In this document: positions 1 through 53,120 of the stretch, one piece after another
How positions within the stretch are numbered: the first letter of the stretch is position 1
Layout of the letters: each line of letters opens with the position of its first letter
From: a virus
Strand: one strand, 5' to 3'
Virus record (IMG/VR): IMGVR_UViG_3300037485_001022
Coordinates: 1 to 53,120 of that record
Length of the DNA: 53,120 bases
Notes under the pieces: generated by a model
Databases searched by the model: none
What the model was told of the DNA's origin: nothing
The model's input: the letters and a program-made list of their open reading frames with translations, nothing else
Program-made: the position numbers and the translations under genes

Positions 1-42
1 TGGTTTAGCAGGTTGGTTACTGAGTGAAAGGGTGAGGTAGTT

Positions 43-240
43 ATGAATGATGTGACTTTCTTTTATCTGAAGGATGGAAAATTGGTAAGGCAGATAAGCA
101 AGGATGGGGTACAGGCTGAATTAGGGACTTGGAATAGGAGCCATGCTCATTATTTTGCATCTCCTTTCCCTTTCCGCTGTATGGGGCATACTGATTTATG
201 GGTGATTACTTCGAATGATTCAATAATAGTGGAGTCGTAG
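43..240 (+). CDS. Hypothetical small protein
   Basis: A 65-residue protein with no motif I recognise. It begins with ATG seven bases after a GAGG ribosome binding site, and the next gene starts two bases after its stop. It is rich in aromatic residues (FFYLKDG near the start, HAHYFASPFPF mid-protein) and looks like a small beta-rich soluble protein. It opens a run of short genes on the plus strand that is probably one operon. Confidence 0.6.
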   Translation: MNDVTFFYLKDGKLVRQISKDGVQAELGTWNRSHAHYFASPFPFRCMGHTDLWVITSNDSIIVES

Positions 241-241
241 T

Positions 242-409
242 ATGAAGTATTTACTGCAGGTCAAAGGTTCTAATGGGGTATGGTTAACTGCCGTTGAACG
301 GGGTAGTTACGGTGAGTGCTGTAACTGGTGGGAGGTATACCAGACTGACTATGTAGGGTATGCTGTCCGCATTGTTGGTGTTGTGGTTATTAGTGAATTG
401 TTCCAATAG
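242..409 (+). CDS. Hypothetical 55-aa protein
   Basis: Starts MKYLLQVKGSNGVWLTAVER and ends TTCCAATAG. It follows the previous stop by two bases, which suggests translational coupling. The sequence alternates hydrophobic and polar residues as in beta strands, and the C-terminus is hydrophobic (VRIVGVVVISELF). No family recognised. Support is mainly its snug fit in the operon. Confidence 0.5.
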   Translation: MKYLLQVKGSNGVWLTAVERGSYGECCNWWEVYQTDYVGYAVRIVGVVVISELFQ

Positions 410-410
410 G

Positions 411-470
411 TGGGATGCTCCCTGAAAAGTGGTAGGTGTCCCCTGAAAATGCAGGATAGCCCCTGTGAAA
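411..470 (+). repeat. Three imperfect copies of TCCCCTGAAAA in a short gap
   Basis: The 70-base gap before the next gene contains CTCCCTGAAAA, TCCCCTGAAAA and GCCCCTGTGAAA spaced about 20-25 bases apart. A further GCCCCTGTGAAA occurs near 651. The last copy supplies the GAAAGGA ribosome binding site of the next gene. The function is unknown; it may be a remnant of local duplication. Confidence 0.4.
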
Positions 471-479
471 GGATGGTTT

Positions 480-680
480 ATGGATAAGCAGAAACAGTTG
501 GATGAGATACGGCGTGCCCTGATAACTGCTGGATTGAATTGGGAACATGCTGCGGTGGCTGTTGGTTTCATGGCTGACTATGCCATGACTGCCTATAAGG
601 AGGGCTATACTTCCGGTTTCAGTGATGGTGATGCGTGGGGAAGCAGGAAAGCCCCTGTGAAAAGGGGGGGAGTGAGGTAA
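480..680 (+). CDS. Hypothetical 66-aa helical protein
   Basis: The ATG at 480 is preferred over an in-frame GTG at 465 because GAAAGGA lies just ahead of the ATG. The protein starts MDKQKQLDEIRRALITAGLN, is predicted helical, and ends in a basic tail (RKAPVKRGGVR). No family recognised. The next gene starts two bases after its stop. Confidence 0.55.
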   Translation: MDKQKQLDEIRRALITAGLNWEHAAVAVGFMADYAMTAYKEGYTSGFSDGDAWGSRKAPVKRGGVR

Positions 681-682
681 GT

Positions 683-820
683 ATGAAACGTGGAAAAGAC
701 AGTGACGGTGTGGTTTGGGAAGAGTGTACCCTTGAACAATGGGATAACTGTTCCGACTCTCAGCGGGGGTTTATCAATTTTGGGGATGGTTTTGTCCCTG
801 CGCGTAAAGTGAAGGAGTAG
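683..820 (+). CDS. Hypothetical 45-aa protein
   Basis: Begins MKRGKDSDGVVWEECTLEQW two bases after the previous stop, with GAGGTAAGT as ribosome binding site. A longer in-frame GTG start at 635 would overlap the upstream gene and has no binding site. The protein is charged and contains the pattern GFINFGDGFVPARKVKE at its end. No function can be assigned. Confidence 0.5.
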   Translation: MKRGKDSDGVVWEECTLEQWDNCSDSQRGFINFGDGFVPARKVKE

Positions 821-823
821 GTT

Positions 824-925
824 ATGAATAAACTGACTGGTATCTGTTATCTGATTGGTGGTTTCTGTAAGTGGGTATTCAGTGGAATGCCCCTGATTGA
901 CGATGATGAGCACTTGAAAGGGTGA
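824..925 (+). CDS. Hypothetical 33-aa micro-protein
   Basis: Very short frame starting MNKLTGICYLIGGFCKWVF after GAAGGAG. It has one weakly hydrophobic stretch with two cysteines and an acidic tail ending HLKG. It is kept because it has a good ribosome binding site and fills the gap exactly between two genes. It could be a small membrane-associated protein. Confidence 0.4.
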   Translation: MNKLTGICYLIGGFCKWVFSGMPLIDDDEHLKG

Positions 926-928
926 GTT

Positions 929-1213
929 ATGAAAACGTGGACTGCATCCGATATTAGCAAGGGTGAATCCCTGCTCCCTATTGAGTTTCAGGATAACCTT
1001 GGGGAATGGCATTACTTTGAACTCATAGTAACCCCTGAACGGGTGGTCTTTGGTGGTTGCTGCAATGTCGGTTTCATTGAGTCAGGGTATATCATCCGGG
1101 AAGAGGACGAGACCTTAGATGAAACCCTGCAGGAATTGGTAGAGGACCTGGAAGTCTGCTACAATCAGGGTAAAGGTTGGTGTTGTCGAATTGTCTGCAA
1201 TGAAAGGATGTAA
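929..1213 (+). CDS. Hypothetical 94-aa acidic protein
   Basis: A 94-residue acidic protein starting MKTWTASDISKGESLLPIEF, placed three bases after the previous stop (GAAAGGG binding site). The middle shows beta-like alternation (FELIVTPERVVFGGCCNVGF) and the C-terminal half has an acidic helix (EEDETLDETLQELVEDLE). Family not recognised. Confidence 0.6.
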   Translation: MKTWTASDISKGESLLPIEFQDNLGEWHYFELIVTPERVVFGGCCNVGFIESGYIIREEDETLDETLQELVEDLEVCYNQGKGWCCRIVCNERM

Positions 1214-1217
1214 AGTT

Positions 1218-1523
1218 ATGATTTACACGCCGTTTACTGAAACTGTGTTTAGTCCGTGGAAACCGTGGCCTAATATCCCTGTTCAGCATTATCACCCTAA
1301 TAACACTGTATGGGATGATGGTGAGTATGGTATAAGCGAGTTACCTGATGGCAGTTACCTGTACTTTAAACGGTGCAATGGTAAATGCTGCGCCTTCACA
1401 AACAGGGTAGGATTTAGTGTTGTGATTATTGATGATGTGAAAGCTATGCTGGCAGGTGGTAAAGCTGCGAATAGCCTGATTGAACGAGCATTTGAAACTA
1501 TACGTAACTGGGAGGAAGGATGA
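1218..1523 (+). CDS. Hypothetical 101-aa protein
   Basis: The ATG at 1218 lies four bases after the upstream stop and nine bases after AAGGA, so I prefer it to the in-frame ATG at 1191, which would overlap the previous gene. The protein starts MIYTPFTETVFSPWKPWPN and is rich in Trp, Tyr and Pro in its first 35 residues. A CNGKCC cysteine cluster lies mid-protein. No known family. Confidence 0.55.
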   Translation: MIYTPFTETVFSPWKPWPNIPVQHYHPNNTVWDDGEYGISELPDGSYLYFKRCNGKCCAFTNRVGFSVVIIDDVKAMLAGGKAANSLIERAFETIRNWEEG

Positions 1524-1681
1524 ATAATCAACAGAACCGTGTAGGCCGGATGTTTACAGCCACAATCTGGAATAATCGTGATGATTGGACGGTCTGCGAA
1601 TACCTTGGAAATGGGATTTACCTGCTGAGCGGCAGGTGGAACGGATTGAGAACCTGTAGGTGGAGTGAAATCAGTAAGTGA
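1520..1681 (+). CDS. Hypothetical 53-aa basic protein
   Basis: Starts with an ATG overlapping the stop of the preceding gene (GGAGGAAGGATGA), with a very strong binding site inside the upstream coding end. It begins MNNQQNRVGRMFTATIWNNR, is basic and Trp-rich, and ends WSEISK. No function recognised. Confidence 0.5.
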   Translation: MNNQQNRVGRMFTATIWNNRDDWTVCEYLGNGIYLLSGRWNGLRTCRWSEISK

Positions 1682-1689
1682 GGTTTGAT

Positions 1690-2484
1690 ATGATTGGTTA
1701 CAAAGCTACAAACGCAGATATGCAGTGCCGTGGGTTTCAGTTTGAACTCGGTAAATGGTATGAGGCTGAAGGTGAATTGAAACTCTGTCACAATGGGTTT
1801 CACTTCTGCGAGCAGCCTTCCGGTGTGTGGGCGCACTATAGTAACACTGGTACTCGTGTGTTCACAGTTGAATGTGAGGATGTGTCCCCTGAAAAGGATG
1901 AAACTGTAGGTGCAACAATTAAGCGTGTCTGTCGTAAGATACGTTTCATTGAAGAGATTAAAATAGGCGGGGACAGGAATACCGGGTACAGTAATACCGG
2001 GGACAGTAATACCGGGGACAGGAATACCGGGGACAGGAATACCGGGGACAGTAATACTGGGAACTGGAATACAGGGTACAGTAATACCGGGTACAGTAAT
2101 ACCGGGTACAGTAATACCGGGGACAGTAATACCGGGAACTGGAATACAGGGTACAGTAATACCGGGGACAGGAATACCGGGAACAGTAATACCGGGGACA
2201 GGAATACCGGGGACAGTAATACCGGGGACAGTAACGCAACCAACAGATCAGCCGGTATGTTCTGCCAAGTAGAGCCAAAAGTTATATCCTTTGATGTAAG
2301 GACTAAACTCACATATGATGAGTTTATGGATAAGTATAGCTCTATTTGTAATTCACTTGCAGAAGCGTTAGCAGGTGATGCCCCTATTGCGTTTGAGCGG
2401 TACACAACTATTCCCGGAATTACAAAAGCCAAACTGACGTCCCTGCATGACAAGTTTATTGCTGCACGAAAGGCTAAAGCATGA
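1690..2484 (+). CDS. Pentapeptide (NTGxx) repeat protein with DUF7666-like N-terminus
   Basis: A 264-residue protein in three parts. Residues 1-95 contain CRGFQFELGKWYE and LCHNGFHFCEQP, typical of the N-terminal domain (DUF7666-like, from memory) found ahead of repeats in many phage proteins. Residues 97-181 are 17 exact five-residue repeats of the form NTG[D/N/Y][S/R/W], a pattern related to pentapeptide_2 repeats. Residues 182-264 are a helical tail. The ATG at 1690 follows GAGG by six bases. Repeats of this kind usually fold as a right-handed beta helix; its partner is unknown. Repeat number is likely to vary between relatives. Confidence 0.75.
   Translation: MIGYKATNADMQCRGFQFELGKWYEAEGELKLCHNGFHFCEQPSGVWAHYSNTGTRVFTVECEDVSPEKDETVGATIKRVCRKIRFIEEIKIGGDRNTGYSNTGDSNTGDRNTGDRNTGDSNTGNWNTGYSNTGYSNTGYSNTGDSNTGNWNTGYSNTGDRNTGNSNTGDRNTGDSNTGDSNATNRSAGMFCQVEPKVISFDVRTKLTYDEFMDKYSSICNSLAEALAGDAPIAFERYTTIPGITKAKLTSLHDKFIAARKAKA
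1978..2232 (+). repeat. 17 tandem copies of a 15-bp coding repeat
   Basis: Seventeen back-to-back 15-bp units of the form AATACCGGGGACAGT, with changes confined mainly to the codons for residues 4 and 5 (GAC/AAC/TAC and AGT/AGG/TGG). All are in frame with the pentapeptide gene. The near identity of the DNA, not just of the protein, indicates recent expansion by slippage or unequal recombination. Confidence 0.9.
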
Positions 2485-2615
2485 ACCGCAGTGACATTGG
2501 TGGTTTCAGTGTAAGGCTGTTTGGATACAGCCTTGAGGTTGTTACAGTACATGGGTGGCCCTGTGTACTGGCTTGTAGCAAGTCTAATAAAAACCTGTGG
2601 AGGATTGAGGCATGA
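2481..2615 (+). CDS. Hypothetical 44-aa protein
   Basis: Starts at an ATG overlapping the previous stop (GCATGA) and ends in an ATGA overlap with the next gene. It begins MNRSDIGGFSVRLFGYSLEV and reads as a short beta-rich protein (VVTVHGWPCVLACSK). The overlaps on both sides support it; the function is unknown. Confidence 0.5.
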   Translation: MNRSDIGGFSVRLFGYSLEVVTVHGWPCVLACSKSNKNLWRIEA

Positions 2616-2821
2616 AGTCTATAAAAGAATGGTTTGAGGGTGTGCAGAATGATGAAATGCGTAAGAGGCTGCTTGAACTTATGCAACAGGACACTTGGGG
2701 TGATCTTAATGTGACTAGACTTACTACAGCTATCTGTAATGGATTTAACTGGGGTAGGTCAAAAGAGGGATTCGATTACTGGGACAATATGGTTTCCGTA
2801 TTGGAGGAGTTTGGGCTATGA
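2612..2821 (+). CDS. FxWxxSxEGxxYW-family protein, short member
   Basis: A 69-residue protein, the shortest of five paralogues in this window. It shares the family layout: a helical start with a basic xLRxKLL-like segment (MRKRLLELMQQ), then the hallmark FNWGRSKEGFDYWD at residues 47-60. It stops soon after the hallmark and lacks the C-terminal extensions seen in the copies near 15.4, 15.9, 27.2 and 27.6 kb. The family is not one I can name. Start and stop overlap both neighbours. Confidence 0.65.
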   Translation: MKSIKEWFEGVQNDEMRKRLLELMQQDTWGDLNVTRLTTAICNGFNWGRSKEGFDYWDNMVSVLEEFGL

Positions 2822-2967
2822 GACGTACACTAATCAAAAAGATTCATGGGGAGTACAGGGTGCGCCTGTACATTGATGGGGTAGGAATGCCAGATCAGGA
2901 CTACTTTACTGATGATGAACGGGATGCAGAAATTACAGCTTCCCTGATGATGAGAGGTGGGCAGTGA
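2818..2967 (+). CDS. Hypothetical 49-aa protein
   Basis: Begins MRRTLIKKIHGEYRVRLYID and overlaps the previous stop by four bases. The pattern of a beta hairpin (EYRVRLYIDGVGM) followed by a short acidic helix (YFTDDERDAEITASLMM) suggests a compact alpha/beta fold. Unknown function. Confidence 0.5.
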   Translation: MRRTLIKKIHGEYRVRLYIDGVGMPDQDYFTDDERDAEITASLMMRGGQ

Positions 2968-3089
2968 AGTTTGTGGATGAAATTGCACCTATCATGAACA
3001 GTGATAGTGTCTGGTTTGTGGTTGTAGGTATATTGGCAGTAGTCTGTATACTGGCACTAATAGGTTCTTTAGTCTCGTTTTTCACGTGA
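2964..3089 (+). CDS. Single-pass membrane micro-protein
   Basis: A 41-residue frame starting with GTG inside the end of the previous gene. After a polar start (MKFVDEIAPIMNSDS) residues 15-40 form one continuous hydrophobic helix (VWFVVVGILAVVCILALIG), so it is predicted to span the inner membrane. Several such proteins occur in the window (near 3.9, 20.5, 30.1, 33.5, 37.9 and 43.7 kb). Function unknown. Confidence 0.5.
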   Translation: MKFVDEIAPIMNSDSVWFVVVGILAVVCILALIGSLVSFFT

Positions 3090-3095
3090 GGTATT

Positions 3096-3311
3096 ATGTT
3101 TAATGAATATCAATGGAAGCAAGCTGTGTTCAATGCTTACTGTGGTACTGGCAAAGCAGTACGTGATGCAGCTATCTGGTGGACAGGTGAGCAGTTGATT
3201 GTGAGTAGCAGGTATGACACTTACGGGTGGACGTTACTGCATATCGCAAACAAGACGTATAGTGCAGCCCCTAATTACAAAACAGCACTTAAACTGGCGG
3301 GTGTTAAATGA
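3096..3311 (+). CDS. Hypothetical 71-aa protein
   Basis: Starts MFNEYQWKQAVFNAYCGTGK with a GTGAGG-type binding site. The middle (YDTYGWTLLHIANKTY) is Tyr/Trp rich. It ends in an ATGA overlap with the cysteine-rich gene that follows. No recognisable domain. Confidence 0.55.
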   Translation: MFNEYQWKQAVFNAYCGTGKAVRDAAIWWTGEQLIVSSRYDTYGWTLLHIANKTYSAAPNYKTALKLAGVK

Positions 3312-3514
3312 CGATCAAGGTAAGCGAGGACGGCAATACCGTTTGCTGCGGCAGAAACGGGCCAAGGTTAGCGTTTCAGGCGGGTGGGGTATGTGGTGAC
3401 TGCGTGGCAAACAAGAGGCATCGTCTATGCCGTAAATTGCCCTGTGTAACCATAAAGAGTAAAACTAACGGTGTCTACAGTTACAGGAACGGCAATTATC
3501 AGGAGGTAAAATGA
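3308..3514 (+). CDS. Small Cys-rich protein with CxxCVAN motif
   Basis: A 68-residue protein with GGVCGDCVANKRH followed by two more cysteines (CRKLPC) and a C-terminal NGNYQEVK. Four spaced cysteines suggest a zinc knuckle. The protein at 14906-15100 has the same order (TCNTCVAN, then C, C, and a final FREVK), so the two are paralogues. Overlaps both neighbours by four bases. Its partner is unknown. Confidence 0.6.
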   Translation: MTIKVSEDGNTVCCGRNGPRLAFQAGGVCGDCVANKRHRLCRKLPCVTIKSKTNGVYSYRNGNYQEVK

Positions 3515-3711
3515 AAACCTATATGGCAGTTGGGAGTTATGGCAATACCCTGCACAATCTACAGTATCCGCGTAGAGACATCCTGCAACGGATGTACAGA
3601 AAACACGCTGAGAAGATTTACAGGGATACGCCTACAGGTAGAGTGCATGTAGGGTACATTGTAGCAGGTGAGTGGTTTACAGTTTATGAGGTTACTGAAT
3701 GGCACGGATAA
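3511..3711 (+). CDS. Hypothetical 66-aa basic protein
   Basis: Strong AGGAGG binding site immediately ahead. Starts MKTYMAVGSYGNTLHNLQYP and carries a basic, Tyr/Arg-rich helix (DILQRMYRKHAEKIYRD) followed by a beta-rich end (VHVGYIVAGEWFTVYEV). This mix would fit nucleic-acid binding, but no family is recognised. Confidence 0.55.
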   Translation: MKTYMAVGSYGNTLHNLQYPRRDILQRMYRKHAEKIYRDTPTGRVHVGYIVAGEWFTVYEVTEWHG

Positions 3712-3893
3712 GAAACAGGTATACAGGTGATGTTACTGAATCTGCTAAACCGCCTGTAACTGCCCTAGCAGAAGCAGCTATGGCTGAGGATGGGGTGGTG
3801 CTGACTGAACGCTGGCTCAGCTACTACAAGTCATTAGTGCTAAAACAGGGTTCAGGTTATAAACTCGGGAACTGGGAGACCGTCAATGAATAG
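3699..3893 (+). CDS. Hypothetical 64-aa protein
   Basis: Overlaps the preceding gene by 13 bases in another frame. Starts MARIRNRYTGDVTESAKPPV and is predicted helical from residue 22 on (TALAEAAMAEDG, then ERWLSYYKSLVLKQG). Both overlaps fit the style of this operon. Function unknown. Confidence 0.5.
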   Translation: MARIRNRYTGDVTESAKPPVTALAEAAMAEDGVVLTERWLSYYKSLVLKQGSGYKLGNWETVNE

Positions 3894-4032
3894 GAAGTTG
3901 AGAAACTGGCTGCTAGAGTATAAAGAGGTAATTGCTGTTATTGTGATTGTAACAGTACCTATCTGGGCAATACCCGCTGCATTTATCATTCTGTACAATG
4001 CTGTAGTAGAAGAAGTGGAGCGTAGACTGTGA
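3886..4032 (+). CDS. Single-pass membrane micro-protein
   Basis: A 48-residue protein starting MNRKLRNWLLEYKEV. Residues 14-38 are a long hydrophobic helix (VIAVIVIVTVPIWAIPAAFI), and the C-terminus is charged (EEVERRL). The basic N-terminus predicts an N-in orientation. It overlaps its neighbours on both sides. No function known. Confidence 0.5.
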   Translation: MNRKLRNWLLEYKEVIAVIVIVTVPIWAIPAAFIILYNAVVEEVERRL

Positions 4033-4949
4033 AAACTAAAGAGATTTATGAGACTATAGGATGTGGGGAGTTCGACACTCTCCGCAGACGTGTAACCAAT
4101 ACCTCAAGTGATACTGTAAACATCACCGCTGAGGAACTGGAAAAAGGTGTAAGCCTTGAGAAACTAGAAACAGTCAACACACCGGTTTACAGATATCAGA
4201 CACAGATTACTATTCACGGTATTGTGCCTGACTTTAACCCGCACAGTAGACCGGGTGGGTATAAATCACTGATAGCCAATAAGAACGGCACGTTAGGAGT
4301 ACGATATTCAGCTATTGACGCTGAAAAGAAACGGCTGATTGCTAAGGTACTGCGTGAAAGTAAGGATTTCTTTGTACAGCAATCCTCTACCGAGTTTGTT
4401 ATACTGAAAACCTTTAGTGAAAAGGCTGATGCGCTTGCTGCTATCAACAAGCTCCGTACCCTGCAGCCCCTGTTTTATGGTGAGATTACCGCAGGTTGCA
4501 TGATGTATGGTGGCTACTTTGTTGGGATTGAGTTGTTTGCTGTCAGGCAGGAGAACATCTGGCCTTTACTTGCTGAACTTGGTGCGCCTGCTACACAAGC
4601 GGAGTATGACAAGGTGCTGGAAGAGAAACGGCTGGCTGAGCAAGCACAAGAGCAGGCTAGACAAGCAGAACATGATGAAAGAATGAAGGTGCAGACAGCT
4701 ACCCATGAGCAAGACAAACTGAATTATAGTAATACGCACAAACGTGTTACTGAACTCACATACCCTCTGAACTGCCTCCGCTTGAGTTTAACTACTGTGT
4801 ATGGTGCTAGAGTCCGGCACTATAAACTTATCCAAAAAGGAGGACGTACCTATAACACTGAATCAGGTGAACCTGTGCTAGTTAAACCGTGTGTGCTTGC
4901 CGTATTTACAGATGCGATTGAGAAAGGATTGCTGTTTTATGAAAACTGA
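4029..4949 (+). CDS. Hypothetical 306-aa protein with coiled coil
   Basis: Uses a GTG start overlapping the previous stop. Residues about 55-185 look alpha/beta with repeated beta strands (YQTQITIHGIVPDF, TEFVILKTF). Residues about 195-225 are a charged coiled coil rich in Ala, Gln and Glu (KRLAEQAQEQARQAEHDERM). The last 75 residues are again beta rich. I do not recognise the family. It is the largest gene before the DUF3150/MoxR/VWA module, but no direct link to it is visible. Confidence 0.65.
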   Translation: MKTKEIYETIGCGEFDTLRRRVTNTSSDTVNITAEELEKGVSLEKLETVNTPVYRYQTQITIHGIVPDFNPHSRPGGYKSLIANKNGTLGVRYSAIDAEKKRLIAKVLRESKDFFVQQSSTEFVILKTFSEKADALAAINKLRTLQPLFYGEITAGCMMYGGYFVGIELFAVRQENIWPLLAELGAPATQAEYDKVLEEKRLAEQAQEQARQAEHDERMKVQTATHEQDKLNYSNTHKRVTELTYPLNCLRLSLTTVYGARVRHYKLIQKGGRTYNTESGEPVLVKPCVLAVFTDAIEKGLLFYEN

Positions 4950-5109
4950 ATACGTCTTGCGGTACAAGTGGAACAGGAAATGGAAGGATACAGCATGGAG
5001 TGGCAGGAACAAAATTGAAGCACAAAGAGAACGTGATCTGCTCAATAAGGCAAATGGTGACTTTACAGTCTACCGAGTGGTTAAAACAACGGAAACAGTG
5101 ATTACGTAA
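4939..5109 (+). CDS. Hypothetical 56-aa basic protein
   Basis: ATG at 4939 follows AAAGGA by ten bases and overlaps the end of the previous gene. It starts MKTEYVLRYKWNRKWKDTAW and is strongly basic and aromatic. The pattern beta hairpin, helix (KIEAQRERDLLNKA), beta strand (DFTVYRVVKT) recalls small alpha/beta phage proteins. Function unknown. Confidence 0.5.
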   Translation: MKTEYVLRYKWNRKWKDTAWSGRNKIEAQRERDLLNKANGDFTVYRVVKTTETVIT

Positions 5110-5122
5110 ACAGGAGAATAGT

Positions 5123-5971
5123 ATGAACGATCTGATGAGTAAATTGGTTGAGGACTGCGTGGTTATGAACGTGAAGCTCAAGAAGTGGGGTGGTAGTAAG
5201 GCTGACAAGGCCAGTTCTACCCTGCTGGCTGAAACGTATAATGGGCAGGAGGCTGGTTTTGGCAATGCCAGCATGAAACTTCTGCCTCCGGAGTTCCGCA
5301 AGCGGCTGCAGACCGCTGGTGTTAAGGTTGGGGCTGCACTCAAGGAAGTTGGGATTCCCTATAACGGTGGGTATCTCATTCGTGCGTCGGAATATCAGGC
5401 AGTTAAAGGCAAAACTGACAAGGAAATCGAAGCAGTTATGCTGGTGGTGGACGAGATTGTCCAGCACCGCATTAACATTGAGTCATGGGCAAAGTCGAAT
5501 CTGGGAGACAAGTATACAGATGGGATGATTCCCTCTGATGCTGACATTCGGGCTTCATTTAAGCCTGTGGTTAATGTAGTCAGCCTTGGTGCACCGCCTA
5601 TGTCTATGAGTAGTAGTGACCGTGCTGAAATTCAGCAGCAGCTTGAAACCGAGTACAAGGATGGTATTAATGCTGCACTTGATACGGTGAAGGAGATGCT
5701 TGCAGAAACCAAGTCTATCATTGATGCAGTGAACAACGGCGATAAAAAGGTTATGCGTGCAGAACGCTGGCAGCATATCAAGAAGGAACTGGCGCGTATT
5801 AAGTCTATGAATCTGAGCATGGAAGGGTTTAATGCTGCCGCTGATAGTGTGGAGGTTATTATCAACGGGATTGAGAAGTATAAGAGCAGCGATATGAAGG
5901 ATTCCCCTTCCGTCGCAGCTATCGTGAACCAGAGTGTTTCTGCTGCCGAGTCTGTCTTGGCGCAGTTCTAA
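5123..5971 (+). CDS. DUF3150-family protein
   Basis: A 282-residue protein starting with an N-terminal strand and basic turn (VMNVKLKKWGGSKADK), a layout I associate with DUF3150 (phage and plasmid proteins). The C-terminal 120 residues are helical (EIQQQLETEYKDGINAALD). DUF3150 genes typically sit beside a MoxR-type AAA+ ATPase and a VWA/metallopeptidase protein, and both follow here at 6506 and 7974, which supports the call. By analogy with MoxR-VWA pairs it may be an adaptor or substrate of the ATPase; that role is inference. Strong AGGAG binding site ahead. Confidence 0.6.
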   Translation: MNDLMSKLVEDCVVMNVKLKKWGGSKADKASSTLLAETYNGQEAGFGNASMKLLPPEFRKRLQTAGVKVGAALKEVGIPYNGGYLIRASEYQAVKGKTDKEIEAVMLVVDEIVQHRINIESWAKSNLGDKYTDGMIPSDADIRASFKPVVNVVSLGAPPMSMSSSDRAEIQQQLETEYKDGINAALDTVKEMLAETKSIIDAVNNGDKKVMRAERWQHIKKELARIKSMNLSMEGFNAAADSVEVIINGIEKYKSSDMKDSPSVAAIVNQSVSAAESVLAQF

Positions 5972-5982
5972 AGGAGGTAGTT

Positions 5983-6483
5983 ATGTTTGACCTGAATCAA
6001 TGTAAACCTGACGATCAGTTAGTAAACCGTGAGGGTACTGTATGTACCTATGTAGGAAGGGATATTGAACATCAAACTACTGTGACCTATCCACACGCAG
6101 TAACCTATCCACACGCAGTAAGTGATAGAGCAGGCACCTTTTGTTTCACGGACAATGGCCGATTTATGCACAATGAGCATGAGAATAAATGGGACATTGT
6201 AGGATTCTATAAGAAGGAACCTGCAAAGCGTGTGCGCAAGCCTAAACCAGTAAACAAACTGCTTGGGCTATGTGAATATGTACAAGAGCAGATAGACGTA
6301 GAAATGTATCACACAGCCGGTTACCTCTATGGTAATTTTTATCTGGATGGAAAGCGGTTTATCTACGGCTATACCTTTAAAACAGCACCTTATGCTGCTA
6401 GTATAGGACTTGTAAACAGTACCCGGCAGATTGTTCACACGCTCAACAACTTCAAAGGCGCAGTAACTAAACTGCGCAAGTAG
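5983..6483 (+). CDS. MFDM-family protein, copy 1
   Basis: A 166-residue protein opening MFDLNQCKPDDQLVNREG, then beta strands, with KWDIVGF closing the domain near residue 73. Proteins at 7606 and 9593 share this MFDxxxCKxxDxLxxRxG start and the WDIVG/FDIVG end, so the three are paralogues. The domain resembles small beta-barrel phage domains that begin with a fixed turn and end in DIVG or DLV. After a basic linker (KRVRKPKPVNK, shared with copy 3) comes a C-terminal domain of about 80 residues. It sits between DUF3150 and MoxR genes. It contains an internal 6-residue duplication (TYPHAV twice). Confidence 0.6.
   Translation: MFDLNQCKPDDQLVNREGTVCTYVGRDIEHQTTVTYPHAVTYPHAVSDRAGTFCFTDNGRFMHNEHENKWDIVGFYKKEPAKRVRKPKPVNKLLGLCEYVQEQIDVEMYHTAGYLYGNFYLDGKRFIYGYTFKTAPYAASIGLVNSTRQIVHTLNNFKGAVTKLRK
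6085..6120 (+). repeat. Perfect 18-bp tandem duplication
   Basis: Two identical adjacent copies of ACCTATCCACACGCAGTA, in frame inside the MFDM copy 1 gene and encoding TYPHAV twice. The identity of the DNA suggests a recent slip event; copies 2 and 3 of the family have no such duplication. Confidence 0.9.
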
Positions 6484-6505
6484 CATAACTCCACTAGGAG
6501 AACAC

Positions 6506-7603
6506 ATGAACATTCAGTTTCTATCACCGGAACAGTCGCAGCGTGCGCTTGTTCTGAACTGGACGGCAACACTGATTGCTAAGTCCATGAACCTCACCCT
6601 GCGTATCCCTACTGCATTGGTAGGTGATACGGGGTGTGGCAAGACAGATGCAGTACGCGCCTTCTATAAGGACTTGTCAGGTAAGGCCAAGTCTTTAAAC
6701 AAAGTCACTAAGCTGTGGTCTGTGCGTATGTCCCATATCCTGCCGGAGGATTTGGGCGGTTATGCAGCTAAAGATGAGACTACTAAGAAGTTAGTTCATT
6801 ATATGCTGGATTGCCTGCCCTTTGACTGTGAGGATATGGGGGTTATCTTCTTAGACGAGTTTGATAGAGCACCGACTGACAACCAGAACGCCTCTATGCC
6901 GCTTGTCTATGGGGATGATTTTCATGGACACAGTTTAAGTAGTAATGCCTATGTAGTGCTGGCACTTAACGGTTCAGCAGATACCTATACTACTCCGCTT
7001 AGTCAGGCTATCCGTACCCGTGTTTGTAGTCTGTTTGTATCCCGCAATTCAGGTGATGGATATGCGTCATACGAGAAGTGGGCTACTGCTAACGGTATTC
7101 CTGAAGTGGTTAAGATGTTTCACCGTGTCAGTGGAAACCTGATTGCTAGTACCAATGAGTTTACGGAGTTGGCTGTCTGCACGCCCCGTACATTGGACAT
7201 GGCAGGAATGATTACACTGGCGCGTGATCAGATTAATAAGAAGGGAACGCTAGAAATCAATGATGTATACCCTGCCTGCATTGCTGGTGTGATTGGTGCA
7301 CAGGCAGCAGCGCAGTACATTGTCAATGAGCAGATGCTCAAAGACACAAACCCTGAAGATGTAGTTGCACACCCCGATACAGCTAAGATTCCTAGTTACA
7401 CTATTATCAACTATCTTGTGCAGGCGGTTTGTAACATCCTGCAGAATGATGCTGATAGGAATAATAAGGCAATCGGAGTACTGCGGTACATTAAACGGAT
7501 TGAGAATCAGGAATGGGCTAGAATGTTTATGGATAGGATTGGTGATACAGTTCCGTCTATCGTTACTAACCCTGAATTTCAACGGCATATTGCAAGGAGA
7601 TAG
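6506..7603 (+). CDS. MoxR-type AAA+ ATPase
   Basis: A 365-residue ATPase. Walker A is GDTGCGKT (residues 40-47), Walker B is VIFLDEFDRA with Asp117 and Glu118, and a conserved ALNGSAD (sensor 1) is followed by a TRVCSLFVS segment with the likely arginine finger. HILPEDLGGYAAKDE between the Walker motifs is the loop typical of MoxR/RavA-like proteins. Family members remodel partner proteins together with a VWA protein, which is encoded at 7974. The arrangement DUF3150-MoxR-VWA is recurrent in phages and plasmids. Strong binding site (CTAGGAG). Confidence 0.85.
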   Translation: MNIQFLSPEQSQRALVLNWTATLIAKSMNLTLRIPTALVGDTGCGKTDAVRAFYKDLSGKAKSLNKVTKLWSVRMSHILPEDLGGYAAKDETTKKLVHYMLDCLPFDCEDMGVIFLDEFDRAPTDNQNASMPLVYGDDFHGHSLSSNAYVVLALNGSADTYTTPLSQAIRTRVCSLFVSRNSGDGYASYEKWATANGIPEVVKMFHRVSGNLIASTNEFTELAVCTPRTLDMAGMITLARDQINKKGTLEINDVYPACIAGVIGAQAAAQYIVNEQMLKDTNPEDVVAHPDTAKIPSYTIINYLVQAVCNILQNDADRNNKAIGVLRYIKRIENQEWARMFMDRIGDTVPSIVTNPEFQRHIARR

Positions 7604-7605
7604 TT

Positions 7606-7971
7606 ATGTTTGACATGAGACAATGTAAGGCTGGCGATAAACTGCTTAGCCGTGATGGGAAAGTATATCTGTTTCAAGGGAAAAGTACTGATCCTGATTA
7701 CCAATATTATGTTATTATACCTAACGTATGGGTGCATACAAGCCGCACAGAACAGGGTAGGTTCTATGTAGGAAAAGAAATGAGTGAGTTTGACATTGTG
7801 GGATTTGCAGAAAAACAATGGAAAGAACTAGTATTGCATATACCCCCGCCCATTAGAGGTGTGTGCAATCTGCTTTGCCCACTAGTTGCACATAAGAACG
7901 AGACCGCATACTGTAAGTTCAGTACAGATTGTATTCGTCCCGGCCCTAGTTGCCCACAGTATCAGGGATAA
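7606..7971 (+). CDS. MFDM-family protein, copy 2
   Basis: A 121-residue protein starting MFDMRQCKAGDKLLSRDGK and closing the N-terminal domain with EFDIVGFAEK near residue 67. The C-terminal 45 residues differ from the other copies and carry four or five cysteines (CNLLCPLV, YCKF, DCIRPGPSCP), possibly a metal site. It lies two bases after the MoxR gene and two bases before the VWA gene, so it is probably made with them. The function is unknown; a role as partner of the MoxR-VWA pair is inference from position. Confidence 0.6.
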   Translation: MFDMRQCKAGDKLLSRDGKVYLFQGKSTDPDYQYYVIIPNVWVHTSRTEQGRFYVGKEMSEFDIVGFAEKQWKELVLHIPPPIRGVCNLLCPLVAHKNETAYCKFSTDCIRPGPSCPQYQG

Positions 7972-7973
7972 GT

Positions 7974-9107
7974 ATGAAACAAGGTTATCAAAGACTGTGC
8001 CAAGCTATTGATAATATCCGTAAGACCCGCCCTGTTTATGCAACTGCGTTGTTTAACATGGAGCGGGTTGAGGATAATAAGGTACATACAATGGCAACAG
8101 ACGGTGTTAAACTGTTCTACTGCGATAAGTTCTGTATTGATACAGGATTAGCAGACCTACAGTTTATTGTAATGCACGAAGTCCTGCATAAGTGGATGCT
8201 GCATTGCAAGCGTATTAAGGAACTGTCTAAGCATGGTGAGACACAGCAGAAACGCGCTAACGTAGCTGCTGACCTTGCAGTAAACAGTATCCTGATGGAA
8301 CAGGGGGAAGTCCTTAAAAACAGGAATGGCTGTATACCGGGTGAGGGGGACTACTTTGATTTCCCTCATGGTAAAACAATGGAGTGGTACTATAACAAGT
8401 TAGAAGCAGATAATACTGATGTTTCCGGTGCTGAAACTGACTTGATACCGTCTACCGAAGGTTCAGAAATTGACCAACTGCAAGAAGTGTCAGTATCAAT
8501 AGCATCAGCAGGACAGCAGGTTATTGGTAAACGGTCTACGAATGTTATTAAAGGGCTGCTAGAACAGTTAGTAGCACCACCTACAGTTGATTGGCGTACA
8601 GTACTTAAACAGTATTTAACCGCTAATGTGAGTAAACGGAAGCGGAGTTTCTCACGGGAAAGCAGACGTGATTCAGAATTCATCCTGCCTAGTCACATTA
8701 AGGATAAAGGATTGTGCAGAACAACCATTATACTTGATACGTCGGGTAGTATGACTGAATTGAAGTACAAGGTACTGGCTGAAACGTTCGGTATCATCCG
8801 CTGTTATAGTGGTGCATCCCTGCAAGTTATCATGGCTGATACCGATGTACAGTATGTTAAGGAGGTTAAGAACGAAAGCGATATTGCTGAAATAGAAAAA
8901 GCAGGGTTTGTTGGCGGCGGTGGTACATGTATGCGGACTGCCTTTAGTCGCGCAGTTGCTGATGGTGCGCGGTTGATTGTATGCGTGACTGATATGTGTA
9001 TGTGCTTCCCACCTAGACCTGCTATCCCTGTTGTATGGTGTGATACATACGGCAGTTGTTTGAAACCTGATTATGGTGACGTGATTAAAGTGAAGGAGAA
9101 GGTATGA
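7974..9107 (+). CDS. Metallopeptidase-like / VWA domain protein (DUF2201-type)
   Basis: A 377-residue protein. The N-terminal part carries a zinc-peptidase-like HEVLH (His68, Glu69, His72) followed by a helix with ANVAADLAVN, as in the DUF2201 N-terminal putative metallopeptidase. The C-terminal half is a VWA-like domain with the metal-dependent adhesion motif DTSGS (residues 255-259) and a later GGGGTCM. ATG at 7974 was chosen because it follows the upstream stop by two bases; an in-frame ATG at 7950 would overlap. VWA proteins of this kind act with MoxR ATPases, encoded just upstream. The substrate is unknown. Confidence 0.8.
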   Translation: MKQGYQRLCQAIDNIRKTRPVYATALFNMERVEDNKVHTMATDGVKLFYCDKFCIDTGLADLQFIVMHEVLHKWMLHCKRIKELSKHGETQQKRANVAADLAVNSILMEQGEVLKNRNGCIPGEGDYFDFPHGKTMEWYYNKLEADNTDVSGAETDLIPSTEGSEIDQLQEVSVSIASAGQQVIGKRSTNVIKGLLEQLVAPPTVDWRTVLKQYLTANVSKRKRSFSRESRRDSEFILPSHIKDKGLCRTTIILDTSGSMTELKYKVLAETFGIIRCYSGASLQVIMADTDVQYVKEVKNESDIAEIEKAGFVGGGGTCMRTAFSRAVADGARLIVCVTDMCMCFPPRPAIPVVWCDTYGSCLKPDYGDVIKVKEKV

Positions 9108-9163
9108 GAAAGATCAGTAGTAACCAAAATACTATTTCTGAAGTAAGCAACAGTTACAAGTGA
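9104..9163 (+). CDS. Possible 19-aa micro-protein
   Basis: A tiny frame reading MRKISSNQNTISEVSNSYK, with AAGGAGAAGG directly ahead and a four-base overlap with the VWA stop. The binding site is excellent, but 19 residues is too short to judge; it could be a leader that couples translation to the next gene. Confidence 0.3.
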   Translation: MRKISSNQNTISEVSNSYK

Positions 9164-9169
9164 GGCATT

Positions 9170-9355
9170 ATGAAAAATCCACAGTTAATAAAGTTCAGTG
9201 AGCATACTGGACTATCGTTCTCCGAATTGGGCAGGATAGGTGCCTATAAACGGAAGCTGAAAAAGGCACAACAAATGCCTAAACCTGAACCACGCTGGCC
9301 TAAATGCCAATGTGGTACGTTTCTAGCAATGGGCTGTTGCCCTAATTGCAGTTAA
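9170..9355 (+). CDS. Small zinc-ribbon-like protein
   Basis: A 61-residue protein with a helical, basic first half (GLSFSELGRIGAYKRKLKKA) and a C-terminal cysteine cluster (KCQCGTF, then CCPNCS) that fits a zinc ribbon. Starts after GTGAGG. Its basic charge suggests nucleic-acid or protein contact, but no family is recognised. Confidence 0.55.
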   Translation: MKNPQLIKFSEHTGLSFSELGRIGAYKRKLKKAQQMPKPEPRWPKCQCGTFLAMGCCPNCS

Positions 9356-9364
9356 GGAGTAGTT

Positions 9365-9571
9365 ATGAAACTGACACGAAATATGATGGAAATGCTGCGA
9401 CAACGATATGCACTTGCTGCAGATGATTCTAGTATGGACGTAGAAATCCTGAAAATGAGTCCAGTTGATATTGTGCGTGATTGTACAGCATGGAAAATTG
9501 GCGACCCTAGTTGGGCAAACGAGATAGCTGCATGGATGGTTCATGCGGGCGCAAAACCACAAGACTTCTAA
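9365..9571 (+). CDS. Hypothetical 68-aa helical protein
   Basis: Starts MKLTRNMMEMLRQRYALAAD after AAGGAG. Predicted mostly helical, with a Trp-rich C-terminal part (AWKIGDPSWANEIAAWMV). No motif or family recognised. Confidence 0.55.
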   Translation: MKLTRNMMEMLRQRYALAADDSSMDVEILKMSPVDIVRDCTAWKIGDPSWANEIAAWMVHAGAKPQDF

Positions 9572-9592
9572 CTATTACATTATGGAGTAATT

Positions 9593-10072
9593 ATGTTTGA
9601 CATGAGTAAGTGTAAGATTGGGGATAAACTGATAACTCGCGGGGGTACGGGTGCTGTATTTAAAGGGGTTTCTAAATATTGGAGTGAGAAATATCCGTAT
9701 GCAGTACAATTTAATGGGGATGCTTCAATTTACAGTTGTGGGGCAACTGGTATATTTTGGGAAGCAGATATGCTAAGCCAATGGGACATCGTAGGTGCTG
9801 CTGTTGCAGATATTATTAAGTTTAAGCGTGTACGTAAGCCGAAACCTATAGACGATGGCACTAGAATAGCAGCACCCCCTTCTGCATTTGATACGGCACT
9901 CGAACGTGCTATGATGATTTATGTCATTCATAATAGTAAGACTACTACACCCGCCTATATTTGGGTAGCCTATATTAAAGACTGTATTCAGACATTTAAT
10001 AAGGCGATGAAAAGCAGGGATACCTACAAAGGGTTAGACTCTAAACTAATGCGTACAGCGCGGAGGACATAG
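9593..10072 (+). CDS. MFDM-family protein, copy 3
   Basis: A 159-residue protein starting MFDMSKCKIGDKLITRGG, ending its first domain with QWDIVGAAV near residue 68, then a basic linker RVRKPKPIDDG almost identical to that of copy 1 (RVRKPKPVNK). The last 70 residues are helical (ERAMMIYVIHN, TFNKAMKSRD). The shared N-domain and linker show common origin with the copies at 5983 and 7606. It is the last gene of the block around the MoxR/VWA pair. Confidence 0.6.
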   Translation: MFDMSKCKIGDKLITRGGTGAVFKGVSKYWSEKYPYAVQFNGDASIYSCGATGIFWEADMLSQWDIVGAAVADIIKFKRVRKPKPIDDGTRIAAPPSAFDTALERAMMIYVIHNSKTTTPAYIWVAYIKDCIQTFNKAMKSRDTYKGLDSKLMRTARRT

Positions 10073-10074
10073 TT

Positions 10075-10677
10075 ATGTCACTAATCAAAACTAAAATTGA
10101 CAGGACTTTTATGCTTGAACTGCCGTTCAGTACTAGACATATTGATGAGTTTCTTGGCCTCAAGTGTATGCCTGAAATCATCAAGTTCTACCCCAACAGC
10201 AAAGAAATCACAGAAGCAATGGCTGTGTTTGCTGGTATCAGAAAGGTGCATGACGTTTACCCTTCCATCATGGGTGACCCTAATGTGCTGTGTATTGTAC
10301 CCGGTGATGGTGTCAGTCCGCGTGTAGGTGCGTTGGCTGCATACCGTACACGCTGGACGGTACACTCCGTTGACCCTGCTATGCGGCAGCGTGAGCATGG
10401 CATTGAACGACTGACACTGCATACTAAGAAGATTGAGGAATGTGAGTTTGAGTATGCCCCTACAGTTGTTATCATGTCCTGTCATTCACATGTGGCATTG
10501 GACGAGGTGCTAGTAACTGTCAAGGGCGGGTACGAAGAACACATACGGTTTATCGTGATTGCCTTGCAGTGTTGCGTGCCTATGAAGATTACTGATAAAC
10601 TTCCGCTACATGAGTACAGGGATGTCGGTATCTTTAGTCCTGAAAACCTTATTAGAATATGGAGTTGGAATGAATAA
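10075..10677 (+). CDS. Rossmann-like protein, possible methyltransferase
   Basis: A 200-residue protein. NVLCIVPGDGVSPRVGALAA (residues 70-89) looks like the first strand and glycine loop of a Rossmann fold. It is followed by WTVHSVDPA as the second strand with an acidic end, and PTVVIMSCHSHV as the fourth. That order fits a class I SAM-dependent methyltransferase, but no catalytic signature is visible and the substrate is unknown. It starts three bases after the MFDM copy 3 stop. Confidence 0.45.
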   Translation: MSLIKTKIDRTFMLELPFSTRHIDEFLGLKCMPEIIKFYPNSKEITEAMAVFAGIRKVHDVYPSIMGDPNVLCIVPGDGVSPRVGALAAYRTRWTVHSVDPAMRQREHGIERLTLHTKKIEECEFEYAPTVVIMSCHSHVALDEVLVTVKGGYEEHIRFIVIALQCCVPMKITDKLPLHEYRDVGIFSPENLIRIWSWNE

Positions 10678-10843
10678 ACCTAAAGTAGATAATCTACGAT
10701 GCTGTGTATTATCGGTAAGTATACGCCCTATCAAAATGGGTAACAGTAAGAAGAGTGAGAAACCCTTAGCGCAGTGTATAATTCCGCTTGGATGGATAGA
10801 CCCGAAAGAAGCATACTACATACTACAGGATTATATGCAATGA
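10670..10843 (+). CDS. Hypothetical 57-aa protein
   Basis: Starts MNKPKVDNLRCCVLSVSIRP after GGAGTTGGA, overlapping the end of the previous gene by eight bases, and ends in an ATGA overlap with the next. It has a basic middle (KMGNSKKSEKP) and the C-terminal pattern PLGWIDPKEAYYILQDY. No family recognised. Confidence 0.5.
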   Translation: MNKPKVDNLRCCVLSVSIRPIKMGNSKKSEKPLAQCIIPLGWIDPKEAYYILQDYMQ

Positions 10844-11280
10844 AAACACTACTAGCTCCCGCGATGAACGGTAAAACCTTACTAGCAATCGCCCTATTAT
10901 GCCCTACAATCGCGTTTAGTGCGAACATTGATAAGGTGATAGGGGTACTGATTAAAGTTGAATCTAGGGGTATCGCAAGCGCAGTAAACGGCAATGCGGT
11001 CGGTATCCTTCAAATTAAACCAATCCAAGTTAAGGAAATAAATCGTATACTTACACTTCAAAAGTCAGATAAACGCTATACTTTGCAGGATAGGCTATCA
11101 CCTGTAAAGTCAAAAGAAATGGCGCATATCTTTTATGCCTTTTGGATTAAACGCTGGCCAGTAATGAGTGGGGTTGAACTGTGTGGGCGTTGGATGATGC
11201 CTAATGGTAAAGCCCCTGAATGGTACAAAGAACGGTGTAGGAAGGTGATAAATGAAACCAGAACTGAGGAAGGCGGTTGA
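10840..11280 (+). CDS. Secreted lytic-transglycosylase-like (SLT) protein
   Basis: A 146-residue protein with an N-terminal signal sequence (hydrophobic core TLLAIALLCPTIAFSA, likely cut after residue 28). VLIKVESRGIASAVNGNAVG (residues 36-55) then ILQIKP matches the SLT fold signature, with Glu41 as catalytic acid followed by Ser42 and the GxLQI segment. The enzyme class cleaves the MurNAc-GlcNAc bond in peptidoglycan. It is shorter than most full SLT domains. In a phage it could be an endolysin exported by Sec or a cell-wall-local factor. Its location among replication genes is odd. ATG at 10840 overlaps the previous stop. Confidence 0.6.
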   Translation: MKTLLAPAMNGKTLLAIALLCPTIAFSANIDKVIGVLIKVESRGIASAVNGNAVGILQIKPIQVKEINRILTLQKSDKRYTLQDRLSPVKSKEMAHIFYAFWIKRWPVMSGVELCGRWMMPNGKAPEWYKERCRKVINETRTEEGG

Positions 11281-11506
11281 TTCAGTAGCACTACTGAACA
11301 ATCTTACAGACCATCACATAGAAAACCTAGCAGCTATACTATTCCTTATCCATTACAAGTGTGCAATACCCGACTTTGAGGAAAAGGATGAGTATATGGA
11401 TGAACTTAGTAAGCAGGGTAAGTTATCTGTATCCTTGTATAAGCGCAGGTTGTCTAAACAAAAAGAAGAAGTAAGTAAGTTTATGAAGGAGCACATAATT
11501 GTATGA
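11252..11506 (+). CDS. Hypothetical 84-aa helical protein
   Basis: Overlaps the previous gene by 29 bases in another frame. Starts MKPELRKAVDSVALLNNLTD, is helical throughout, and has a basic coiled-coil-like C-terminus (LYKRRLSKQKEEVSKFMKEH). It ends in an ATGA overlap with the next gene. Function unknown. Confidence 0.55.
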   Translation: MKPELRKAVDSVALLNNLTDHHIENLAAILFLIHYKCAIPDFEEKDEYMDELSKQGKLSVSLYKRRLSKQKEEVSKFMKEHIIV

Positions 11507-11739
11507 AACTTAATCCAGCATGGAAAGCAGAACGGGAAGCAGAAATTCAAACCTACTTACGGGATGGGTTTCAGAAAATTGATGTAACAAGTTCTTGCAA
11601 TATGGCGATTCAGTGGTTGATATGTCAGTTAGTTGCGCATAATATCCCGTTTAAGGTTATTCAACTAGGCGCAGGTGTTAAGCGAGTGACTACCGATACA
11701 ACAGTTTGCCCTAAATGTAATGGCACAGGAAAATGTTAA
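11503..11739 (+). CDS. Small protein with C-terminal CxxCxGxGxC knuckle
   Basis: A 78-residue protein starting MKLNPAWKAEREAEIQTYLR. The C-terminus is CPKCNGTGKC, the DnaJ-type CxxCxGxG zinc-binding pattern but only a single half, so it would need a partner or dimer to hold zinc fully. The rest is alpha/beta. It may be a small adaptor; no family recognised. Confidence 0.55.
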   Translation: MKLNPAWKAEREAEIQTYLRDGFQKIDVTSSCNMAIQWLICQLVAHNIPFKVIQLGAGVKRVTTDTTVCPKCNGTGKC

Positions 11740-11977
11740 ATGAATAAACTAACTGTAGACTTGTTTGGAAATTGGCGACTGTACTGGCCGTCGAGGATAT
11801 TCCCTTATGGTTCAGTAATTGAAGGCACAGTTGACAGGGGGTAACGGCAGTGTTGGGGTACTATTCAAGATGCCTACTGGAACCTATATGCAGGGTAATG
11901 CGGGGGCATTGCGAAGTTTACCGCAACGCGCAGTTAGTGCCGCGTATGTAACTGCCTTTTACAAGGATGATAAATGA
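11740..11977 (+). pseudogene. Frameshifted small gene (two frames joined at a G5 tract)
   Basis: The first frame, starting MNKLTVDLFGNWRLYW at 11740, stops at 11844 just after a run of five G (GACAGGGGGTAA). Removing one G continues it as NGSVGVLFKMPTGTYMQG and on to KDDK, ending in an ATGA overlap with the next gene at 11974. The joined product would be about 78 residues. Either a real inactivating shift, a programmed shift, or a sequencing error in the homopolymer. If not joined, a second start at 11870 would give a 35-residue protein. Confidence 0.5.
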
Positions 11978-12498
11978 AACTAACACAAAAAGAATTACAA
12001 TCTATAGCGATGCGTGTAGCAGGGATATTGGCTAGGCATCATCAATTTCACAGTGACCCTACAATGATTGCTGATGCGGTAGCAGATAGCTATACTACCG
12101 TTTCAGACCGTGACTTCCCTACTGATGATGATAAGCATAGAATGTGGGTACATTGTGCATTAAACAGGTTTCGTGACTTGCGAAAGCATAGAAACCATAA
12201 ACCTGACCAGATTCCTAGTTACTTTGGGCATGATGAAACGGTATTTGATAACTTTATGACTACTACACCTGTATATTGTGAAATTGGGTTCATTACTGAA
12301 TTGGAAGACCTGCCTAAGAAGGCACGGGAGGTTGTTCAATTCATTATTGATAACAAGATGGGTGTTACAGGCGGTGAGCATAAGCATGTACTGATTAAGA
12401 AAACTAAGGATGCCCTGCAGAAGCAGAATGTACTGAAAAACAACAATGAGTGGCGCAAGATTTCTGGTGTGATTCGTGATTGGGTAAGTAAACTGTAA
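11974..12498 (+). CDS. Possible sigma-factor-like protein
   Basis: A 174-residue protein. Residues 30-70 (DAVADSYTTVSDRDFPTDDD, then MWVHCALNRFRDLRKHR) resemble sigma region 2: acidic entry helix, spacing, then an aromatic helix ending in RxRDLRKxR. ELEDLPKKAREVVQFI near residue 110 resembles the start of region 4 (LPxxxREV), but no clear helix-turn-helix follows. If real it could direct host polymerase to phage promoters such as the 51-bp elements at 27994 and 38071; that link is inference. It could instead be an unrelated helical protein. Confidence 0.35.
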   Translation: MKLTQKELQSIAMRVAGILARHHQFHSDPTMIADAVADSYTTVSDRDFPTDDDKHRMWVHCALNRFRDLRKHRNHKPDQIPSYFGHDETVFDNFMTTTPVYCEIGFITELEDLPKKAREVVQFIIDNKMGVTGGEHKHVLIKKTKDALQKQNVLKNNNEWRKISGVIRDWVSKL

Positions 12499-12506
12499 AG
12501 GAGTAT

Positions 12507-12752
12507 ATGGCAACTGATCATATTGATAAAGATGCGGTAGACGAGATGGAGTCCCTCAGAGGTAGTCTTGCTGCTGCGGGACTTGATGATATTTGCGAGT
12601 CTTTCCTTGAAGATGCCCTATCAGAAGCATCTGAAACAGCGTACAAAACTGGTGCGGGTTCAACATATAGGGAAGAACTTATTACTTTAATTGAAGATGC
12701 GAGGAGCGAATTAAACCGCGCATTATCAGTTATCAAGGGGGGTAAGGTATAA
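12507..12752 (+). CDS. Hypothetical 81-aa acidic helical protein
   Basis: Starts MATDHIDKDAVDEMESLRGS after AAAGGAG. Highly acidic and helical (ICESFLEDALSEASETAY, LITLIEDARSELNRAL). Could be a DNA mimic or a dimeric helical bundle, but nothing specific can be seen. Confidence 0.55.
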   Translation: MATDHIDKDAVDEMESLRGSLAAAGLDDICESFLEDALSEASETAYKTGAGSTYREELITLIEDARSELNRALSVIKGGKV

Positions 12753-12753
12753 T

Positions 12754-12996
12754 ATGACATTCCAAGAAGCAAGAGCAAAGCTGACGGAAATCAGCGGCGG
12801 TAAGTACCGATCCATGTACTATCAGTTCACGGAGAGATTTGACGGAAAAACGGAGGCGGCGTGTCGCGTGTACGTTGAAGGGACTGTTCACGTTTTGAAG
12901 GAATACAAGACGTGGCAGGAAGCGATTGACGCGCACATCAAAGCACAGATCACGGTGGACAATACGGACGCTGACGTCTCGGAAATGCCGGAGTAA
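12754..12996 (+). CDS. Hypothetical 80-aa protein with atypical composition
   Basis: Starts MTFQEARAKLTEISGGKYRS one base after the previous stop. It is alpha/beta in pattern (RVYVEGTVHVLKEYKTWQEA) with an acidic tail. Its DNA is more GC-rich than that of its neighbours, with many GCG, GAC, CAC and ACG codons (for example GCGTGTCGCGTGTACGTT), which may mark recent acquisition. Function unknown. Confidence 0.6.
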   Translation: MTFQEARAKLTEISGGKYRSMYYQFTERFDGKTEAACRVYVEGTVHVLKEYKTWQEAIDAHIKAQITVDNTDADVSEMPE

Positions 12997-13006
12997 AGGA
13001 GTTAGT

Positions 13007-13228
13007 ATGGCAGACCAAACAAAGCAGATGAAACATATTAATGCAGTTGCTAGACTGCAGAAGCATTTGGCATCTTATGTTAGTGACCCAAATCATGTTA
13101 CAGTGAAGGAAGATATATTCATTGATGACATGCTATATTTACTGGGTATTTCATACGACGAGGATAAGTTTTCACAGGGTATTGGTTACGGGGACTTTAA
13201 AGAACTAGTAAGGACGGTGATCGGATGA
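13007..13228 (+). CDS. Hypothetical 73-aa helical protein
   Basis: ATG at 13007 follows AAAGGAG; an in-frame start at 12926 would overlap the previous gene and lacks a binding site. It starts MADQTKQMKHINAVARLQKH and is helical with an acidic C-terminal half (EDIFIDDMLYLLG). Ends in an ATGA overlap. Confidence 0.55.
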   Translation: MADQTKQMKHINAVARLQKHLASYVSDPNHVTVKEDIFIDDMLYLLGISYDEDKFSQGIGYGDFKELVRTVIG

Positions 13229-13440
13229 AAGTATGGACATGTAATAGGTTTACCGGGCATTACCCGGTAGGTTGTGCAGCCGTTGTATATGCGGAAACAC
13301 AGCAGGAAGCAGTTGACATACTTAATGCTTCCCTAAAGGAGCAGGGACTAGAAGGTGACGCTGCAATAGAAGATATGGAGTTGTTTCCATGTCATCCGCA
13401 GTGGGTGGAAGTGCGTATACTGTGTGATGGACAATACTAA
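13225..13440 (+). CDS. Hypothetical 71-aa protein
   Basis: Overlaps the previous stop by four bases. Begins MKVWTCNRFTGHYPVGCAAV, a beta hairpin, followed by a helix with AETQQEAVDILNASLKEQGL. This beta-helix pattern is common in small phage proteins. A conserved function is not recognised. Confidence 0.55.
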   Translation: MKVWTCNRFTGHYPVGCAAVVYAETQQEAVDILNASLKEQGLEGDAAIEDMELFPCHPQWVEVRILCDGQY

Positions 13441-13449
13441 AAGGGGTAT

Positions 13450-13671
13450 ATGATTATTTATCGAACTAGCGATTCCGCTTTTACCGATAAGGTGCAGAAG
13501 CAGGATATTGAAACACACATTAAGGCTAATGACGAGCTAGCAGATGAGGCCATTATCCTGCGTGATTGGATTGCCTTTGATGGTGTTCCCTATGACGCTA
13601 CATTTATTGGTGTAGATAGTATTCTTGACGCTGATGTTTATACTTGGGGTGGGTTAGATACACAAAAGTGA
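13450..13671 (+). CDS. Hypothetical 73-aa protein
   Basis: Starts MIIYRTSDSAFTDKVQKQDI after AAAAGGGG. Acidic, alpha/beta in pattern. It ends eight bases before the DNA ligase gene and is probably cotranscribed with it. Unknown function. Confidence 0.55.
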   Translation: MIIYRTSDSAFTDKVQKQDIETHIKANDELADEAIILRDWIAFDGVPYDATFIGVDSILDADVYTWGGLDTQK

Positions 13672-13678
13672 GGTAATT

Positions 13679-14548
13679 ATGATTAAGAAACCTATGTTGG
13701 CTGTTGATTGTGGCGATACTGCAACTTTGCAATATCCGTTGTATGCTACCCCTAAACTGGATGGTATTCGCTGCATGAAGGTTGACGGTTGCATTGTCAG
13801 CCGTAACTTTAAACCTATTCCTAATACGCATATCCGCAATATCCTTGAACAGGAATTGCCGGAAGGTGCAGATGGTGAAGTCTGTTTGCGCGGTACTATG
13901 GCCTTTAACGAGGTGTCATCCGCTGTAATGCGTGAAACTGGTGTGCCTGACTTTGTTTACTATATGTTTGATTTGTATAGTAACGAGGGTTATAATACAC
14001 GCATGAATCTTATGCGGAGTTGTGTTGGTAGTGGTAACGACATTATCATTCCATTGTATCCGGTTACTATCCGTAATGAAGAGGAGCTACTGGCATACGA
14101 GACTGATATGCTTGGCCTTGGCTATGAGGGGGTAATGGTACGTACAGGCAATAGCCCCTATAAGTTTGGGCGGTCAACTGTTAAAGAAGGGTACTTGCTT
14201 AAAGTTAAACGGTTTACAGATTCCGAGGCTATTGTCCTTGGGTTTGTAGAACGTATGCACAATGGCAATGAGGCTACTAAGGATGCGTTCGGGCGTACTG
14301 AACGGTCTAGCCATAAGGAAAATATGGTTCCTATGAATACGCTAGGGGCGTTACAGGTACGGGATGTTAAGTCTGGCGTTGAATTTGAAGTTGGTACGGG
14401 GTTCAGTGCCGCACTAAGAAAAGAAATATGGGATAACAAGATGGACTGGCGAGATTCGTTAATTAAGTACAAGAGTCAGAAGTCAGGGGAAAAGGACAAG
14501 CCCCGCTTCCCTGTGTTCCTTGGTAAACGTAGTCCGAATGATATGTAA
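13679..14548 (+). CDS. ATP-dependent DNA ligase
   Basis: A 289-residue minimal ligase. Motif I is KLDGIR with the nucleophilic Lys26; SRNF (residues 41-44) fits motif Ia; GADGEV is motif III; EGVMVR is motif IV; LLKVKR is motif V. A C-terminal OB-fold follows, containing LGALQVRD and IWDNKMDWRD. The enzyme forms a covalent lysine-AMP and seals nicks in DNA, as needed for Okazaki fragments. The size matches small bacterial and phage ligases without extra DNA-binding domains. A degenerate paralogue lies at 34120. Confidence 0.9.
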   Translation: MIKKPMLAVDCGDTATLQYPLYATPKLDGIRCMKVDGCIVSRNFKPIPNTHIRNILEQELPEGADGEVCLRGTMAFNEVSSAVMRETGVPDFVYYMFDLYSNEGYNTRMNLMRSCVGSGNDIIIPLYPVTIRNEEELLAYETDMLGLGYEGVMVRTGNSPYKFGRSTVKEGYLLKVKRFTDSEAIVLGFVERMHNGNEATKDAFGRTERSSHKENMVPMNTLGALQVRDVKSGVEFEVGTGFSAALRKEIWDNKMDWRDSLIKYKSQKSGEKDKPRFPVFLGKRSPNDM

Positions 14549-14560
14549 AAGGAGGTAGTT

Positions 14561-14899
14561 ATGGGTGATCGTGCAAATATTGTTGTGACGTGTCGTGATG
14601 AACAGGTTTGTCTATACACGCATTGGAACGGTAGTGAGTTGGTTGAAACACTTAATGCCGCAATGATTCGTGGTGAGGATAGGTGGGATGACTTCCCGTA
14701 TCTGACTAGAATCATTTTCTGTGAAATGGTTAAGGATTATGTATTGACAGAAACCGGTTGGGGTATTAGTCAGAAACCGCATGACGGTGAATACAGGATT
14801 ATCACCGTTAATGTAGACAAGCAAACGGTACAAATTAAGGATACCCCACCGATGTCCTTTAAAGAGTTTATCAATACAACTACAACTTGGGGGCGATGA
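14561..14899 (+). CDS. Conserved hypothetical protein (MGDRANI family)
   Basis: A 112-residue protein that I recognise as a widespread phage/bacterial hypothetical family: MGDRANIVV at the start, LYTHWNGSELVETL, DRWDDFPYLTRIIFCEM and the TGWGIS segment. No biochemical role is established to my knowledge. Strong AAAGGAGG binding site, placed just after the DNA ligase. Confidence 0.75.
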   Translation: MGDRANIVVTCRDEQVCLYTHWNGSELVETLNAAMIRGEDRWDDFPYLTRIIFCEMVKDYVLTETGWGISQKPHDGEYRIITVNVDKQTVQIKDTPPMSFKEFINTTTTWGR

Positions 14900-14905
14900 G
14901 TAACT

Positions 14906-15100
14906 ATGAAAATTACTTGGACAGATAACGATAACGCAGTAGTATTGCAAAATCCTATGCGTATTGTGTTTATGGAAGGTTCGACATGTAATACCTGTGT
15001 AGCGAATGGAAATGCCCTGTGCTCCTTACTTGTACGTAACTGTATGGCAAAAACTAGGGATGATGGTAGAGAGGGCTGCTTTAGGGAAGTAAAGGATTAA
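14906..15100 (+). CDS. Small Cys-rich protein with CxxCVAN motif, paralogue
   Basis: A 64-residue protein with MEGSTCNTCVANGN, then further cysteines (LC, NC, GC) and the C-terminus FREVKD. The order of motifs matches the protein at 3308-3514, including the final REVK/QEVK, so they are paralogues and possible zinc-binding proteins. The last codons (AAGGAT) double as the ribosome binding site of the next gene. Confidence 0.6.
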   Translation: MKITWTDNDNAVVLQNPMRIVFMEGSTCNTCVANGNALCSLLVRNCMAKTRDDGREGCFREVKD

Positions 15101-15102
15101 CT

Positions 15103-15405
15103 ATGAAAGTCCTCCCATATACACCGGGTAAACCCCGTAAGATTCCGAAGGGTACACCATTTGCAGTATACGGCTGTAAACTGGAAAACCCTAACCGTTC
15201 AGTACGGGTTGCCATGATTGGCAAGGGCGATGACCCTAGTGAGGTAGGGCTAGAGTTTAGGATGGAAACACCGAAAGGTGAAACTCAACTAAAGTTTAGT
15301 CTTACTTATGCAGCATTTTGCGCTATGTGGCAATGTGCTAATGCGGCAGGTGCTGAATGGCATAAGCAATCAGTGTTAAGCAAGGTTAATGAAAAGAAGG
15401 ATTAA
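15103..15405 (+). CDS. Hypothetical 100-aa basic protein
   Basis: Starts MKVLPYTPGKPRKIPKGTPF, two bases after the previous stop with AAGGATTAACT ahead. Basic and beta rich in the first half (VRVAMIGKG, GLEFRMETPKGE), with a helical C-terminal half (AAFCAMWQCANAAGAEW). No family recognised. Confidence 0.6.
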   Translation: MKVLPYTPGKPRKIPKGTPFAVYGCKLENPNRSVRVAMIGKGDDPSEVGLEFRMETPKGETQLKFSLTYAAFCAMWQCANAAGAEWHKQSVLSKVNEKKD

Positions 15406-15409
15406 CGTT

Positions 15410-15841
15410 ATGACTATACTTGAAAGATTTGGGGCAGTTAAGAATAAGGAACTGCGCGGGAAGCTGCGAAAGAACTATAATGAGTGTTTCGCTCGTTCGT
15501 ATGGTATTGCGTTTGATGAGTACCATACAGATAGGGACGCTTTAACTTATGGTTTTTCATGGGCACAAAGTAGTGAGGGAGGTGAGTACTGGCGCGGGTT
15601 GTCTGAGTTATTGCTTACCGACGGTACATTTGACAGAGCGTTTACTGTAATGATGCGTGGTGTACCTGATATGCCTAGCATCCCACCGCCACCACCTAAA
15701 GGCCCACCTAAAGGCAAGGAGTACAGGTATTGCACTAGTAAGAACAATATTATAGTGCAACAGTTTGTTGATAACAAGATGGTATGGAAAGCTACATTCA
15801 CCATTCCTAATTTTATTGCTTGGGCTAAGGAAAACACGTAA
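15410..15841 (+). CDS. FxWxxSxEGxxYW-family protein, long form A
   Basis: A 143-residue paralogue. The N-domain has MTILERFGAVKNKELRGKLR and the hallmark FSWAQSSEGGEYWR at about residues 46-59. A proline-rich linker (PSIPPPPPKGPPKGK) leads to a C-terminal beta domain with GKEYRYC and VWKATFTIPNFIAWAKENT. The C-domain is shared with the next gene, so the two arose by tandem duplication. ATG at 15410 is chosen over an in-frame ATG at 15389 because it follows AAGGATTAACG. Confidence 0.65.
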   Translation: MTILERFGAVKNKELRGKLRKNYNECFARSYGIAFDEYHTDRDALTYGFSWAQSSEGGEYWRGLSELLLTDGTFDRAFTVMMRGVPDMPSIPPPPPKGPPKGKEYRYCTSKNNIIVQQFVDNKMVWKATFTIPNFIAWAKENT

Positions 15842-15852
15842 AGGAGGTTGAT

Positions 15853-16308
15853 ATGACATACAGGGAACGGTTTGAAAAGATTAAGACTAAAGAACTGCGG
15901 AATAAGTTACTTGCAGCTACACCCGCAGATGTATTAGAAAATGCCGTAGACGGTAGGAGTGATAGTAACCTTTTGCGGGGTGCCTTTATATGGGGTTGCA
16001 CAAAAGAGGGGTATACTTACTGGGATAAACTTAACGACGCAGTATCTAGTGCAGGCTCGTTTGATGCTGGATGGAATAAGTTGCCCCCACCTAAAACTAG
16101 CACTATGGTAATGGAACGTGCGGGATTCAAGTTTCCCGCAGTACATGCACGTAAAGATGACCCGCGTGGAAAAGAGTATGGTTACTTTATAGTTTGTATG
16201 GATACAGATAAGTATACGGTAACTAAGTTTGATTATGTTAATACTATAGTGTGGTCAGCTACTTTCAGTGAAGATAGTTTCCTAGCATGGGCGCGGGATT
16301 ATACATGA
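15853..16308 (+). CDS. FxWxxSxEGxxYW-family protein, long form B
   Basis: A 151-residue tandem paralogue of the previous gene. The hallmark is FIWGCTKEGYTYWD; the C-domain is GKEYGYF to VWSATFSEDSFLAWARDYT. Strong AAAGGAGG binding site. The short member at 2612 has the N-domain only, and the pair at 27215 and 27591 has a different C-terminus, so the N-domain behaves as a module. Function unknown. It overlaps the helicase start by four bases. Confidence 0.65.
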   Translation: MTYRERFEKIKTKELRNKLLAATPADVLENAVDGRSDSNLLRGAFIWGCTKEGYTYWDKLNDAVSSAGSFDAGWNKLPPPKTSTMVMERAGFKFPAVHARKDDPRGKEYGYFIVCMDTDKYTVTKFDYVNTIVWSATFSEDSFLAWARDYT

Positions 16309-17885
16309 GTAAATTAGCATCAGACGTTTATCTGAATGGGAAGTGGTATATTGAGTATCCACTGGAGGAGACTTGTACGTTTCCAAATATCCCTAAAAAG
16401 ACTGCAATATCGAATCTAGTGCCGATTACACTCATTAATCTTGGCATATTGCATACTAATGGATATTCCTTTTCAGATAGTCTGATGGCTAAGAAGGTAC
16501 AGATGCAGGACAAATCCAGTCCTGTATCTGTTACCTTGCCCGATGTCCTTATGCCGTTTCAAAAAGAAGGTGTTACTAAAGGGCTGGCTAAGACTAAGGG
16601 GTTTCTACTTGCGGATGAGCAGGGACTAGGTAAGACATTACAGTTAATTACTTATGTTGCCTACAAACCTGAACTGCGTCCGGCAGTAGTGGTTTGCCCC
16701 TCACACCTTAAATGGAACTGGTTTAATGAGTTTAACAAGTGGCAACCACTAATTAATGTAGACGTGTTAGAAACTAATACACCGTATGAAACAAGCGGCG
16801 AGGTACTGATAGTCAACTACGAAATTGTTAAATCATGGGTATCTTACTTTAATAACTTAGGTGTTAAACTAGTTATCTGTGACGAAGCGCAGAAAATCAA
16901 GAACCGTAAGGCTATCAGTACGCAAGCGGTATTGAGTATTGGTGAAAACCCTGTGCGTATCATGGCAACAGGTACACCATTAATCAATAACCCAGAAAAT
17001 GTCTGGGCGTTGGTAGACGCTATTGATAAAAGGTTACTAGGAGGCTGGACTAACTTTATCAACTACTTCTGTGTAGTAACTAAACGACCCTTGTTTAAGA
17101 ACGGTAAGCAGGTGCGCATTAACGGGCATCCTATTATGATTAATCAGATAGGCTCTGCTAAGAACATGGAAGTGCTGAACAAGGTACTGGCATCGTCCGT
17201 TATGATTAGGCGCACTAAAGCGGAAGTGTTGCCACAGTTACCTAAGAAGATTAAGACGGTGCTGCCTGTAACCGTAAACATAGATGCTAAACTGCAAAAG
17301 GATACTACCAATCTTGTTCTAGCCGCTGAAAACGAACGGGAGGTTAAAGAAGCGTATGGCAAAATGTATCAGGAGTTGGGAACTGCAAAGATAGACGCCG
17401 CTATAGAATGGATTGAGGACTTTCTTGAATCAAGTACTGAACCATTAGTTGTAATGGGTTGGCATCGTGACGTAACTACCGCTATCTATGAGAAGTTTAA
17501 GAAGGTATCGGTACTGGTTATTGGGGGAGTGAAGAATAAAGAAGAGTTGAAAACCTTATTCCAAAAAGGGGAAAAGCGGATATTCATAGGTAACATTATA
17601 ACGGCAGGCACAGGGTTCACACTTACTGCTGCAAACAATATGTTATTTGTTGAACTACCCATGACTTCTGCTGACCTAGCACAAGCAATGGATAGAATAC
17701 ATCGAATAGGGCAGGAAAAACCTTGCTACTACTACTACCTTGTTGGTCGTGGTACACTTGAGGAAAAGATTATTAAGTTGCTAGACGATAAAGCGGATAT
17801 AGCCTCACAAGTCATTGATGGGGTACACGCTACAGGTTCACTAGGGGAACTGCTTAAACTTGCTATAAGTGAAAGTAAACAATGA
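16305..17885 (+). CDS. SNF2-family DNA helicase/translocase
   Basis: A 526-residue superfamily 2 ATPase. The N-terminal 80 residues precede the Q-motif-like PFQKEG. Motif I is DEQGLGKT (104-111), motif II is DEAQ (193-196), motif III is ATGTP, and the C-lobe has GTGFTLTAAN and AQAMDRIHRIGQ (motifs V and VI). The combination DEAQ, HRIGQ and absence of insertions places it with compact SNF2/SMARCAL1-like enzymes that move on duplex DNA and remodel forks or annealed strands. Phage members may aid replication restart or displace proteins. ATG at 16305 overlaps the upstream stop; it also overlaps the primase start by four bases. Confidence 0.9.
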   Translation: MSKLASDVYLNGKWYIEYPLEETCTFPNIPKKTAISNLVPITLINLGILHTNGYSFSDSLMAKKVQMQDKSSPVSVTLPDVLMPFQKEGVTKGLAKTKGFLLADEQGLGKTLQLITYVAYKPELRPAVVVCPSHLKWNWFNEFNKWQPLINVDVLETNTPYETSGEVLIVNYEIVKSWVSYFNNLGVKLVICDEAQKIKNRKAISTQAVLSIGENPVRIMATGTPLINNPENVWALVDAIDKRLLGGWTNFINYFCVVTKRPLFKNGKQVRINGHPIMINQIGSAKNMEVLNKVLASSVMIRRTKAEVLPQLPKKIKTVLPVTVNIDAKLQKDTTNLVLAAENEREVKEAYGKMYQELGTAKIDAAIEWIEDFLESSTEPLVVMGWHRDVTTAIYEKFKKVSVLVIGGVKNKEELKTLFQKGEKRIFIGNIITAGTGFTLTAANNMLFVELPMTSADLAQAMDRIHRIGQEKPCYYYYLVGRGTLEEKIIKLLDDKADIASQVIDGVHATGSLGELLKLAISESKQ

Positions 17886-18799
17886 ATGACAGGATAGACT
17901 TGGACATAGAACGATTATGTTCTAACGAGGGTATCCACGTCGCACAATCAGGGGAAAGACACCATAGACCTAATTGGGTATCTATGGTGTGTCCTTTTTG
18001 TACGGGTGATGCAGGGCACCATTTGGGCTATTCCAAAAAGGCTAAATGCTTCACCTGTTTCCGATGTGGTAAGCATACGATTGGCACGGTTCTTGCAGCA
18101 CTACTTAACCGTACTAAGCGTGATGCAGTACAATATGCGCTTGAACACTATTCACTAGACCCATTTCAAAAACCAACACTGTTCAAAACAGTTGAACGTC
18201 CACTAAATCTGGACATACCGGGAAATAAAGCGATACCTGAATTACATAGGGCGTACTTAGAGGGGCGAAGGTTTGATCCTGATAAGTTAGTAGCTGAATG
18301 GGATGTACGGTTTACTACCTATCATGTTACCCATGCTTGGCGCGTTATAGCACCTATCTGGAACGGTGGGCGGTATGTTAGTTACGTTGGCCGTGACGTT
18401 ACAGGACACGATAAGAACCGCTACTTAACATGTATGCCGGACAAGGAAGTGTTTGATAACAAGAAGTGTGTCTATGGTATGCAACGGGCTACTAAGGGCA
18501 CTGTGATAGTTGTGGAGGGGGTGTTTGATGCTTGGCGTATTGGTGGCGGTTGTATTGCAACACTTGGTACTGGATGGAAACCGGAACAAGCGGAGTTGAT
18601 TGGGCGTAACTACAAGACAAGTTATATCCTGTATGACCCCGAAGTTATTGCACAGCAAAGGGCTAGAAGTTTGGCTGAAACCTGTTCAATGATTAAAGGG
18701 CATAAATCTTATGTATTGTCTTGTGCTGATTCTACCGCAGAAGACCCCGGCGATATGACAGAAGAGGAAGCGAATGAATTAAGGAAACTGATTAAGTAA
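17882..18799 (+). CDS. DnaG-type DNA primase
   Basis: A 305-residue primase. The N-terminal zinc-binding domain has CPFC (37-40) and CFTCFRC (56-62). The TOPRIM core follows with GTVIVVEGVFDAWRI, ATLGTGW and SYILYDPE, where the Glu and Asp residues coordinate metal. It lacks the C-terminal helicase-binding domain of bacterial DnaG, as is usual for phage primases that work with a separate helicase (encoded at 25642). It makes RNA primers at the fork. It overlaps the SNF2 gene by four bases. Confidence 0.85.
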   Translation: MNDRIDLDIERLCSNEGIHVAQSGERHHRPNWVSMVCPFCTGDAGHHLGYSKKAKCFTCFRCGKHTIGTVLAALLNRTKRDAVQYALEHYSLDPFQKPTLFKTVERPLNLDIPGNKAIPELHRAYLEGRRFDPDKLVAEWDVRFTTYHVTHAWRVIAPIWNGGRYVSYVGRDVTGHDKNRYLTCMPDKEVFDNKKCVYGMQRATKGTVIVVEGVFDAWRIGGGCIATLGTGWKPEQAELIGRNYKTSYILYDPEVIAQQRARSLAETCSMIKGHKSYVLSCADSTAEDPGDMTEEEANELRKLIK

Positions 18800-18804
18800 T
18801 TTAA

Positions 18805-18881
18805 GGGCTTGTAGCTCAGTTGGTTAGAGCGTGGGACTCATAATCCCTTGGTCGCAGGTTCGAGCCCTGCCAAGCCCACCA
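18805..18881 (+). tRNA. tRNA with CAU anticodon, probably tRNA-Ile2 (reads AUA)
   Basis: A 77-nt cloverleaf with CCA encoded. Acceptor GGGCTTG pairs with CAAGCCC, the D-arm is GCTC/GAGC, the T-arm is GCAGG/CCTGC around TTCGAGC. The anticodon loop is CTCATAA, giving CAU. The anticodon stem has a U-U pair at its top. The variable region TTGGTCGC matches that of bacterial tRNA-Ile2, in which C34 is changed to lysidine so it reads AUA. An elongator tRNA-Met is the alternative. Confidence 0.9.
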
Positions 18882-18896
18882 TTTGAAAGGATAACT

Positions 18897-19343
18897 ATGC
18901 CTAGTCGGAAAACACACTACACGTTTACCAATACGACAAAACTGTTAATGTATGATAAATTCAACAAACAGCACTTATTGTCTATTATACCGCAAGTTGC
19001 ATTTGATACTTTGCTGAGTATGCCACCTGAAACTGTAGGCAGATTAGTAAAGAACCAGATATTGTTTATAGTTTCGGATGGAGATCATAAACCTGACATT
19101 CCAGTTGAGGCTGAATCTGTATGGGAAGTCATTATTGCAGCTACCAAACAGTACATGATGTCATTCAGGACACACAGGAAACGTACTGCTGCAATTACTA
19201 AACGGTATCTTACAGGTAAATATGCAGATACAGAAGAGCAGATGCAGGAACTAGCAGAACTAACTAAAAATAATAGTGATGCCCCACAAGCACACTTGAA
19301 GAAACCAGAAGATATGCCAACTTTTGACGTGGAAAACCTTTAA
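18897..19343 (+). CDS. Hypothetical 148-aa protein
   Basis: ATG at 18897 follows GAAAGGATAACT; longer in-frame starts would lie inside the tRNA. It starts MPSRKTHYTFTNTTKLLMYD, is helical in the middle (ESVWEVIIAATKQYMMSF), basic around residue 105 (THRKRTAAITKRYLTGKY), and ends in an acidic low-complexity tail. No family recognised. Confidence 0.6.
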   Translation: MPSRKTHYTFTNTTKLLMYDKFNKQHLLSIIPQVAFDTLLSMPPETVGRLVKNQILFIVSDGDHKPDIPVEAESVWEVIIAATKQYMMSFRTHRKRTAAITKRYLTGKYADTEEQMQELAELTKNNSDAPQAHLKKPEDMPTFDVENL

Positions 19344-19355
19344 CTGGAAATAATT

Positions 19356-19649
19356 ATGTACTGTTTGCATTGCGGTGATTGTTGCAAGCGAATGTCACCA
19401 TTGTCTGCACCTGACCCATGTCCGCACCTGATCGAGCGGGGAACATTCGTTTTCTGCGGTATCTACAACAGACGGCCAGAAGCGTGTTGTAGACATGATT
19501 TTCCTGCACGGGTGTGTCCTGTAGGCGCATCCGTGATTGACCTTCCAACATCAGATGCACTGCGGAAAAGAATAGATGATGGGTTTGCAATGATTACCAA
19601 CACGGAAGGGTTAGTGTTGGATGAAGGCGGAAGTAGTGGTTCATGGTGA
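19356..19649 (+). CDS. YkgJ-type CxxCxxCC cluster protein
   Basis: A 97-residue protein starting MYCLHCGDCCKRMSPL, the CxxCxxCC signature of the YkgJ family, whose members bind zinc or an iron-sulfur cluster. Further cysteines (CPHL, FCGIYNRRPEACCRH, RVCPVG) match the family pattern, in which the YxxRPxxC segment follows the cluster. The molecular function of the family is unsettled. The short size is typical of the minimal domain. Confidence 0.7.
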   Translation: MYCLHCGDCCKRMSPLSAPDPCPHLIERGTFVFCGIYNRRPEACCRHDFPARVCPVGASVIDLPTSDALRKRIDDGFAMITNTEGLVLDEGGSSGSW

Positions 19650-20177
19650 TTTTGTTTCAAACCGCCGGAAACGGCCATTGTTGCGCGTTTTGAGGCTAGA
19701 CCCTTGAAAGGATAAGGGGTATACCTTGAAACGCCGATTTTGGCCTATCTCCGTGCGGCTGTTGGGCATCGAGCAAACAAAATGCCACGCTTCAAACCGG
19801 AAACTACAATATACCATGTTTTATCATCCAATCACAAAATGCCATATATCCATACGCGCCTATACGTGCGCGGTATTGAAATACCTTACCGGTCTGGTAA
19901 AAGAGGATCATATTAAACTATGCTAGGATGGGGGGGATAATAAAGAGTTCTTTTGTTCTTTTGTTCTTATAGGGGGATGCAAGGGGGACTTTTCTTATTT
20001 TCTTATTTTCTTACGGGGGGGAAACCTATACTTTTTGTTATGTTTTGGGTAAATCAATCTCCGCAATGGGATAATCCGTAAATCCGCAACAAACGAAAGG
20101 ATGTGCCAACCGCATTTAATTTGCAAGATCACGCCGCGAAAAACGTTAAGCAAGTGTCGCAAACAAAGGATGACATT
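19650..20177. other. 528-bp gene-poor region, candidate origin or control region
   Basis: The only stretch over 300 bases without a convincing gene. It holds tandem pyrimidine repeats (TTCTTTTG at 19949-19968 and TTCTTATT at 19992-20013) and four G-runs (19930-19936, 19972-19976, 19983-19987, 20015-20021). A degenerate copy of the 51-bp element lies at 20123-20148. A weak TTG-start frame (19726-19926, 66 residues) has no recognisable content. Skewed composition, direct repeats and the neighbouring primase and initiator-like genes would fit a replication origin. G-runs close together could form a quadruplex. Both are inference. Confidence 0.4.
20123..20148 (+). promoter_or_regulatory. Degenerate third copy of the 51-bp upstream element
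   Basis: GCAAGATC, five differing bases, then GCGAAAA and CGTTA align with the core of the elements at 27994 and 38071 (20 of 26 positions identical). It lies 30 bases upstream of a gene start, similar to the spacing of the other two copies. Confidence 0.4.
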
Positions 20178-20534
20178 ATGACGAAAGTTAAAATTCAAAG
20201 CAAATCCAATAGATTCTCTGAGGAATACTGCCGCATTGTTCCGTTTAATAACTTCTATGAACTCCGGTTACAGATAGCTGATTCAGTATTCCGCATTTAT
20301 GGACAGTACAGCAAACATCAGGCCGTAATTGCAGCCCGGTATGTTGGCCGCGCCCTCAACAAGTTCCTGAAAAAGGAAACTGAGGCACAGCAAGCAGAAC
20401 TTACTGTACTGCGTGATCGTATCTCCGAACTTGAGAAACACATCATTGCAGTACATGAAGCAGTAATTACTGGTAAACTTACTAATTATAATGATATTCT
20501 TGCCGTTTTTAACACACCGGGGGTTGCGCCATGA
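20178..20534 (+). CDS. Hypothetical 118-aa protein with coiled coil
   Basis: ATG at 20178 has AAAGGA ten bases ahead. Starts MTKVKIQSKSNRFSEEYCRI. The middle (HQAVIAARYVGRALNKFLKK) is helical and the segment ETEAQQAELTVLRDRISELE is a clear coiled coil, so it probably dimerises. First gene after the gene-poor region and likely the first of a transcription unit. Confidence 0.6.
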   Translation: MTKVKIQSKSNRFSEEYCRIVPFNNFYELRLQIADSVFRIYGQYSKHQAVIAARYVGRALNKFLKKETEAQQAELTVLRDRISELEKHIIAVHEAVITGKLTNYNDILAVFNTPGVAP

Positions 20535-20728
20535 GTATGAATGATAGCGATGGGACATTCATCACGCTTGTAATTGTGTTCGTAATCGGGTTTGTGTTTG
20601 GGGGTATTACTATCGGGGGCAAAGTAAGAAATAACATTCGACAAGATGCAGTAGTTACTGGGCATGCACACTATACTAACGATGTAAATGGTGCTTCCGT
20701 TTGGGCTTGGAAAACAGTTAAGGATTAA
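20531..20728 (+). CDS. Single-pass membrane protein, 65 aa
   Basis: Starts MSMNDSDG, then a hydrophobic helix (FITLVIVFVIGFVFGGITIG, residues 10-29), then a polar tail. The short acidic start suggests an N-out topology with the tail inside, but this is uncertain. It overlaps the previous gene by four bases. Function unknown. Confidence 0.55.
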   Translation: MSMNDSDGTFITLVIVFVIGFVFGGITIGGKVRNNIRQDAVVTGHAHYTNDVNGASVWAWKTVKD

Positions 20729-20729
20729 C

Positions 20730-20915
20730 ATGATACTTGAAATACCCAAGGACGTAGTTTTTTGGGATGAAACTACTGGTGATAAACTCTGTTTCACTTG
20801 TGCTGTTAGACGTGTTATGACAACGGATACACAAGTTACCTTGATTGGCGATAACCATAATCGGCTATGTTCGTGTTGTTTTAAGACAATTCGGGATACA
20901 GTGAAGGAGGATTAA
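20730..20915 (+). CDS. Small zinc-knuckle-like protein
   Basis: A 61-residue protein with LCFTCAVRR and, 27 residues later, LCSCCFKTI; two CxxC pairs fit a zinc knuckle. It resembles the CxxCVAN proteins in spacing but not clearly in sequence. ATG at 20730 follows AAGGATTAAC one base after the previous stop; an in-frame start at 20688 is rejected for lack of a binding site. Confidence 0.55.
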   Translation: MILEIPKDVVFWDETTGDKLCFTCAVRRVMTTDTQVTLIGDNHNRLCSCCFKTIRDTVKED

Positions 20916-20916
20916 C

Positions 20917-21198
20917 ATGAAAACTAAGATTGGTATGGTTGATGTAGATTCGGGTATGCTCATGGTGGGCGACCCTTGCTATTTTATTGGCAAGGATGCA
21001 AGTATTAATGACCGCTGCACTAGTTGGAGTCAGGCTTGTGATGAAGTCTTTTGTAAGGACGGTCCTAGGCGTGATACGCCATTGGATGTATACAAGTTAG
21101 GTATAGCCATTGGTACTACAAACGGTGATGGCAGCTATCCGGTTTATCTCGAAACTACTGCTGCAGGGCGTAGGCGTTTGATTGTCAACTTGGATTAA
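20917..21198 (+). CDS. Conserved hypothetical protein (VDSGxLMVGDPCY)
   Basis: A 93-residue protein with GMVDVDSGMLMVGDPCYF near the start, a pattern I have seen in phage and bacterial hypothetical proteins where a GD-P-Y turn opens a beta domain (DUF4241-like in flavour). YPVYLETTAAGRRRLIVNLD ends it as beta strands. No established role. Starts one base after the previous stop with AGGAGG. Confidence 0.6.
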   Translation: MKTKIGMVDVDSGMLMVGDPCYFIGKDASINDRCTSWSQACDEVFCKDGPRRDTPLDVYKLGIAIGTTNGDGSYPVYLETTAAGRRRLIVNLD

Positions 21199-21201
21199 AC
21201 T

Positions 21202-21420
21202 ATGAAATACTGTACCGATTGTGCATATTCAGATTTATACCGATGCCGTGCGCCACAACACATGACTACAAACCCAGTTGACGGTAGTTTAATTCCGCGA
21301 TTCTTTACTACCTGCAATGGGCATAGGTTTGGTGAGTTTACCGGTTGGTTTTGGTGCAGGGTATTGCGTATCTGTGGTAAAGAGGGTAGATGGTTTAAGC
21401 AGTACAAGGAAACTACATGA
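21202..21420 (+). CDS. Small Cys-rich protein
   Basis: A 72-residue protein with YCTDCAYSDLYRCRAPQH, TCNGHRFG and WFWCRVLRICGKEG: seven cysteines with aromatic neighbours, consistent with one or two zinc sites. The layout is common among phage CxxC proteins of unknown function. It ends in an ATGA overlap. Confidence 0.55.
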   Translation: MKYCTDCAYSDLYRCRAPQHMTTNPVDGSLIPRFFTTCNGHRFGEFTGWFWCRVLRICGKEGRWFKQYKETT

Positions 21421-21590
21421 AAGAATGTATTACACACCATTATGCTTGTGATTGCAGGGAAGAAGCAATCCGCAAGTTTATTGTAGAACTATTAGCGTAC
21501 CTGCAACAGGATATGCCGTTAGCTAAGCATACTGAACTATGGGAAACCGCTGTAACCCTTGGTTATGTTAAACCTTTTGCTAGGTACTAG
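21417..21590 (+). CDS. Hypothetical 57-aa helical protein
   Basis: Begins MKECITHHYACDCREEAIRK and is helical (FIVELLAYLQQDMPLAKHTE, then LWETAVTLGYV). A CxCR near the start and two adjacent histidines could bind metal. It overlaps the previous stop. Function unknown. Confidence 0.5.
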   Translation: MKECITHHYACDCREEAIRKFIVELLAYLQQDMPLAKHTELWETAVTLGYVKPFARY

Positions 21591-21599
21591 GTACTAACT

Positions 21600-21704
21600 A
21601 TGAACTTTACCACGATTAAAGTAGCGACTGTAACTAACTTTTATAAGTGGTGCAATACCATTTATGATTGTTGTGTCTTGGCTTACTGTGCTCACATAGT
21701 TTAA
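21600..21704 (+). CDS. Possible 34-aa micro-protein
   Basis: Frame starting MNFTTIKVATVTNFYKWCNT nine bases after the previous stop. No good ribosome binding site (TAGGTACTAACTA). The hydrophobic C-terminus with CCVLAYC could insert in a membrane. Kept at low confidence because the spacing fits the operon. Confidence 0.3.
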   Translation: MNFTTIKVATVTNFYKWCNTIYDCCVLAYCAHIV

Positions 21705-21712
21705 CACTTTAT

Positions 21713-21771
21713 GGGCGTGGACTGTGCTGGCTAAGGGATGTAATGTCATGCGCTGGTGTAGTCCACTGCCC
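21713..21771 (+). ncRNA. Structured leader ahead of rtcB
   Basis: GGGC and TGGACT at 21713-21723 pair with AGTCCA and GCCC at 21758-21771, separated by small internal loops, so the whole segment closes into one hairpin. It lies 20 bases before the RtcB start, leaving the ribosome binding site (AGGAG) free. It could be a 5' leader controlling RtcB or a processed small RNA. No known Rfam family recognised. Confidence 0.4.
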
Positions 21772-21790
21772 TCCATTTTAGGAGTTAATC

Positions 21791-22903
21791 ATGCAGATCA
21801 ATACCGATAAACCATATAAAATCTTTGCGGAAGTGCTTGAACAGGAAGCGTTAAACCAGTTTGAAAGCGCGATGCAACAGCCATTCGTAGTACGTGGCGC
21901 ATTGATGCCGGATGCACATGCAGGCTACTCACTGCCTATTGGTGCGGTTGTAGCGACTGATGGTGTTGTTATTCCCGCTTGGGTAGGCTATGACATTGGC
22001 TGCGGAATGTGTGCGTTGCCTACAACCTATAATGTGGACTCAATCCGGAGCAAAGGCAAAGAGATTTTCGATGGTATCTACAAGGCTGTGCCTGTTGGCT
22101 TCACGCATAACGCAACAGACTCCGTGTGGCCAGATAGCCGGTATATTCCGCGAACGGCTGTAATGCAGGAGATTTTTGATAAGAACGGATTGAAGCAACT
22201 GGGAACACTTGGGGGTGGAAACCACTTTATCGAAGTAGGGGCAGACGATACTGGCAAAGTTTGGATTGTTATACATTCCGGTAGTCGTGGGCTAGGGCAT
22301 ACTACTGCAACTCACTATATGCGGCTTGCTAGTGGCGATGGAAAGGCGCGTGAGGGACATTTTGGCTTTAGGGTTGACAGTACAGACGGCCAGAACTATA
22401 TTAAGGATTTGAATTTCTGCTTGGCGTTTGCGCTTGAGAACCGATTTGAAATCATGCGTAGAGTTGTTGGTGTTCTTGATTCTGTTGTTACCGGTGAACC
22501 ATATTGGTTTGAACTTATAAATCGAAACCACAACCATGCTGAAATTAAAGATGGGATGTGGATTCACCGTAAGGGTGCTACTCATGCTGAAGTTGGAATG
22601 AAGGGTGTGATACCGGGTAACATGCGTGATGGTAGTTTCATTGTTTGTGGGAAAGGAAATCCTAACGCCCTTTGGTCTAGTTCACATGGGGCAGGGCGTG
22701 TACTTGGCCGCAAGGAGGCTAAGCGTACTTTGAGTATGGATAGCTTTACGGAAACGATGTCTGGTGTTGTTGCGCTTGTGACTGATGACACACTGGACGA
22801 ATCGCCATTTGCTTATAAGGATATTTATAGTGTGATGGCACAGCAAAGCGATATGGTAGAAACGATTGCACATGTGCATCCGATAGTCAATATCAAGGGT
22901 TAA
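21791..22903 (+). CDS. rtcB: RtcB RNA ligase
   Basis: A 370-residue RtcB. Signature segments are MPDAHAGYSLPIGAVVAT (39-56), GYDIGCGM with metal ligands Asp68 and Cys71, LGTLGGGNHFIEV, HSGSRGLGH, NHNHAE, and SSSHGAGR carrying the histidine that is guanylated by GTP. The enzyme joins RNA ends bearing a 3'-phosphate or 2',3'-cyclic phosphate to a 5'-OH, as in tRNA splicing and repair. In a phage it may reseal tRNAs cut by host anticodon nucleases. The length is typical of the short bacterial and phage form. A structured leader precedes it. Confidence 0.95.
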   Translation: MQINTDKPYKIFAEVLEQEALNQFESAMQQPFVVRGALMPDAHAGYSLPIGAVVATDGVVIPAWVGYDIGCGMCALPTTYNVDSIRSKGKEIFDGIYKAVPVGFTHNATDSVWPDSRYIPRTAVMQEIFDKNGLKQLGTLGGGNHFIEVGADDTGKVWIVIHSGSRGLGHTTATHYMRLASGDGKAREGHFGFRVDSTDGQNYIKDLNFCLAFALENRFEIMRRVVGVLDSVVTGEPYWFELINRNHNHAEIKDGMWIHRKGATHAEVGMKGVIPGNMRDGSFIVCGKGNPNALWSSSHGAGRVLGRKEAKRTLSMDSFTETMSGVVALVTDDTLDESPFAYKDIYSVMAQQSDMVETIAHVHPIVNIKG

Positions 22904-22907
22904 CTAT

Positions 22908-23087
22908 ATGCCGTACTACGGAGTAACATTTATTCATACTTCCTGTATAGAAGCGGACAATGAGGATGACGCTAAGAAACAGTTAGTTGAATCCGTCTGT
23001 GACAACGCAGTTGCTGATGAATGTGATGCTGCTGAAATATCTGAAGCAGATTATAACGAATACTGGTATCGGCACTACCTAGATTAA
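22908..23087 (+). CDS. Hypothetical 59-aa acidic protein
   Basis: Starts MPYYGVTFIHTSCIEADNED four bases after the rtcB stop. It is acidic, with a strand and then a helix (DDAKKQLVESVCDNAVADE), a beta-alpha pattern similar to small host-interaction proteins. Not recognised. Confidence 0.55.
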   Translation: MPYYGVTFIHTSCIEADNEDDAKKQLVESVCDNAVADECDAAEISEADYNEYWYRHYLD

Positions 23088-23088
23088 T

Positions 23089-23937
23089 ATGAAAAAAGAA
23101 TATCCATTAGACTTCATGCGTTTCTATCAGGTATATCCTAAGTCACGTCATGCAGGATATGTACTGCCTTTCCGGTCTTGGGAATCACTGCGGAAAAAGA
23201 ATGAACTACCTGATATTGATACAATCATTAGTGCAGTAGAAGCACAGAAGAAAACAAAGCAGTGGATTGGTGGTTATGTCCAGATGATGTCCACTTGGCT
23301 TAATCAGCACATGTGGGAAGCTAACATTATTGATAACGACCTTAAAGAAGAACACGAAACCAACACAAAGCAGCAGGTACAGGACGAGTTTGTAAACCAG
23401 CAACAAACACTTAACCGTGAGATACTTGCTAACAAGGTAACTGAACGGGATAGACTAGTATATAACATTACTAAGTTTATTAAACATTCTGATACTAAAC
23501 TAGTTGGTGATATAGCTAACTATTTTGGTGATATTATATCGTATGACGATGTAACATTCTATGCTAATTCTGAATCATCCGTATTACAGACACCTGCACT
23601 AATCCATGACTGTTTAGTTGACGTATGCGGGTTACGAAACAAGGAAAACAGTTTAGAACGCCTACAATACGTATTTGATAATTATCGTAATGTACTTTTA
23701 ATTACACTATTTGTACGGTATTGTGACGGTGCTGCCTGTGACATACTACCAAAAATAGTTAAGTTCAGTTTGCTTGAAATTGCTAATGCGCGTAAACTAG
23801 TCCATGTGTTATGTACACCTGAAAAGTGTAATGACTTTAGAACTAGATTTAACCTTAAACCTTATTTCAATACGGACTCATGGTTACTGTCGGTTGCACC
23901 CGAAGTAGCATTGAGGCCATTTCCAGAGTTACTATGA
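23089..23937 (+). CDS. Phage replication initiator/organiser-like protein
   Basis: A 282-residue protein. Residues 9-80 carry FMRFYQVYPKSRHAGYV, IDTIISAVEAQKKTKQWIGG and TWLNQHMWEAN; this order is typical of the C-terminal region of phage O/DnaC-like replication proteins (FWxxYPxK...AxxxQKxxxQW...xxTWLNQxxWE). Here it lies at the N-terminus and the remaining 200 residues are an unrecognised helical region with NYFGDIISYDD. It may load helicase at the origin. Two genes downstream is a methyltransferase and beyond it the DnaB-like helicase. It overlaps the methyltransferase by four bases. Confidence 0.5.
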   Translation: MKKEYPLDFMRFYQVYPKSRHAGYVLPFRSWESLRKKNELPDIDTIISAVEAQKKTKQWIGGYVQMMSTWLNQHMWEANIIDNDLKEEHETNTKQQVQDEFVNQQQTLNREILANKVTERDRLVYNITKFIKHSDTKLVGDIANYFGDIISYDDVTFYANSESSVLQTPALIHDCLVDVCGLRNKENSLERLQYVFDNYRNVLLITLFVRYCDGAACDILPKIVKFSLLEIANARKLVHVLCTPEKCNDFRTRFNLKPYFNTDSWLLSVAPEVALRPFPELL

Positions 23938-24887
23938 TTACTTTGCTTACAGGTGATTGCCGAGAAGTACTGAAAACCCGTCCTAGTGCTAGTGTTCATT
24001 GTTGTATTACTAGCCCACCTTATTGGGGTTTACGTTCGTATGGTATGGGTGCAGATAGCGGGGAACTAGGACTTGAAGCAACACCGCAAGAGTATGTAAA
24101 TAACATGGTTGCCGTATGCAAAGAAGTGAAACGTGTACTGCGTGCTGATGGCACACTATGGCTTAACTTAGGAGATAGTTACGCAGGAGGGGGACGCGGA
24201 AGCGGATATAGTGATAAACAAGACAGTAATGGTGGTACAGTTGGTATGCCCCCGAGTATCATACCGACTGGTTGTAAACCTAAAGACCTAGTTGGTATTC
24301 CGTGGATGGTAGCGGTTGCCTTACGTGCTGATGGGTGGTATCTGCGGCAGGATATTATATGGGCAAAACCTAATCCAATGCCAGAATCTGTGACTGATAG
24401 GTGTACAAAGTCGCATGAGCATGTTTTCCTTCTAAGTATATCTAGTAAATATTACTATGACGCTGCCGCAATTCAAGAACCTGCAGCTTATGATGGGCGT
24501 AAAGATACGGTTATGCACGGTGGCAAGAAAGACCCCGCTGGTTATACTGGTGTTGGGGCTGAACAATCCATGCAGACAAACGGGCATGAACGCTGGCAAC
24601 TAGATAAGGATGGTAACAGGGTTCGTAATAAACGTGACGTATGGACAGTACCTACATTCCCATATAAGGGTAGTCACTTTGCTACATTTCCACCTGCACT
24701 AATACGTCCTATGGTTCTAGCAGGATGCCCGCAAGGAGGTACTATCCTGGACCCGTTTGGCGGTAGTGGTACAACAGGGGAAGTGGCTGAATCAGAAGGG
24801 CGTAACGCAATACTTATTGACTTAAATCCTGCAAATCTTGAACTGCAAAAGGCACGTACAGCCCAACGCGGATTATTTACGCTATGA
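23934..24887 (+). CDS. DNA methyltransferase (N4-cytosine or N6-adenine)
   Basis: A 317-residue enzyme. The catalytic motif IV is TSPPY (SPPYWG, near residue 24), followed by the central region and the SAM-binding motif DPFGGSGTT near residue 275, the beta-class order. The serine in SPPY favours N4-cytosine, though N6-adenine enzymes with SPPY exist. No restriction enzyme gene is next to it, so it is probably an orphan protective or regulatory enzyme. ATG at 23934 is preferred over an in-frame start at 23880. The recognition site cannot be read from the sequence. Confidence 0.85.
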   Translation: MITLLTGDCREVLKTRPSASVHCCITSPPYWGLRSYGMGADSGELGLEATPQEYVNNMVAVCKEVKRVLRADGTLWLNLGDSYAGGGRGSGYSDKQDSNGGTVGMPPSIIPTGCKPKDLVGIPWMVAVALRADGWYLRQDIIWAKPNPMPESVTDRCTKSHEHVFLLSISSKYYYDAAAIQEPAAYDGRKDTVMHGGKKDPAGYTGVGAEQSMQTNGHERWQLDKDGNRVRNKRDVWTVPTFPYKGSHFATFPPALIRPMVLAGCPQGGTILDPFGGSGTTGEVAESEGRNAILIDLNPANLELQKARTAQRGLFTL

Positions 24888-25210
24888 TCTCTAAACAGAT
24901 AGTTAGTATGTTGTGCCGGAAGGCTAAGCAAGCACAATCTACCTATAAAATATCGGCAATGGCCTTTAATCATAAGGGCGAGTTGCTTGGATGCGCTACC
25001 AATGGGTTTCGTACAGAGAACCTTAAACCCGCTAGGGGTACTGGGTGTCATGCTGAACGTAAACTTATGGCAAGGTACGCGCATAACATAAGAACAATCA
25101 TTATATGTCGCATAGGTAAAACTGGTGATTTACTGCCTATTGAACCTTGTGCGGTATGCCAGAAGATTGCTGATAAGATGGGTATTAAGATTATCTCTGT
25201 AAAGGCGTAA
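24884..25210 (+). CDS. Cytidine/deoxycytidylate deaminase-fold protein
   Basis: A 108-residue protein with GTGCHAERKLM (His56-Ala57-Glu58, zinc ligand and proton shuttle) and IEPCAVCQKIA (Cys89, Cys92), the HAE and PCxxC zinc signature of the deaminase superfamily. It is shorter than a typical dCMP deaminase and closer in length to cytidine deaminases. The substrate could be a free nucleotide or nucleoside, or a base in nucleic acid. It overlaps the methyltransferase gene. Confidence 0.75.
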   Translation: MISKQIVSMLCRKAKQAQSTYKISAMAFNHKGELLGCATNGFRTENLKPARGTGCHAERKLMARYAHNIRTIIICRIGKTGDLLPIEPCAVCQKIADKMGIKIISVKA

Positions 25211-25212
25211 TT

Positions 25213-25452
25213 ATGACAAACCCGTTTGAACATCTGACCGATGACGAAATTATTAATCTGCTTAAAGTTGAGTACCATAGACTAGCGGAAGCGTTAGGGG
25301 CATATTCCTTAGCGGAGAGTAACATTAGGTACTTACGTCAACAGTGTCCACATAATGAAAAACAGTCATGGACTGATTCAGACGGCTTTAGTGGTTCCTT
25401 CAAAGTAGAGAAGTGCCTTATCTGTGGGTTGCAAAAGGATTATGGACTATGA
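25213..25452 (+). CDS. Small protein with CPH/CLICG zinc-like motif
   Basis: A 79-residue protein starting MTNPFEHLTDDEIINLLKVE. The C-terminal half has QQCPHNEK and EKCLICGLQ, together four potential ligands (C, H, C, C) for zinc. The first half is helical. Possibly a small nucleic-acid-binding factor; not recognised. Confidence 0.55.
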   Translation: MTNPFEHLTDDEIINLLKVEYHRLAEALGAYSLAESNIRYLRQQCPHNEKQSWTDSDGFSGSFKVEKCLICGLQKDYGL

Positions 25453-25631
25453 GTAGAGATATTATACTATCAGCGTTAGAAGGGTATCGTTGTAATCACA
25501 TTACTGATAGAAAGTTGCTTATAGCCGTGTTAGCACAAGGCAACACTAGTGAAGAGGTTGGGCGGGAACTTAACGATCTTGCTGATTATATAGATGGAAT
25601 TCTTACTGACCTTGACCGTTTCCGTGAATAG
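25449..25631 (+). CDS. Hypothetical 60-aa helical protein
   Basis: Starts MSRDIILSALEGYRCNHITD at an ATG overlapping the previous stop. Helical, with LLIAVLAQGNTSEEVGRELN resembling the entry of a helix-turn-helix, but too short to be sure. It ends ten bases before the helicase gene. Confidence 0.5.
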   Translation: MSRDIILSALEGYRCNHITDRKLLIAVLAQGNTSEEVGRELNDLADYIDGILTDLDRFRE

Positions 25632-25641
25632 GATACCCATT

Positions 25642-27213
25642 ATGGAGTTAATCATTAAAGATACGGGCATTGATTCCGTAATTGAACGTGATATTATTGA
25701 GAACGCAATCGCTAATGACGAATACCTAAAGCGGTTTGTGCAGGTTCCCCATTGGAAGGGGCTACTCACTACGCAATGGGCTGACGTTGTACTAGCCGCT
25801 TGTGTGGCGTTCTATAAGAATCATAAGGCAGCACCTAAGAAACAGTATATCATTGAGTACCTTAATCAGAATCAAAAGACGTTCCGGTTAAGCGATGATG
25901 TATTGCCTGCAATGGTAGAGTTTATCACTGCCATTGACGAAACCAAGCCTATCAATCCTAGTTTTGAGATTGATAACACGGTAAACTTTCTAAAGAAACG
26001 GGCACTACGCAAGGCTAAAGATAATATTGAAACTGCGCTAGACGCAGATAACCTTGAACTAGCTGAAAAGGCATTTACTTCTATGCCGTCTAAGGTTACG
26101 GCTGTAGACGAACTAGACGTGCTAGATATGGCTTCTACCTTGCAGGAAGCTACTAGCTTAAATGAAGACCCTATCCTGCAGATGGGTGGCCCGTTTGGTG
26201 ATTTAGTTGCCCCACATATTAAATCAGGCAAGTTTGTGTTTTTCCTTGCTACAGCGAAAGCGGGTAAAACATGGTGTCTTTATACACTAGCTGCTGCATG
26301 TTATAATTCAGCAAAAAACGTACTAGTCTTTGCTGCTGGCGATATGGATAAGAATGACAACTCTATCCGTATCGGGCATATCATGTCTAATCAGGATACA
26401 GCATCAGACCCAACACATACAGGTATCTATGCTTTTCCTACTACAGATTGCCTGCTAAACCAGAATCAAACATGTAAACTATCTACTAATAAATGTAAGT
26501 TACAAGCACCTGTTGAAGATTCCATGAAGGAGTGTGATAGTGCAGAGGCACTCATGGCTACCATACCGCCCGGTTACGCCGCTTGTGCCAACTGTCGGCA
26601 TTGCGTGGACTGGGTGCCTACTTTCACCTACGAACCGCATGATGTCCAATATAAGGGTTGGCAGGGGTTAAACGCACACAAGGAGATTAGTAAACGGCGA
26701 AACGGTAAAACTAAGTTTCGTGTAAAAATCTACCCCAACAATACGCTAACTACACAGGAGATTGAACGGCAGTTAATTCACTGTCGGGATAACGAGGGAT
26801 GGATGCCTGACGTTGTAGTTATTGACTATGCCGATATTATGGGTAAAGAAGAAGGTGATAATAGCGTAGAGCAAAGACATAAGGAAAATGCACGATGGAT
26901 GAATTTACGTAAGCTAAGTAATGTTTACCCAATCTGTTTACTTACAGTTACCCAATCCAATAGGTCGGGGTTTGAAGTATCTAGTATTGGCGCAGTACAG
27001 GTAGGTGAAGATAAACGTAAACTTGATCACGCAACTGCCGTATTTAGTCTATCGCAAACACCGCTAGAAAAGCGGTTTAGGATTGCCCGTACTGCCTGTA
27101 TCATGGCACGGGGTAAAAGCCCTGATATTCATAAAGAGGTAGTGTTGTTGCAAGGGTATGAAGCAGGTAGGTTTGTAAGGGGTTCATTTTGGCGTAGGGT
27201 AAAGGAGAAATGA
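25642..27213 (+). CDS. DnaB-like replicative helicase with Cys-rich insert
   Basis: A 523-residue protein. The N-terminal 180 residues are helical. The RecA-like core has Walker A ATAKAGKT (203-210), Walker B VVVIDYAD (391-398) and TQSNR (438-442) as sensor. Between them is an insert (about 265-325) with seven cysteines (270, 278, 285, 298, 315, 318, 321; ends CANCRHC), likely a zinc or iron-sulfur module. DnaB-type helicases move 5' to 3' on the lagging strand and recruit primase. The insert is unusual for this family. ATG at 25642 was chosen because it lies after the preceding stop; an in-frame ATG at 25594 would overlap that gene. Confidence 0.75.
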   Translation: MELIIKDTGIDSVIERDIIENAIANDEYLKRFVQVPHWKGLLTTQWADVVLAACVAFYKNHKAAPKKQYIIEYLNQNQKTFRLSDDVLPAMVEFITAIDETKPINPSFEIDNTVNFLKKRALRKAKDNIETALDADNLELAEKAFTSMPSKVTAVDELDVLDMASTLQEATSLNEDPILQMGGPFGDLVAPHIKSGKFVFFLATAKAGKTWCLYTLAAACYNSAKNVLVFAAGDMDKNDNSIRIGHIMSNQDTASDPTHTGIYAFPTTDCLLNQNQTCKLSTNKCKLQAPVEDSMKECDSAEALMATIPPGYAACANCRHCVDWVPTFTYEPHDVQYKGWQGLNAHKEISKRRNGKTKFRVKIYPNNTLTTQEIERQLIHCRDNEGWMPDVVVIDYADIMGKEEGDNSVEQRHKENARWMNLRKLSNVYPICLLTVTQSNRSGFEVSSIGAVQVGEDKRKLDHATAVFSLSQTPLEKRFRIARTACIMARGKSPDIHKEVVLLQGYEAGRFVRGSFWRRVKEK

Positions 27214-27214
27214 G

Positions 27215-27589
27215 ATGACTATACTACAAAGGTTCAAGGCGGTTAAGAATACGACATTGCGGTCTAAACTAGTTAAGAACTATAATAGGGCATACGCAAC
27301 TAGGACAGCTAACACGTATAAGGGTACTGACGGAAGCGCATTACTAAACGGGTTTATCTGGTCTAAGTCGCCGGAAGGATATCCGTACTGGGCTGATTTG
27401 TTCTTTGCTGATGTAGACGAAGGTGCTTCACTAGACCAGATATGGATTAAACTGTATGGTGGGGATTTGAATGCCCGTATTAAGCAACTAGAATCCGCTA
27501 TCCGTAAGACGATTAGGGAAAACAAGTGGTTAGCAGATGGGGAGAACTGCACACTGATTCACCTAAAGAATGTTTTGAAAAGGAAATAA
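27215..27589 (+). CDS. FxWxxSxEGxxYW-family protein, form C1
   Basis: A 124-residue paralogue beginning MTILQRFKAVKNTTLRSKLV with hallmark FIWSKSPEGYPYWA. The C-terminus is helical (IKQLESAIRKTIRENKW, then CTLIHLKNVLK), shared with the next gene and different from the 15.4-kb pair. It starts one base after the helicase stop. Confidence 0.65.
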   Translation: MTILQRFKAVKNTTLRSKLVKNYNRAYATRTANTYKGTDGSALLNGFIWSKSPEGYPYWADLFFADVDEGASLDQIWIKLYGGDLNARIKQLESAIRKTIRENKWLADGENCTLIHLKNVLKRK

Positions 27590-27590
27590 T

Positions 27591-27989
27591 ATGACTATAC
27601 TAGAATGTTTCAAGGGCATTAAGAGTCGTAGACTTCGGCGCAAGTTGCTTAGGAATTATAGCCCGACTTGGTGCGGGATTCCTGAAGCAAAACAAGTAGT
27701 AGCTTCTGATAAATGGGCATTGGAAAATGCTTTCTTTTGGGCAAAATCCTCAGAGGGGCATAACCACTGGTGCGCATTCCGTGATATGTTTATAGAAGGT
27801 GATACATTTGATACTGTATGGAATAGGATTAACTTTACTCATTTAGCTATCCCATCATCGAAACTTAAGCAGAGGATTAAGGTACTAGAGACCGCTATAT
27901 GTACTACACTAAAGGAAAGCAAACATTTAGCGGTTGGAGATGAGTGTACCCTTATTCACCTAAAGAACGCACTTGTAGATAAAACCTAA
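27591..27989 (+). CDS. FxWxxSxEGxxYW-family protein, form C2
   Basis: A 132-residue tandem paralogue of the previous gene: MTILECFKGIKSRRLRRKLL, hallmark FFWAKSSEGHNHWC (the Tyr of YW is His here), and the same C-terminal pattern (IKVLETAICTTLKES, CTLIHLKNALV). It is followed by the 51-bp upstream element, so it probably ends a transcription unit. Confidence 0.65.
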   Translation: MTILECFKGIKSRRLRRKLLRNYSPTWCGIPEAKQVVASDKWALENAFFWAKSSEGHNHWCAFRDMFIEGDTFDTVWNRINFTHLAIPSSKLKQRIKVLETAICTTLKESKHLAVGDECTLIHLKNALVDKT

Positions 27990-27993
27990 ATCA

Positions 27994-28044
27994 AACAAAT
28001 AAACACGCAAGATCGGCAAGCGAAAATCGTTATCTTATGTAAGG
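27994..28044 (+). promoter_or_regulatory. 51-bp upstream element, copy A
   Basis: Starts AACAAATAAA and ends with TTATCTTATGTAAGG, lying 14 bases ahead of the next gene. It is 47 of 51 identical to 38071-38121, also just upstream of a gene. It contains AAGATCG and CGTTATCTT, which can pair with a small bulge, and a CGA/TCG mini-hairpin. No sigma-70 -35/-10 pair fits well, so it is a candidate phage-specific promoter or RNA-level control site. Confidence 0.65.
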
Positions 28045-28058
28045 GGAAAAGGGACACA

Positions 28059-28430
28059 ATGAACGCACAAACTATTAAAAACAAGTTGGACGCACTAAGC
28101 AAGTTACAGGAACAAGTTAAAAACGCAAATGACAATTTGACTGAAAGACTTGTTGCGGAATACGGTACTGGTGTACTGTCGGTAATTGTTGATTGGCGTG
28201 CAAACACCACAGCACTATCACAGGTTGTCGCTACACTCGATGCGGAAGTCAAGGAGGCTGTACTTGAACTAAATGAAACGGTATCCGGTACTGACCTACA
28301 GGCTATTCCATGCAAAGGCAAAACATCATGGGATGGTAAGGGACTTACAGGTTATGCAGTAGCACATCCTGAAATTAACGCATTTAAGAAAACTGGCAAT
28401 CCATACGTAATGATTAAGGCTAAGGAATAA
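28059..28430 (+). CDS. Hypothetical 123-aa protein
   Basis: Starts MNAQTIKNKLDALSKLQEQV, a coiled-coil helix that extends for about 35 residues, then a second helix (SQVVATLDAEVKEAVLELN). The end, GYAVAHPEINAFKKTGNPYV, looks like a small folded tail. It is the first gene after the 51-bp element and lies two bases before the sliding clamp. It may act in replication, but no family is known to me. Confidence 0.6.
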   Translation: MNAQTIKNKLDALSKLQEQVKNANDNLTERLVAEYGTGVLSVIVDWRANTTALSQVVATLDAEVKEAVLELNETVSGTDLQAIPCKGKTSWDGKGLTGYAVAHPEINAFKKTGNPYVMIKAKE

Positions 28431-28432
28431 CT

Positions 28433-29437
28433 ATGACTATCAATCGTTTGACTTTACTGACTGCACTCAACACTGTTGCACCTGTTATCGGCCCGTCTAC
28501 TATGGCTATGCTGTCCTGTGTAGAGTTTACGGGCGAACGGATTGTGGCAACAGACCTAGACCGCTTTATCTCTGTGCCATTCGTTACAGATTTCAAGGGG
28601 CTAGTGCCTGCTAAGAAGGTTATTGCTTTCCTAAAGAGCATGACCTCCGAAACCGTAGACATGGCGATTACTGATAACTGTCTAGTAATCAAGTTTGGTA
28701 AGGCGCGTGGTCGCTTTGCTATGATTGAGGGGGAACTGCCTTGGGCTAAGATGGATGATAGCAAGTTAGCACCCTTCCCGTTCGATAGTGATCGGTTTAT
28801 GGATTGCTATGGTGTTACTGCACCCTATATCAGCAATGACGCTACCCGTATGGTTCTGCAAGGTATCTTCCTGTCTGATAAGGATATGGTTGCTACTGAT
28901 GGTCGGCGGTTGTCGCTGGTTACGGTTGGGGAAACTGGTATTGGTAAGGATGTTATCCTGTTGCCCGCCTTCCTTTCACTGGTAAAGGGCGAAACCATTA
29001 CCGAGTATGTTATTGACAATAACTACATTGCCTTCAAAACGGCTACGGGTGTACTGCTTGCTGGCCGTATGATTGATGCTGTGTATCCTAACTACAAGCA
29101 GGTTATTCCTACTATTGATGATACGTACATTGAGGTTGGCTTCCCAGATAACATTAGCGAGTACCTGAAACGGGCGATGCTCATTAATAGTGGTGCTATT
29201 AAGATGGAAGTTAAGGATACTGAATGTACTATTACTGCTAGTAATGAAGAGGGTGCAGACTATACCGAGACTATTCCGGTATCCGCTACAGGTGTAGTTA
29301 CCGTAACTGTTAATCCTACCTTTATGGTGTATGCCTTTAATGTGAATAGCACCCTGCATATATCTAATGCACTTGGGCCTATTGTGTCTAATCGGGATGA
29401 CGGCAAGATTGTTATTATGCCTATGCGTATCTCGTAA
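28433..29437 (+). CDS. dnaN: DNA polymerase III beta-type sliding clamp
   Basis: A 334-residue beta clamp. ATDGRRLSL near residue 156, YPNYKQVIP and the C-terminal MPMRIS (bacterial DnaN ends in MPMR plus a hydrophobic residue) are diagnostic. LIHLKN-like features are absent. It forms a ring around DNA and holds the polymerase. The length is slightly shorter than bacterial DnaN (about 366). The clamp loader is at 36763 and the polymerase at 30756. Strong AAGGAATAACT start context. Confidence 0.85.
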   Translation: MTINRLTLLTALNTVAPVIGPSTMAMLSCVEFTGERIVATDLDRFISVPFVTDFKGLVPAKKVIAFLKSMTSETVDMAITDNCLVIKFGKARGRFAMIEGELPWAKMDDSKLAPFPFDSDRFMDCYGVTAPYISNDATRMVLQGIFLSDKDMVATDGRRLSLVTVGETGIGKDVILLPAFLSLVKGETITEYVIDNNYIAFKTATGVLLAGRMIDAVYPNYKQVIPTIDDTYIEVGFPDNISEYLKRAMLINSGAIKMEVKDTECTITASNEEGADYTETIPVSATGVVTVTVNPTFMVYAFNVNSTLHISNALGPIVSNRDDGKIVIMPMRIS

Positions 29438-29442
29438 GTTGT

Positions 29443-29657
29443 TGCCCCCGCGCCTCTACCTGCGCAGAGTAGAATACGTGTAATCCGGGTTACACCGCTA
29501 TCTACGTCCGGCAGATGTACGCGTAATTCGGGGGCACTTTATCTTTGACCGCGAGCCCCTAGTCAGCAATGATTATGCTCATAATGGCGACTGGCATGTC
29601 TACCAGTATCGCCCTGTAGACGTACAGGGAATGGTCTATTGACGCCCGTATAGCCGG
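29443..29657 (+). ncRNA. Dense stretch of RNA hairpins (candidate structured RNA)
   Basis: Between the clamp gene and 29674. TGCCCCCG (29443-29450) pairs with CGGGGGCA (29529-29536), closing a domain that contains GTGTAA/TTACAC (29478-29483 with 29490-29495). Downstream follow ATTAT/ATAAT (29572-29576 with 29581-29585), GGCGACTGG with CCAG..TCGCC (29587-29613), CCCTGTA/TACAGGG with a GACG loop (29612-29629), and GCCCG/CGGGC (29644-29658). Hardly any reading frame runs through. The hairpins make a structured RNA likely; no Rfam family recognised. The last hairpin lacks a U-run. Confidence 0.45.
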
Positions 29658-29673
29658 GCACTTTGAGGTAATT

Positions 29674-29877
29674 ATGACTACGGAGTTTATTAATAAGGCT
29701 GTTTCGGAAGCTAAGCGATTTATCGCAGCAGCAAAAGCACGGGAAGAAGCGCAAAAAGAAACATGGGGTTCAGGTGATAATGTCTATCACGTTACCGCAC
29801 CCCGCGAGTGTGGGGCATTACGCAGAACGTCTATGGACTTAACACGGGCACTGGCAGTTATGCGCCGGTCTTCTTGA
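29674..29877 (+). CDS. Hypothetical 67-aa basic protein
   Basis: Starts MTTEFINKAVSEAKRFIAAA after TTGAGGTAATT. N-terminal helix with Lys/Arg and Glu, then a segment rich in Arg (RRTSMDLTRALAVMRRSS). No family recognised. Confidence 0.55.
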   Translation: MTTEFINKAVSEAKRFIAAAKAREEAQKETWGSGDNVYHVTAPRECGALRRTSMDLTRALAVMRRSS

Positions 29878-29887
29878 AAGGGTGACT

Positions 29888-30061
29888 ATGAGTAACATGT
29901 CTTATTGTAGGTTTCAGAATACGGTACTTGATATGGAGGACTGTATTTCTGTGTTGAATGATTCAGAAGAGTTGTCAGATGATGAGGCTAATGCTAAGGA
30001 TAGGTTGATTCAGTTGTGTATTGATGTTGCTTGTGAACATGGAAAGTGTACGGTACTATGA
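29888..30061 (+). CDS. Conserved hypothetical protein (MSNMSYCRFQNT family)
   Basis: A 57-residue protein that I recognise as a widespread phage and bacterial family: it starts MSNMSYCRFQNT, has a central D-E-S-D segment (LSDDEANAKDRLIQLCIDVA) and ends with CEHG. No biochemical function is known to me. It overlaps the next gene by four bases. Confidence 0.7.
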   Translation: MSNMSYCRFQNTVLDMEDCISVLNDSEELSDDEANAKDRLIQLCIDVACEHGKCTVL

Positions 30062-30279
30062 AAGTTATTACAGGTCTAAGTGTGTTGGTTGGTGGTTTGG
30101 TGCTTATCGCTGCGGTTTCACTACTTACTGGTTGGATTGTAGCACTACTGTGGAATTGGCTAGTTCCGGTTCTAATTAAGTCAGCAGTTATTACACCGCA
30201 TATCACATATCTACAGGGTTGGGGCATTGCCTTCCTGTCGGGTATGCTGTTCAAAAGTTCTAATTATAAGACTACGTAA
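30058..30279 (+). CDS. Two-helix membrane protein
   Basis: A 73-residue protein with a first hydrophobic helix (TGLSVLVGGLVLIAAVSLLT) and a second (WIVALLWNWLVPVLI), and a possible third near the end (WGIAFLSGMLF). Predicted inner-membrane. Small holin-like size, but it lies in the replication region. Its start overlaps the previous stop. Confidence 0.55.
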   Translation: MKVITGLSVLVGGLVLIAAVSLLTGWIVALLWNWLVPVLIKSAVITPHITYLQGWGIAFLSGMLFKSSNYKTT

Positions 30280-30287
30280 GAGTTTAT

Positions 30288-30405
30288 GGGACGATGACGG
30301 TCAGACGATGGGTAAGTGAGACGGCGCAAGAAGTCACCCGTTAATAGTCTTGTCTGTGGTAGTCGGTAAGCGACAGGCCTGAGCAACCGCCGCCGTCATT
30401 GTCCC
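30288..30405 (+). ncRNA. Candidate structured RNA with 13-bp closing helix
   Basis: Bases 30288-30300 (GGGACGATGACGG) pair without a gap with 30393-30405 (CCGTCATTGTCCC), 13 pairs with one G-U. Inside, CAGAC (30302-30306) pairs with GTCTG (30352-30356), enclosing a hairpin around GTGA/TCAC; a second arm is GTGGT/ACCGC (30356-30360 with 30386-30390, sharing base 30356 with the first arm), enclosing GTCG/CGAC with a GTAAG loop. The fold is a multi-way junction. There is no U-run and no open frame. It lies between two genes on the plus strand. It matches no RNA family I know (not RNase P, tmRNA, SRP or 6S). It may be a phage ncRNA or the 5' leader of the gene at 30423. Confidence 0.6.
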
Positions 30406-30422
30406 CCCTATTTAGGTAATTT

Positions 30423-30749
30423 ATGTTCTCATTAACACCACCCGGTAAGCATATTGTTGGTCGTTACATAACCACATGTAGACTTGCAGAGGCATCTAAA
30501 AACACTACATCATTCAGGTATGAGGTAGCAAGTGCGTTATGTAAGGATACTGCGGAGGTACTTGTAACCGGTAACTTTGTGACTGTTACTAGAGACGAAG
30601 CTAAGTATAACGAGATACATACTATTGACTTCTATGCCATGAGTAAAGATGATTTTGATGCGTGCATTGAAGCCGCTTATACAGCCGGTAGACGCGCAGA
30701 AGCTAATATGAATAGTTGGGCTAGTTTAGCTTCAACAAAGAGTAGGTAA
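30423..30749 (+). CDS. Hypothetical 108-aa protein
   Basis: Starts MFSLTPPGKHIVGRYITTCR with TTTAGG as ribosome binding site, 18 bases after the structured RNA. Alpha/beta in pattern, with a helix at FDACIEAAYTAGRRAEANMN. Immediately precedes the polymerase gene by six bases. Not recognised. Confidence 0.6.
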   Translation: MFSLTPPGKHIVGRYITTCRLAEASKNTTSFRYEVASALCKDTAEVLVTGNFVTVTRDEAKYNEIHTIDFYAMSKDDFDACIEAAYTAGRRAEANMNSWASLASTKSR

Positions 30750-30755
30750 CTTCCC

Positions 30756-33287
30756 ATGTCTGATTTCCTTTTTGATATTGCGGCAATACAAACTAGTGTC
30801 CCTTCAAAACCACATTGCGGTAAGTGTCCCTTGAGCAATGTTGGTACGAAGTACGACCAGCCGTATAAAATTCAGGAGGGGAATCAGACAGTTTTACTTA
30901 TTGGTGGGGCAGTATCCGATTATGCCCACATGATGAAGGTTCCGGTTACTACCGAGTTTATTAAGCCGATTCTGGATTTGCTAGAAGGTTATACGGTTTA
31001 TTACATTCCGGTAGCGCATTGTGCGGTTGCTAAAGAGCCTATTAGTTACAGTAACCTAGTACATGCTGCAGAATGTTGCTCTTATAACCTGTACCAAACT
31101 ATTAAGCAGCTAAAACCTGACTTTACTGTACTGTTTGGTTCGCCTGCTATTACCGCTATCTATTCTAACCGTTGTGATAAGGGTTGTACGGTTGAGGTGT
31201 GGCGTGGTACCGTAACACCAGATCAGACACTGCATACTAATGTTATCTGCACGTACCCATTAATGGCACCCTGTACTGGTACTGAATCAGGTGTACTGTG
31301 GCGTTACATCCAACAAGACCTTGCACAGATTAAGACAGTAAAGCAGTGGCGCGATTATTCAGATTTGCCTTCTCGTGTCAAGATTATTGCTGATAAGCAG
31401 GTACTGTTTTACCTAGACCGCCTGCATGATGGTAGTGTCATAACATTTGACTATGAAACCACAGGGCTAAAGCCTGATAATAAGGGACATGAGATCGTAT
31501 GTGTATCTGTACGTACTGATATTGATAACTATGCGGTAGTCTTTGAATTAACTGATACCGTACTTCCGAAGTGGAAGCAGGTACTAGCCGACGAAACCAT
31601 TAAGAAGATCGCCCATAACATTAAGATGGAGGATCGGTGGACACGGAAGCGGCTTAAAACACCAGTAAAGGGTTGGATTTGGGATACTTGTATTGGGGCG
31701 CATTGCGTTAATCCGAATAGTGCCAGTGGCCTAAAGTTTCAGGCATTGCTTCAATTTGGTGTGGACGATTATAGCAGGGCAGTACATCATTATCTAGAGG
31801 CTGAAACATCTAACGACTTCAACCGTATCCATAAATGTGATAAGAAACAATTACATGTTTATTGCGGTATTGATTCGTACCTAGAATATGATTTGTACCT
31901 TTACCAGAAGGATACCCTTTGCTCGCGCAGAAACACACTAGGACGGGGCTTTGACTATGGGGTTGAGTTCTTTACCAAGGTAGCGCGTGCCTTTAGCGTG
32001 ATGGAAGGCAACGGCATTGCCATTGACAAGGCGTTAATGGGTGTGTATCTACCGGAAATAGAAGCTAAGCGGCAAGAAGCAATCACACAGTTTAAAACCA
32101 CACCTATCTATAAGGAATGGTATAACATATTCCTGCATACTACCGATTTAGGGTCGGACGTTCAACTCCGTCATATCCTATTCGATGTACTAGGTAATAC
32201 TCCGACAAAGTTTACAAGTAAGGATAAGGAAACAGTTGACGAAGAGGCACTTACTGATTTAGGTATTGAGGGACTAGACTCATATATCCGTGTTAAGAAG
32301 TTCAACAAGATCATAGGTACATACTATGCACAGATTAACAGGGAGATGGATGAGAATGGGTTACTGCATTGCGAGATGCAGTTAAATGCAGCACGGACGT
32401 TCAGGACATCCTGCACTAAGCCTAATCTGCAAAACATCAGTAAGACTGATAAAGAATACGCTAAGTACATCCGTGATTTGTTTATCCCGCAGAATCCTGA
32501 ATGGTGTATTGTAGAAGCGGACTTGAAGGGGTGTGAAGTAGCTGGTGCTGCCTGTCATACGCAAGACCCTAACCTGATAGCATACGTATCTAATCCTAAG
32601 TTGGACATGCACAAGGATTTAGGGGAACACCTCTACAATGTAGACCTAGCACTAATCAGTAAGGATTTGCGGAGTATTACTAAGGGCTATACCTTTGGTT
32701 CTTTCTATGGTAGTTATTGGAAGTTGACAGGGCCGTTTATCTGGAAACAACTACAACTACAAGAGCCTAAGTTGCTAGACGGTAAACCAGTACTTACACA
32801 CTTATCTGACATAGGGATTACAACGGTAGAGGACTTTACTAGGTTGGCGCAGGAAACTGATGATTTCATGTGGAATACACAGTTTCCCGGTTATCAACGA
32901 TGGAAGGAGCGGCAATGGGACAGTTACTTACAACTTGGGTTCGTAGACTTGTATACTGGATTCAGAAGGCCGGGGCCTTTGTCAAGGAATCAGGCGATAA
33001 ATACACCTATTCAGGGGGACAGTGGACACATTAACCTATGGCTCTGCTGTTACATACTATCTAAACTAAAGGACACCGGCATCCGTGCTAAGTTGTTCCT
33101 GCAGATTCACGATAGTGTGGTGGCTATAGTCCACCCTGACGATATAGCGGCATACCGGCAACTGTACATTGATGGTGTTGCTAGACTCCGTGAAATATGG
33201 AAATGGATTATTGTGCCTATTGAAATTGAGTTTGAAGTGTCACCACCCGGTAAATCATGGTTTGAAAAGAAGGAGTATAAAGGATGA
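30756..33287 (+). CDS. polA: Family A DNA polymerase with N-terminal UDG-like domain
   Basis: An 843-residue fusion. Residues 18-140 resemble family-4/5 iron-sulfur uracil-DNA glycosylase: CGKC (21-24), HCAVAKEPISYS with Cys89, AAECC (107-108) and LKPDFTVLFG. The glycosylase motif is altered (GGAVSD instead of GEAPG), so it is probably inactive. The 3'-5' exonuclease has DYET (Asp232, Glu234). The polymerase has motif A ADLKGCE (Asp589, Glu594), motif B R639..K643..F647..Y651 and motif C HDS (Asp786), where bacterial Pol I has HDE. It copies DNA with proofreading. The UDG-like part may bind DNA or uracil. Confidence 0.9.
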   Translation: MSDFLFDIAAIQTSVPSKPHCGKCPLSNVGTKYDQPYKIQEGNQTVLLIGGAVSDYAHMMKVPVTTEFIKPILDLLEGYTVYYIPVAHCAVAKEPISYSNLVHAAECCSYNLYQTIKQLKPDFTVLFGSPAITAIYSNRCDKGCTVEVWRGTVTPDQTLHTNVICTYPLMAPCTGTESGVLWRYIQQDLAQIKTVKQWRDYSDLPSRVKIIADKQVLFYLDRLHDGSVITFDYETTGLKPDNKGHEIVCVSVRTDIDNYAVVFELTDTVLPKWKQVLADETIKKIAHNIKMEDRWTRKRLKTPVKGWIWDTCIGAHCVNPNSASGLKFQALLQFGVDDYSRAVHHYLEAETSNDFNRIHKCDKKQLHVYCGIDSYLEYDLYLYQKDTLCSRRNTLGRGFDYGVEFFTKVARAFSVMEGNGIAIDKALMGVYLPEIEAKRQEAITQFKTTPIYKEWYNIFLHTTDLGSDVQLRHILFDVLGNTPTKFTSKDKETVDEEALTDLGIEGLDSYIRVKKFNKIIGTYYAQINREMDENGLLHCEMQLNAARTFRTSCTKPNLQNISKTDKEYAKYIRDLFIPQNPEWCIVEADLKGCEVAGAACHTQDPNLIAYVSNPKLDMHKDLGEHLYNVDLALISKDLRSITKGYTFGSFYGSYWKLTGPFIWKQLQLQEPKLLDGKPVLTHLSDIGITTVEDFTRLAQETDDFMWNTQFPGYQRWKERQWDSYLQLGFVDLYTGFRRPGPLSRNQAINTPIQGDSGHINLWLCCYILSKLKDTGIRAKLFLQIHDSVVAIVHPDDIAAYRQLYIDGVARLREIWKWIIVPIEIEFEVSPPGKSWFEKKEYKG

Positions 33288-33502
33288 CTATTGAACAACA
33301 CAAGGCTCTTACATCCACAGGTGGTACTAGTATTTACCTAACTGGTGGTGAAGTCGCTACCGCGATTATAGCATACTTAGCAGCACACTCTATCACTGTT
33401 CGTGGGCCGCGTACTATTACAGTTAATCATGAACTGTGTGATATTGGTAAGGTATACGTTGACCCGTCAGGGGCTGTATACGATAACAGGGGGCAGGAAT
33501 GA
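33284..33502 (+). CDS. Hypothetical 72-aa protein
   Basis: Overlaps the polymerase stop (GGATGA). Starts MTIEQHKALTSTGGTSIYLT, alpha/beta in pattern with a hydrophobic helix (GEVATAIIAYLAAHSITV) and a C-terminal beta part (RTITVNHELCDIGKVYV). Ends in an ATGA overlap with the next gene. Confidence 0.55.
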   Translation: MTIEQHKALTSTGGTSIYLTGGEVATAIIAYLAAHSITVRGPRTITVNHELCDIGKVYVDPSGAVYDNRGQE

Positions 33503-33654
33503 AAAAGTTTTGGAATAATGTAGGTTTGTGGTTTGCCTATATTGCAGTTGTGGCTTTGGTTGTAGGTTTGATTGGTGGTTGTGTGGCAATCAAATGGAAT
33601 GTTTATCATCAGCGGTTTCCTAATGCGTCACCGTGGACGTTCTTGTTTAAGTAA
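33499..33654 (+). CDS. Single-pass membrane protein, 51 aa
   Basis: Starts MKKFWNNVG followed by a hydrophobic helix (LWFAYIAVVALVVGLIGGCV) and a polar tail ending WTFLFK. The basic start predicts N-in topology. Overlaps the previous stop by four bases. Function unknown. Confidence 0.5.
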   Translation: MKKFWNNVGLWFAYIAVVALVVGLIGGCVAIKWNVYHQRFPNASPWTFLFK

Positions 33655-33663
33655 AGGATAATT

Positions 33664-33957
33664 ATGGATACAACTATTAACAATGAGATGTTTAATTCGT
33701 TGCTGGATCGTGTTGAACGGTTAGCTAACCCGCTTAACGCACCTGCACCAGTACCAGAACCTAAGTACAAGATTACTGAAATTCCCATCATTCCACAACC
33801 TATTAAAGATAAGTTGCGGCGTATTAATGACTACAGTAAAACAGCCGGTGTAGTTGATAATGACACTTGGTACATGCTTTTTGGGCGCGAACCCGAAGAT
33901 AATGTATCCCTTACCGAGTTTCGCCAAATCCTATCCGCACTAGGTATTGAGGGATAA
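33664..33957 (+). CDS. Hypothetical 97-aa protein with Pro-rich linker
   Basis: Starts MDTTINNEMFNSLLDRVERL, then a proline-rich linker (NAPAPVPEPKYKITEIPIIP) and a C-terminal part with WYMLFGREPEDNVSLTEFRQ that looks like a helical domain. Not recognised. Confidence 0.55.
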   Translation: MDTTINNEMFNSLLDRVERLANPLNAPAPVPEPKYKITEIPIIPQPIKDKLRRINDYSKTAGVVDNDTWYMLFGREPEDNVSLTEFRQILSALGIEG

Positions 33958-33959
33958 GT

Positions 33960-34136
33960 ATGCACGAAATCTACGAAATCAATAGGCTTATCCGCGCCAT
34001 TAATGCAGAACGGGAATGGGCATCCCGCACCAAGGATAGTGATCTTATCACGCCACTAGAGACTAAACTATGGCGTGACTTGTGTAAAGAAGTAGAGAAC
34101 CTAGACGAACTGCTTGACGATGAAACCACGCACTAA
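33960..34136 (+). CDS. Hypothetical 58-aa coiled-coil protein
   Basis: Begins MHEIYEINRLIRAINAEREW after GGGATAAGT and is helical throughout, with heptad-like charges (LWRDLCKEVENLDELLDD). Overlaps the next gene by 17 bases in a different frame. Function unknown. Confidence 0.55.
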   Translation: MHEIYEINRLIRAINAEREWASRTKDSDLITPLETKLWRDLCKEVENLDELLDDETTH

Positions 34137-34881
34137 ACTCTATCTTAGAACACCTATGCCTATCATCAGTGTTGATACACTGGCTAAGGTGGTGTTTCCT
34201 ACTTTAGCGTTTGCGTATCATGGGGGTACACGCTGTTTCAGTAATGGGGGTAAGTTACTTACTGAAAAGCGTGTACCTTTCAACACCGAGCATACCGACT
34301 ACCTAGAAGAATACTTACCTATAGGCGCAGACGGTATACTAAGTAATGGTATCTTTTATGCCTATGACTTGGTAAACCCGTTCACCTTTAACAATAACCT
34401 GCTATCCCGTATCTTTACACTAAGCAAGGAAATAGCAGGACTACATAACATACAGTTACCTACTATCACGGTACTAAACAGTGAGTCAGACCTAAGTCTG
34501 GTAGCGAAACATAACAAATTTGTATACTTTCGCTGCCCAACTTCATTCTATTCACAGAAGTATGCCGCACTATCACAACAGGCATGGCTAGAATATGAAT
34601 TGCGGGTAGTGTGTACCGGAGTTGTCAAAGAGGTACTTGTTAAGAAGGTTGAAGGTACAGATGACTGGCTTGGTGGTTTGATAGTAAGTACACCTGACAA
34701 GGGCGATATTTGTGTTAAAGGGTTTAAGTTAGACGCTAAAGCGATATGGGATAGACGGGAATACCTGTTAGGTGGTACGATTGAATACCTAACAGCTAAA
34801 GAAGCAAGTAGATTAACTGGGTATGAGTATGTCCGGTTTGTAGATAGAGATTTGGTTAGCAACGATATAATGAGGTTATGA
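34120..34881 (+). CDS. Degenerate DNA-ligase paralogue, predicted inactive
   Basis: A 253-residue protein that aligns with the ligase at 13679 over both ends. YHGGTRC (33-39) aligns with KLDGIRC, so the catalytic Lys is Tyr33 and the Asp is Gly35. LPIGADG matches LPEGADG at nearly equal distance (33 versus 34 residues later). The C-terminus LGGLIV, KGF and IWDRREYLLGGTIEY aligns with the OB-fold segment LGALQV, TGF, IWDNKMDWRDSLIKY. Motifs III to V are not conserved. It should not form lysine-AMP. It may bind nicked DNA or regulate ligase. It lies two genes ahead of the RNA ligase. ATG at 34120 follows GACGATG; a TTG at 34114 is possible. Confidence 0.6.
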   Translation: MKPRTKLYLRTPMPIISVDTLAKVVFPTLAFAYHGGTRCFSNGGKLLTEKRVPFNTEHTDYLEEYLPIGADGILSNGIFYAYDLVNPFTFNNNLLSRIFTLSKEIAGLHNIQLPTITVLNSESDLSLVAKHNKFVYFRCPTSFYSQKYAALSQQAWLEYELRVVCTGVVKEVLVKKVEGTDDWLGGLIVSTPDKGDICVKGFKLDAKAIWDRREYLLGGTIEYLTAKEASRLTGYEYVRFVDRDLVSNDIMRL

Positions 34882-35069
34882 TGGGCGCACAGGAGCCAAT
34901 TAAATGCTGTAAAACCTGTGATTATTGGGTATCGTGGCGTGCATATATGGGTGATGACGACCCTGATGAACCAACTGATGAGGGCAAGTGTTTTGCTGAT
35001 AGGGACATAGCAACCGCAGATGATTTTGTGTGCGCATTGTGGGTAAAACTAAGTGAGGTTATGATATGA
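34878..35069 (+). CDS. Small Cys-rich protein (CxxCxYW...C...C)
   Basis: A 63-residue protein with KCCKTCDYWVSW, GKCFADRDIATADDFVCALW, a recurring zinc-like pattern in phage and bacterial small proteins (CxxCxxW, then GxC, then T..DF.C..W). Function not known. ATG at 34878 overlaps the previous stop; the second Met at 34881 could be the real start. Confidence 0.6.
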   Translation: MMGAQEPIKCCKTCDYWVSWRAYMGDDDPDEPTDEGKCFADRDIATADDFVCALWVKLSEVMI

Positions 35070-35605
35070 CAGAGTTTGTTGCTTTTCAAAAAATACCAAG
35101 ACTCTCCCGTGACTGTTGCATTACTGAAAAACTCGACGGCACCTCAGGTTGTATTTTCATTGGCGAGGACGGTGAGTTTCTAACAGGTAGTCGTAACCGT
35201 TGGATTACACCGGAAGATGATAACTATGGTTTCAGCCGTTGGGCACACGCGCATAAGGACGAGTTAATGCAACTTGGCCCCGGTAGGCACTTTGGTGAAT
35301 GGTGGGGTCTAGGTATTCAGCGTGGATACGGCGCACCTGATAAGCGGTTTAGCCTGTTTAATACCGCAAGATGGAATGCTGAAACACCACCGCCTGCTTG
35401 TTGTTCAGTAGTGCCCGTGTTGTATACAGGGTTATTTTCCTCTTATGTAGTTGAAATGCAACTAGATTACTTAAAAGCTAATGGCAGTAAGGCAATTCCG
35501 TTTATGAATCCTGAAGGTGTTGTTGTATACCATTGTGCTGCACGTACTTATTTCAAAAAGACCATAGTCGGGGATGAATCACCAAAGGGGAAACGGGATG
35601 AGTAA
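35066..35605 (+). CDS. RNA ligase (Rnl2/DraRnl-like)
   Basis: A 179-residue nucleotidyltransferase. Motif I is EKLDGTSG with Lys22; SRNRWI is the Ia-like segment; FGEWWG fits motif III; EGVVVY is motif IV; FKKTI near the end is motif V. The lack of an OB-fold and the EKxDG start fit phage RNA ligases rather than DNA ligases. It seals 3'-OH/5'-phosphate RNA ends, complementing the RtcB at 21791. It starts in an ATGA overlap. Confidence 0.8.
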   Translation: MTEFVAFQKIPRLSRDCCITEKLDGTSGCIFIGEDGEFLTGSRNRWITPEDDNYGFSRWAHAHKDELMQLGPGRHFGEWWGLGIQRGYGAPDKRFSLFNTARWNAETPPPACCSVVPVLYTGLFSSYVVEMQLDYLKANGSKAIPFMNPEGVVVYHCAARTYFKKTIVGDESPKGKRDE

Positions 35606-35777
35606 CCAACTAAACGCAGGTAAGTTTCGTGGAGGCGCGGTATGGCATAGTGAGGATAACGGTAAGACATGGTGGACACCATTTCAATTCAGCCATTCTG
35701 TTGCGATTACTAAGAAAGAACTAGAGAAAATGGCACTAAGTATTTTACGTGATTTGTGTGATGAGGGGCAAGACTAA
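35598..35777 (+). CDS. Hypothetical 59-aa protein
   Basis: ATG at 35598 overlaps the RNA ligase end by eight bases; GGAAACGGG ahead. Starts [20 protein letters not shown] with a Trp pair ([10 protein letters not shown]) and ends with an acidic helix. Not recognised. Its stop shares a base with the next start. Confidence 0.5.
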
Positions 35778-35947
35778 TGAGTAAGAAGTCAGATAGGCGG
35801 TTGTATAAGGATTATCTACTGTATAAGGAACATCTACCAAAGTTGTATCCGCAGAAACGTGGGTATGACAAGGTTGGGCGTAATGAAGTCTGCCCTTGTG
35901 GTAGTGGTAAGAAGTGGAAGAAGTGCTGCCTTAATGGGAAGGAATAA
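35777..35947 (+). CDS. SEC-C zinc-motif protein
   Basis: A 56-residue protein whose C-terminus [19 protein letters not shown] is a full SEC-C motif (CxCGSGxKxKxCC), as found at the end of SecA and in many stand-alone proteins. It holds one zinc ion and binds proteins or nucleic acid. The first half is basic and helical ([20 protein letters not shown]). The partner in the phage is unknown. Confidence 0.8.
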
Positions 35948-35949
35948 CT

Positions 35950-36225
35950 ATGTGGTGGGCATATAAACGGATACCAAAAGTACAAACAACTAAAGTAGAC
36001 TGGAAACTTGACCAGATTAATAAGTTGATTGCCTTTCGTAATCAGGGTGAGACATTCCGGTATCTTGGCTTAAAGATGTTAGTAACTGGGCACTCCGATA
36101 TTTCCGCTACCGGACGTGTTATACCGGAGTTGCAGTGTGACTATGTAGATAATAATGGTGTTCTTAGGACCTGTGCATTTGCATTTCACGAACTGCCAAC
36201 ACTAGAAAAAGAAAGTGGGTCTTAA
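35950..36225 (+). CDS. Hypothetical 91-aa protein
   Basis: Starts MWWAYKRIPKVQTTKVDWKL after AAGGAATAACT. Alpha/beta: FRYLGLKMLVTGHSD and CDYVDNNGVLRTCAFAFHEL are beta-like. The C-terminus HELPTLEKE recurs in other small phage proteins. Unknown function. Confidence 0.6.
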   Translation: MWWAYKRIPKVQTTKVDWKLDQINKLIAFRNQGETFRYLGLKMLVTGHSDISATGRVIPELQCDYVDNNGVLRTCAFAFHELPTLEKESGS

Positions 36226-36227
36226 CT

Positions 36228-36482
36228 ATGGAAGTTACCATTAACGACCCTAGTGTCAGTCGCCCTTTAGCATTCGACTCTATGGCAGCGTGTGCGGAAT
36301 ACCTGTTGCGTGGGGATAGATGTTTTGACAATATAGGGGCTGTAGAAACGGTGGAACAGCGTGCAGAGCATAATAGCCGTGCTATTGGACGGCTCATGGC
36401 TGTTCTGGTTAAGAAAAACATCCTAACCACAGCAGAGTGTGTAGATGTGCTTCAAACCTACATGTATAATGATAAGGAATAA
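36228..36482 (+). CDS. Hypothetical 84-aa protein
   Basis: Starts MEVTINDPSVSRPLAFDSMA after a TTAACT junction. The second half is helical (EQRAEHNSRAIGRLMAVLVK, then ECVDVLQTYMYN). Its last codons AAGGAATAA serve as ribosome binding site and stop before the next ATG. Confidence 0.6.
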   Translation: MEVTINDPSVSRPLAFDSMAACAEYLLRGDRCFDNIGAVETVEQRAEHNSRAIGRLMAVLVKKNILTTAECVDVLQTYMYNDKE

Positions 36483-36484
36483 CT

Positions 36485-36754
36485 ATGGAACTCACCTACC
36501 GAGTACGCCACATAGACGGCAGATACCTTTGGTGGGAAGGTGATGACCAAAGTTTTACGTGCGAGTTATCAAAAGACCCATATAAGTATAAACACACTAA
36601 GAAAATTAGTGTATGTGCTTCGTTTGGTACCGCACTGCACGCACTATGTTCTACCCCTTATGGTACTATGAACTTACGGCTTGTTGCGTATGCGGATGGG
36701 GTAGAAGTATCTGCTAGGGCATATTCAAGGTTTTTTGAACGCTTCATGGACTAG
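36485..36754 (+). CDS. Hypothetical 89-aa protein
   Basis: Starts MELTYRVRHIDGRYLWWEGD; beta rich and aromatic, with a helix near FGTALHALCSTPYG. It lies eight bases ahead of the clamp loader. No family recognised. Confidence 0.6.
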   Translation: MELTYRVRHIDGRYLWWEGDDQSFTCELSKDPYKYKHTKKISVCASFGTALHALCSTPYGTMNLRLVAYADGVEVSARAYSRFFERFMD

Positions 36755-36762
36755 GAATAACT

Positions 36763-37674
36763 ATGGAACTATATCGTAAATATCGGGAAACAACACTTGA
36801 CGGGATTCTAGGCAATCATAATAGCAAGGAAACCCTCAAGAGCATTATCGCTAAGCCTGTAGAATCACGTCCGCATACATTCTTGTTTGTAGGGCCAGCA
36901 GGGTGCGGTAAGACTACTCTAGCCTATATCATGGCTGCGGAGGTTAAGGTTCAGAACATCATTGAACAGAATAGTGCTGATTATCGTGGTATTGATTCTG
37001 TGCGTGATTTTGCAGCAGCACTACAGTATGTGCCACTACAGGGTTCACAGGCATACATCTTTGAAGAGGCCCACCGTCTCACGCAAGATGCACAGGAGGC
37101 ACTACTCAAACCAGTAGAGAACTGTCCCGAACATACTTACCTGTTCTTTACAACTACAGATGCCAGTAAGATCAATGCAGCACTTAAAACGCGCATGATT
37201 ATCATTCCGGTAGAACCACTAGATGAAACAACACTTGAATCACTGGTAAAGTCTGTTTGTGTTAAGGAACAGATTACAATTACTGATGCTGTCATTAAGC
37301 ATATTGCCAAGTCTGCTTACAATTCACCTAGACGCGCACTAACCATGCTTGAAAAGGTGATTGGGTTGTCGGAAGAGGAACAGCTTAAAGTAGCAGGTTA
37401 TTCTAATGACGTAGAAACGGTTGCTATTGACTTGTGCCGTCTACTAATTAAGAAGTCTGAATGGATGCCTATTGCTAATGTACTTTCAACTTTAAGTGTT
37501 GAACCAGAAGCAGTTAGGCGTGCGGTACTAGGGTATATGCGTGCCGTATTGCTTAAAAAGGATAGTGCTGCAGCCGTTGTAGTTGCCACACACTTTGAAC
37601 GTAACTACTATGATACTGGCAACGCAGGGCTTACGTTGTCTTGCTATCGCGCATGGGTTGACTTGAAAGGATAA
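36763..37674 (+). CDS. Clamp loader AAA+ ATPase (RFC-small / DnaX-like)
   Basis: A 303-residue ATPase. YRKYRETTLDGILGN at the start is the clamp-loader entry motif. Walker A is GPAGCGKT (44-51). The Walker B region is AYIFEEAHRL, with EE where DE is common. ALLKPVE, FTTTDASK (sensor 1) and the TRM after AALK complete the pattern; SPRRAL is sensor 2. It loads the ring clamp (28433) onto primed DNA. The C-terminal helical domain is short. No second subunit gene is obvious, so it may act as a homo-oligomer or with an unrecognised small partner. Confidence 0.8.
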   Translation: MELYRKYRETTLDGILGNHNSKETLKSIIAKPVESRPHTFLFVGPAGCGKTTLAYIMAAEVKVQNIIEQNSADYRGIDSVRDFAAALQYVPLQGSQAYIFEEAHRLTQDAQEALLKPVENCPEHTYLFFTTTDASKINAALKTRMIIIPVEPLDETTLESLVKSVCVKEQITITDAVIKHIAKSAYNSPRRALTMLEKVIGLSEEEQLKVAGYSNDVETVAIDLCRLLIKKSEWMPIANVLSTLSVEPEAVRRAVLGYMRAVLLKKDSAAAVVVATHFERNYYDTGNAGLTLSCYRAWVDLKG

Positions 37675-37676
37675 GT

Positions 37677-37922
37677 ATGAAAGACGAGAAAATTAAGTGT
37701 GATAACTGTAAGAAGGAAATTACCTTTCCTGCTATCATTGGACTAACAGCTACATTCAGAACCCGTACTGGCGTAAATAGGCCAATGGGATATACGCAAT
37801 TTGAGGTAGAGAATAGGGACTTCTGCGACCTGCGGTGTCTAGAAGTGTGGGTAGAACAAAAACATAAAGAAAGTTCGCGTGGTTACTCTAAAGTGGACCC
37901 TTGGGATAGGACGGATTTGTGA
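37677..37922 (+). CDS. Small CxxC zinc-like protein
   Basis: An 81-residue protein with KCDNCKKEITFP near the start and RDFCDLRCLEVWVEQK later, two CxxC pairs forming a probable zinc site (treble-clef-like order). It is basic overall. It lies directly after the clamp loader by two bases. Family not recognised. Confidence 0.6.
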   Translation: MKDEKIKCDNCKKEITFPAIIGLTATFRTRTGVNRPMGYTQFEVENRDFCDLRCLEVWVEQKHKESSRGYSKVDPWDRTDL

Positions 37923-37923
37923 T

Positions 37924-38079
37924 ATGACGTTATTCCTAGCAATCTGGTTTACATTTGGTTTGTTTACTGTAGGACTGGCACTAAACCCCACAAAGAACAC
38001 GTTTGTAGAGTGTCTAGTGACTTTCCTATTTTGGCCTTTAATTTTGGGGGGATTTTTACAAGACCAATCTAACAAATAA
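37924..38079 (+). CDS. Membrane protein, 51 aa
   Basis: ATG at 37924 one base after the previous stop. Residues 1-20 (MTLFLAIWFTFGLFTVGLAL) and 30-45 (CLVTFLFWPLILGGFL) are hydrophobic, so two membrane passes are possible. Its 3' end overlaps the 51-bp element. Function unknown. Confidence 0.5.
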   Translation: MTLFLAIWFTFGLFTVGLALNPTKNTFVECLVTFLFWPLILGGFLQDQSNK

Positions 38080-38121
38080 AAGCGCAAGATCGACAATCGA
38101 AAATCGTTATCTTATGTAAGG
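38071..38121 (+). promoter_or_regulatory. 51-bp upstream element, copy B
   Basis: Starts AACAAATAAA like copy A at 27994 and is identical at 47 of 51 positions, including CGCAAGATCG and CGAAAATCGTTATCTTATG. The end lies 33 bases ahead of the UvsY-like gene. The first nine bases overlap the stop of the preceding membrane-protein gene, so the element's conservation is not explained by coding. Confidence 0.65.
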
Positions 38122-38154
38122 TATTCACTTACGACACGAAAAAGGTTATAAATT

Positions 38155-38697
38155 ATGTCACTTGTATCAACAATGCCCACCATTTCAGAAATTGAATCAC
38201 TAAACAAGTATACGGAAGTAGCTGATCCTGACTTTATGGCACTTGAGGCAGAGATTAAGCGGGACTTGCAGATTTCTGGCGATATTGTGAATCAGTGTAT
38301 TAAGTTGCCGGAAGTGTCCGCTAAGTATGCTGCACTTATCGCACGTCTTGAACATCTTGAACTACGTGCTGATGAACGGGCTAAGGCAATCCGCAGCAAG
38401 ATCGTTATTGCCTTTGAGGATAACCCCAAGGCGTTCCTAGAAAACTGCCGTCACCGTAATATGCAGATTGTTGAATCGGTTTACCGTTCACATCCGCAGT
38501 ACAAGGCAGCAATTAGGGATCAACTTGCTATTGCTGCTATGCGTAAGATGGTAGCACAAACCACATACGCTATTGACCAGAAACGGTCTATGCTAGAATC
38601 ACTTATGAAGGCGCGTATGTCTGGTGTGGCTGACTTTAACATTCCTAATGCACCTAATACTGAACACGCAAACAAGGTACAAGAAGATAAACTGTAA
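38155..38697 (+). CDS. UvsY-like helical protein (tentative)
   Basis: A 180-residue all-helical protein. The regular helices (DFMALEAEIKRDLQISGDIV, YAALIARLEHLELRADERAK) and the position just upstream of a gp32-like SSB and a RecA-type recombinase fit a UvsY-type recombination mediator, which loads the recombinase onto SSB-coated DNA. The sequence match is weak; it could be any helical bundle. It is the first gene after the 51-bp element. Confidence 0.4.
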   Translation: MSLVSTMPTISEIESLNKYTEVADPDFMALEAEIKRDLQISGDIVNQCIKLPEVSAKYAALIARLEHLELRADERAKAIRSKIVIAFEDNPKAFLENCRHRNMQIVESVYRSHPQYKAAIRDQLAIAAMRKMVAQTTYAIDQKRSMLESLMKARMSGVADFNIPNAPNTEHANKVQEDKL

Positions 38698-38706
38698 GGG
38701 ATAAAT

Positions 38707-38856
38707 ATGACTAAACTACAAAAAGCTAAAATCAAGTATGCAGACGCTGCTCTACGTTATAATGAAGCGACACAAGTTACTAAGGAGGCTGAACAGGAGC
38801 TAGACTCTGCAGCCGCCGATCTGTTTGCAATACTTGAATCTACCGACGAACTGTAA
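38707..38856 (+). CDS. Hypothetical 49-aa acidic coiled-coil protein
   Basis: Starts MTKLQKAKIKYADAALRYNE and is helical with heptads (EATQVTKEAEQELDSAAADL) and an acidic end. Follows the UvsY-like gene by nine bases. A short A-rich spacer with repeated ATAACAACTAAA separates it from the SSB gene. Confidence 0.55.
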   Translation: MTKLQKAKIKYADAALRYNEATQVTKEAEQELDSAAADLFAILESTDEL

Positions 38857-38907
38857 TCTCACATAACAACTAAAACATAACAACTAAACACTAAAGGCTA
38901 AACTATT

Positions 38908-39789
38908 ATGACTATCATGGAAAGAATGCGTGCATCAGCTAAGACACAGATGGAAGGTGGCGGTGGCAATCAGTTTAACAAGGCGTGGAAAGCTAAGAAG
39001 GGAACACCGAATCTAAAGATTGTACTGACACCACCTGACGGGCAGCGTACAAATATCCGCATTGTGCCGTATGTTGTAACGAATCCCCGTAATAATCCCG
39101 ATTGTGAAGAGATTGGTTCACAGTGGTACAAGCGGCGTTATTGGGCGCACCGTATCGGCCCTACTGGTCAGGAAGTCCGTGTTCCTTGTCTTATGCGTAA
39201 CTTTGGTAAGCCTTGCCCTGCTTGTAGCCTTGTCGCTAAACTGAAAGCGGAAGGTGTTGACAAGAAGGTTTATGAGAACCTCTGGGCTAGGGAGCGTGAG
39301 TTGTTTAATGTTTACGACCACAATGACAAGACACTCAAACTGATGGATGTCAGTACGCATCTGTTTGGTAAGAAGTTGCTCCAAGAGGCTAACGATCCAG
39401 AAAACATTAAGGAAGGGTCTGAGAACTTCGTCAACCCGTGTGCTGGTGGTGTGATGCTATCATGCCGGTTTGATGCAGGTACGTTTGCCAAGAGCGTGCA
39501 GCTTGGTTCAGTGAAGTTTGTTAAGGCTAATGCTATTCCTAAAGAAATTATGGATAAGGCGGAAGACCTTGACGCTATCCTTATTGAACTTAGTGCGGAA
39601 GAGATTGAGCGCATTATGGATGGGGCTATCACCACAAAGGCAGAGGATACAGTGTCACCTGACTTTGATGCACCACCTGTAACTGCAACGACACCTCCTG
39701 CTAAGACGGCAGTTGTGCCAAAGGCAACACCATCCGTTGAACCAGAGGGTGCAGTTGCAAATGCCCATGCTGATGACCTAGACTTCTAA
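38908..39789 (+). CDS. gp32-like single-stranded DNA-binding protein
   Basis: A 293-residue protein with the layout of T4 gp32: a basic N-terminus (QFNKAWKAKKG), a core with IRIVPYV, YWAHRIGPTG, CLMRNFGKPCPACSLVAKLK (cysteines likely to bind zinc) and DVSTHLFG, and a long Pro/Ala-rich linker ending in an acidic tip (HADDLDF), the typical site of partner docking. It coats single strands and interacts with polymerase and recombination proteins. A strong hairpin follows its stop. Confidence 0.75.
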   Translation: MTIMERMRASAKTQMEGGGGNQFNKAWKAKKGTPNLKIVLTPPDGQRTNIRIVPYVVTNPRNNPDCEEIGSQWYKRRYWAHRIGPTGQEVRVPCLMRNFGKPCPACSLVAKLKAEGVDKKVYENLWARERELFNVYDHNDKTLKLMDVSTHLFGKKLLQEANDPENIKEGSENFVNPCAGGVMLSCRFDAGTFAKSVQLGSVKFVKANAIPKEIMDKAEDLDAILIELSAEEIERIMDGAITTKAEDTVSPDFDAPPVTATTPPAKTAVVPKATPSVEPEGAVANAHADDLDF

Positions 39790-39796
39790 CATCTCC

Positions 39797-39846
39797 GGTG
39801 CAACCGTATGGTTCCTCCCCCACCTCCTTCCCCATACGGTTGCACC
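39797..39846 (+). other. Perfect 15-bp hairpin with 16S anti-SD sequence in its loop
   Basis: GGTGCAACCGTATGG (39797-39811) pairs without error with CCATACGGTTGCACC (39832-39846). The 20-nt loop contains CACCTCCTT at 39821-39829, identical to the conserved tail of 16S rRNA that binds Shine-Dalgarno sites. There is no U-run after it (CTCTTACTCTTG), so it is not a standard terminator. As RNA it could titrate ribosome binding sites or stabilise the SSB message. The other strand would display GGAGG. Confidence 0.7.
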
Positions 39847-39868
39847 CTCTTACTCTTGAAAGATTTTA

Positions 39869-40096
39869 ATGACTAAAAACACTAAGACTGGTTGGGTTTC
39901 AGGTTGGCATCGTCTAAGTTCTACGAATAAGCGTGTACGTTGTATTAAGTTTTATGGTGCGGATAAGCAGTTAGAAATTGCTATCTACCGTAATACCGAT
40001 ATGGATGTTACCGTATGCGTCTATCATGGGCAGACATTGTTTAGCCTTAATATGTCGGTAGACGATATGTTTAACCTTGTATGCGTAGGGAGTTAA
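39869..40096 (+). CDS. Hypothetical 75-aa basic beta-rich protein
   Basis: Starts MTKNTKTGWVSGWHRLSSTN with TTGAAAGA ahead. Strongly basic first half and beta strands (LEIAIYRNTD, VTVCVYHGQTLFSL). Shares its last base with the next start. Function unknown. Confidence 0.55.
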   Translation: MTKNTKTGWVSGWHRLSSTNKRVRCIKFYGADKQLEIAIYRNTDMDVTVCVYHGQTLFSLNMSVDDMFNLVCVGS

Positions 40097-41292
40097 TGAG
40101 TACACTTAATACACAAGTAACAGCCGCTTATATGAAGTGTGGTAGTATCCGCAAGGTTGCTAAGCAGTTTGGTCTTAGTCGGTTTGCGGTAGACCGTATT
40201 GTTAGTTGCCGTGACACCTTTGTGGATATTCCTGTAACGGGTAAGACAACACCTGTAACGACTTCACCTATTATTCCTGTCACTGGTAACTACCGTAGGC
40301 AGTACGAAGCGGAAAAGGAACTGCGAACTGGTATTCAGGCAGCGTTTGAAGAGTACAAGGCTAACCATGAGTTCATTTCAGTACTTGAAACCCAGTTTAC
40401 TGCCCCTTCTATTATTGAACCAACAACTGCACACTCCAAGTCTGAATCACTGGCTGCAATGTTCTATGCAGACTGGCACGCATACGAGCAGGTACGTCCG
40501 CAGGAAGTCAATGGTCTCAATGCCTACAATCCTGTTATTTGCCGTGACAGTATAGAAACTGCTACTAAGGCATTTGTTAAGTTGACTAATGAGAGGCGCA
40601 CACTTACTACAATTAATGTAGCAATGGTGAACTTCTTAGGCGACCTAATGAGTGGGCATCTATGGCCTGATCAGATTGAAGGTAATGCAGGTTCCCCCCT
40701 AGAAGAAGCCTTGTTTGTTACTGACTTGATTATCTCTAGTCTTGACTACATTCTGAAATACGGTGAGTTTAGTAAGGTTTATGTCAATTCAGTAGACGGT
40801 AATCATAGCCGTATTACAGGTAAAGAAAAGCGGAAATCTAACCGTGCTAAGCATAGTCTTGAATGGCTGATTTTCAAGTATGTAGAACGGTACTATAAAC
40901 ACCTTGGGGAAACACGGCTAGTCTTTAACATCTCCGAAAGTATCCATAGCTACATTGACCTTGCGTTTGGCATGGATAAGAGGCATCCTAATGGCCTTAC
41001 ATGGCGGTTGACGCATGGTGATGAAGGTATCAGGTACAAAGGCGGTGTAGGGGGTATTGCGGTTCCTGCTAATCGGCAAATCAAAATCTGGAATGAAGCT
41101 AGACATGCCGATATGACCGCGTTTGGGCACTTGCATACATCCGAGTACCTAAAGCGTTATCTGGCAGTTGGTTCTACACTAGGTATGAGTCCTAACGGGC
41201 TTAACCATGAGTTTGAACCACCACAACAGGCAATGCTTACGGTTGAGAAAACTAAGGGCATTACAGCGTATTACCCTATCTTTGTGCGATAA
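40096..41292 (+). CDS. Calcineurin-like metallophosphoesterase with N-terminal HTH
   Basis: A 398-residue protein. Residues 16-36 (GSIRKVAKQFGLSRFAVDRI) form a helix-turn-helix like those of Hin-type regulators. The core carries the metal-binding steps of calcineurin-like enzymes: FYADWHAYE (D, H), NFLGDLMSG (GD), SVDGNHSR (GNH), THGDEG and GHLHTSEY (GHxH). It probably cleaves phosphodiesters, most likely DNA. Similar proteins are frequent in phages but without a firm role. A recruiting role for the HTH is inference. It overlaps the previous gene by one base. Confidence 0.75.
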   Translation: MSTLNTQVTAAYMKCGSIRKVAKQFGLSRFAVDRIVSCRDTFVDIPVTGKTTPVTTSPIIPVTGNYRRQYEAEKELRTGIQAAFEEYKANHEFISVLETQFTAPSIIEPTTAHSKSESLAAMFYADWHAYEQVRPQEVNGLNAYNPVICRDSIETATKAFVKLTNERRTLTTINVAMVNFLGDLMSGHLWPDQIEGNAGSPLEEALFVTDLIISSLDYILKYGEFSKVYVNSVDGNHSRITGKEKRKSNRAKHSLEWLIFKYVERYYKHLGETRLVFNISESIHSYIDLAFGMDKRHPNGLTWRLTHGDEGIRYKGGVGGIAVPANRQIKIWNEARHADMTAFGHLHTSEYLKRYLAVGSTLGMSPNGLNHEFEPPQQAMLTVEKTKGITAYYPIFVR

Positions 41293-41309
41293 TAGTGAGG
41301 GGATAGATT

Positions 41310-41375
41310 GGGGCTGGTATTCCCTTTGCTGATACAGGTTGCCTAGCTGTTCTAAGGTAGGCGCAGCCCCTTTTA
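41310..41375 (+). terminator. Structured RNA/terminator with three-way junction
   Basis: GGGGCTG (41310-41316) pairs with CAGCCCC (41364-41370), followed directly by TTTTATTATT as in a rho-independent terminator. Inside are two arms: GTAT/ATAC (41317-41320 with 41332-41335) and GCCTA/TAGGC (41341-41345 with 41358-41362). The branched stem is unusual for a plain terminator; it may be a small RNA with its own terminator. It ends the metallophosphoesterase unit, ahead of the tRNA. Confidence 0.55.
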
Positions 41376-41380
41376 TTATT

Positions 41381-41452
41381 GCGGGATATTGTAATGGCAG
41401 CATGACTGGCTTATAACCAGAGTCAGTGAAGGTTCAATTCCTTCCCCCCGCA
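41381..41452 (+). tRNA. tRNA-like gene with UAU anticodon (Ile, AUA), atypical acceptor stem
   Basis: Acceptor GCGGG pairs with CCCGC, but the last two pairs (A6, U7) face C and are mismatched. The D-arm is short (TGT/GCA). The anticodon stem CTGG/CCAG carries loop CTTATAA, giving UAU. The T-arm GAAGG/CCTTC with TTCAATT is perfect. No CCA is encoded (discriminator A then TAA). It reads as an Ile tRNA for AUA, possibly degenerating or unusual. Confidence 0.55.
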
Positions 41453-41501
41453 TAATCCATGTTTCGGTTAAGATTAGTAATGATAACATGTAGGAGATAG
41501 T

Positions 41502-41825
41502 ATGAGACAAGTAAGAATGTCGGTGTTTGAAACCAATAGCAGTTCTACACATAGTTTGACTATTGTAACCGCAGAAGAGTACGCTAAGTTTAAGGCAGGT
41601 ACGTTAGCATACAATCGGGGTAGTAAAGAACTTGTAGAACTTACTAAACCTGCTACTGTAGTTGAGGATGCGGATGCGGATGACGATGATGATGACGATG
41701 ATGAAGTCCAATCGTATAAACAGTATAATAACGGGGATGATTGCCTAGAAACCTTTGAACAGTCATTCACTACACCTTCCGGTGATAAGATGGTCGCATT
41801 TGGCAAGTACGGAAACGATTGGTAA
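41502..41825 (+). CDS. FETNSSSTHS-family protein with Asp tract
   Basis: A 107-residue protein starting MRQVRMSVFETNSSSTHSLT, a start I recognise from phage hypothetical proteins (FETNSSSSHS). A run of about ten Asp residues sits mid-protein (EDADADDDDDDDD). No known function. It partly precedes the radical SAM gene and ends five bases before its ATG. Confidence 0.65.
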   Translation: MRQVRMSVFETNSSSTHSLTIVTAEEYAKFKAGTLAYNRGSKELVELTKPATVVEDADADDDDDDDDEVQSYKQYNNGDDCLETFEQSFTTPSGDKMVAFGKYGNDW

Positions 41826-41830
41826 TAATT

Positions 41831-42715
41831 ATGAAACTACTTAGTTCCTATCAGAATGGAAATTACACAGTCTCTATCTATGATGATGGGACTAAGGTAC
41901 GTGAGGGGGATGTGGAGGTGTTCAAACCCGCATTCCCTGAATGTATAGACATGAAGATTACAAACTACTGTGATCTTGGGTGTCCGTACTGCCATGAGGA
42001 CTCTACCATTAAAGGTAAACATGCGGTACTAGATACTGATGTTGTTACGTTCTTGAATAGTCTTGCTCCTTATACCGAGTTGGCTATTGGGGGTGGTAAT
42101 CCTTTATCACACCCTGATTTACGCGACCTACTTGAACTGTGTAAGTCACGTAGCATTATCTGTAATCTAACCGTAAACCAACATCACTTTGAATTGTATC
42201 GTCTATATCTACATGACCTTACTCATCAGAAGTTGATTTACGGACTAGGCATATCTGTTACCGTCCCAACAGATGCGTTTCTTGCGAAAATTAAGCATTT
42301 CCCTAATGCAGTTATTCACACGATTGCCGGTATCACGCCTACTATTGACTATGAACGTCTGATGGGGCATGGCCTTAAAGTATTGGTGCTAGGGTATAAG
42401 CAATTCCGGCGTGGAGAGGTTTACTATACTGACCACAGTATTGATGCAAACATTGGCATCCTAAAGCAAGAACTGATGACACTTGCTAAGGGGTTCCGTG
42501 TTATTAGCTTTGATAACCTAGCCCTAAAGCAACTAGACGTACAGGGTATGCTACCTAAAGCAGTATGGAATGAGTTTTACATGGGTGATGATGGCGGGTT
42601 TACCATGTATATTGACTTGGTAGAACGTAAGTTTGCACGTAACTCAACTTCTACTACACGCCATGAGTTGTTATCCGACATCCGCGATATGTTTGCAGTA
42701 GTTAATAAGGAATAA
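41831..42715 (+). CDS. Radical SAM enzyme
   Basis: A 294-residue protein with the cluster motif CDLGCPYC (Cys47, Cys51, Cys54; CxxxCxxC) that binds a 4Fe-4S cluster and SAM. IGGGNPLSHPDLRDLLELC is the glycine-rich SAM-binding segment. ITNYCDLGCPYCHEDST is a form seen in several phages and bacteria. The substrate is unknown; possible targets include a nucleotide, tRNA or protein. An in-frame TTG at 41819 is possible, but ATG at 41831 is more likely. It lies two bases... one base ahead of the UvsX-like gene. Confidence 0.8.
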   Translation: MKLLSSYQNGNYTVSIYDDGTKVREGDVEVFKPAFPECIDMKITNYCDLGCPYCHEDSTIKGKHAVLDTDVVTFLNSLAPYTELAIGGGNPLSHPDLRDLLELCKSRSIICNLTVNQHHFELYRLYLHDLTHQKLIYGLGISVTVPTDAFLAKIKHFPNAVIHTIAGITPTIDYERLMGHGLKVLVLGYKQFRRGEVYYTDHSIDANIGILKQELMTLAKGFRVISFDNLALKQLDVQGMLPKAVWNEFYMGDDGGFTMYIDLVERKFARNSTSTTRHELLSDIRDMFAVVNKE

Positions 42716-42716
42716 T

Positions 42717-43727
42717 ATGGATTTGATACCTTCTGGCATTACATTAATTAATCTAGCATGTACTGGCAATCCTGATGGGTTTGTGGAAGAGGGTATGCTT
42801 ACCCGTGTTGTAGGCGATTCTGATACGGGTAAGTCGTTTCTAGGGCGTACCATACTGGCAGAGTGCTTCTATAAGTATGGTGATGCTAAGTTCTACATCC
42901 ATGACGATATTGAACACGGTATCTTCTATGATGACGTTAAGATGTTTGGTAAAGAGTTTGCTGAGAAGGCACTAGAACCACCATTTGACTATTCTAATGG
43001 CAAGTCTACTGAACAGTTCTTCCGGCATTTCAATAACTGTGTGGTTAAATCACGGAAAGAAAAGCGTCCGTTTATCTATGTAGTAGACAGCTTTACTGGA
43101 CTACGGCCTGAAAGTGATCTTGCTTTCATTAAGTCTATCGTAGATGATAAAGATAAGAAGTCTATGGGTATGGCGTCTGCTAAGGCAAGCAGTTTGCTTA
43201 TGCAGTCTATTGTAGACGGATTGGCTGAGACTAATAGTAACCTGTTCCTTATTCAGCAGACACGGGATAACATTGATCCTATGTCGTTTGAGAAGAAAAC
43301 TGTATCTGGTGGTTCTGCAGTACGGTTCCAGAGTTCGCTTGAGGTATGGTTATCGTCTGGTGGTCAAATCAAGGTAGATAAAGACCTGCATCCGGTAGGT
43401 GTACAGGTTAAGTTCCTGCAACGGCGTTCACGGTTGGTAGGTGCGCGGTGTACTGTTACGTTCCCAATCAACTATATCTATGGCATTGACAACACACAGG
43501 CTAATATTGACTTCCTGCTAGAACAAGGTGTGATTAAGACGGAAGGGCATAGTCTAGTTTATGAGCCTTGGGGCATTAAGGTTGCTACCCGTAAGTTTGC
43601 TGCTGAAATTGAAAAGCAAGGTAAGCAGAAAGACCTTGCACAATTAGTTGCTACTACATGGGGCGAAATTGAAACATCTATTGTAGACAAGGTTTTACAG
43701 GGTCGGAGTCCTAAGTACGGGGGTTGA
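42717..43727 (+). CDS. uvsX: UvsX/RecA-like recombinase
   Basis: A 336-residue recombinase core. Walker A is GDSDTGKS (33-40) and Walker B is FIYVVDSFTGL. KSMGMASAKASSLLMQSIVD and SGGSAVRFQSSLEVWL fit loop L1/L2-region helices of UvsX/RecA-type proteins, and the layout matches phage recombinases more than bacterial RecA. It forms filaments on single-stranded DNA and drives strand exchange, aided by UvsY-like and SSB proteins upstream. It starts one base after the radical SAM gene. Confidence 0.75.
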   Translation: MDLIPSGITLINLACTGNPDGFVEEGMLTRVVGDSDTGKSFLGRTILAECFYKYGDAKFYIHDDIEHGIFYDDVKMFGKEFAEKALEPPFDYSNGKSTEQFFRHFNNCVVKSRKEKRPFIYVVDSFTGLRPESDLAFIKSIVDDKDKKSMGMASAKASSLLMQSIVDGLAETNSNLFLIQQTRDNIDPMSFEKKTVSGGSAVRFQSSLEVWLSSGGQIKVDKDLHPVGVQVKFLQRRSRLVGARCTVTFPINYIYGIDNTQANIDFLLEQGVIKTEGHSLVYEPWGIKVATRKFAAEIEKQGKQKDLAQLVATTWGEIETSIVDKVLQGRSPKYGG

Positions 43728-43728
43728 T

Positions 43729-43884
43729 ATGTTTCGTCTTTTGTTATGGCCGATTATGGCTCTGCTAGAACTTGTACTCTATGTACTTGCTTGTATTTTC
43801 ATCTTTATTTCACCAAGTATAACGGAGTTCATTATTAACCTAGCAGCTAAACTTCCTGATCCTACATGGTATAGTAGAAAGTAA
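43729..43884 (+). CDS. Membrane protein, 51 aa
   Basis: Starts MFRLLLWPIMALLELVLYVL one base after the recombinase stop, with a long hydrophobic segment (residues 3-28, ending ACIFIFI) and a C-terminal amphipathic helix (TEFIINLAAKL). Predicted to insert in the inner membrane. Function unknown. Confidence 0.5.
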   Translation: MFRLLLWPIMALLELVLYVLACIFIFISPSITEFIINLAAKLPDPTWYSRK

Positions 43885-43887
43885 CTC

Positions 43888-44250
43888 ATGCTAGATATAG
43901 AACTACCAGAGGAAGAAGAAACTGAAACTGTACTAGATCGCGGACGGCAAGGTATAGCATTTGACTATATTGGTGCCGTCCCGCTTATTGAGTATGATGC
44001 TTGTAGACAAGGTATAGCAGAAATGAAGCAAAGGTTTCTGCGTAAGGGTGTATGTCCACATGACACTAAACCTTGTAAACATGCTAATAATTGTGCGTTA
44101 CTGAAAGCGGAAACCTGTTTTAACTTTAAGGCATTGCGTAAACGGTCTAATTCTAACATGCTATGTGAGTTTTGTCTTAAATTGCCTGTAGACGTTAAGT
44201 GTGCTGACTGCCCTAACTTCCGGTGTATGGTAGCTTATAAAGGACGCTAA
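43888..44250 (+). CDS. Cys-rich protein, multiple zinc-like sites
   Basis: A 120-residue protein with an acidic start (LPEEEETETVLDRG) and at least ten cysteines in three groups: GVCPHDTKPCKHANNC, ETCFNFK, LCEFCLKLPVDVKCADC and FRC. The spacing suggests two or three zinc-binding modules. It ends sharing one base with the methyltransferase start. Its function is unknown; it may serve the methyltransferase. Confidence 0.55.
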   Translation: MLDIELPEEEETETVLDRGRQGIAFDYIGAVPLIEYDACRQGIAEMKQRFLRKGVCPHDTKPCKHANNCALLKAETCFNFKALRKRSNSNMLCEFCLKLPVDVKCADCPNFRCMVAYKGR

Positions 44251-45011
44251 TGACCCCGACTTGGCAAAGTGAAGATGGCAATATCAAACTATATAACTGT
44301 AGTTGCTTTGACTATGGTAAGTTTGATTGTGACGTAGTAATAAGCGACCCACCATTCAGTAGCCGTACTCATGATGGGCATGATGAAGGTGCTAGACCGG
44401 GTTATGATGAAACATACCGTAACGTACTAAGTTATACTGCATGGGGTAAACCGGAAGTCAATGCCCTATGTAAACTGCTGCCGCCTAAAGGTTGGGTATG
44501 TATCCTAACCGATCATACATTGGCTAGAGAGTGGGAAGCAGAATTACAAGCAATCAAACGGTATGTATTTGCACCTTTACCCTGTGTTATGAAGGGGCGT
44601 TCAGTAAGGCTATGTGGTGATGGCCCTAGTAGTTGGACAGACTGGCTAATAGTAAGCCGGACGGCTAAAGAACATAAATGGGGTACACTACCGGGCAGTT
44701 ATGAAGGTAAACCATCCGAAATAGTACATGGTGGTGGTAAGCCTGTTGGGATGATGTGCAATATAGTTACTGATTATAGTAACGAAGGCGATATCGTTTT
44801 AGACTTCTGCATGGGCGGCGGCACCACAGGGATTGCCTGCCTAGCCAATAACCGTAAGTTCATAGGCATTGAGCAGGATTCTGTTACATTTGAAAAAGCT
44901 AAGAAACGTATAATTACTGAACTATCACAACAAAGGTTGCCTATCTATGTTTCAAACAATCGTAATAGACCCACCGTGGAAAGTCAAAGCGGGGCCAGCC
45001 TCTTTACATAA
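44250..45011 (+). CDS. DNA adenine-type methyltransferase (DPPF)
   Basis: A 253-residue enzyme with the catalytic motif DPPF (33-36) near the start and the SAM motif VLDFCMGGGTTG at about residue 187, again the beta-class order. DPPF points to N6-adenine. The gene overlaps the next methyltransferase by 65 bases in another frame. The target site is unknown, and no restriction partner is seen. Confidence 0.75.
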   Translation: MTPTWQSEDGNIKLYNCSCFDYGKFDCDVVISDPPFSSRTHDGHDEGARPGYDETYRNVLSYTAWGKPEVNALCKLLPPKGWVCILTDHTLAREWEAELQAIKRYVFAPLPCVMKGRSVRLCGDGPSSWTDWLIVSRTAKEHKWGTLPGSYEGKPSEIVHGGGKPVGMMCNIVTDYSNEGDIVLDFCMGGGTTGIACLANNRKFIGIEQDSVTFEKAKKRIITELSQQRLPIYVSNNRNRPTVESQSGASLFT

Positions 45012-45489
45012 ACCTAATCAACCGTCCCGTGATTTAGTATATCCTACAATGTCGCTAGACGAGATTAGCAAGTTACAGTTACCTTCTGCGGATAACAGCC
45101 ACATTTACCTATGGACTATTAACAAGTACCTAGAGGATAGTTTCGGTATCATGCGCGGTTGGGGATTTACACCATCTACTACCTTAGTATGGGCAAAGAG
45201 TCCTATTGGTAGGGGTTTAGGTGGGGCATACGGTATATGTACAGAATACCTAATCTTTGGACGTAAGGGCACACTAAAGGCTAAGACAAGATCATTTAGG
45301 AATTGGTGGAATATTCCTCGTAAGGGTGGGCACTCTGTTAAGCCTGAATTTTTCTATGACTTGGTAGAAAGTATTAGTCCTCCTGCCTATTTGGAAGTAT
45401 TTGCACGTAAAGGCAGACTAGGGTGGACAAGCGTAGGAAATGAGTTGACAGGTAATGACATCAACACTGATTTAGCAAAGTTGAGGTAA
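44947..45489 (+). CDS. MT-A70-type adenine methyltransferase (DPPW)
   Basis: A 180-residue protein of the MT-A70 family: DPPW at residues 8-11, LQLPSADNSHIYLWTIN, WGFTPSTTLVWAKSPIG and the C-terminal FARKGRLGWTSVGNE typical of the fold. It methylates adenine N6 in DNA or RNA. It begins 65 bases inside the preceding methyltransferase gene, so the two are probably translationally coupled. ATG at 44947 has AAAGGTTG ahead. Confidence 0.85.
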   Translation: MFQTIVIDPPWKVKAGPASLHKPNQPSRDLVYPTMSLDEISKLQLPSADNSHIYLWTINKYLEDSFGIMRGWGFTPSTTLVWAKSPIGRGLGGAYGICTEYLIFGRKGTLKAKTRSFRNWWNIPRKGGHSVKPEFFYDLVESISPPAYLEVFARKGRLGWTSVGNELTGNDINTDLAKLR

Positions 45490-45491
45490 AT

Positions 45492-46085
45492 ATGAGAATA
45501 GTATGTATGGGTACACACTGTACCGGCAAAAGCACTTTCATTAAAGATTTTATTGCTAAGCACCCATCCTATACCACACCGTCTAAAACTTACAGGGACA
45601 TGGTGAAGGAAAAGGGATTAAAAATCAACCAAGATGGAACGATCAACAACCAGTTAGAGATTTTCAACTTTGTAAAGCAGCAGCAACTAAAACTAACTGA
45701 ACCTAATGTAATCATGGATCGGTGCGTATTTGATGCAATGGTTTACACTAAAGCCTTGCTAGTCAAGAACATGGCTACCAATACGCCGATGGAACTTGCA
45801 CTATTTAAGTCCATGCGGGAGCAAGCATACGAGTTACTAAGTCACTTTGACCTAATCTTTCACTTCCCGCTTAAAGGTAACGAGCATATCGCTATTGAGA
45901 AGGATGGGTTACGTGATACCGATAAGCAGTATCAAAGTGACGTTGATTACCACTTTTGGGTAGAGACTGGTAACTGGTTAGGGCAAGCAAGGACAAGACT
46001 TACTAACTTCTACTGGATTACAGGTACACGAGACGAACGGCTTAACTACATAGAACCACTACGGAATTATGATAGCATCTCTTAA
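45492..46085 (+). CDS. P-loop nucleotide kinase-like ATPase (AAA_28/NadR-like)
   Basis: A 197-residue P-loop protein with GTHCTGKST (7-15), then VIMDRCVFDAMVYTKALLV (DRC, the substrate-contact region) and LIFHFPLK. This order matches the AAA_28 / NadR / thymidylate-kinase-like group that phosphorylates nucleosides or nucleotides. It overlaps the SbcC-like gene by 17 bases. A role in nucleotide salvage or in RNA end repair cannot be distinguished. Confidence 0.7.
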   Translation: MRIVCMGTHCTGKSTFIKDFIAKHPSYTTPSKTYRDMVKEKGLKINQDGTINNQLEIFNFVKQQQLKLTEPNVIMDRCVFDAMVYTKALLVKNMATNTPMELALFKSMREQAYELLSHFDLIFHFPLKGNEHIAIEKDGLRDTDKQYQSDVDYHFWVETGNWLGQARTRLTNFYWITGTRDERLNYIEPLRNYDSIS

Positions 46086-47190
46086 ATTATCTAACTTTCA
46101 GTCCCATGCTGATACTACTTTAGCCTTCCATCCATGTGTGAACGCTATTATTGGCAAGACTGACTCTGGTAAGTCCAGTATCATTAGGGCACTACGGCTA
46201 GTCATTGAAAACAAACCCAGTGGTACTGAATTTATTAAGCAGGGCACAAGTCAGACTGAGGTTACAGTGCAGTTTGATGACTGTACTGTAAGTAGAGCAA
46301 AAGGCACTAAGAACAACTATAAACTTAATGGTGAAGTACTTAAAGCCTTTGGACAGTCTGTACCTGATGAGGTTAAGGATGCTGTACGCATAGATGCAGA
46401 ATTAAGTATACAGAAACAAGCAAGTCCATATTTCCTACTAGGTATTAGTGAATCCGAACGGTCTAAACTAATCAATAGTTTGTGCAATATGGCGTTATCG
46501 TCGGAGTCGGTCGCAACCGCCCGTAGAAACGCATTAAGGGCTACCCGTGACGCGGACACACTACGGGAGCAATTAACGCCGCTACGGGCGCGGCAAGTGG
46601 CTTTAAACGCATTCCGGCAAAATGAATCCCTTGTGCTTGCCATTGATACGCTAGAAACAAGTTTAAGCACACTAAAAGCTAGATACGAAAGACTGGTTAC
46701 TTATGCTACAACATATAATAAACTCAATAGTGCGTTGGTATCGGTGGCGTCGTTTGATTCGAGAAGTACGGTATGCACTACATATATACAAGACGCAGTT
46801 ACACGGTTGTCAGGTAGTCAAAGTAACCTTACACAACTAACTGGTATAGCAGGTAAACTAAAGAAGGGTATACCAAATGTACTCCATTATGATGATTTTG
46901 ATTATACTGGTATTGTTCTGGGGTATGAACGGACCAGACAACTTGAAGCCTGCTTAATTAAGTTGAACAAACCTGTACCTAAGTCTATAACTATAGATAC
47001 AAGTATAGTGGATAAGTTACAGGAACTGGTAGTAAGGCATAGTGCTTTAACTGCTAAGTGTACTGAACTTGCTACTACTGCTGAACGTATTGCTAAGGGG
47101 CAAGCACTACTAAGTACGGAACTCACTATACTTACTCAATGGAAAGTATGTCCGCTTTGTGGGAATGATATGGGGAAAGTATGCGAATAG
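46069..47190 (+). CDS. SbcC/Rad50-like ATPase, N-terminal half ending in a zinc hook
   Basis: A 373-residue protein. SLKLSNFQSHADTTLAF leads into Walker A GKTDSGKSS (29-37), followed by IRALRLVIE as in Rad50/gp46. A long helical region follows (about residues 140-355). It ends with CPLCGND (Cys361, Cys364), the zinc hook at the apex of the coiled coil, and then stops. The missing C-terminal ATPase half is encoded by 49471-50067. The two parts must assemble, and the nuclease at 47181 lies between them. This is rare; Rad50-type proteins are normally one chain. It overlaps the SbcD gene by ten bases. Confidence 0.85.
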   Translation: MIASLKLSNFQSHADTTLAFHPCVNAIIGKTDSGKSSIIRALRLVIENKPSGTEFIKQGTSQTEVTVQFDDCTVSRAKGTKNNYKLNGEVLKAFGQSVPDEVKDAVRIDAELSIQKQASPYFLLGISESERSKLINSLCNMALSSESVATARRNALRATRDADTLREQLTPLRARQVALNAFRQNESLVLAIDTLETSLSTLKARYERLVTYATTYNKLNSALVSVASFDSRSTVCTTYIQDAVTRLSGSQSNLTQLTGIAGKLKKGIPNVLHYDDFDYTGIVLGYERTRQLEACLIKLNKPVPKSITIDTSIVDKLQELVVRHSALTAKCTELATTAERIAKGQALLSTELTILTQWKVCPLCGNDMGKVCE

Positions 47191-48053
47191 TAGCCATAGG
47201 GGATGTTCACCTTTGCGAGAAACCACCTGTATGCCGTAAGGATAAAGACTTTATGGCAACACAGTTGGATAAACTGCGCCAAATTGTCACAGTTGCTAAA
47301 GAACGTGACGCTATCCTAGTTATTGCAGGTGACCTGTATGATGAGTGGGATATTGGGTTTAAGTTAATCCATGAAGTAAACGCTATCTTAGGTGGTCTGG
47401 ATATTTGGTTTGTTGCGGGAAACCATGACTTACCTTATCATTCTATGGATAGGTTTACCGCTAGTCCCCTAGTACTGACTGAGGGGAATTTACTTAATAC
47501 TCCTTGGGGCTTAAGCGTAAGAGGGTATAGTTACGGTGAAGTGATTGAACCCGCCACACATACCCTACTTGTTCAGCACCGGATGGTTTATCTAACCGAT
47601 CCTGTAAAGGGTTATGAGGCAAACACCTATGATGTAAAATGGCTATTCACACAACCGGAGTATAAGGATGTAAATGTAGTCATTACGGGGGATAACCATA
47701 AGGCATTTGAGTACTGGCGAGATGATAGTCATGTATGGATTAACACTGGCCCTATTGTACGTACAGCCGTAACTGAACGTGACTATGAACCTAGTTGCTG
47801 GTTTATTGATACAGATTTGCTGCTAGTGGCAAGAGTTAAACTAAAGGTAGATACGGAAGCAGTTGATCGTACAGAAATGTACATCAAGCAAACTAAAGAC
47901 GCATTTGTCTCTACCTTTGCTGAACAACTAAAACAACAGGTATCATTTCAGTTAGACTTTAAGAAAAGTGTAGATTTACTTTTAGTAGACAAACCTAAAG
48001 AGCTAGTAACAGCAGTAAACAAGGCAATAGAAGAAACAGAAGGGGCACTATGA
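47181..48053 (+). CDS. sbcD: SbcD/Mre11-like nuclease (T4 gp47-like)
   Basis: A 290-residue metallophosphoesterase: IGDVHLCE (Asp8, His10), VIAGDLYDEW, VAGNHDLPY and ITGDNHKAF give the five-block calcineurin pattern of Mre11/SbcD. The C-terminal 80 residues are helical and would bind the ATPase. With the split SbcC partner it trims and processes DNA ends for recombination. It overlaps the neighbours on both sides. Confidence 0.85.
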   Translation: MRIVAIGDVHLCEKPPVCRKDKDFMATQLDKLRQIVTVAKERDAILVIAGDLYDEWDIGFKLIHEVNAILGGLDIWFVAGNHDLPYHSMDRFTASPLVLTEGNLLNTPWGLSVRGYSYGEVIEPATHTLLVQHRMVYLTDPVKGYEANTYDVKWLFTQPEYKDVNVVITGDNHKAFEYWRDDSHVWINTGPIVRTAVTERDYEPSCWFIDTDLLLVARVKLKVDTEAVDRTEMYIKQTKDAFVSTFAEQLKQQVSFQLDFKKSVDLLLVDKPKELVTAVNKAIEETEGAL

Positions 48054-48286
48054 GTAAGAAACTCACACCATTAGCTACCGACTTATATACTGCTATGAAA
48101 GCAGGGGTTATATGTCATTATATGCCTTGGCGTGGCAGGTATCGCCCTAATGCTTACTATTTCCGAAACGATACTATGACCCATTGTACAAAGCAAGTAA
48201 CCAGTTTACTAACTAATGGTTTAGTTGAGATGTTTGATGTGCACGGTGACCACCATAAGATACGAGTTAAGGAGATAGCAACATGA
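48050..48286 (+). CDS. Hypothetical 78-aa, possibly winged-helix protein
   Basis: Starts MSKKLTPLATDLYTAMKAGV at an ATG overlapping the previous stop. Helices followed by LLTNGLVEMFDVHGDHHKIR, a strand-loop-strand that could be the wing of a winged helix, with a Tyr/Arg-rich middle (RGRYRPNAYYF). DNA binding is plausible but unproven. Confidence 0.5.
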   Translation: MSKKLTPLATDLYTAMKAGVICHYMPWRGRYRPNAYYFRNDTMTHCTKQVTSLLTNGLVEMFDVHGDHHKIRVKEIAT

Positions 48287-48501
48287 GTAAGAAACCTGAA
48301 ATCAGTAATGTATCAGTTACCTTTGTAAAGGATGGCAACACACTAGGCACTACAGAAGAACTAGAAGCCATTACTGTAAACCTTGAGTTTCAGTTGCCGG
48401 GTGATGGCGGATTTACAGTTATTAAAACAGATGGGTGGTCTATGGATGACCCTAAAGAGTTGACTGAACTAGTCAACCGCACTAGAAAGATACTGAAATG
48501 A
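48283..48501 (+). CDS. Hypothetical 72-aa protein
   Basis: Starts MSKKPEISNVSVTFVKDGNT with ATGA overlap. Beta rich (VSVTFVKDG, AITVNLEFQLPGDG) and ends with an acidic helix (ELTELVNRTRKIL). Ends in an ATGA overlap. Not recognised. Confidence 0.55.
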   Translation: MSKKPEISNVSVTFVKDGNTLGTTEELEAITVNLEFQLPGDGGFTVIKTDGWSMDDPKELTELVNRTRKILK

Positions 48502-48686
48502 CAGATCAGGATATATGGGAAACTGCAATCAAACCCTATAAGCAGCGTATAGTTAAAGGTAAACTGACAATAACTGTACGTTCTCTACGTGAGATGATTT
48601 ACAGGGTGATTGATGCAGCAGCAACACAGGAAGTTCTAAATGAGGCAAAATACGCGGATGCTATGAGGAGTAATCGTTATGACTGA
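48498..48686 (+). CDS. Hypothetical 62-aa helical protein
   Basis: Begins MTDQDIWETAIKPYKQRIVK and is helical with basic patches (SLREMIYRVIDAAATQEVLN). It overlaps the next gene by eight bases. No family recognised. Confidence 0.5.
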   Translation: MTDQDIWETAIKPYKQRIVKGKLTITVRSLREMIYRVIDAAATQEVLNEAKYADAMRSNRYD

Positions 48687-48927
48687 TATTGAGACATTTG
48701 AAGCACAGAAGAAGAAGGTAGCAGATATTAACCACAAGATTGCAGTACTACAAGGTTCACGGGAAGAGGTACTGCGGCAGTTAAAGACTATGGGGGTTGA
48801 ACCGTCCGAACTAGAAAGCGTGATTACTACGCTACGTACACAGATTACCACTATGGAAACTGAATTGAAAGGTAAGATTGCAGAACTAACTGTTTTGATT
48901 GACACTACTAATGCGGCACTTGCTTAA
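48679..48927 (+). CDS. Coiled-coil protein between the split SbcC halves
   Basis: An 82-residue protein that is almost entirely coiled coil: FEAQKKKVADINHKIAVLQG, a short non-helical break (MGVEPSELES), and TTLRTQITTMETELKGKIAE. It sits between the two ATPase halves and could be a detached piece of their coiled-coil arm or a bridge between them; that is inference. Uses an ATG inside the previous gene. Confidence 0.55.
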   Translation: MTDIETFEAQKKKVADINHKIAVLQGSREEVLRQLKTMGVEPSELESVITTLRTQITTMETELKGKIAELTVLIDTTNAALA

Positions 48928-48948
48928 TCACACTGTTTATGCTACACT
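48920..48948 (+). promoter_or_regulatory. Weak sigma-70-like promoter
   Basis: TTGCTT (48920-48925), a 17-base spacer, and TACACT (48943-48948), placed 28 bases ahead of a signal-peptide gene. Only partial matches to TTGACA and TATAAT, so low confidence. It would drive the secreted-protein gene and the C-terminal SbcC half. Confidence 0.3.
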
Positions 48949-48976
48949 AACTTTATCTTTTGAAAGGATTATAACT

Positions 48977-49366
48977 ATGAAGAGTTTACTAATCAGTCTC
49001 ATCTTTGCTGCCACTATAGCCTCCGCTGATGTATTCCGCGTTAAGTTGACATCTAGTGCTAATGCCAATGGTGTTAATAACTACGCTACTGCTACACTAG
49101 GCGCACACAATCAGGGTATGCTGGCCTATATGACGCAGTACGATTGCACTACCAATGCGGTTATTGCTTCTACTAATGTCTACTATCATATTAGTGCTGA
49201 TAGTCGGGTTACTAACACCATTACCACAACGGTAACAGCCAACAACGCGGAAACAACCACCGTATTTAATCCTACCATCCCCTTTGCTGCAGGAGATACT
49301 CTTTATGCAATCGGAAACGCTACAAACTGCGCCTTCAAAGCAAGTTGCATTTTCCTCTCGCACTAA
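48977..49366 (+). CDS. Secreted beta-rich protein
   Basis: A 129-residue protein with a signal peptide (MKSLLISLIFAATIASA, cut after residue 17). The mature part is rich in Thr, Asn and Ala with beta patterns (NYATATLGAHNQGM, TITTTVTANNAETTTVF) and ends GDTLYAIGNATN. The minus-strand gene at 51500 is built the same way. Likely exported or virion-attached; no family recognised. ATG at 48977 follows GAAAGGATTATAACT. Confidence 0.55.
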   Translation: MKSLLISLIFAATIASADVFRVKLTSSANANGVNNYATATLGAHNQGMLAYMTQYDCTTNAVIASTNVYYHISADSRVTNTITTTVTANNAETTTVFNPTIPFAAGDTLYAIGNATNCAFKASCIFLSH

Positions 49367-49487
49367 AGATATAGACAAAATCATAGAAGAAGTGATTGTG
49401 TACCTGCGGCGGCGTGATAGAACAGCCGCCGCTAATGTTTTACGCATATTCCGTGAGAATGGATTTTGTAATGAGCGAGATCTGTGA
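49305..49487 (+). CDS. Hypothetical 60-aa basic helical protein
   Basis: ATG at 49305 has AGGAGA ahead and overlaps the end of the secreted-protein gene by 62 bases. Starts MQSETLQTAPSKQVAFSSRT and carries a basic helix (IIEEVIVYLRRRDRTAAANV). It overlaps the ATPase C-half by 17 bases. Two overlaps in different frames make it less certain. Confidence 0.45.
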   Translation: MQSETLQTAPSKQVAFSSRTKDIDKIIEEVIVYLRRRDRTAAANVLRIFRENGFCNERDL

Positions 49488-50067
49488 TAAGGCCCGTGTC
49501 CTTTTCCTGCACGCAAACCAAGTAGATAAGCAAGTGCAGGAACTAGAAAAGTCTATAGATGCTGCTGACCTTAATAGTATAACTGCAAAAGAAGCAGTAG
49601 TTATCCTGCAACAGGCAGCAGATGGGATGCAGAACCTGATTAAGGACTCATTAACTAGTCTGTGTTCTGCTGCATTAAAGGATGTATTCTATGATAAGAA
49701 CATATCCTTTGGTGTAACCTTTACCCCACAGAAAAACACTACTATCCTTGAGATGTATATTGAAGAGGATGGTATACGGTATGACCCACTGGAATCTAGG
49801 GGGCATGGATTGGCGGACTTAATCTGCTTTGCCTTACGTGTATCTATCCTTTGTCTACAGCCTACACTTCGCAAGGTTATTATCTTAGATGAACCCTTTA
49901 AGCAGATTTCAGAAGAATACCGTGAACGGGCTATTGCTTTCGTTAAGAAGGTAGCGGAGCAAACAGGTATTCAGATTATCTTAGTAACCCATATCACTGA
50001 ACTTGCCCGTAATGCGGATAAGGTGTTTAAAGTAACTAATGTAGACGGTAACTCAATTATAGGATAA
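49471..50067 (+). CDS. SbcC/Rad50-like ATPase, C-terminal half
   Basis: A 198-residue protein that is the C-lobe of an SMC/Rad50 ATPase: a coiled-coil start (NQVDKQVQELEKSIDAADLN), the ABC signature SRGHGLADLICFALR, Walker B RKVIILDEPFKQ, and the H-loop VTHITELAR. It has no Walker A, which is on the N-half at 46069. The pair would form one composite ATPase with SbcD. An upstream in-frame ATG at 49459 is possible. The break lies exactly at the zinc hook, so each protein holds one arm. Confidence 0.85.
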   Translation: MSEICDKARVLFLHANQVDKQVQELEKSIDAADLNSITAKEAVVILQQAADGMQNLIKDSLTSLCSAALKDVFYDKNISFGVTFTPQKNTTILEMYIEEDGIRYDPLESRGHGLADLICFALRVSILCLQPTLRKVIILDEPFKQISEEYRERAIAFVKKVAEQTGIQIILVTHITELARNADKVFKVTNVDGNSIIG

Positions 50068-50071
50068 TTTT

Positions 50072-50641
50072 ATGGCGAAAGGCGCAGACTTTGAACGTGA
50101 TATTTCCAGAACCCTTTCACTATGGTGGAGTCATGGTGAACGGGATGATATTTTCTGGCGGACTTCCATGTCGGGAGGAAGGAGTACGGTACGGGCTAAG
50201 GCGGGAAAAGCAACGGCTTACCAATCGGGTGACATCACCGCTACCGACCCAATAGGAGCCCCCCTAATTAAAGCCACGGTGATAGAGCTAAAACGTGGGT
50301 ATAAGAAATATTGCGTACTAGATATGGTCGATTCCAAAAACCCCACTAAGACCGTTTTAGGGGGCTTCCTGACGCAGATTAGCGCGGAGTTAGAACAAGC
50401 CAAGATCAGCAACTTTCTACTTATCTGCAAACGAGATGGTAGGGAACCTTTCGTTATCTTACCATATCCGATAAAGGTACTTATTAATAAGAATAATATC
50501 CTGCCTATGCTATTCCCTAGTAATGAGATAACCTATGGGGGCATACTAATCATTAGTTTGCAAAACTTCCTAAAATGCGAACCAGAGAATTACTTAACCG
50601 CTGCACAGGAATATAACAATGCGTACACGAAAACTACCTAA
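50072..50641 (+). CDS. PD-(D/E)XK nuclease-like protein
   Basis: A 189-residue protein with FERDIS (Glu8), SGDITA (Asp54) and VIELKRG (Glu72, Lys74), the E...D...ExK order of the PD-(D/E)XK fold. WRTSMSGGRSTVRAKAG resembles the substrate-binding segment of Holliday-junction-resolvase-like and VRR-NUC-like enzymes. It may resolve or trim recombination intermediates, next to SbcCD and the recombinase. Starts four bases after the ATPase C-half. Confidence 0.6.
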   Translation: MAKGADFERDISRTLSLWWSHGERDDIFWRTSMSGGRSTVRAKAGKATAYQSGDITATDPIGAPLIKATVIELKRGYKKYCVLDMVDSKNPTKTVLGGFLTQISAELEQAKISNFLLICKRDGREPFVILPYPIKVLINKNNILPMLFPSNEITYGGILIISLQNFLKCEPENYLTAAQEYNNAYTKTT

Positions 50642-50789
50642 TCCCGGAACTGATGCAGCTATCAAACAGGGGTGCACCTGCCCCATTATGGATAACAAGG
50701 ACTTACCTAAAAACATCTATATGGTAAGTAAAGATTGCCCTGTCCATTGCCCCAAGACTAAAAGGGTATTCGTAGTAAACGAGGAGTAA
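50619..50789 (+). CDS. Conserved hypothetical protein (GCTCPxxDN family)
   Basis: A 56-residue protein with NPGTDAAIKQGCTCPIMDN and DCPVHCP, a pattern I know from conserved hypothetical proteins of phages and bacteria (QGCTCPxxDN...CPxH). Likely a zinc or structural site. It overlaps the nuclease by 23 bases and lies one base before the next gene. Confidence 0.6.
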   Translation: MRTRKLPNPGTDAAIKQGCTCPIMDNKDLPKNIYMVSKDCPVHCPKTKRVFVVNEE

Positions 50790-50790
50790 T

Positions 50791-50970
50791 ATGAGTGCTG
50801 TACGTGAAGAAATACTAGTTGAACTTAAAGCTATGGCGCGTAGATGGAAACGTGCCTGTGGTGGTGCCGGTGGTGCTTGTTGTCAGCAACAAGACATGAA
50901 TATACGTGCGGATGCGGCTAGACGAACTTGCGCTAAAGAACTAGAAGCATTTATACTGGCTAATAGTTAA
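50791..50970 (+). CDS. Hypothetical 59-aa protein
   Basis: Starts MSAVREEILVELKAMARRWK one base after the previous stop with GAGGAG. Basic helix, then a Gly/Cys cluster (CGGAGGACCQQQ), then an Arg-rich helix (RADAARRTCAKELEAF). The last plus-strand gene before the terminator. Function unknown. Confidence 0.55.
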   Translation: MSAVREEILVELKAMARRWKRACGGAGGACCQQQDMNIRADAARRTCAKELEAFILANS

Positions 50971-50990
50971 TATCTACTAACGTAAACAGA

Positions 50991-51025
50991 AAAGCCCCTT
51001 ACAGTACTTCACTGTAAGGGGCTTT
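50991..51025. terminator. Bidirectional rho-independent terminator
   Basis: AAAGCCCCTTACAGT (50991-51005) and ACTGTAAGGGGCTTT (51011-51025) form a perfect 15-bp stem with a 5-nt loop. The stem ends in AAA/TTT on both sides, so it should terminate transcription from either strand. It lies between the converging gene blocks. Confidence 0.9.
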
Positions 51026-51048
51026 GTTATTGGTCAGCGTGTGAACTT

Positions 51049-51378
51049 TTAGGCTTCGGGTGCGACTTCAGTAACAGGATCGGTTGTAGTGAAACGGACA
51101 GTGAATGTTACGGATGCTGTTTGTGTAGTATCGCTTACGGTTGTAGTACGTGCAATAGTCATCTTAGCAGGTAGGTCAGTAGTTAGTGCCTTGTAATTGC
51201 CATAGATACCGTTTAGTAGTGCGTAGATGATTTTACGGCTATCACCAGTAGTGGGGGCAGCTTCTACGGATGTTAGGTCAGTAAAATCAGCAATAGTAAT
51301 TGTAGCAGTAGTACTATCGGCGGTATAGTGATCGCCTAATAGATGATTGTCTGAGGGGTTTAGGTCAAAAGCGGCCAT
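51049..51378 (-). CDS. Hypothetical 109-aa beta-rich protein
   Basis: Starts MAAFDLNPSDNHLLGDHYTA. Thr-rich and beta-patterned (ATITIADFTDL, MTIARTTTVSDTTQTASVTF) with an acidic end. No signal peptide. The character suggests a virion or host-surface component, but no family is recognised. The first gene upstream of the terminator on this strand. Confidence 0.55.
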   Translation of the reverse strand: MAAFDLNPSDNHLLGDHYTADSTTATITIADFTDLTSVEAAPTTGDSRKIIYALLNGIYGNYKALTTDLPAKMTIARTTTVSDTTQTASVTFTVRFTTTDPVTEVAPEA

Positions 51379-51381
51379 AGG

Positions 51382-51495
51382 TTATCTCTCTTTCTGTTTT
51401 CTTCGTTTAAACTTAGGTAGTTGGAAGATAGAACTTTTCTCTTTTCGTTTCCATTGAAAATCTTTACTTCTACCTTCTTTACCTGACTTACCCAT
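51382..51495 (-). CDS. Highly basic 37-aa protein
   Basis: A 37-residue frame starting MGKSGKEGRSKDFQWKRKEK with ATG at 51495 and TAA at 51382-51384. About half of the residues are Lys, Arg or Ser. Its 3' end (AGAGAGATAACCT) carries the binding site of the gene at 51378. Similar tiny basic proteins sit beside structural genes in other phages. The short length keeps confidence low. Confidence 0.4.
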   Translation of the reverse strand: MGKSGKEGRSKDFQWKRKEKSSIFQLPKFKRRKQKER

Positions 51496-51499
51496 ACTA

Positions 51500-51901
51500 T
51501 TACCGTGGAATCACTTGCTTAATCAGTGTGACACTGAATGAGTTAGTTGTGGTAGTACGGTCAGGGGCGATAATTAGTTTATCACCGTATACTAGTGCAG
51601 GATAATCGCTAAGGGATGTGTTGGTTTCAGCCCCGCCAACCATTACAATACTCTGTAGACGGAAAGGTGTAGTCCCGCCTGTTGGAAGGAATGAAAGTGT
51701 GTTTGTGCTGGTTTCCGTACCATTCCCAACGTCAACCGCGATACCAACAGGAATCCATACTTCCTGTGCACGATCAACAGTAATTGTGCTTACGCCTGCA
51801 CATTGTACTGTCTTAAATACATCTGGGCCAGTTACAAGATTTGCGGCCTGACTGACAAGTGCGCATAGCGCGATAGTTGCAACAAGTAGGAGTTTCTTCA
51901 T
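51500..51901 (-). CDS. Secreted beta-rich protein
   Basis: A 133-residue protein with a clear signal peptide (MKKLLLVATIALCALVSQA, cut after residue 19). The mature part is Thr/Val-rich beta (STITVDRAQEVWIPVGIAVD) and ends GDKLIIAPDRTTTTNSFSVT, similar in architecture to the plus-strand gene at 48977 (ends GDTLYAIGNATN). A sigma-70-like promoter lies upstream at 51959-51987. Probably exported or bound to virions. Confidence 0.6.
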   Translation of the reverse strand: MKKLLLVATIALCALVSQAANLVTGPDVFKTVQCAGVSTITVDRAQEVWIPVGIAVDVGNGTETSTNTLSFLPTGGTTPFRLQSIVMVGGAETNTSLSDYPALVYGDKLIIAPDRTTTTNSFSVTLIKQVIPR

Positions 51902-51958
51902 AGTTTGATCCTTTCCGAATTTGTACCAATAACGACAACTTTTCTAGTTGATAAAAAT

Positions 51959-51987
51959 ACTATACTACATTTTCAGGGTTATGTAAA
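51959..51987 (-). promoter_or_regulatory. Sigma-70-like promoter, minus strand
   Basis: On the minus strand: TTTACA (51987-51982), a 17-base spacer, and TATAGT (51964-51959); each hexamer matches consensus at five of six positions. Transcription would start near 51952 and drive the secreted-protein gene (ATG at 51901). The promoter lies over the 3' end of the DUF1353 gene. Confidence 0.55.
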
Positions 51988-52472
51988 GTACCATCTATTA
52001 TAACTAGGAACGGCCTATACTTCGCCTTATATGCCTCATCCTTCTTCCATAGTGCCCATCCTGCTGCCTGAACAGCCTTAGTAGTAGCGTTCCGCTTAAC
52101 CCAACAGGATTTACTAGCTTGTTGGACTTCTAGGAAGAACTCATTAGTAATACGTAACGGCCAAGCAGGGTCATTAATACAAAATAGTATGTCGTGGAAT
52201 AGTGCAGCAATCTGTATATCTAAGGCTAGTGGGTCACCAATTAGACTCCACGCCCATCTAGGTATACTAGCACCGTCAAAGTCAAAACCCTTCTTAACAG
52301 TCATGCGTCGTAGTACACCGTGAAATACACACTCTATTGTGTAGTCCTCACGTATCCACCAGCCCCTACTACCATCTGGGTACGCAAATGCCTTTATATC
52401 AGGCCAGATTAGTACGGGTGACCGTTCATTAGTAACAGGATCAATACACCAGAAGTCTACGTTATATTTCAT
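51960..52472 (-). CDS. DUF1353-family protein
   Basis: A 170-residue protein whose centre carries GFDFDGASIPRWAWSLIGDP followed by IAALFHDILF, the core of DUF1353, a family common in phage structural and lysis regions. The conserved Asp, Pro and His-Asp residues suggest a metal site. The biochemical role of the family is not known. It overlaps the upstream lipoprotein gene by four bases. Confidence 0.8.
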   Translation of the reverse strand: MKYNVDFWCIDPVTNERSPVLIWPDIKAFAYPDGSRGWWIREDYTIECVFHGVLRRMTVKKGFDFDGASIPRWAWSLIGDPLALDIQIAALFHDILFCINDPAWPLRITNEFFLEVQQASKSCWVKRNATTKAVQAAGWALWKKDEAYKAKYRPFLVIIDGTLHNPENVV

Positions 52473-52729
52473 AACACCAACCCCCCTGTTTTAGCTGCAC
52501 TTACCGCCGCCTTACCTACCTCTTGTAATGCCTTATTTCCCCCATCATTGCGGTATTCAATAGCACCATTAGTACTAATAGTAAGACTGATTTCTTGCCC
52601 TATTGATCGCCTAGTTACCTTAGTACTTTCAACTGTACGATCAGAATATGTAGTTACCGTCTTTTCGTAGGATATGGTCGTACAACCACTAATCAACAAG
52701 GCAATTACCCCTATAACTATAGTTTTCAT
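52469..52729 (-). CDS. Lipoprotein, 86 aa
   Basis: Begins MKTIVIGVIALLISGCTTIS with a lipobox (LLISGC; Cys16) cut by signal peptidase II. The mature part is Thr/Ser-rich and polar (TVESTKVTRRSIGQEISLTI), ending in an Ala/Gly tail. Size and location next to membrane and DUF1353 genes would fit an outer-membrane spanin (Rz1-like) or another phage lipoprotein, but no proline-rich segment is present. It overlaps both neighbours by four bases. Confidence 0.55.
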   Translation of the reverse strand: MKTIVIGVIALLISGCTTISYEKTVTTYSDRTVESTKVTRRSIGQEISLTISTNGAIEYRNDGGNKALQEVGKAAVSAAKTGGLVL

Positions 52730-53097
52730 TTGCTTACCTCTACATGATGTCTATTATCTAGTTCTCGTTCACGTTCCCATAACCGTTCTTTTTCTTTTTC
52801 CCGTTCCCATCGTTCCCTACTTTCATGGCAAGTTTGCATGGCTAATACCGCTGTTTCAACCAGTGTAGTGAATTTACCATCCCGTACTTTTACTAAATAT
52901 ATATTGAGTCCCATAGATGCCATAAGGCCAAATGCCAGTACACCTACTATACTCATCTTTTCTACCTGTTGTGATGCTGATAATGCTTCATCAGTTAAAC
53001 CCGCATACGCAAGCGTAACAGCAAACATTACTGTGCATATCATTGTAGTAAGCGTAAGTCTACGTAAATCTTTAAATTGCATTTTCTTTGGAGACAT
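52726..53097 (-). CDS. Two-TM protein with charged coiled coil, holin/spanin-like
   Basis: A 123-residue protein: TM helix 1 near residues 14-33 (LTLTTMICTVMFAVTLAYAG), TM helix 2 near 48-69 (MSIVGVLAFGLMASMGLNIY), then a charged coiled coil (ESRERWEREKEKERLWERER). Holins and inner-membrane spanins are alternatives; none is certain. Strong GGGAGTG ribosome binding site at the window edge, and the lipoprotein gene follows with an overlap, as in spanin pairs. Confidence 0.5.
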   Translation of the reverse strand: MSPKKMQFKDLRRLTLTTMICTVMFAVTLAYAGLTDEALSASQQVEKMSIVGVLAFGLMASMGLNIYLVKVRDGKFTTLVETAVLAMQTCHESRERWEREKEKERLWERERELDNRHHVEVSK

Positions 53098-53120
53098 TAT
53101 TTCACTCCCTCTTTATTGAC

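Follow-up and report, generated by a model that had tools for sequence, protein, structure and literature searches.

Rad50 is a DNA-break repair protein that ordinarily consists of one long folded-back chain. For Rad50, as for SMC-like proteins, it is an open question how the zinc hook communicates with the ATPase head via the coiled-coil arms. The viral module described here is similar to Mre11-Rad50/SbcCD in its lobe I and lobe II motifs, its CxxC hook and the adjacent Mre11/SbcD gene, and the closest solved relatives are archaeal Rad50 proteins. However, the module has three chains, arms with no covalent closure at the hook, a hairpin protein and arms of unequal length. Phage T4 gp46/gp47 is likewise annotated as a viral Mre11-Rad50 for recombination and replication, but gp46 is one 560-aa chain and aligned poorly with the head profiles of the split family. 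In archaea, the nurA-herA-mre11-rad50 operon has the same neighbours as five Bacillota loci of the split module; archaeal rad50 is one gene, whereas the module has three (N, the coiled-coil gene cc, and C). Natural rearrangement of the parts is known from Mre11/Rad50 fusions (Mimivirus R555 and others, PMC3175470), and two of our loci (L015 and L129) also carry fusions of SbcD (D) with N. The same publication reports fusions without one SbcC P-loop segment in Bacillus phage 0305phi8-36 and Anaerostipes; a separate C-half gene and a hairpin gene are not described there, and the words split and zinc hook are absent. In engineered Rad50 heads (PDB 1F2T/1F2U, 1II8, 3QKR) lobe I and lobe II are also separate chains in one crystallised head, but these are laboratory constructs and the split reported here is natural. 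Searches of the open PMC library turned up no description of a split Rad50.

Gene layout and partition of the Rad50 motifs

The window is the whole 53,120-nt stretch that was analysed (IMG/VR record IMGVR_UViG_3300037485_001022, positions 1-53,120, from a virus), and all features given below lie on its + strand. The Rad50 N-half (46069..47190, 373 aa; PHROG 16465, 'exonuclease') comprises lobe I, a helical arm and a C-terminal zinc hook. Its end is overlapped by 10 bases by the start of the gene for a 290-aa SbcD/Mre11-type metallophosphoesterase (47181..48053; Metallophos E 2.6e-10, SbcD PHROG 100). The C-half, a short coil followed by lobe II (PHROG 15167, 'ATPase'), has an open frame beginning at TTG 49396 and likely starts at ATG 49459 (49459..50067, 202 aa) or at ATG 49471 (198 aa), 2.27-2.28 kb from the N-half stop. 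This agrees with the distance of about 2.3 kb given in a preliminary description of the locus, which had also correctly placed SbcD and a small coiled-coil gene between the halves. The latter gene (cc, 48679..48927) encodes an 82-aa coiled-coil hairpin protein, the third conserved piece, which keeps its place between N and C both in viral loci and in those of Bacillota. Five small ORFs also lie between SbcD and the C-half, three before the hairpin gene (48050-48286, 48283-48501 and 48498-48686) and two after it (48977-49366, possibly secreted, and 49305-49487); these have no relatives in the compared loci and fall outside the conserved module. The N-half was the only match to Pfam AAA_23 in the 53-kb record (E 5e-12), and thus no full-length copy of Rad50 is hidden elsewhere in it.

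The N-half contains Walker A (GKTDSGKS, residues 29-36, 46153..46176) and a probable Q-loop glutamine, Q117 (46417..46419); among 62 aligned relatives G29, G34, K35 and Q117 were invariant. The C-terminus of the protein is WKVCPLCGNDMGKVCE, and the zinc-hook motif CPLC (C361-C364, 47149..47160), both cysteines of which were invariant in the alignment, is 13 residues from it. A CxxC was present within the last 35 residues of 79 of 83 distinct viral and 17 of 18 Bacillota N-halves, and in none of the C-halves (0/81 viral, 0/20 Bacillota); the N-half of Magritte has no CxxC. In nearly all relatives the N-half ends 6-29 residues after the first hook cysteine. As the chain is cut behind the hook, the hook turn stays on the N chain, and in longer N-halves the start of the descending helix is possibly on this chain as well. 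The preliminary description had the split exactly at the hook and held that the hook could not be the fold-back of one chain. The hook does end the N chain, but the cut comes just after it, and the second statement has to be withdrawn. Sequence profiles put Rad50 first, above SMC, RecN and RecF, with an E of 2e-16 for the N-half profile against archaeal Rad50. The best Foldseek match of the N-half structure model was Mre11-Rad50 3av0, and structure comparison of lobe I alone gave tied Z for RecF, SMC and Rad50.

In the C-half, alignment of relatives and the sequence itself place the ABC signature at SRGHGLAD (49795..49818), followed by Walker B (VIILDE, 49876..49893; L143, D144 and E145 invariant) and the nearly invariant H-loop histidine H178 (49990..49992), within THI. 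A viral search with the C-half as single query returned zero matches; the alignment-based viral search returned 318 relatives, 80 of which were kept, and the C-half family profile matched lobe II of P. furiosus Rad50 with an E of 4e-15. Viral C-halves have retained Walker B (78/81) and the H-loop (81/81), while the signature varies between GGG and GHG forms and was recognised by one pattern in 65 of 81. Walker A is confined to N and Walker B and the H-loop to C, with both sides kept in >95%. The proposal that Rad50 is encoded in separate chains is supported by this partition, with ATP-binding motifs retained in both halves. Loss of the ATP-binding motif from the N-half, which would have spoken against it, was not seen: 81/83 viral N-halves and 18/18 from Bacillota have Walker A. 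Of the two viral N-halves without it, one has a truncated start call and the other is a gene that has been split further.

What was observed, namely the gene structure, the way the motifs are divided, conservation across relatives, the colinear order, the near-exclusion of canonical SbcC and two natural fusions, makes it very probable that the module encodes an SbcCD-type Mre11-Rad50 complex for DNA-end processing, with a Rad50 of three polypeptides. N would provide lobe I (Walker A, Q-loop), the helical arm and the CxxC hook, and C would add the short coil and a lobe II with signature, Walker B and H-loop. The two would build one ABC ATPase head, which would join an SbcD dimer. The hairpin protein would probably pack on the arm and stand in for the piece of descending arm missing between the hook and C. 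From the above we infer an assembled complex whose hook binds zinc and dimerises, whose arm carries the docked hairpin and which processes DNA ends.

The hairpin protein and the geometry of the arm

Modelled as a single chain with AlphaFold2, the cc protein is predicted to form two helices (residues 2-37 and 42-81, pLDDT 94). Foldseek and VIA-align searches with the hairpin gave no match, a result that carries no weight either way. The N arm has ~220 residues in the window and up to 300 in Bacillota, C has ~65 and cc 80, and N arm length was uncorrelated with the length of cc or C (rho 0.17 and 0.16). Such unequal and uncorrelated lengths rule out an arm built simply of two matching helices, and they count against the proposed assembly. 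All loci with the three pieces have them in the order N-cc-C. This gene order is also the segment order of single-chain Rad50.

Two natural fusions bear on the hairpin. In one ORF (L015), D, N, the hook and a cc segment are fused, with C separate; the cc segment, a match of 48 residues, scored 18.6 bits where it was expected, and no other part of these coiled coils exceeded 0.2. In the other (L129), D, lobe I and lobe II form one 700-aa ORF, and hook, arm and cc gene are lacking. The hairpin could be merely a linked accessory of an otherwise correctly identified split Rad50, such as a regulator or DNA-binding factor. This is possible, if rather unlikely. In its favour, the predicted fold is a hairpin and not a straight helix extending the arm, the gene was not detectable in two sister loci (L092 and L098), and the L015 match is short. 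However, the hairpin always lies between N and C, follows the hook in the first fusion and has gone together with hook and arms in the second, and the earlier suggestion that the 82-residue gene encodes a piece of the arm gains from the same two fusions. The hairpin protein, probably docked on the arm, is thus a regular third component. The preliminary description spoke of a two-chain Rad50 whose arms are separate proteins; three chains, namely N, hairpin and C, describe it better.

Chromosomal copies in Bacillota

A genome scan with the N alignment recovered one Bacillota MAG, and in a sample of one Bacillota group the split system was present in 49 of 299 genomes, about a sixth. Canonical SbcC occurred alongside it in 1 of the 49, where 19 were expected (p=1e-10). 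TIGR00618 (canonical SbcC) at a threshold of 1e-10 found no match in 15 of 17 module-bearing genomes, the split genes being present, and in three Bacillota genomes the AAA_23 proteins were SMC, RecN and the split N only. Two settings were observed, recA-recX-[D-N-cc-C]-rny and nurA-herA-[D-N-cc-C], the nurA-herA neighbours being those of the five loci mentioned above; addAB was also found among the chromosomal neighbours. That the copies are prophages was considered and rejected, the loci being chromosomal and beside recA-recX-rny or nurA-herA. The chromosomal location and the near-exclusion of canonical SbcC indicate that the module is not a phage oddity. Many Bacillota genomes seemingly without SbcC carry it under names such as 'AAA family ATPase' and 'exonuclease'.

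A role as a defence or counter-defence ATPase-nuclease, instead of a DNA-end processing complex, could be considered, as many of the loci are viral and Rad50-like ATPases are known from defence systems (PMC10586767). We find this improbable. The neighbours recA, recX, nurA, herA and addAB together with the missing canonical SbcC fit a housekeeping repair role, and the nuclease motifs of the SbcD phosphoesterase are intact in the compared loci. As a Mre11-Rad50 complex, the module would be the cell's own in bacteria and in phages would serve replication-linked recombination, similar to T4 gp46/47.

A further and speculative reading, about which we are doubtful, is that many viruses and a large group of Bacillota have no Mre11-Rad50 other than the three-chain form, and that its hairpin is a removable clamp. 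With no junction between them at the hook, the N and C arms could part, opening to take in or release DNA, unlike in single-chain Rad50. If a split Rad50 works, covalent continuity through the hook is dispensable, and the natural split allows arm, hook and clamp to be taken away one by one.

Age of the split and viral relatives

The preliminary description had asked whether other phages share the split. Gene order was N-SbcD-hairpin-C in 74 of 92 non-identical viral loci, and the split version is present in many uncultured viruses. We also considered a recent breakage, in which an insertion, such as that of a homing endonuclease, broke up the ordinary rad50 of this phage and left pieces that are barely functional or non-functional. 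Endonuclease genes are indeed seen at the cut position, with NUMOD4+HNH domains fused directly behind the hook in one locus (L089) and an AP2/HNH-type gene directly after N in another (L017), and phage genes split by mobile elements are already known (PMC2988022); an Rfam scan for an intron in L036 and L089 gave no match. However, about 90 viral loci and about 49 Bacillota genomes share this cut, with undecayed motifs at 20-30% identity, which makes recent breakage very improbable. The split is old and conserved, and endonuclease insertion may be its ancient origin but not its present state. It is also very improbable that N and C belong to different complexes and are neighbours by coincidence: the genes are separate, can be far apart, as in Magritte with N at 94 kb and C at 0.3 kb, and C was found alone in some contigs, but the composite ABC site is only half present in each, both halves match Rad50, the N-cc-C order is fixed, and L129 joins the halves in one ORF.

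That fusion is nested within the split clade, which indicates that N and C form one head. It was the only N-C fusion, and a full-length, arm-bearing single chain, which would have told against the split, occurred in no relative. In the head-profile tree, which leaves out T4 gp46 and E. coli SbcC for poor alignment and has an SMC as outgroup, so that the root is not fixed, the fusion appears to be a derived state. The distance matrices of N, D, cc and C correlate with r of 0.58-0.78, a pattern that shared inheritance can also yield.

Gene map and identity of the split Rad50 module

The module genes of this 53-kb contig of an uncultured virus all lie on one strand and mostly overlap. The gene for Rad50 lobe I, the helical arm and the CxxC zinc hook (N, 46069-47190) comes first, followed by SbcD (47181-48053), an 82-aa coiled-coil gene (cc, 48679-48927) and the gene for Rad50 lobe II (C, start ATG at 49459 or 49471, end at 50067), with three small ORFs between SbcD and cc and two more between cc and C. 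N carries a Walker A motif (GKTDSGKS) and terminates in CPLCGNDMGKVCE, and the signature position, Walker B and H-loop are all present in C. This map agrees with the preliminary description, in which the two Rad50 halves lay on separate genes with SbcD and a coiled-coil gene between them.

By sequence profile, both halves are Rad50, N matching the solved protein of M. jannaschii (E 2e-16) and C that of P. furiosus (E 4e-15). For N, AlphaFold2 predicted lobe I followed by helices 141-227, 235-274, 279-298 and 311-358, the last running into the hook (mean pLDDT 85). Foldseek returned Mre11-Rad50 (3av0) as the top match of this model; structure comparison with lobe I by itself did not tell Rad50, SMC and RecF apart. 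The cc protein was predicted as a hairpin of helices 2-37 and 42-81 (pLDDT 94). PHROGs assigns N to phrog_16465 ("exonuclease") and C to phrog_15167 ("ATPase") and draws no link between the families, and a Bacillota cc belongs to phrog_18563 (function unknown).

Conservation, fusions and the cut

Viral contigs were gathered using N itself and a C alignment as queries, and removal of identical sets left 92 loci. The order N-SbcD-cc-C was found in 74 of these, N-cc-C-SbcD in two and an SbcD-N-cc fusion with a separate C in one, the remainder being interrupted by contig ends or without detected cc; since split sequences served as seed for the C search, which contributed its best 80 of 318 hits, these counts are no measure of the frequency of single-chain relatives. 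In every locus with all three, N, cc and C succeed one another in the segment order of single-chain Rad50. The CxxC lies inside the last 35 residues in 79 of 83 distinct viral N-halves, with 6-29 residues from the first hook cysteine to the end of N in nearly all viral relatives, and was found in none of 81 viral C-halves. Distance matrices of N, SbcD, cc and C correlate pairwise (r 0.58-0.78), as expected from joint inheritance.

The same split in other phages, which the preliminary description proposed looking for, is present in these loci and also in named phages. Bacillus phage vB_BboS-125 encodes N (gp32), cc (gp34) and C (gp35), with an unannotated SbcD further along, and Microcystis phage Mvi-JY20 has four neighbouring ORFs, N-SbcD-cc-C. 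Microbacterium phage Magritte has an N without hook or CxxC (gp155, L018:6001-7050) and C at a distant genome position (gp2, L116:284-934). An uncultured 485-kb phage record, LR745208.1, has an SbcD match at 454824-455747 and a C-half match at 458266-458874; the region 454824-458874 probably carries the same module.

Natural fusions show which module parts belong together. In locus L129 (4155-6254, minus strand), a single 700-aa ORF adjoining addAB joins SbcD, lobe I and lobe II, and the locus has neither hook nor arm nor cc gene; this is a minimal Mre11-Rad50 without arms. In locus L015, a 771-aa ORF comprises SbcD, N, the hook and a cc-like stretch behind it (residues 712-759, matching cc at 18.6 bits; other coiled-coil parts of the protein, ≤0.2), with C separate. 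A tree built from the two lobes together nests both fusions within the clade of split forms (node supports 0.7-0.92). Within the family the fusions are thus derived from an older split state, the root of the tree not being settled.

Endonuclease genes occur at the cut: in L089 (2288-3877) N continues straight from its zinc hook into fused NUMOD4 and HNH domains, and an AP2/HNH-type gene adjoins N in L017. They are consistent with a homing-endonuclease event as the cause of the split, or with later visitors. In L036 (5346-6735) N is cut again after residue 71, so that its Walker A piece stands apart from the rest and two small ORFs intervene; an Rfam search of this locus gave no intron match. 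This second cut shows that further breaks of N are tolerated.

Chromosomal copies in Bacillota

The C-half was present in 49 of 299 genomes of one Bacillota group and, at 1e-15, in none of 14 well-known control genomes. Twenty regions were fetched for neighbourhood comparison. In nine of them, and in MAG locus L113, the module lies between recA, often accompanied by recX and cinA, and rny/ymdB. The order nurA-herA-SbcD-N-cc-C occurs in five, and the L129 fusion adjoins addAB. Such surroundings are those of housekeeping genes and not of prophages.

Canonical SbcC (E 1e-25) accompanied the split module in one of the 49 genomes (G102), where 19 were expected from 116 positives among the 299 (Fisher p 1e-10), an exclusion that may partly reflect lineage because the genomes were sampled inside one phylum and are not independent. 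At a laxer limit, no canonical SbcC was found in 15 of 17 module-bearing genomes tested, and genomes G303, G268 and G244 have no AAA_23 proteins other than SMC, RecN and the split N.

Proposed working, literature and other genes of the window

The N and C lobes would form one ABC head, in the manner of the artificial Rad50 heads made of two chains (PDB 1F2T, 1II8 and 3QKR), and this head would join an SbcD dimer. The hook, retained on N, could still join two complexes via zinc. The arms would require a new arrangement: their lengths are unequal in the window proteins (N about 220 residues, C about 65, cc about 80 as a hairpin), and the arm lengths of the three proteins do not co-vary. In the single-chain model of N the helices run up, down and up again to reach the hook. 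From chains modelled singly, its arm may pair partly with itself and have C and the hairpin packed against it. By analogy with T4 gp46/47, the viral module likely processes DNA ends for recombination-linked replication, and the bacterial one likely has a general Mre11-Rad50 function.

No description of a split Rad50 was found in the open PMC literature. The closest paper there is a 2011 study of Mre11/Rad50 fusions (PMC3175470), which noted that one P-loop segment is absent from two of them; these two may be SbcD-N fusions with an unseen separate C. We conclude that this form of Mre11-Rad50 is new, widespread and overlooked.

Elsewhere in the window, 1678-2484 encodes a DUF7666 domain with an NTGDSNTGD-type repeat (Pentapeptide_2) behind it. 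Three paralogous small proteins share the N-terminus MFD..CK..D (5983-6483, 7606-7971, 9593-10072) and four share the pattern (R)FKxxKxxxLRxKL (15389-15841, 15853-16308, 27215-27589, 27591-27989); one member of each set was searched against Pfam, with no match. A family A DNA polymerase of 843 aa (30756-33287) has about 210 additional N-terminal residues resembling uracil-DNA glycosylase by eye, and Pfam reported polymerase and exonuclease only. A PDDEXK endonuclease/resolvase-like gene (50072-50641) immediately follows C, with a relative immediately before N in locus L016, and of three DNA methyltransferase-like genes (23880-24887, 44250-45011, 44947-45489) two adjoin the Rad50 module.
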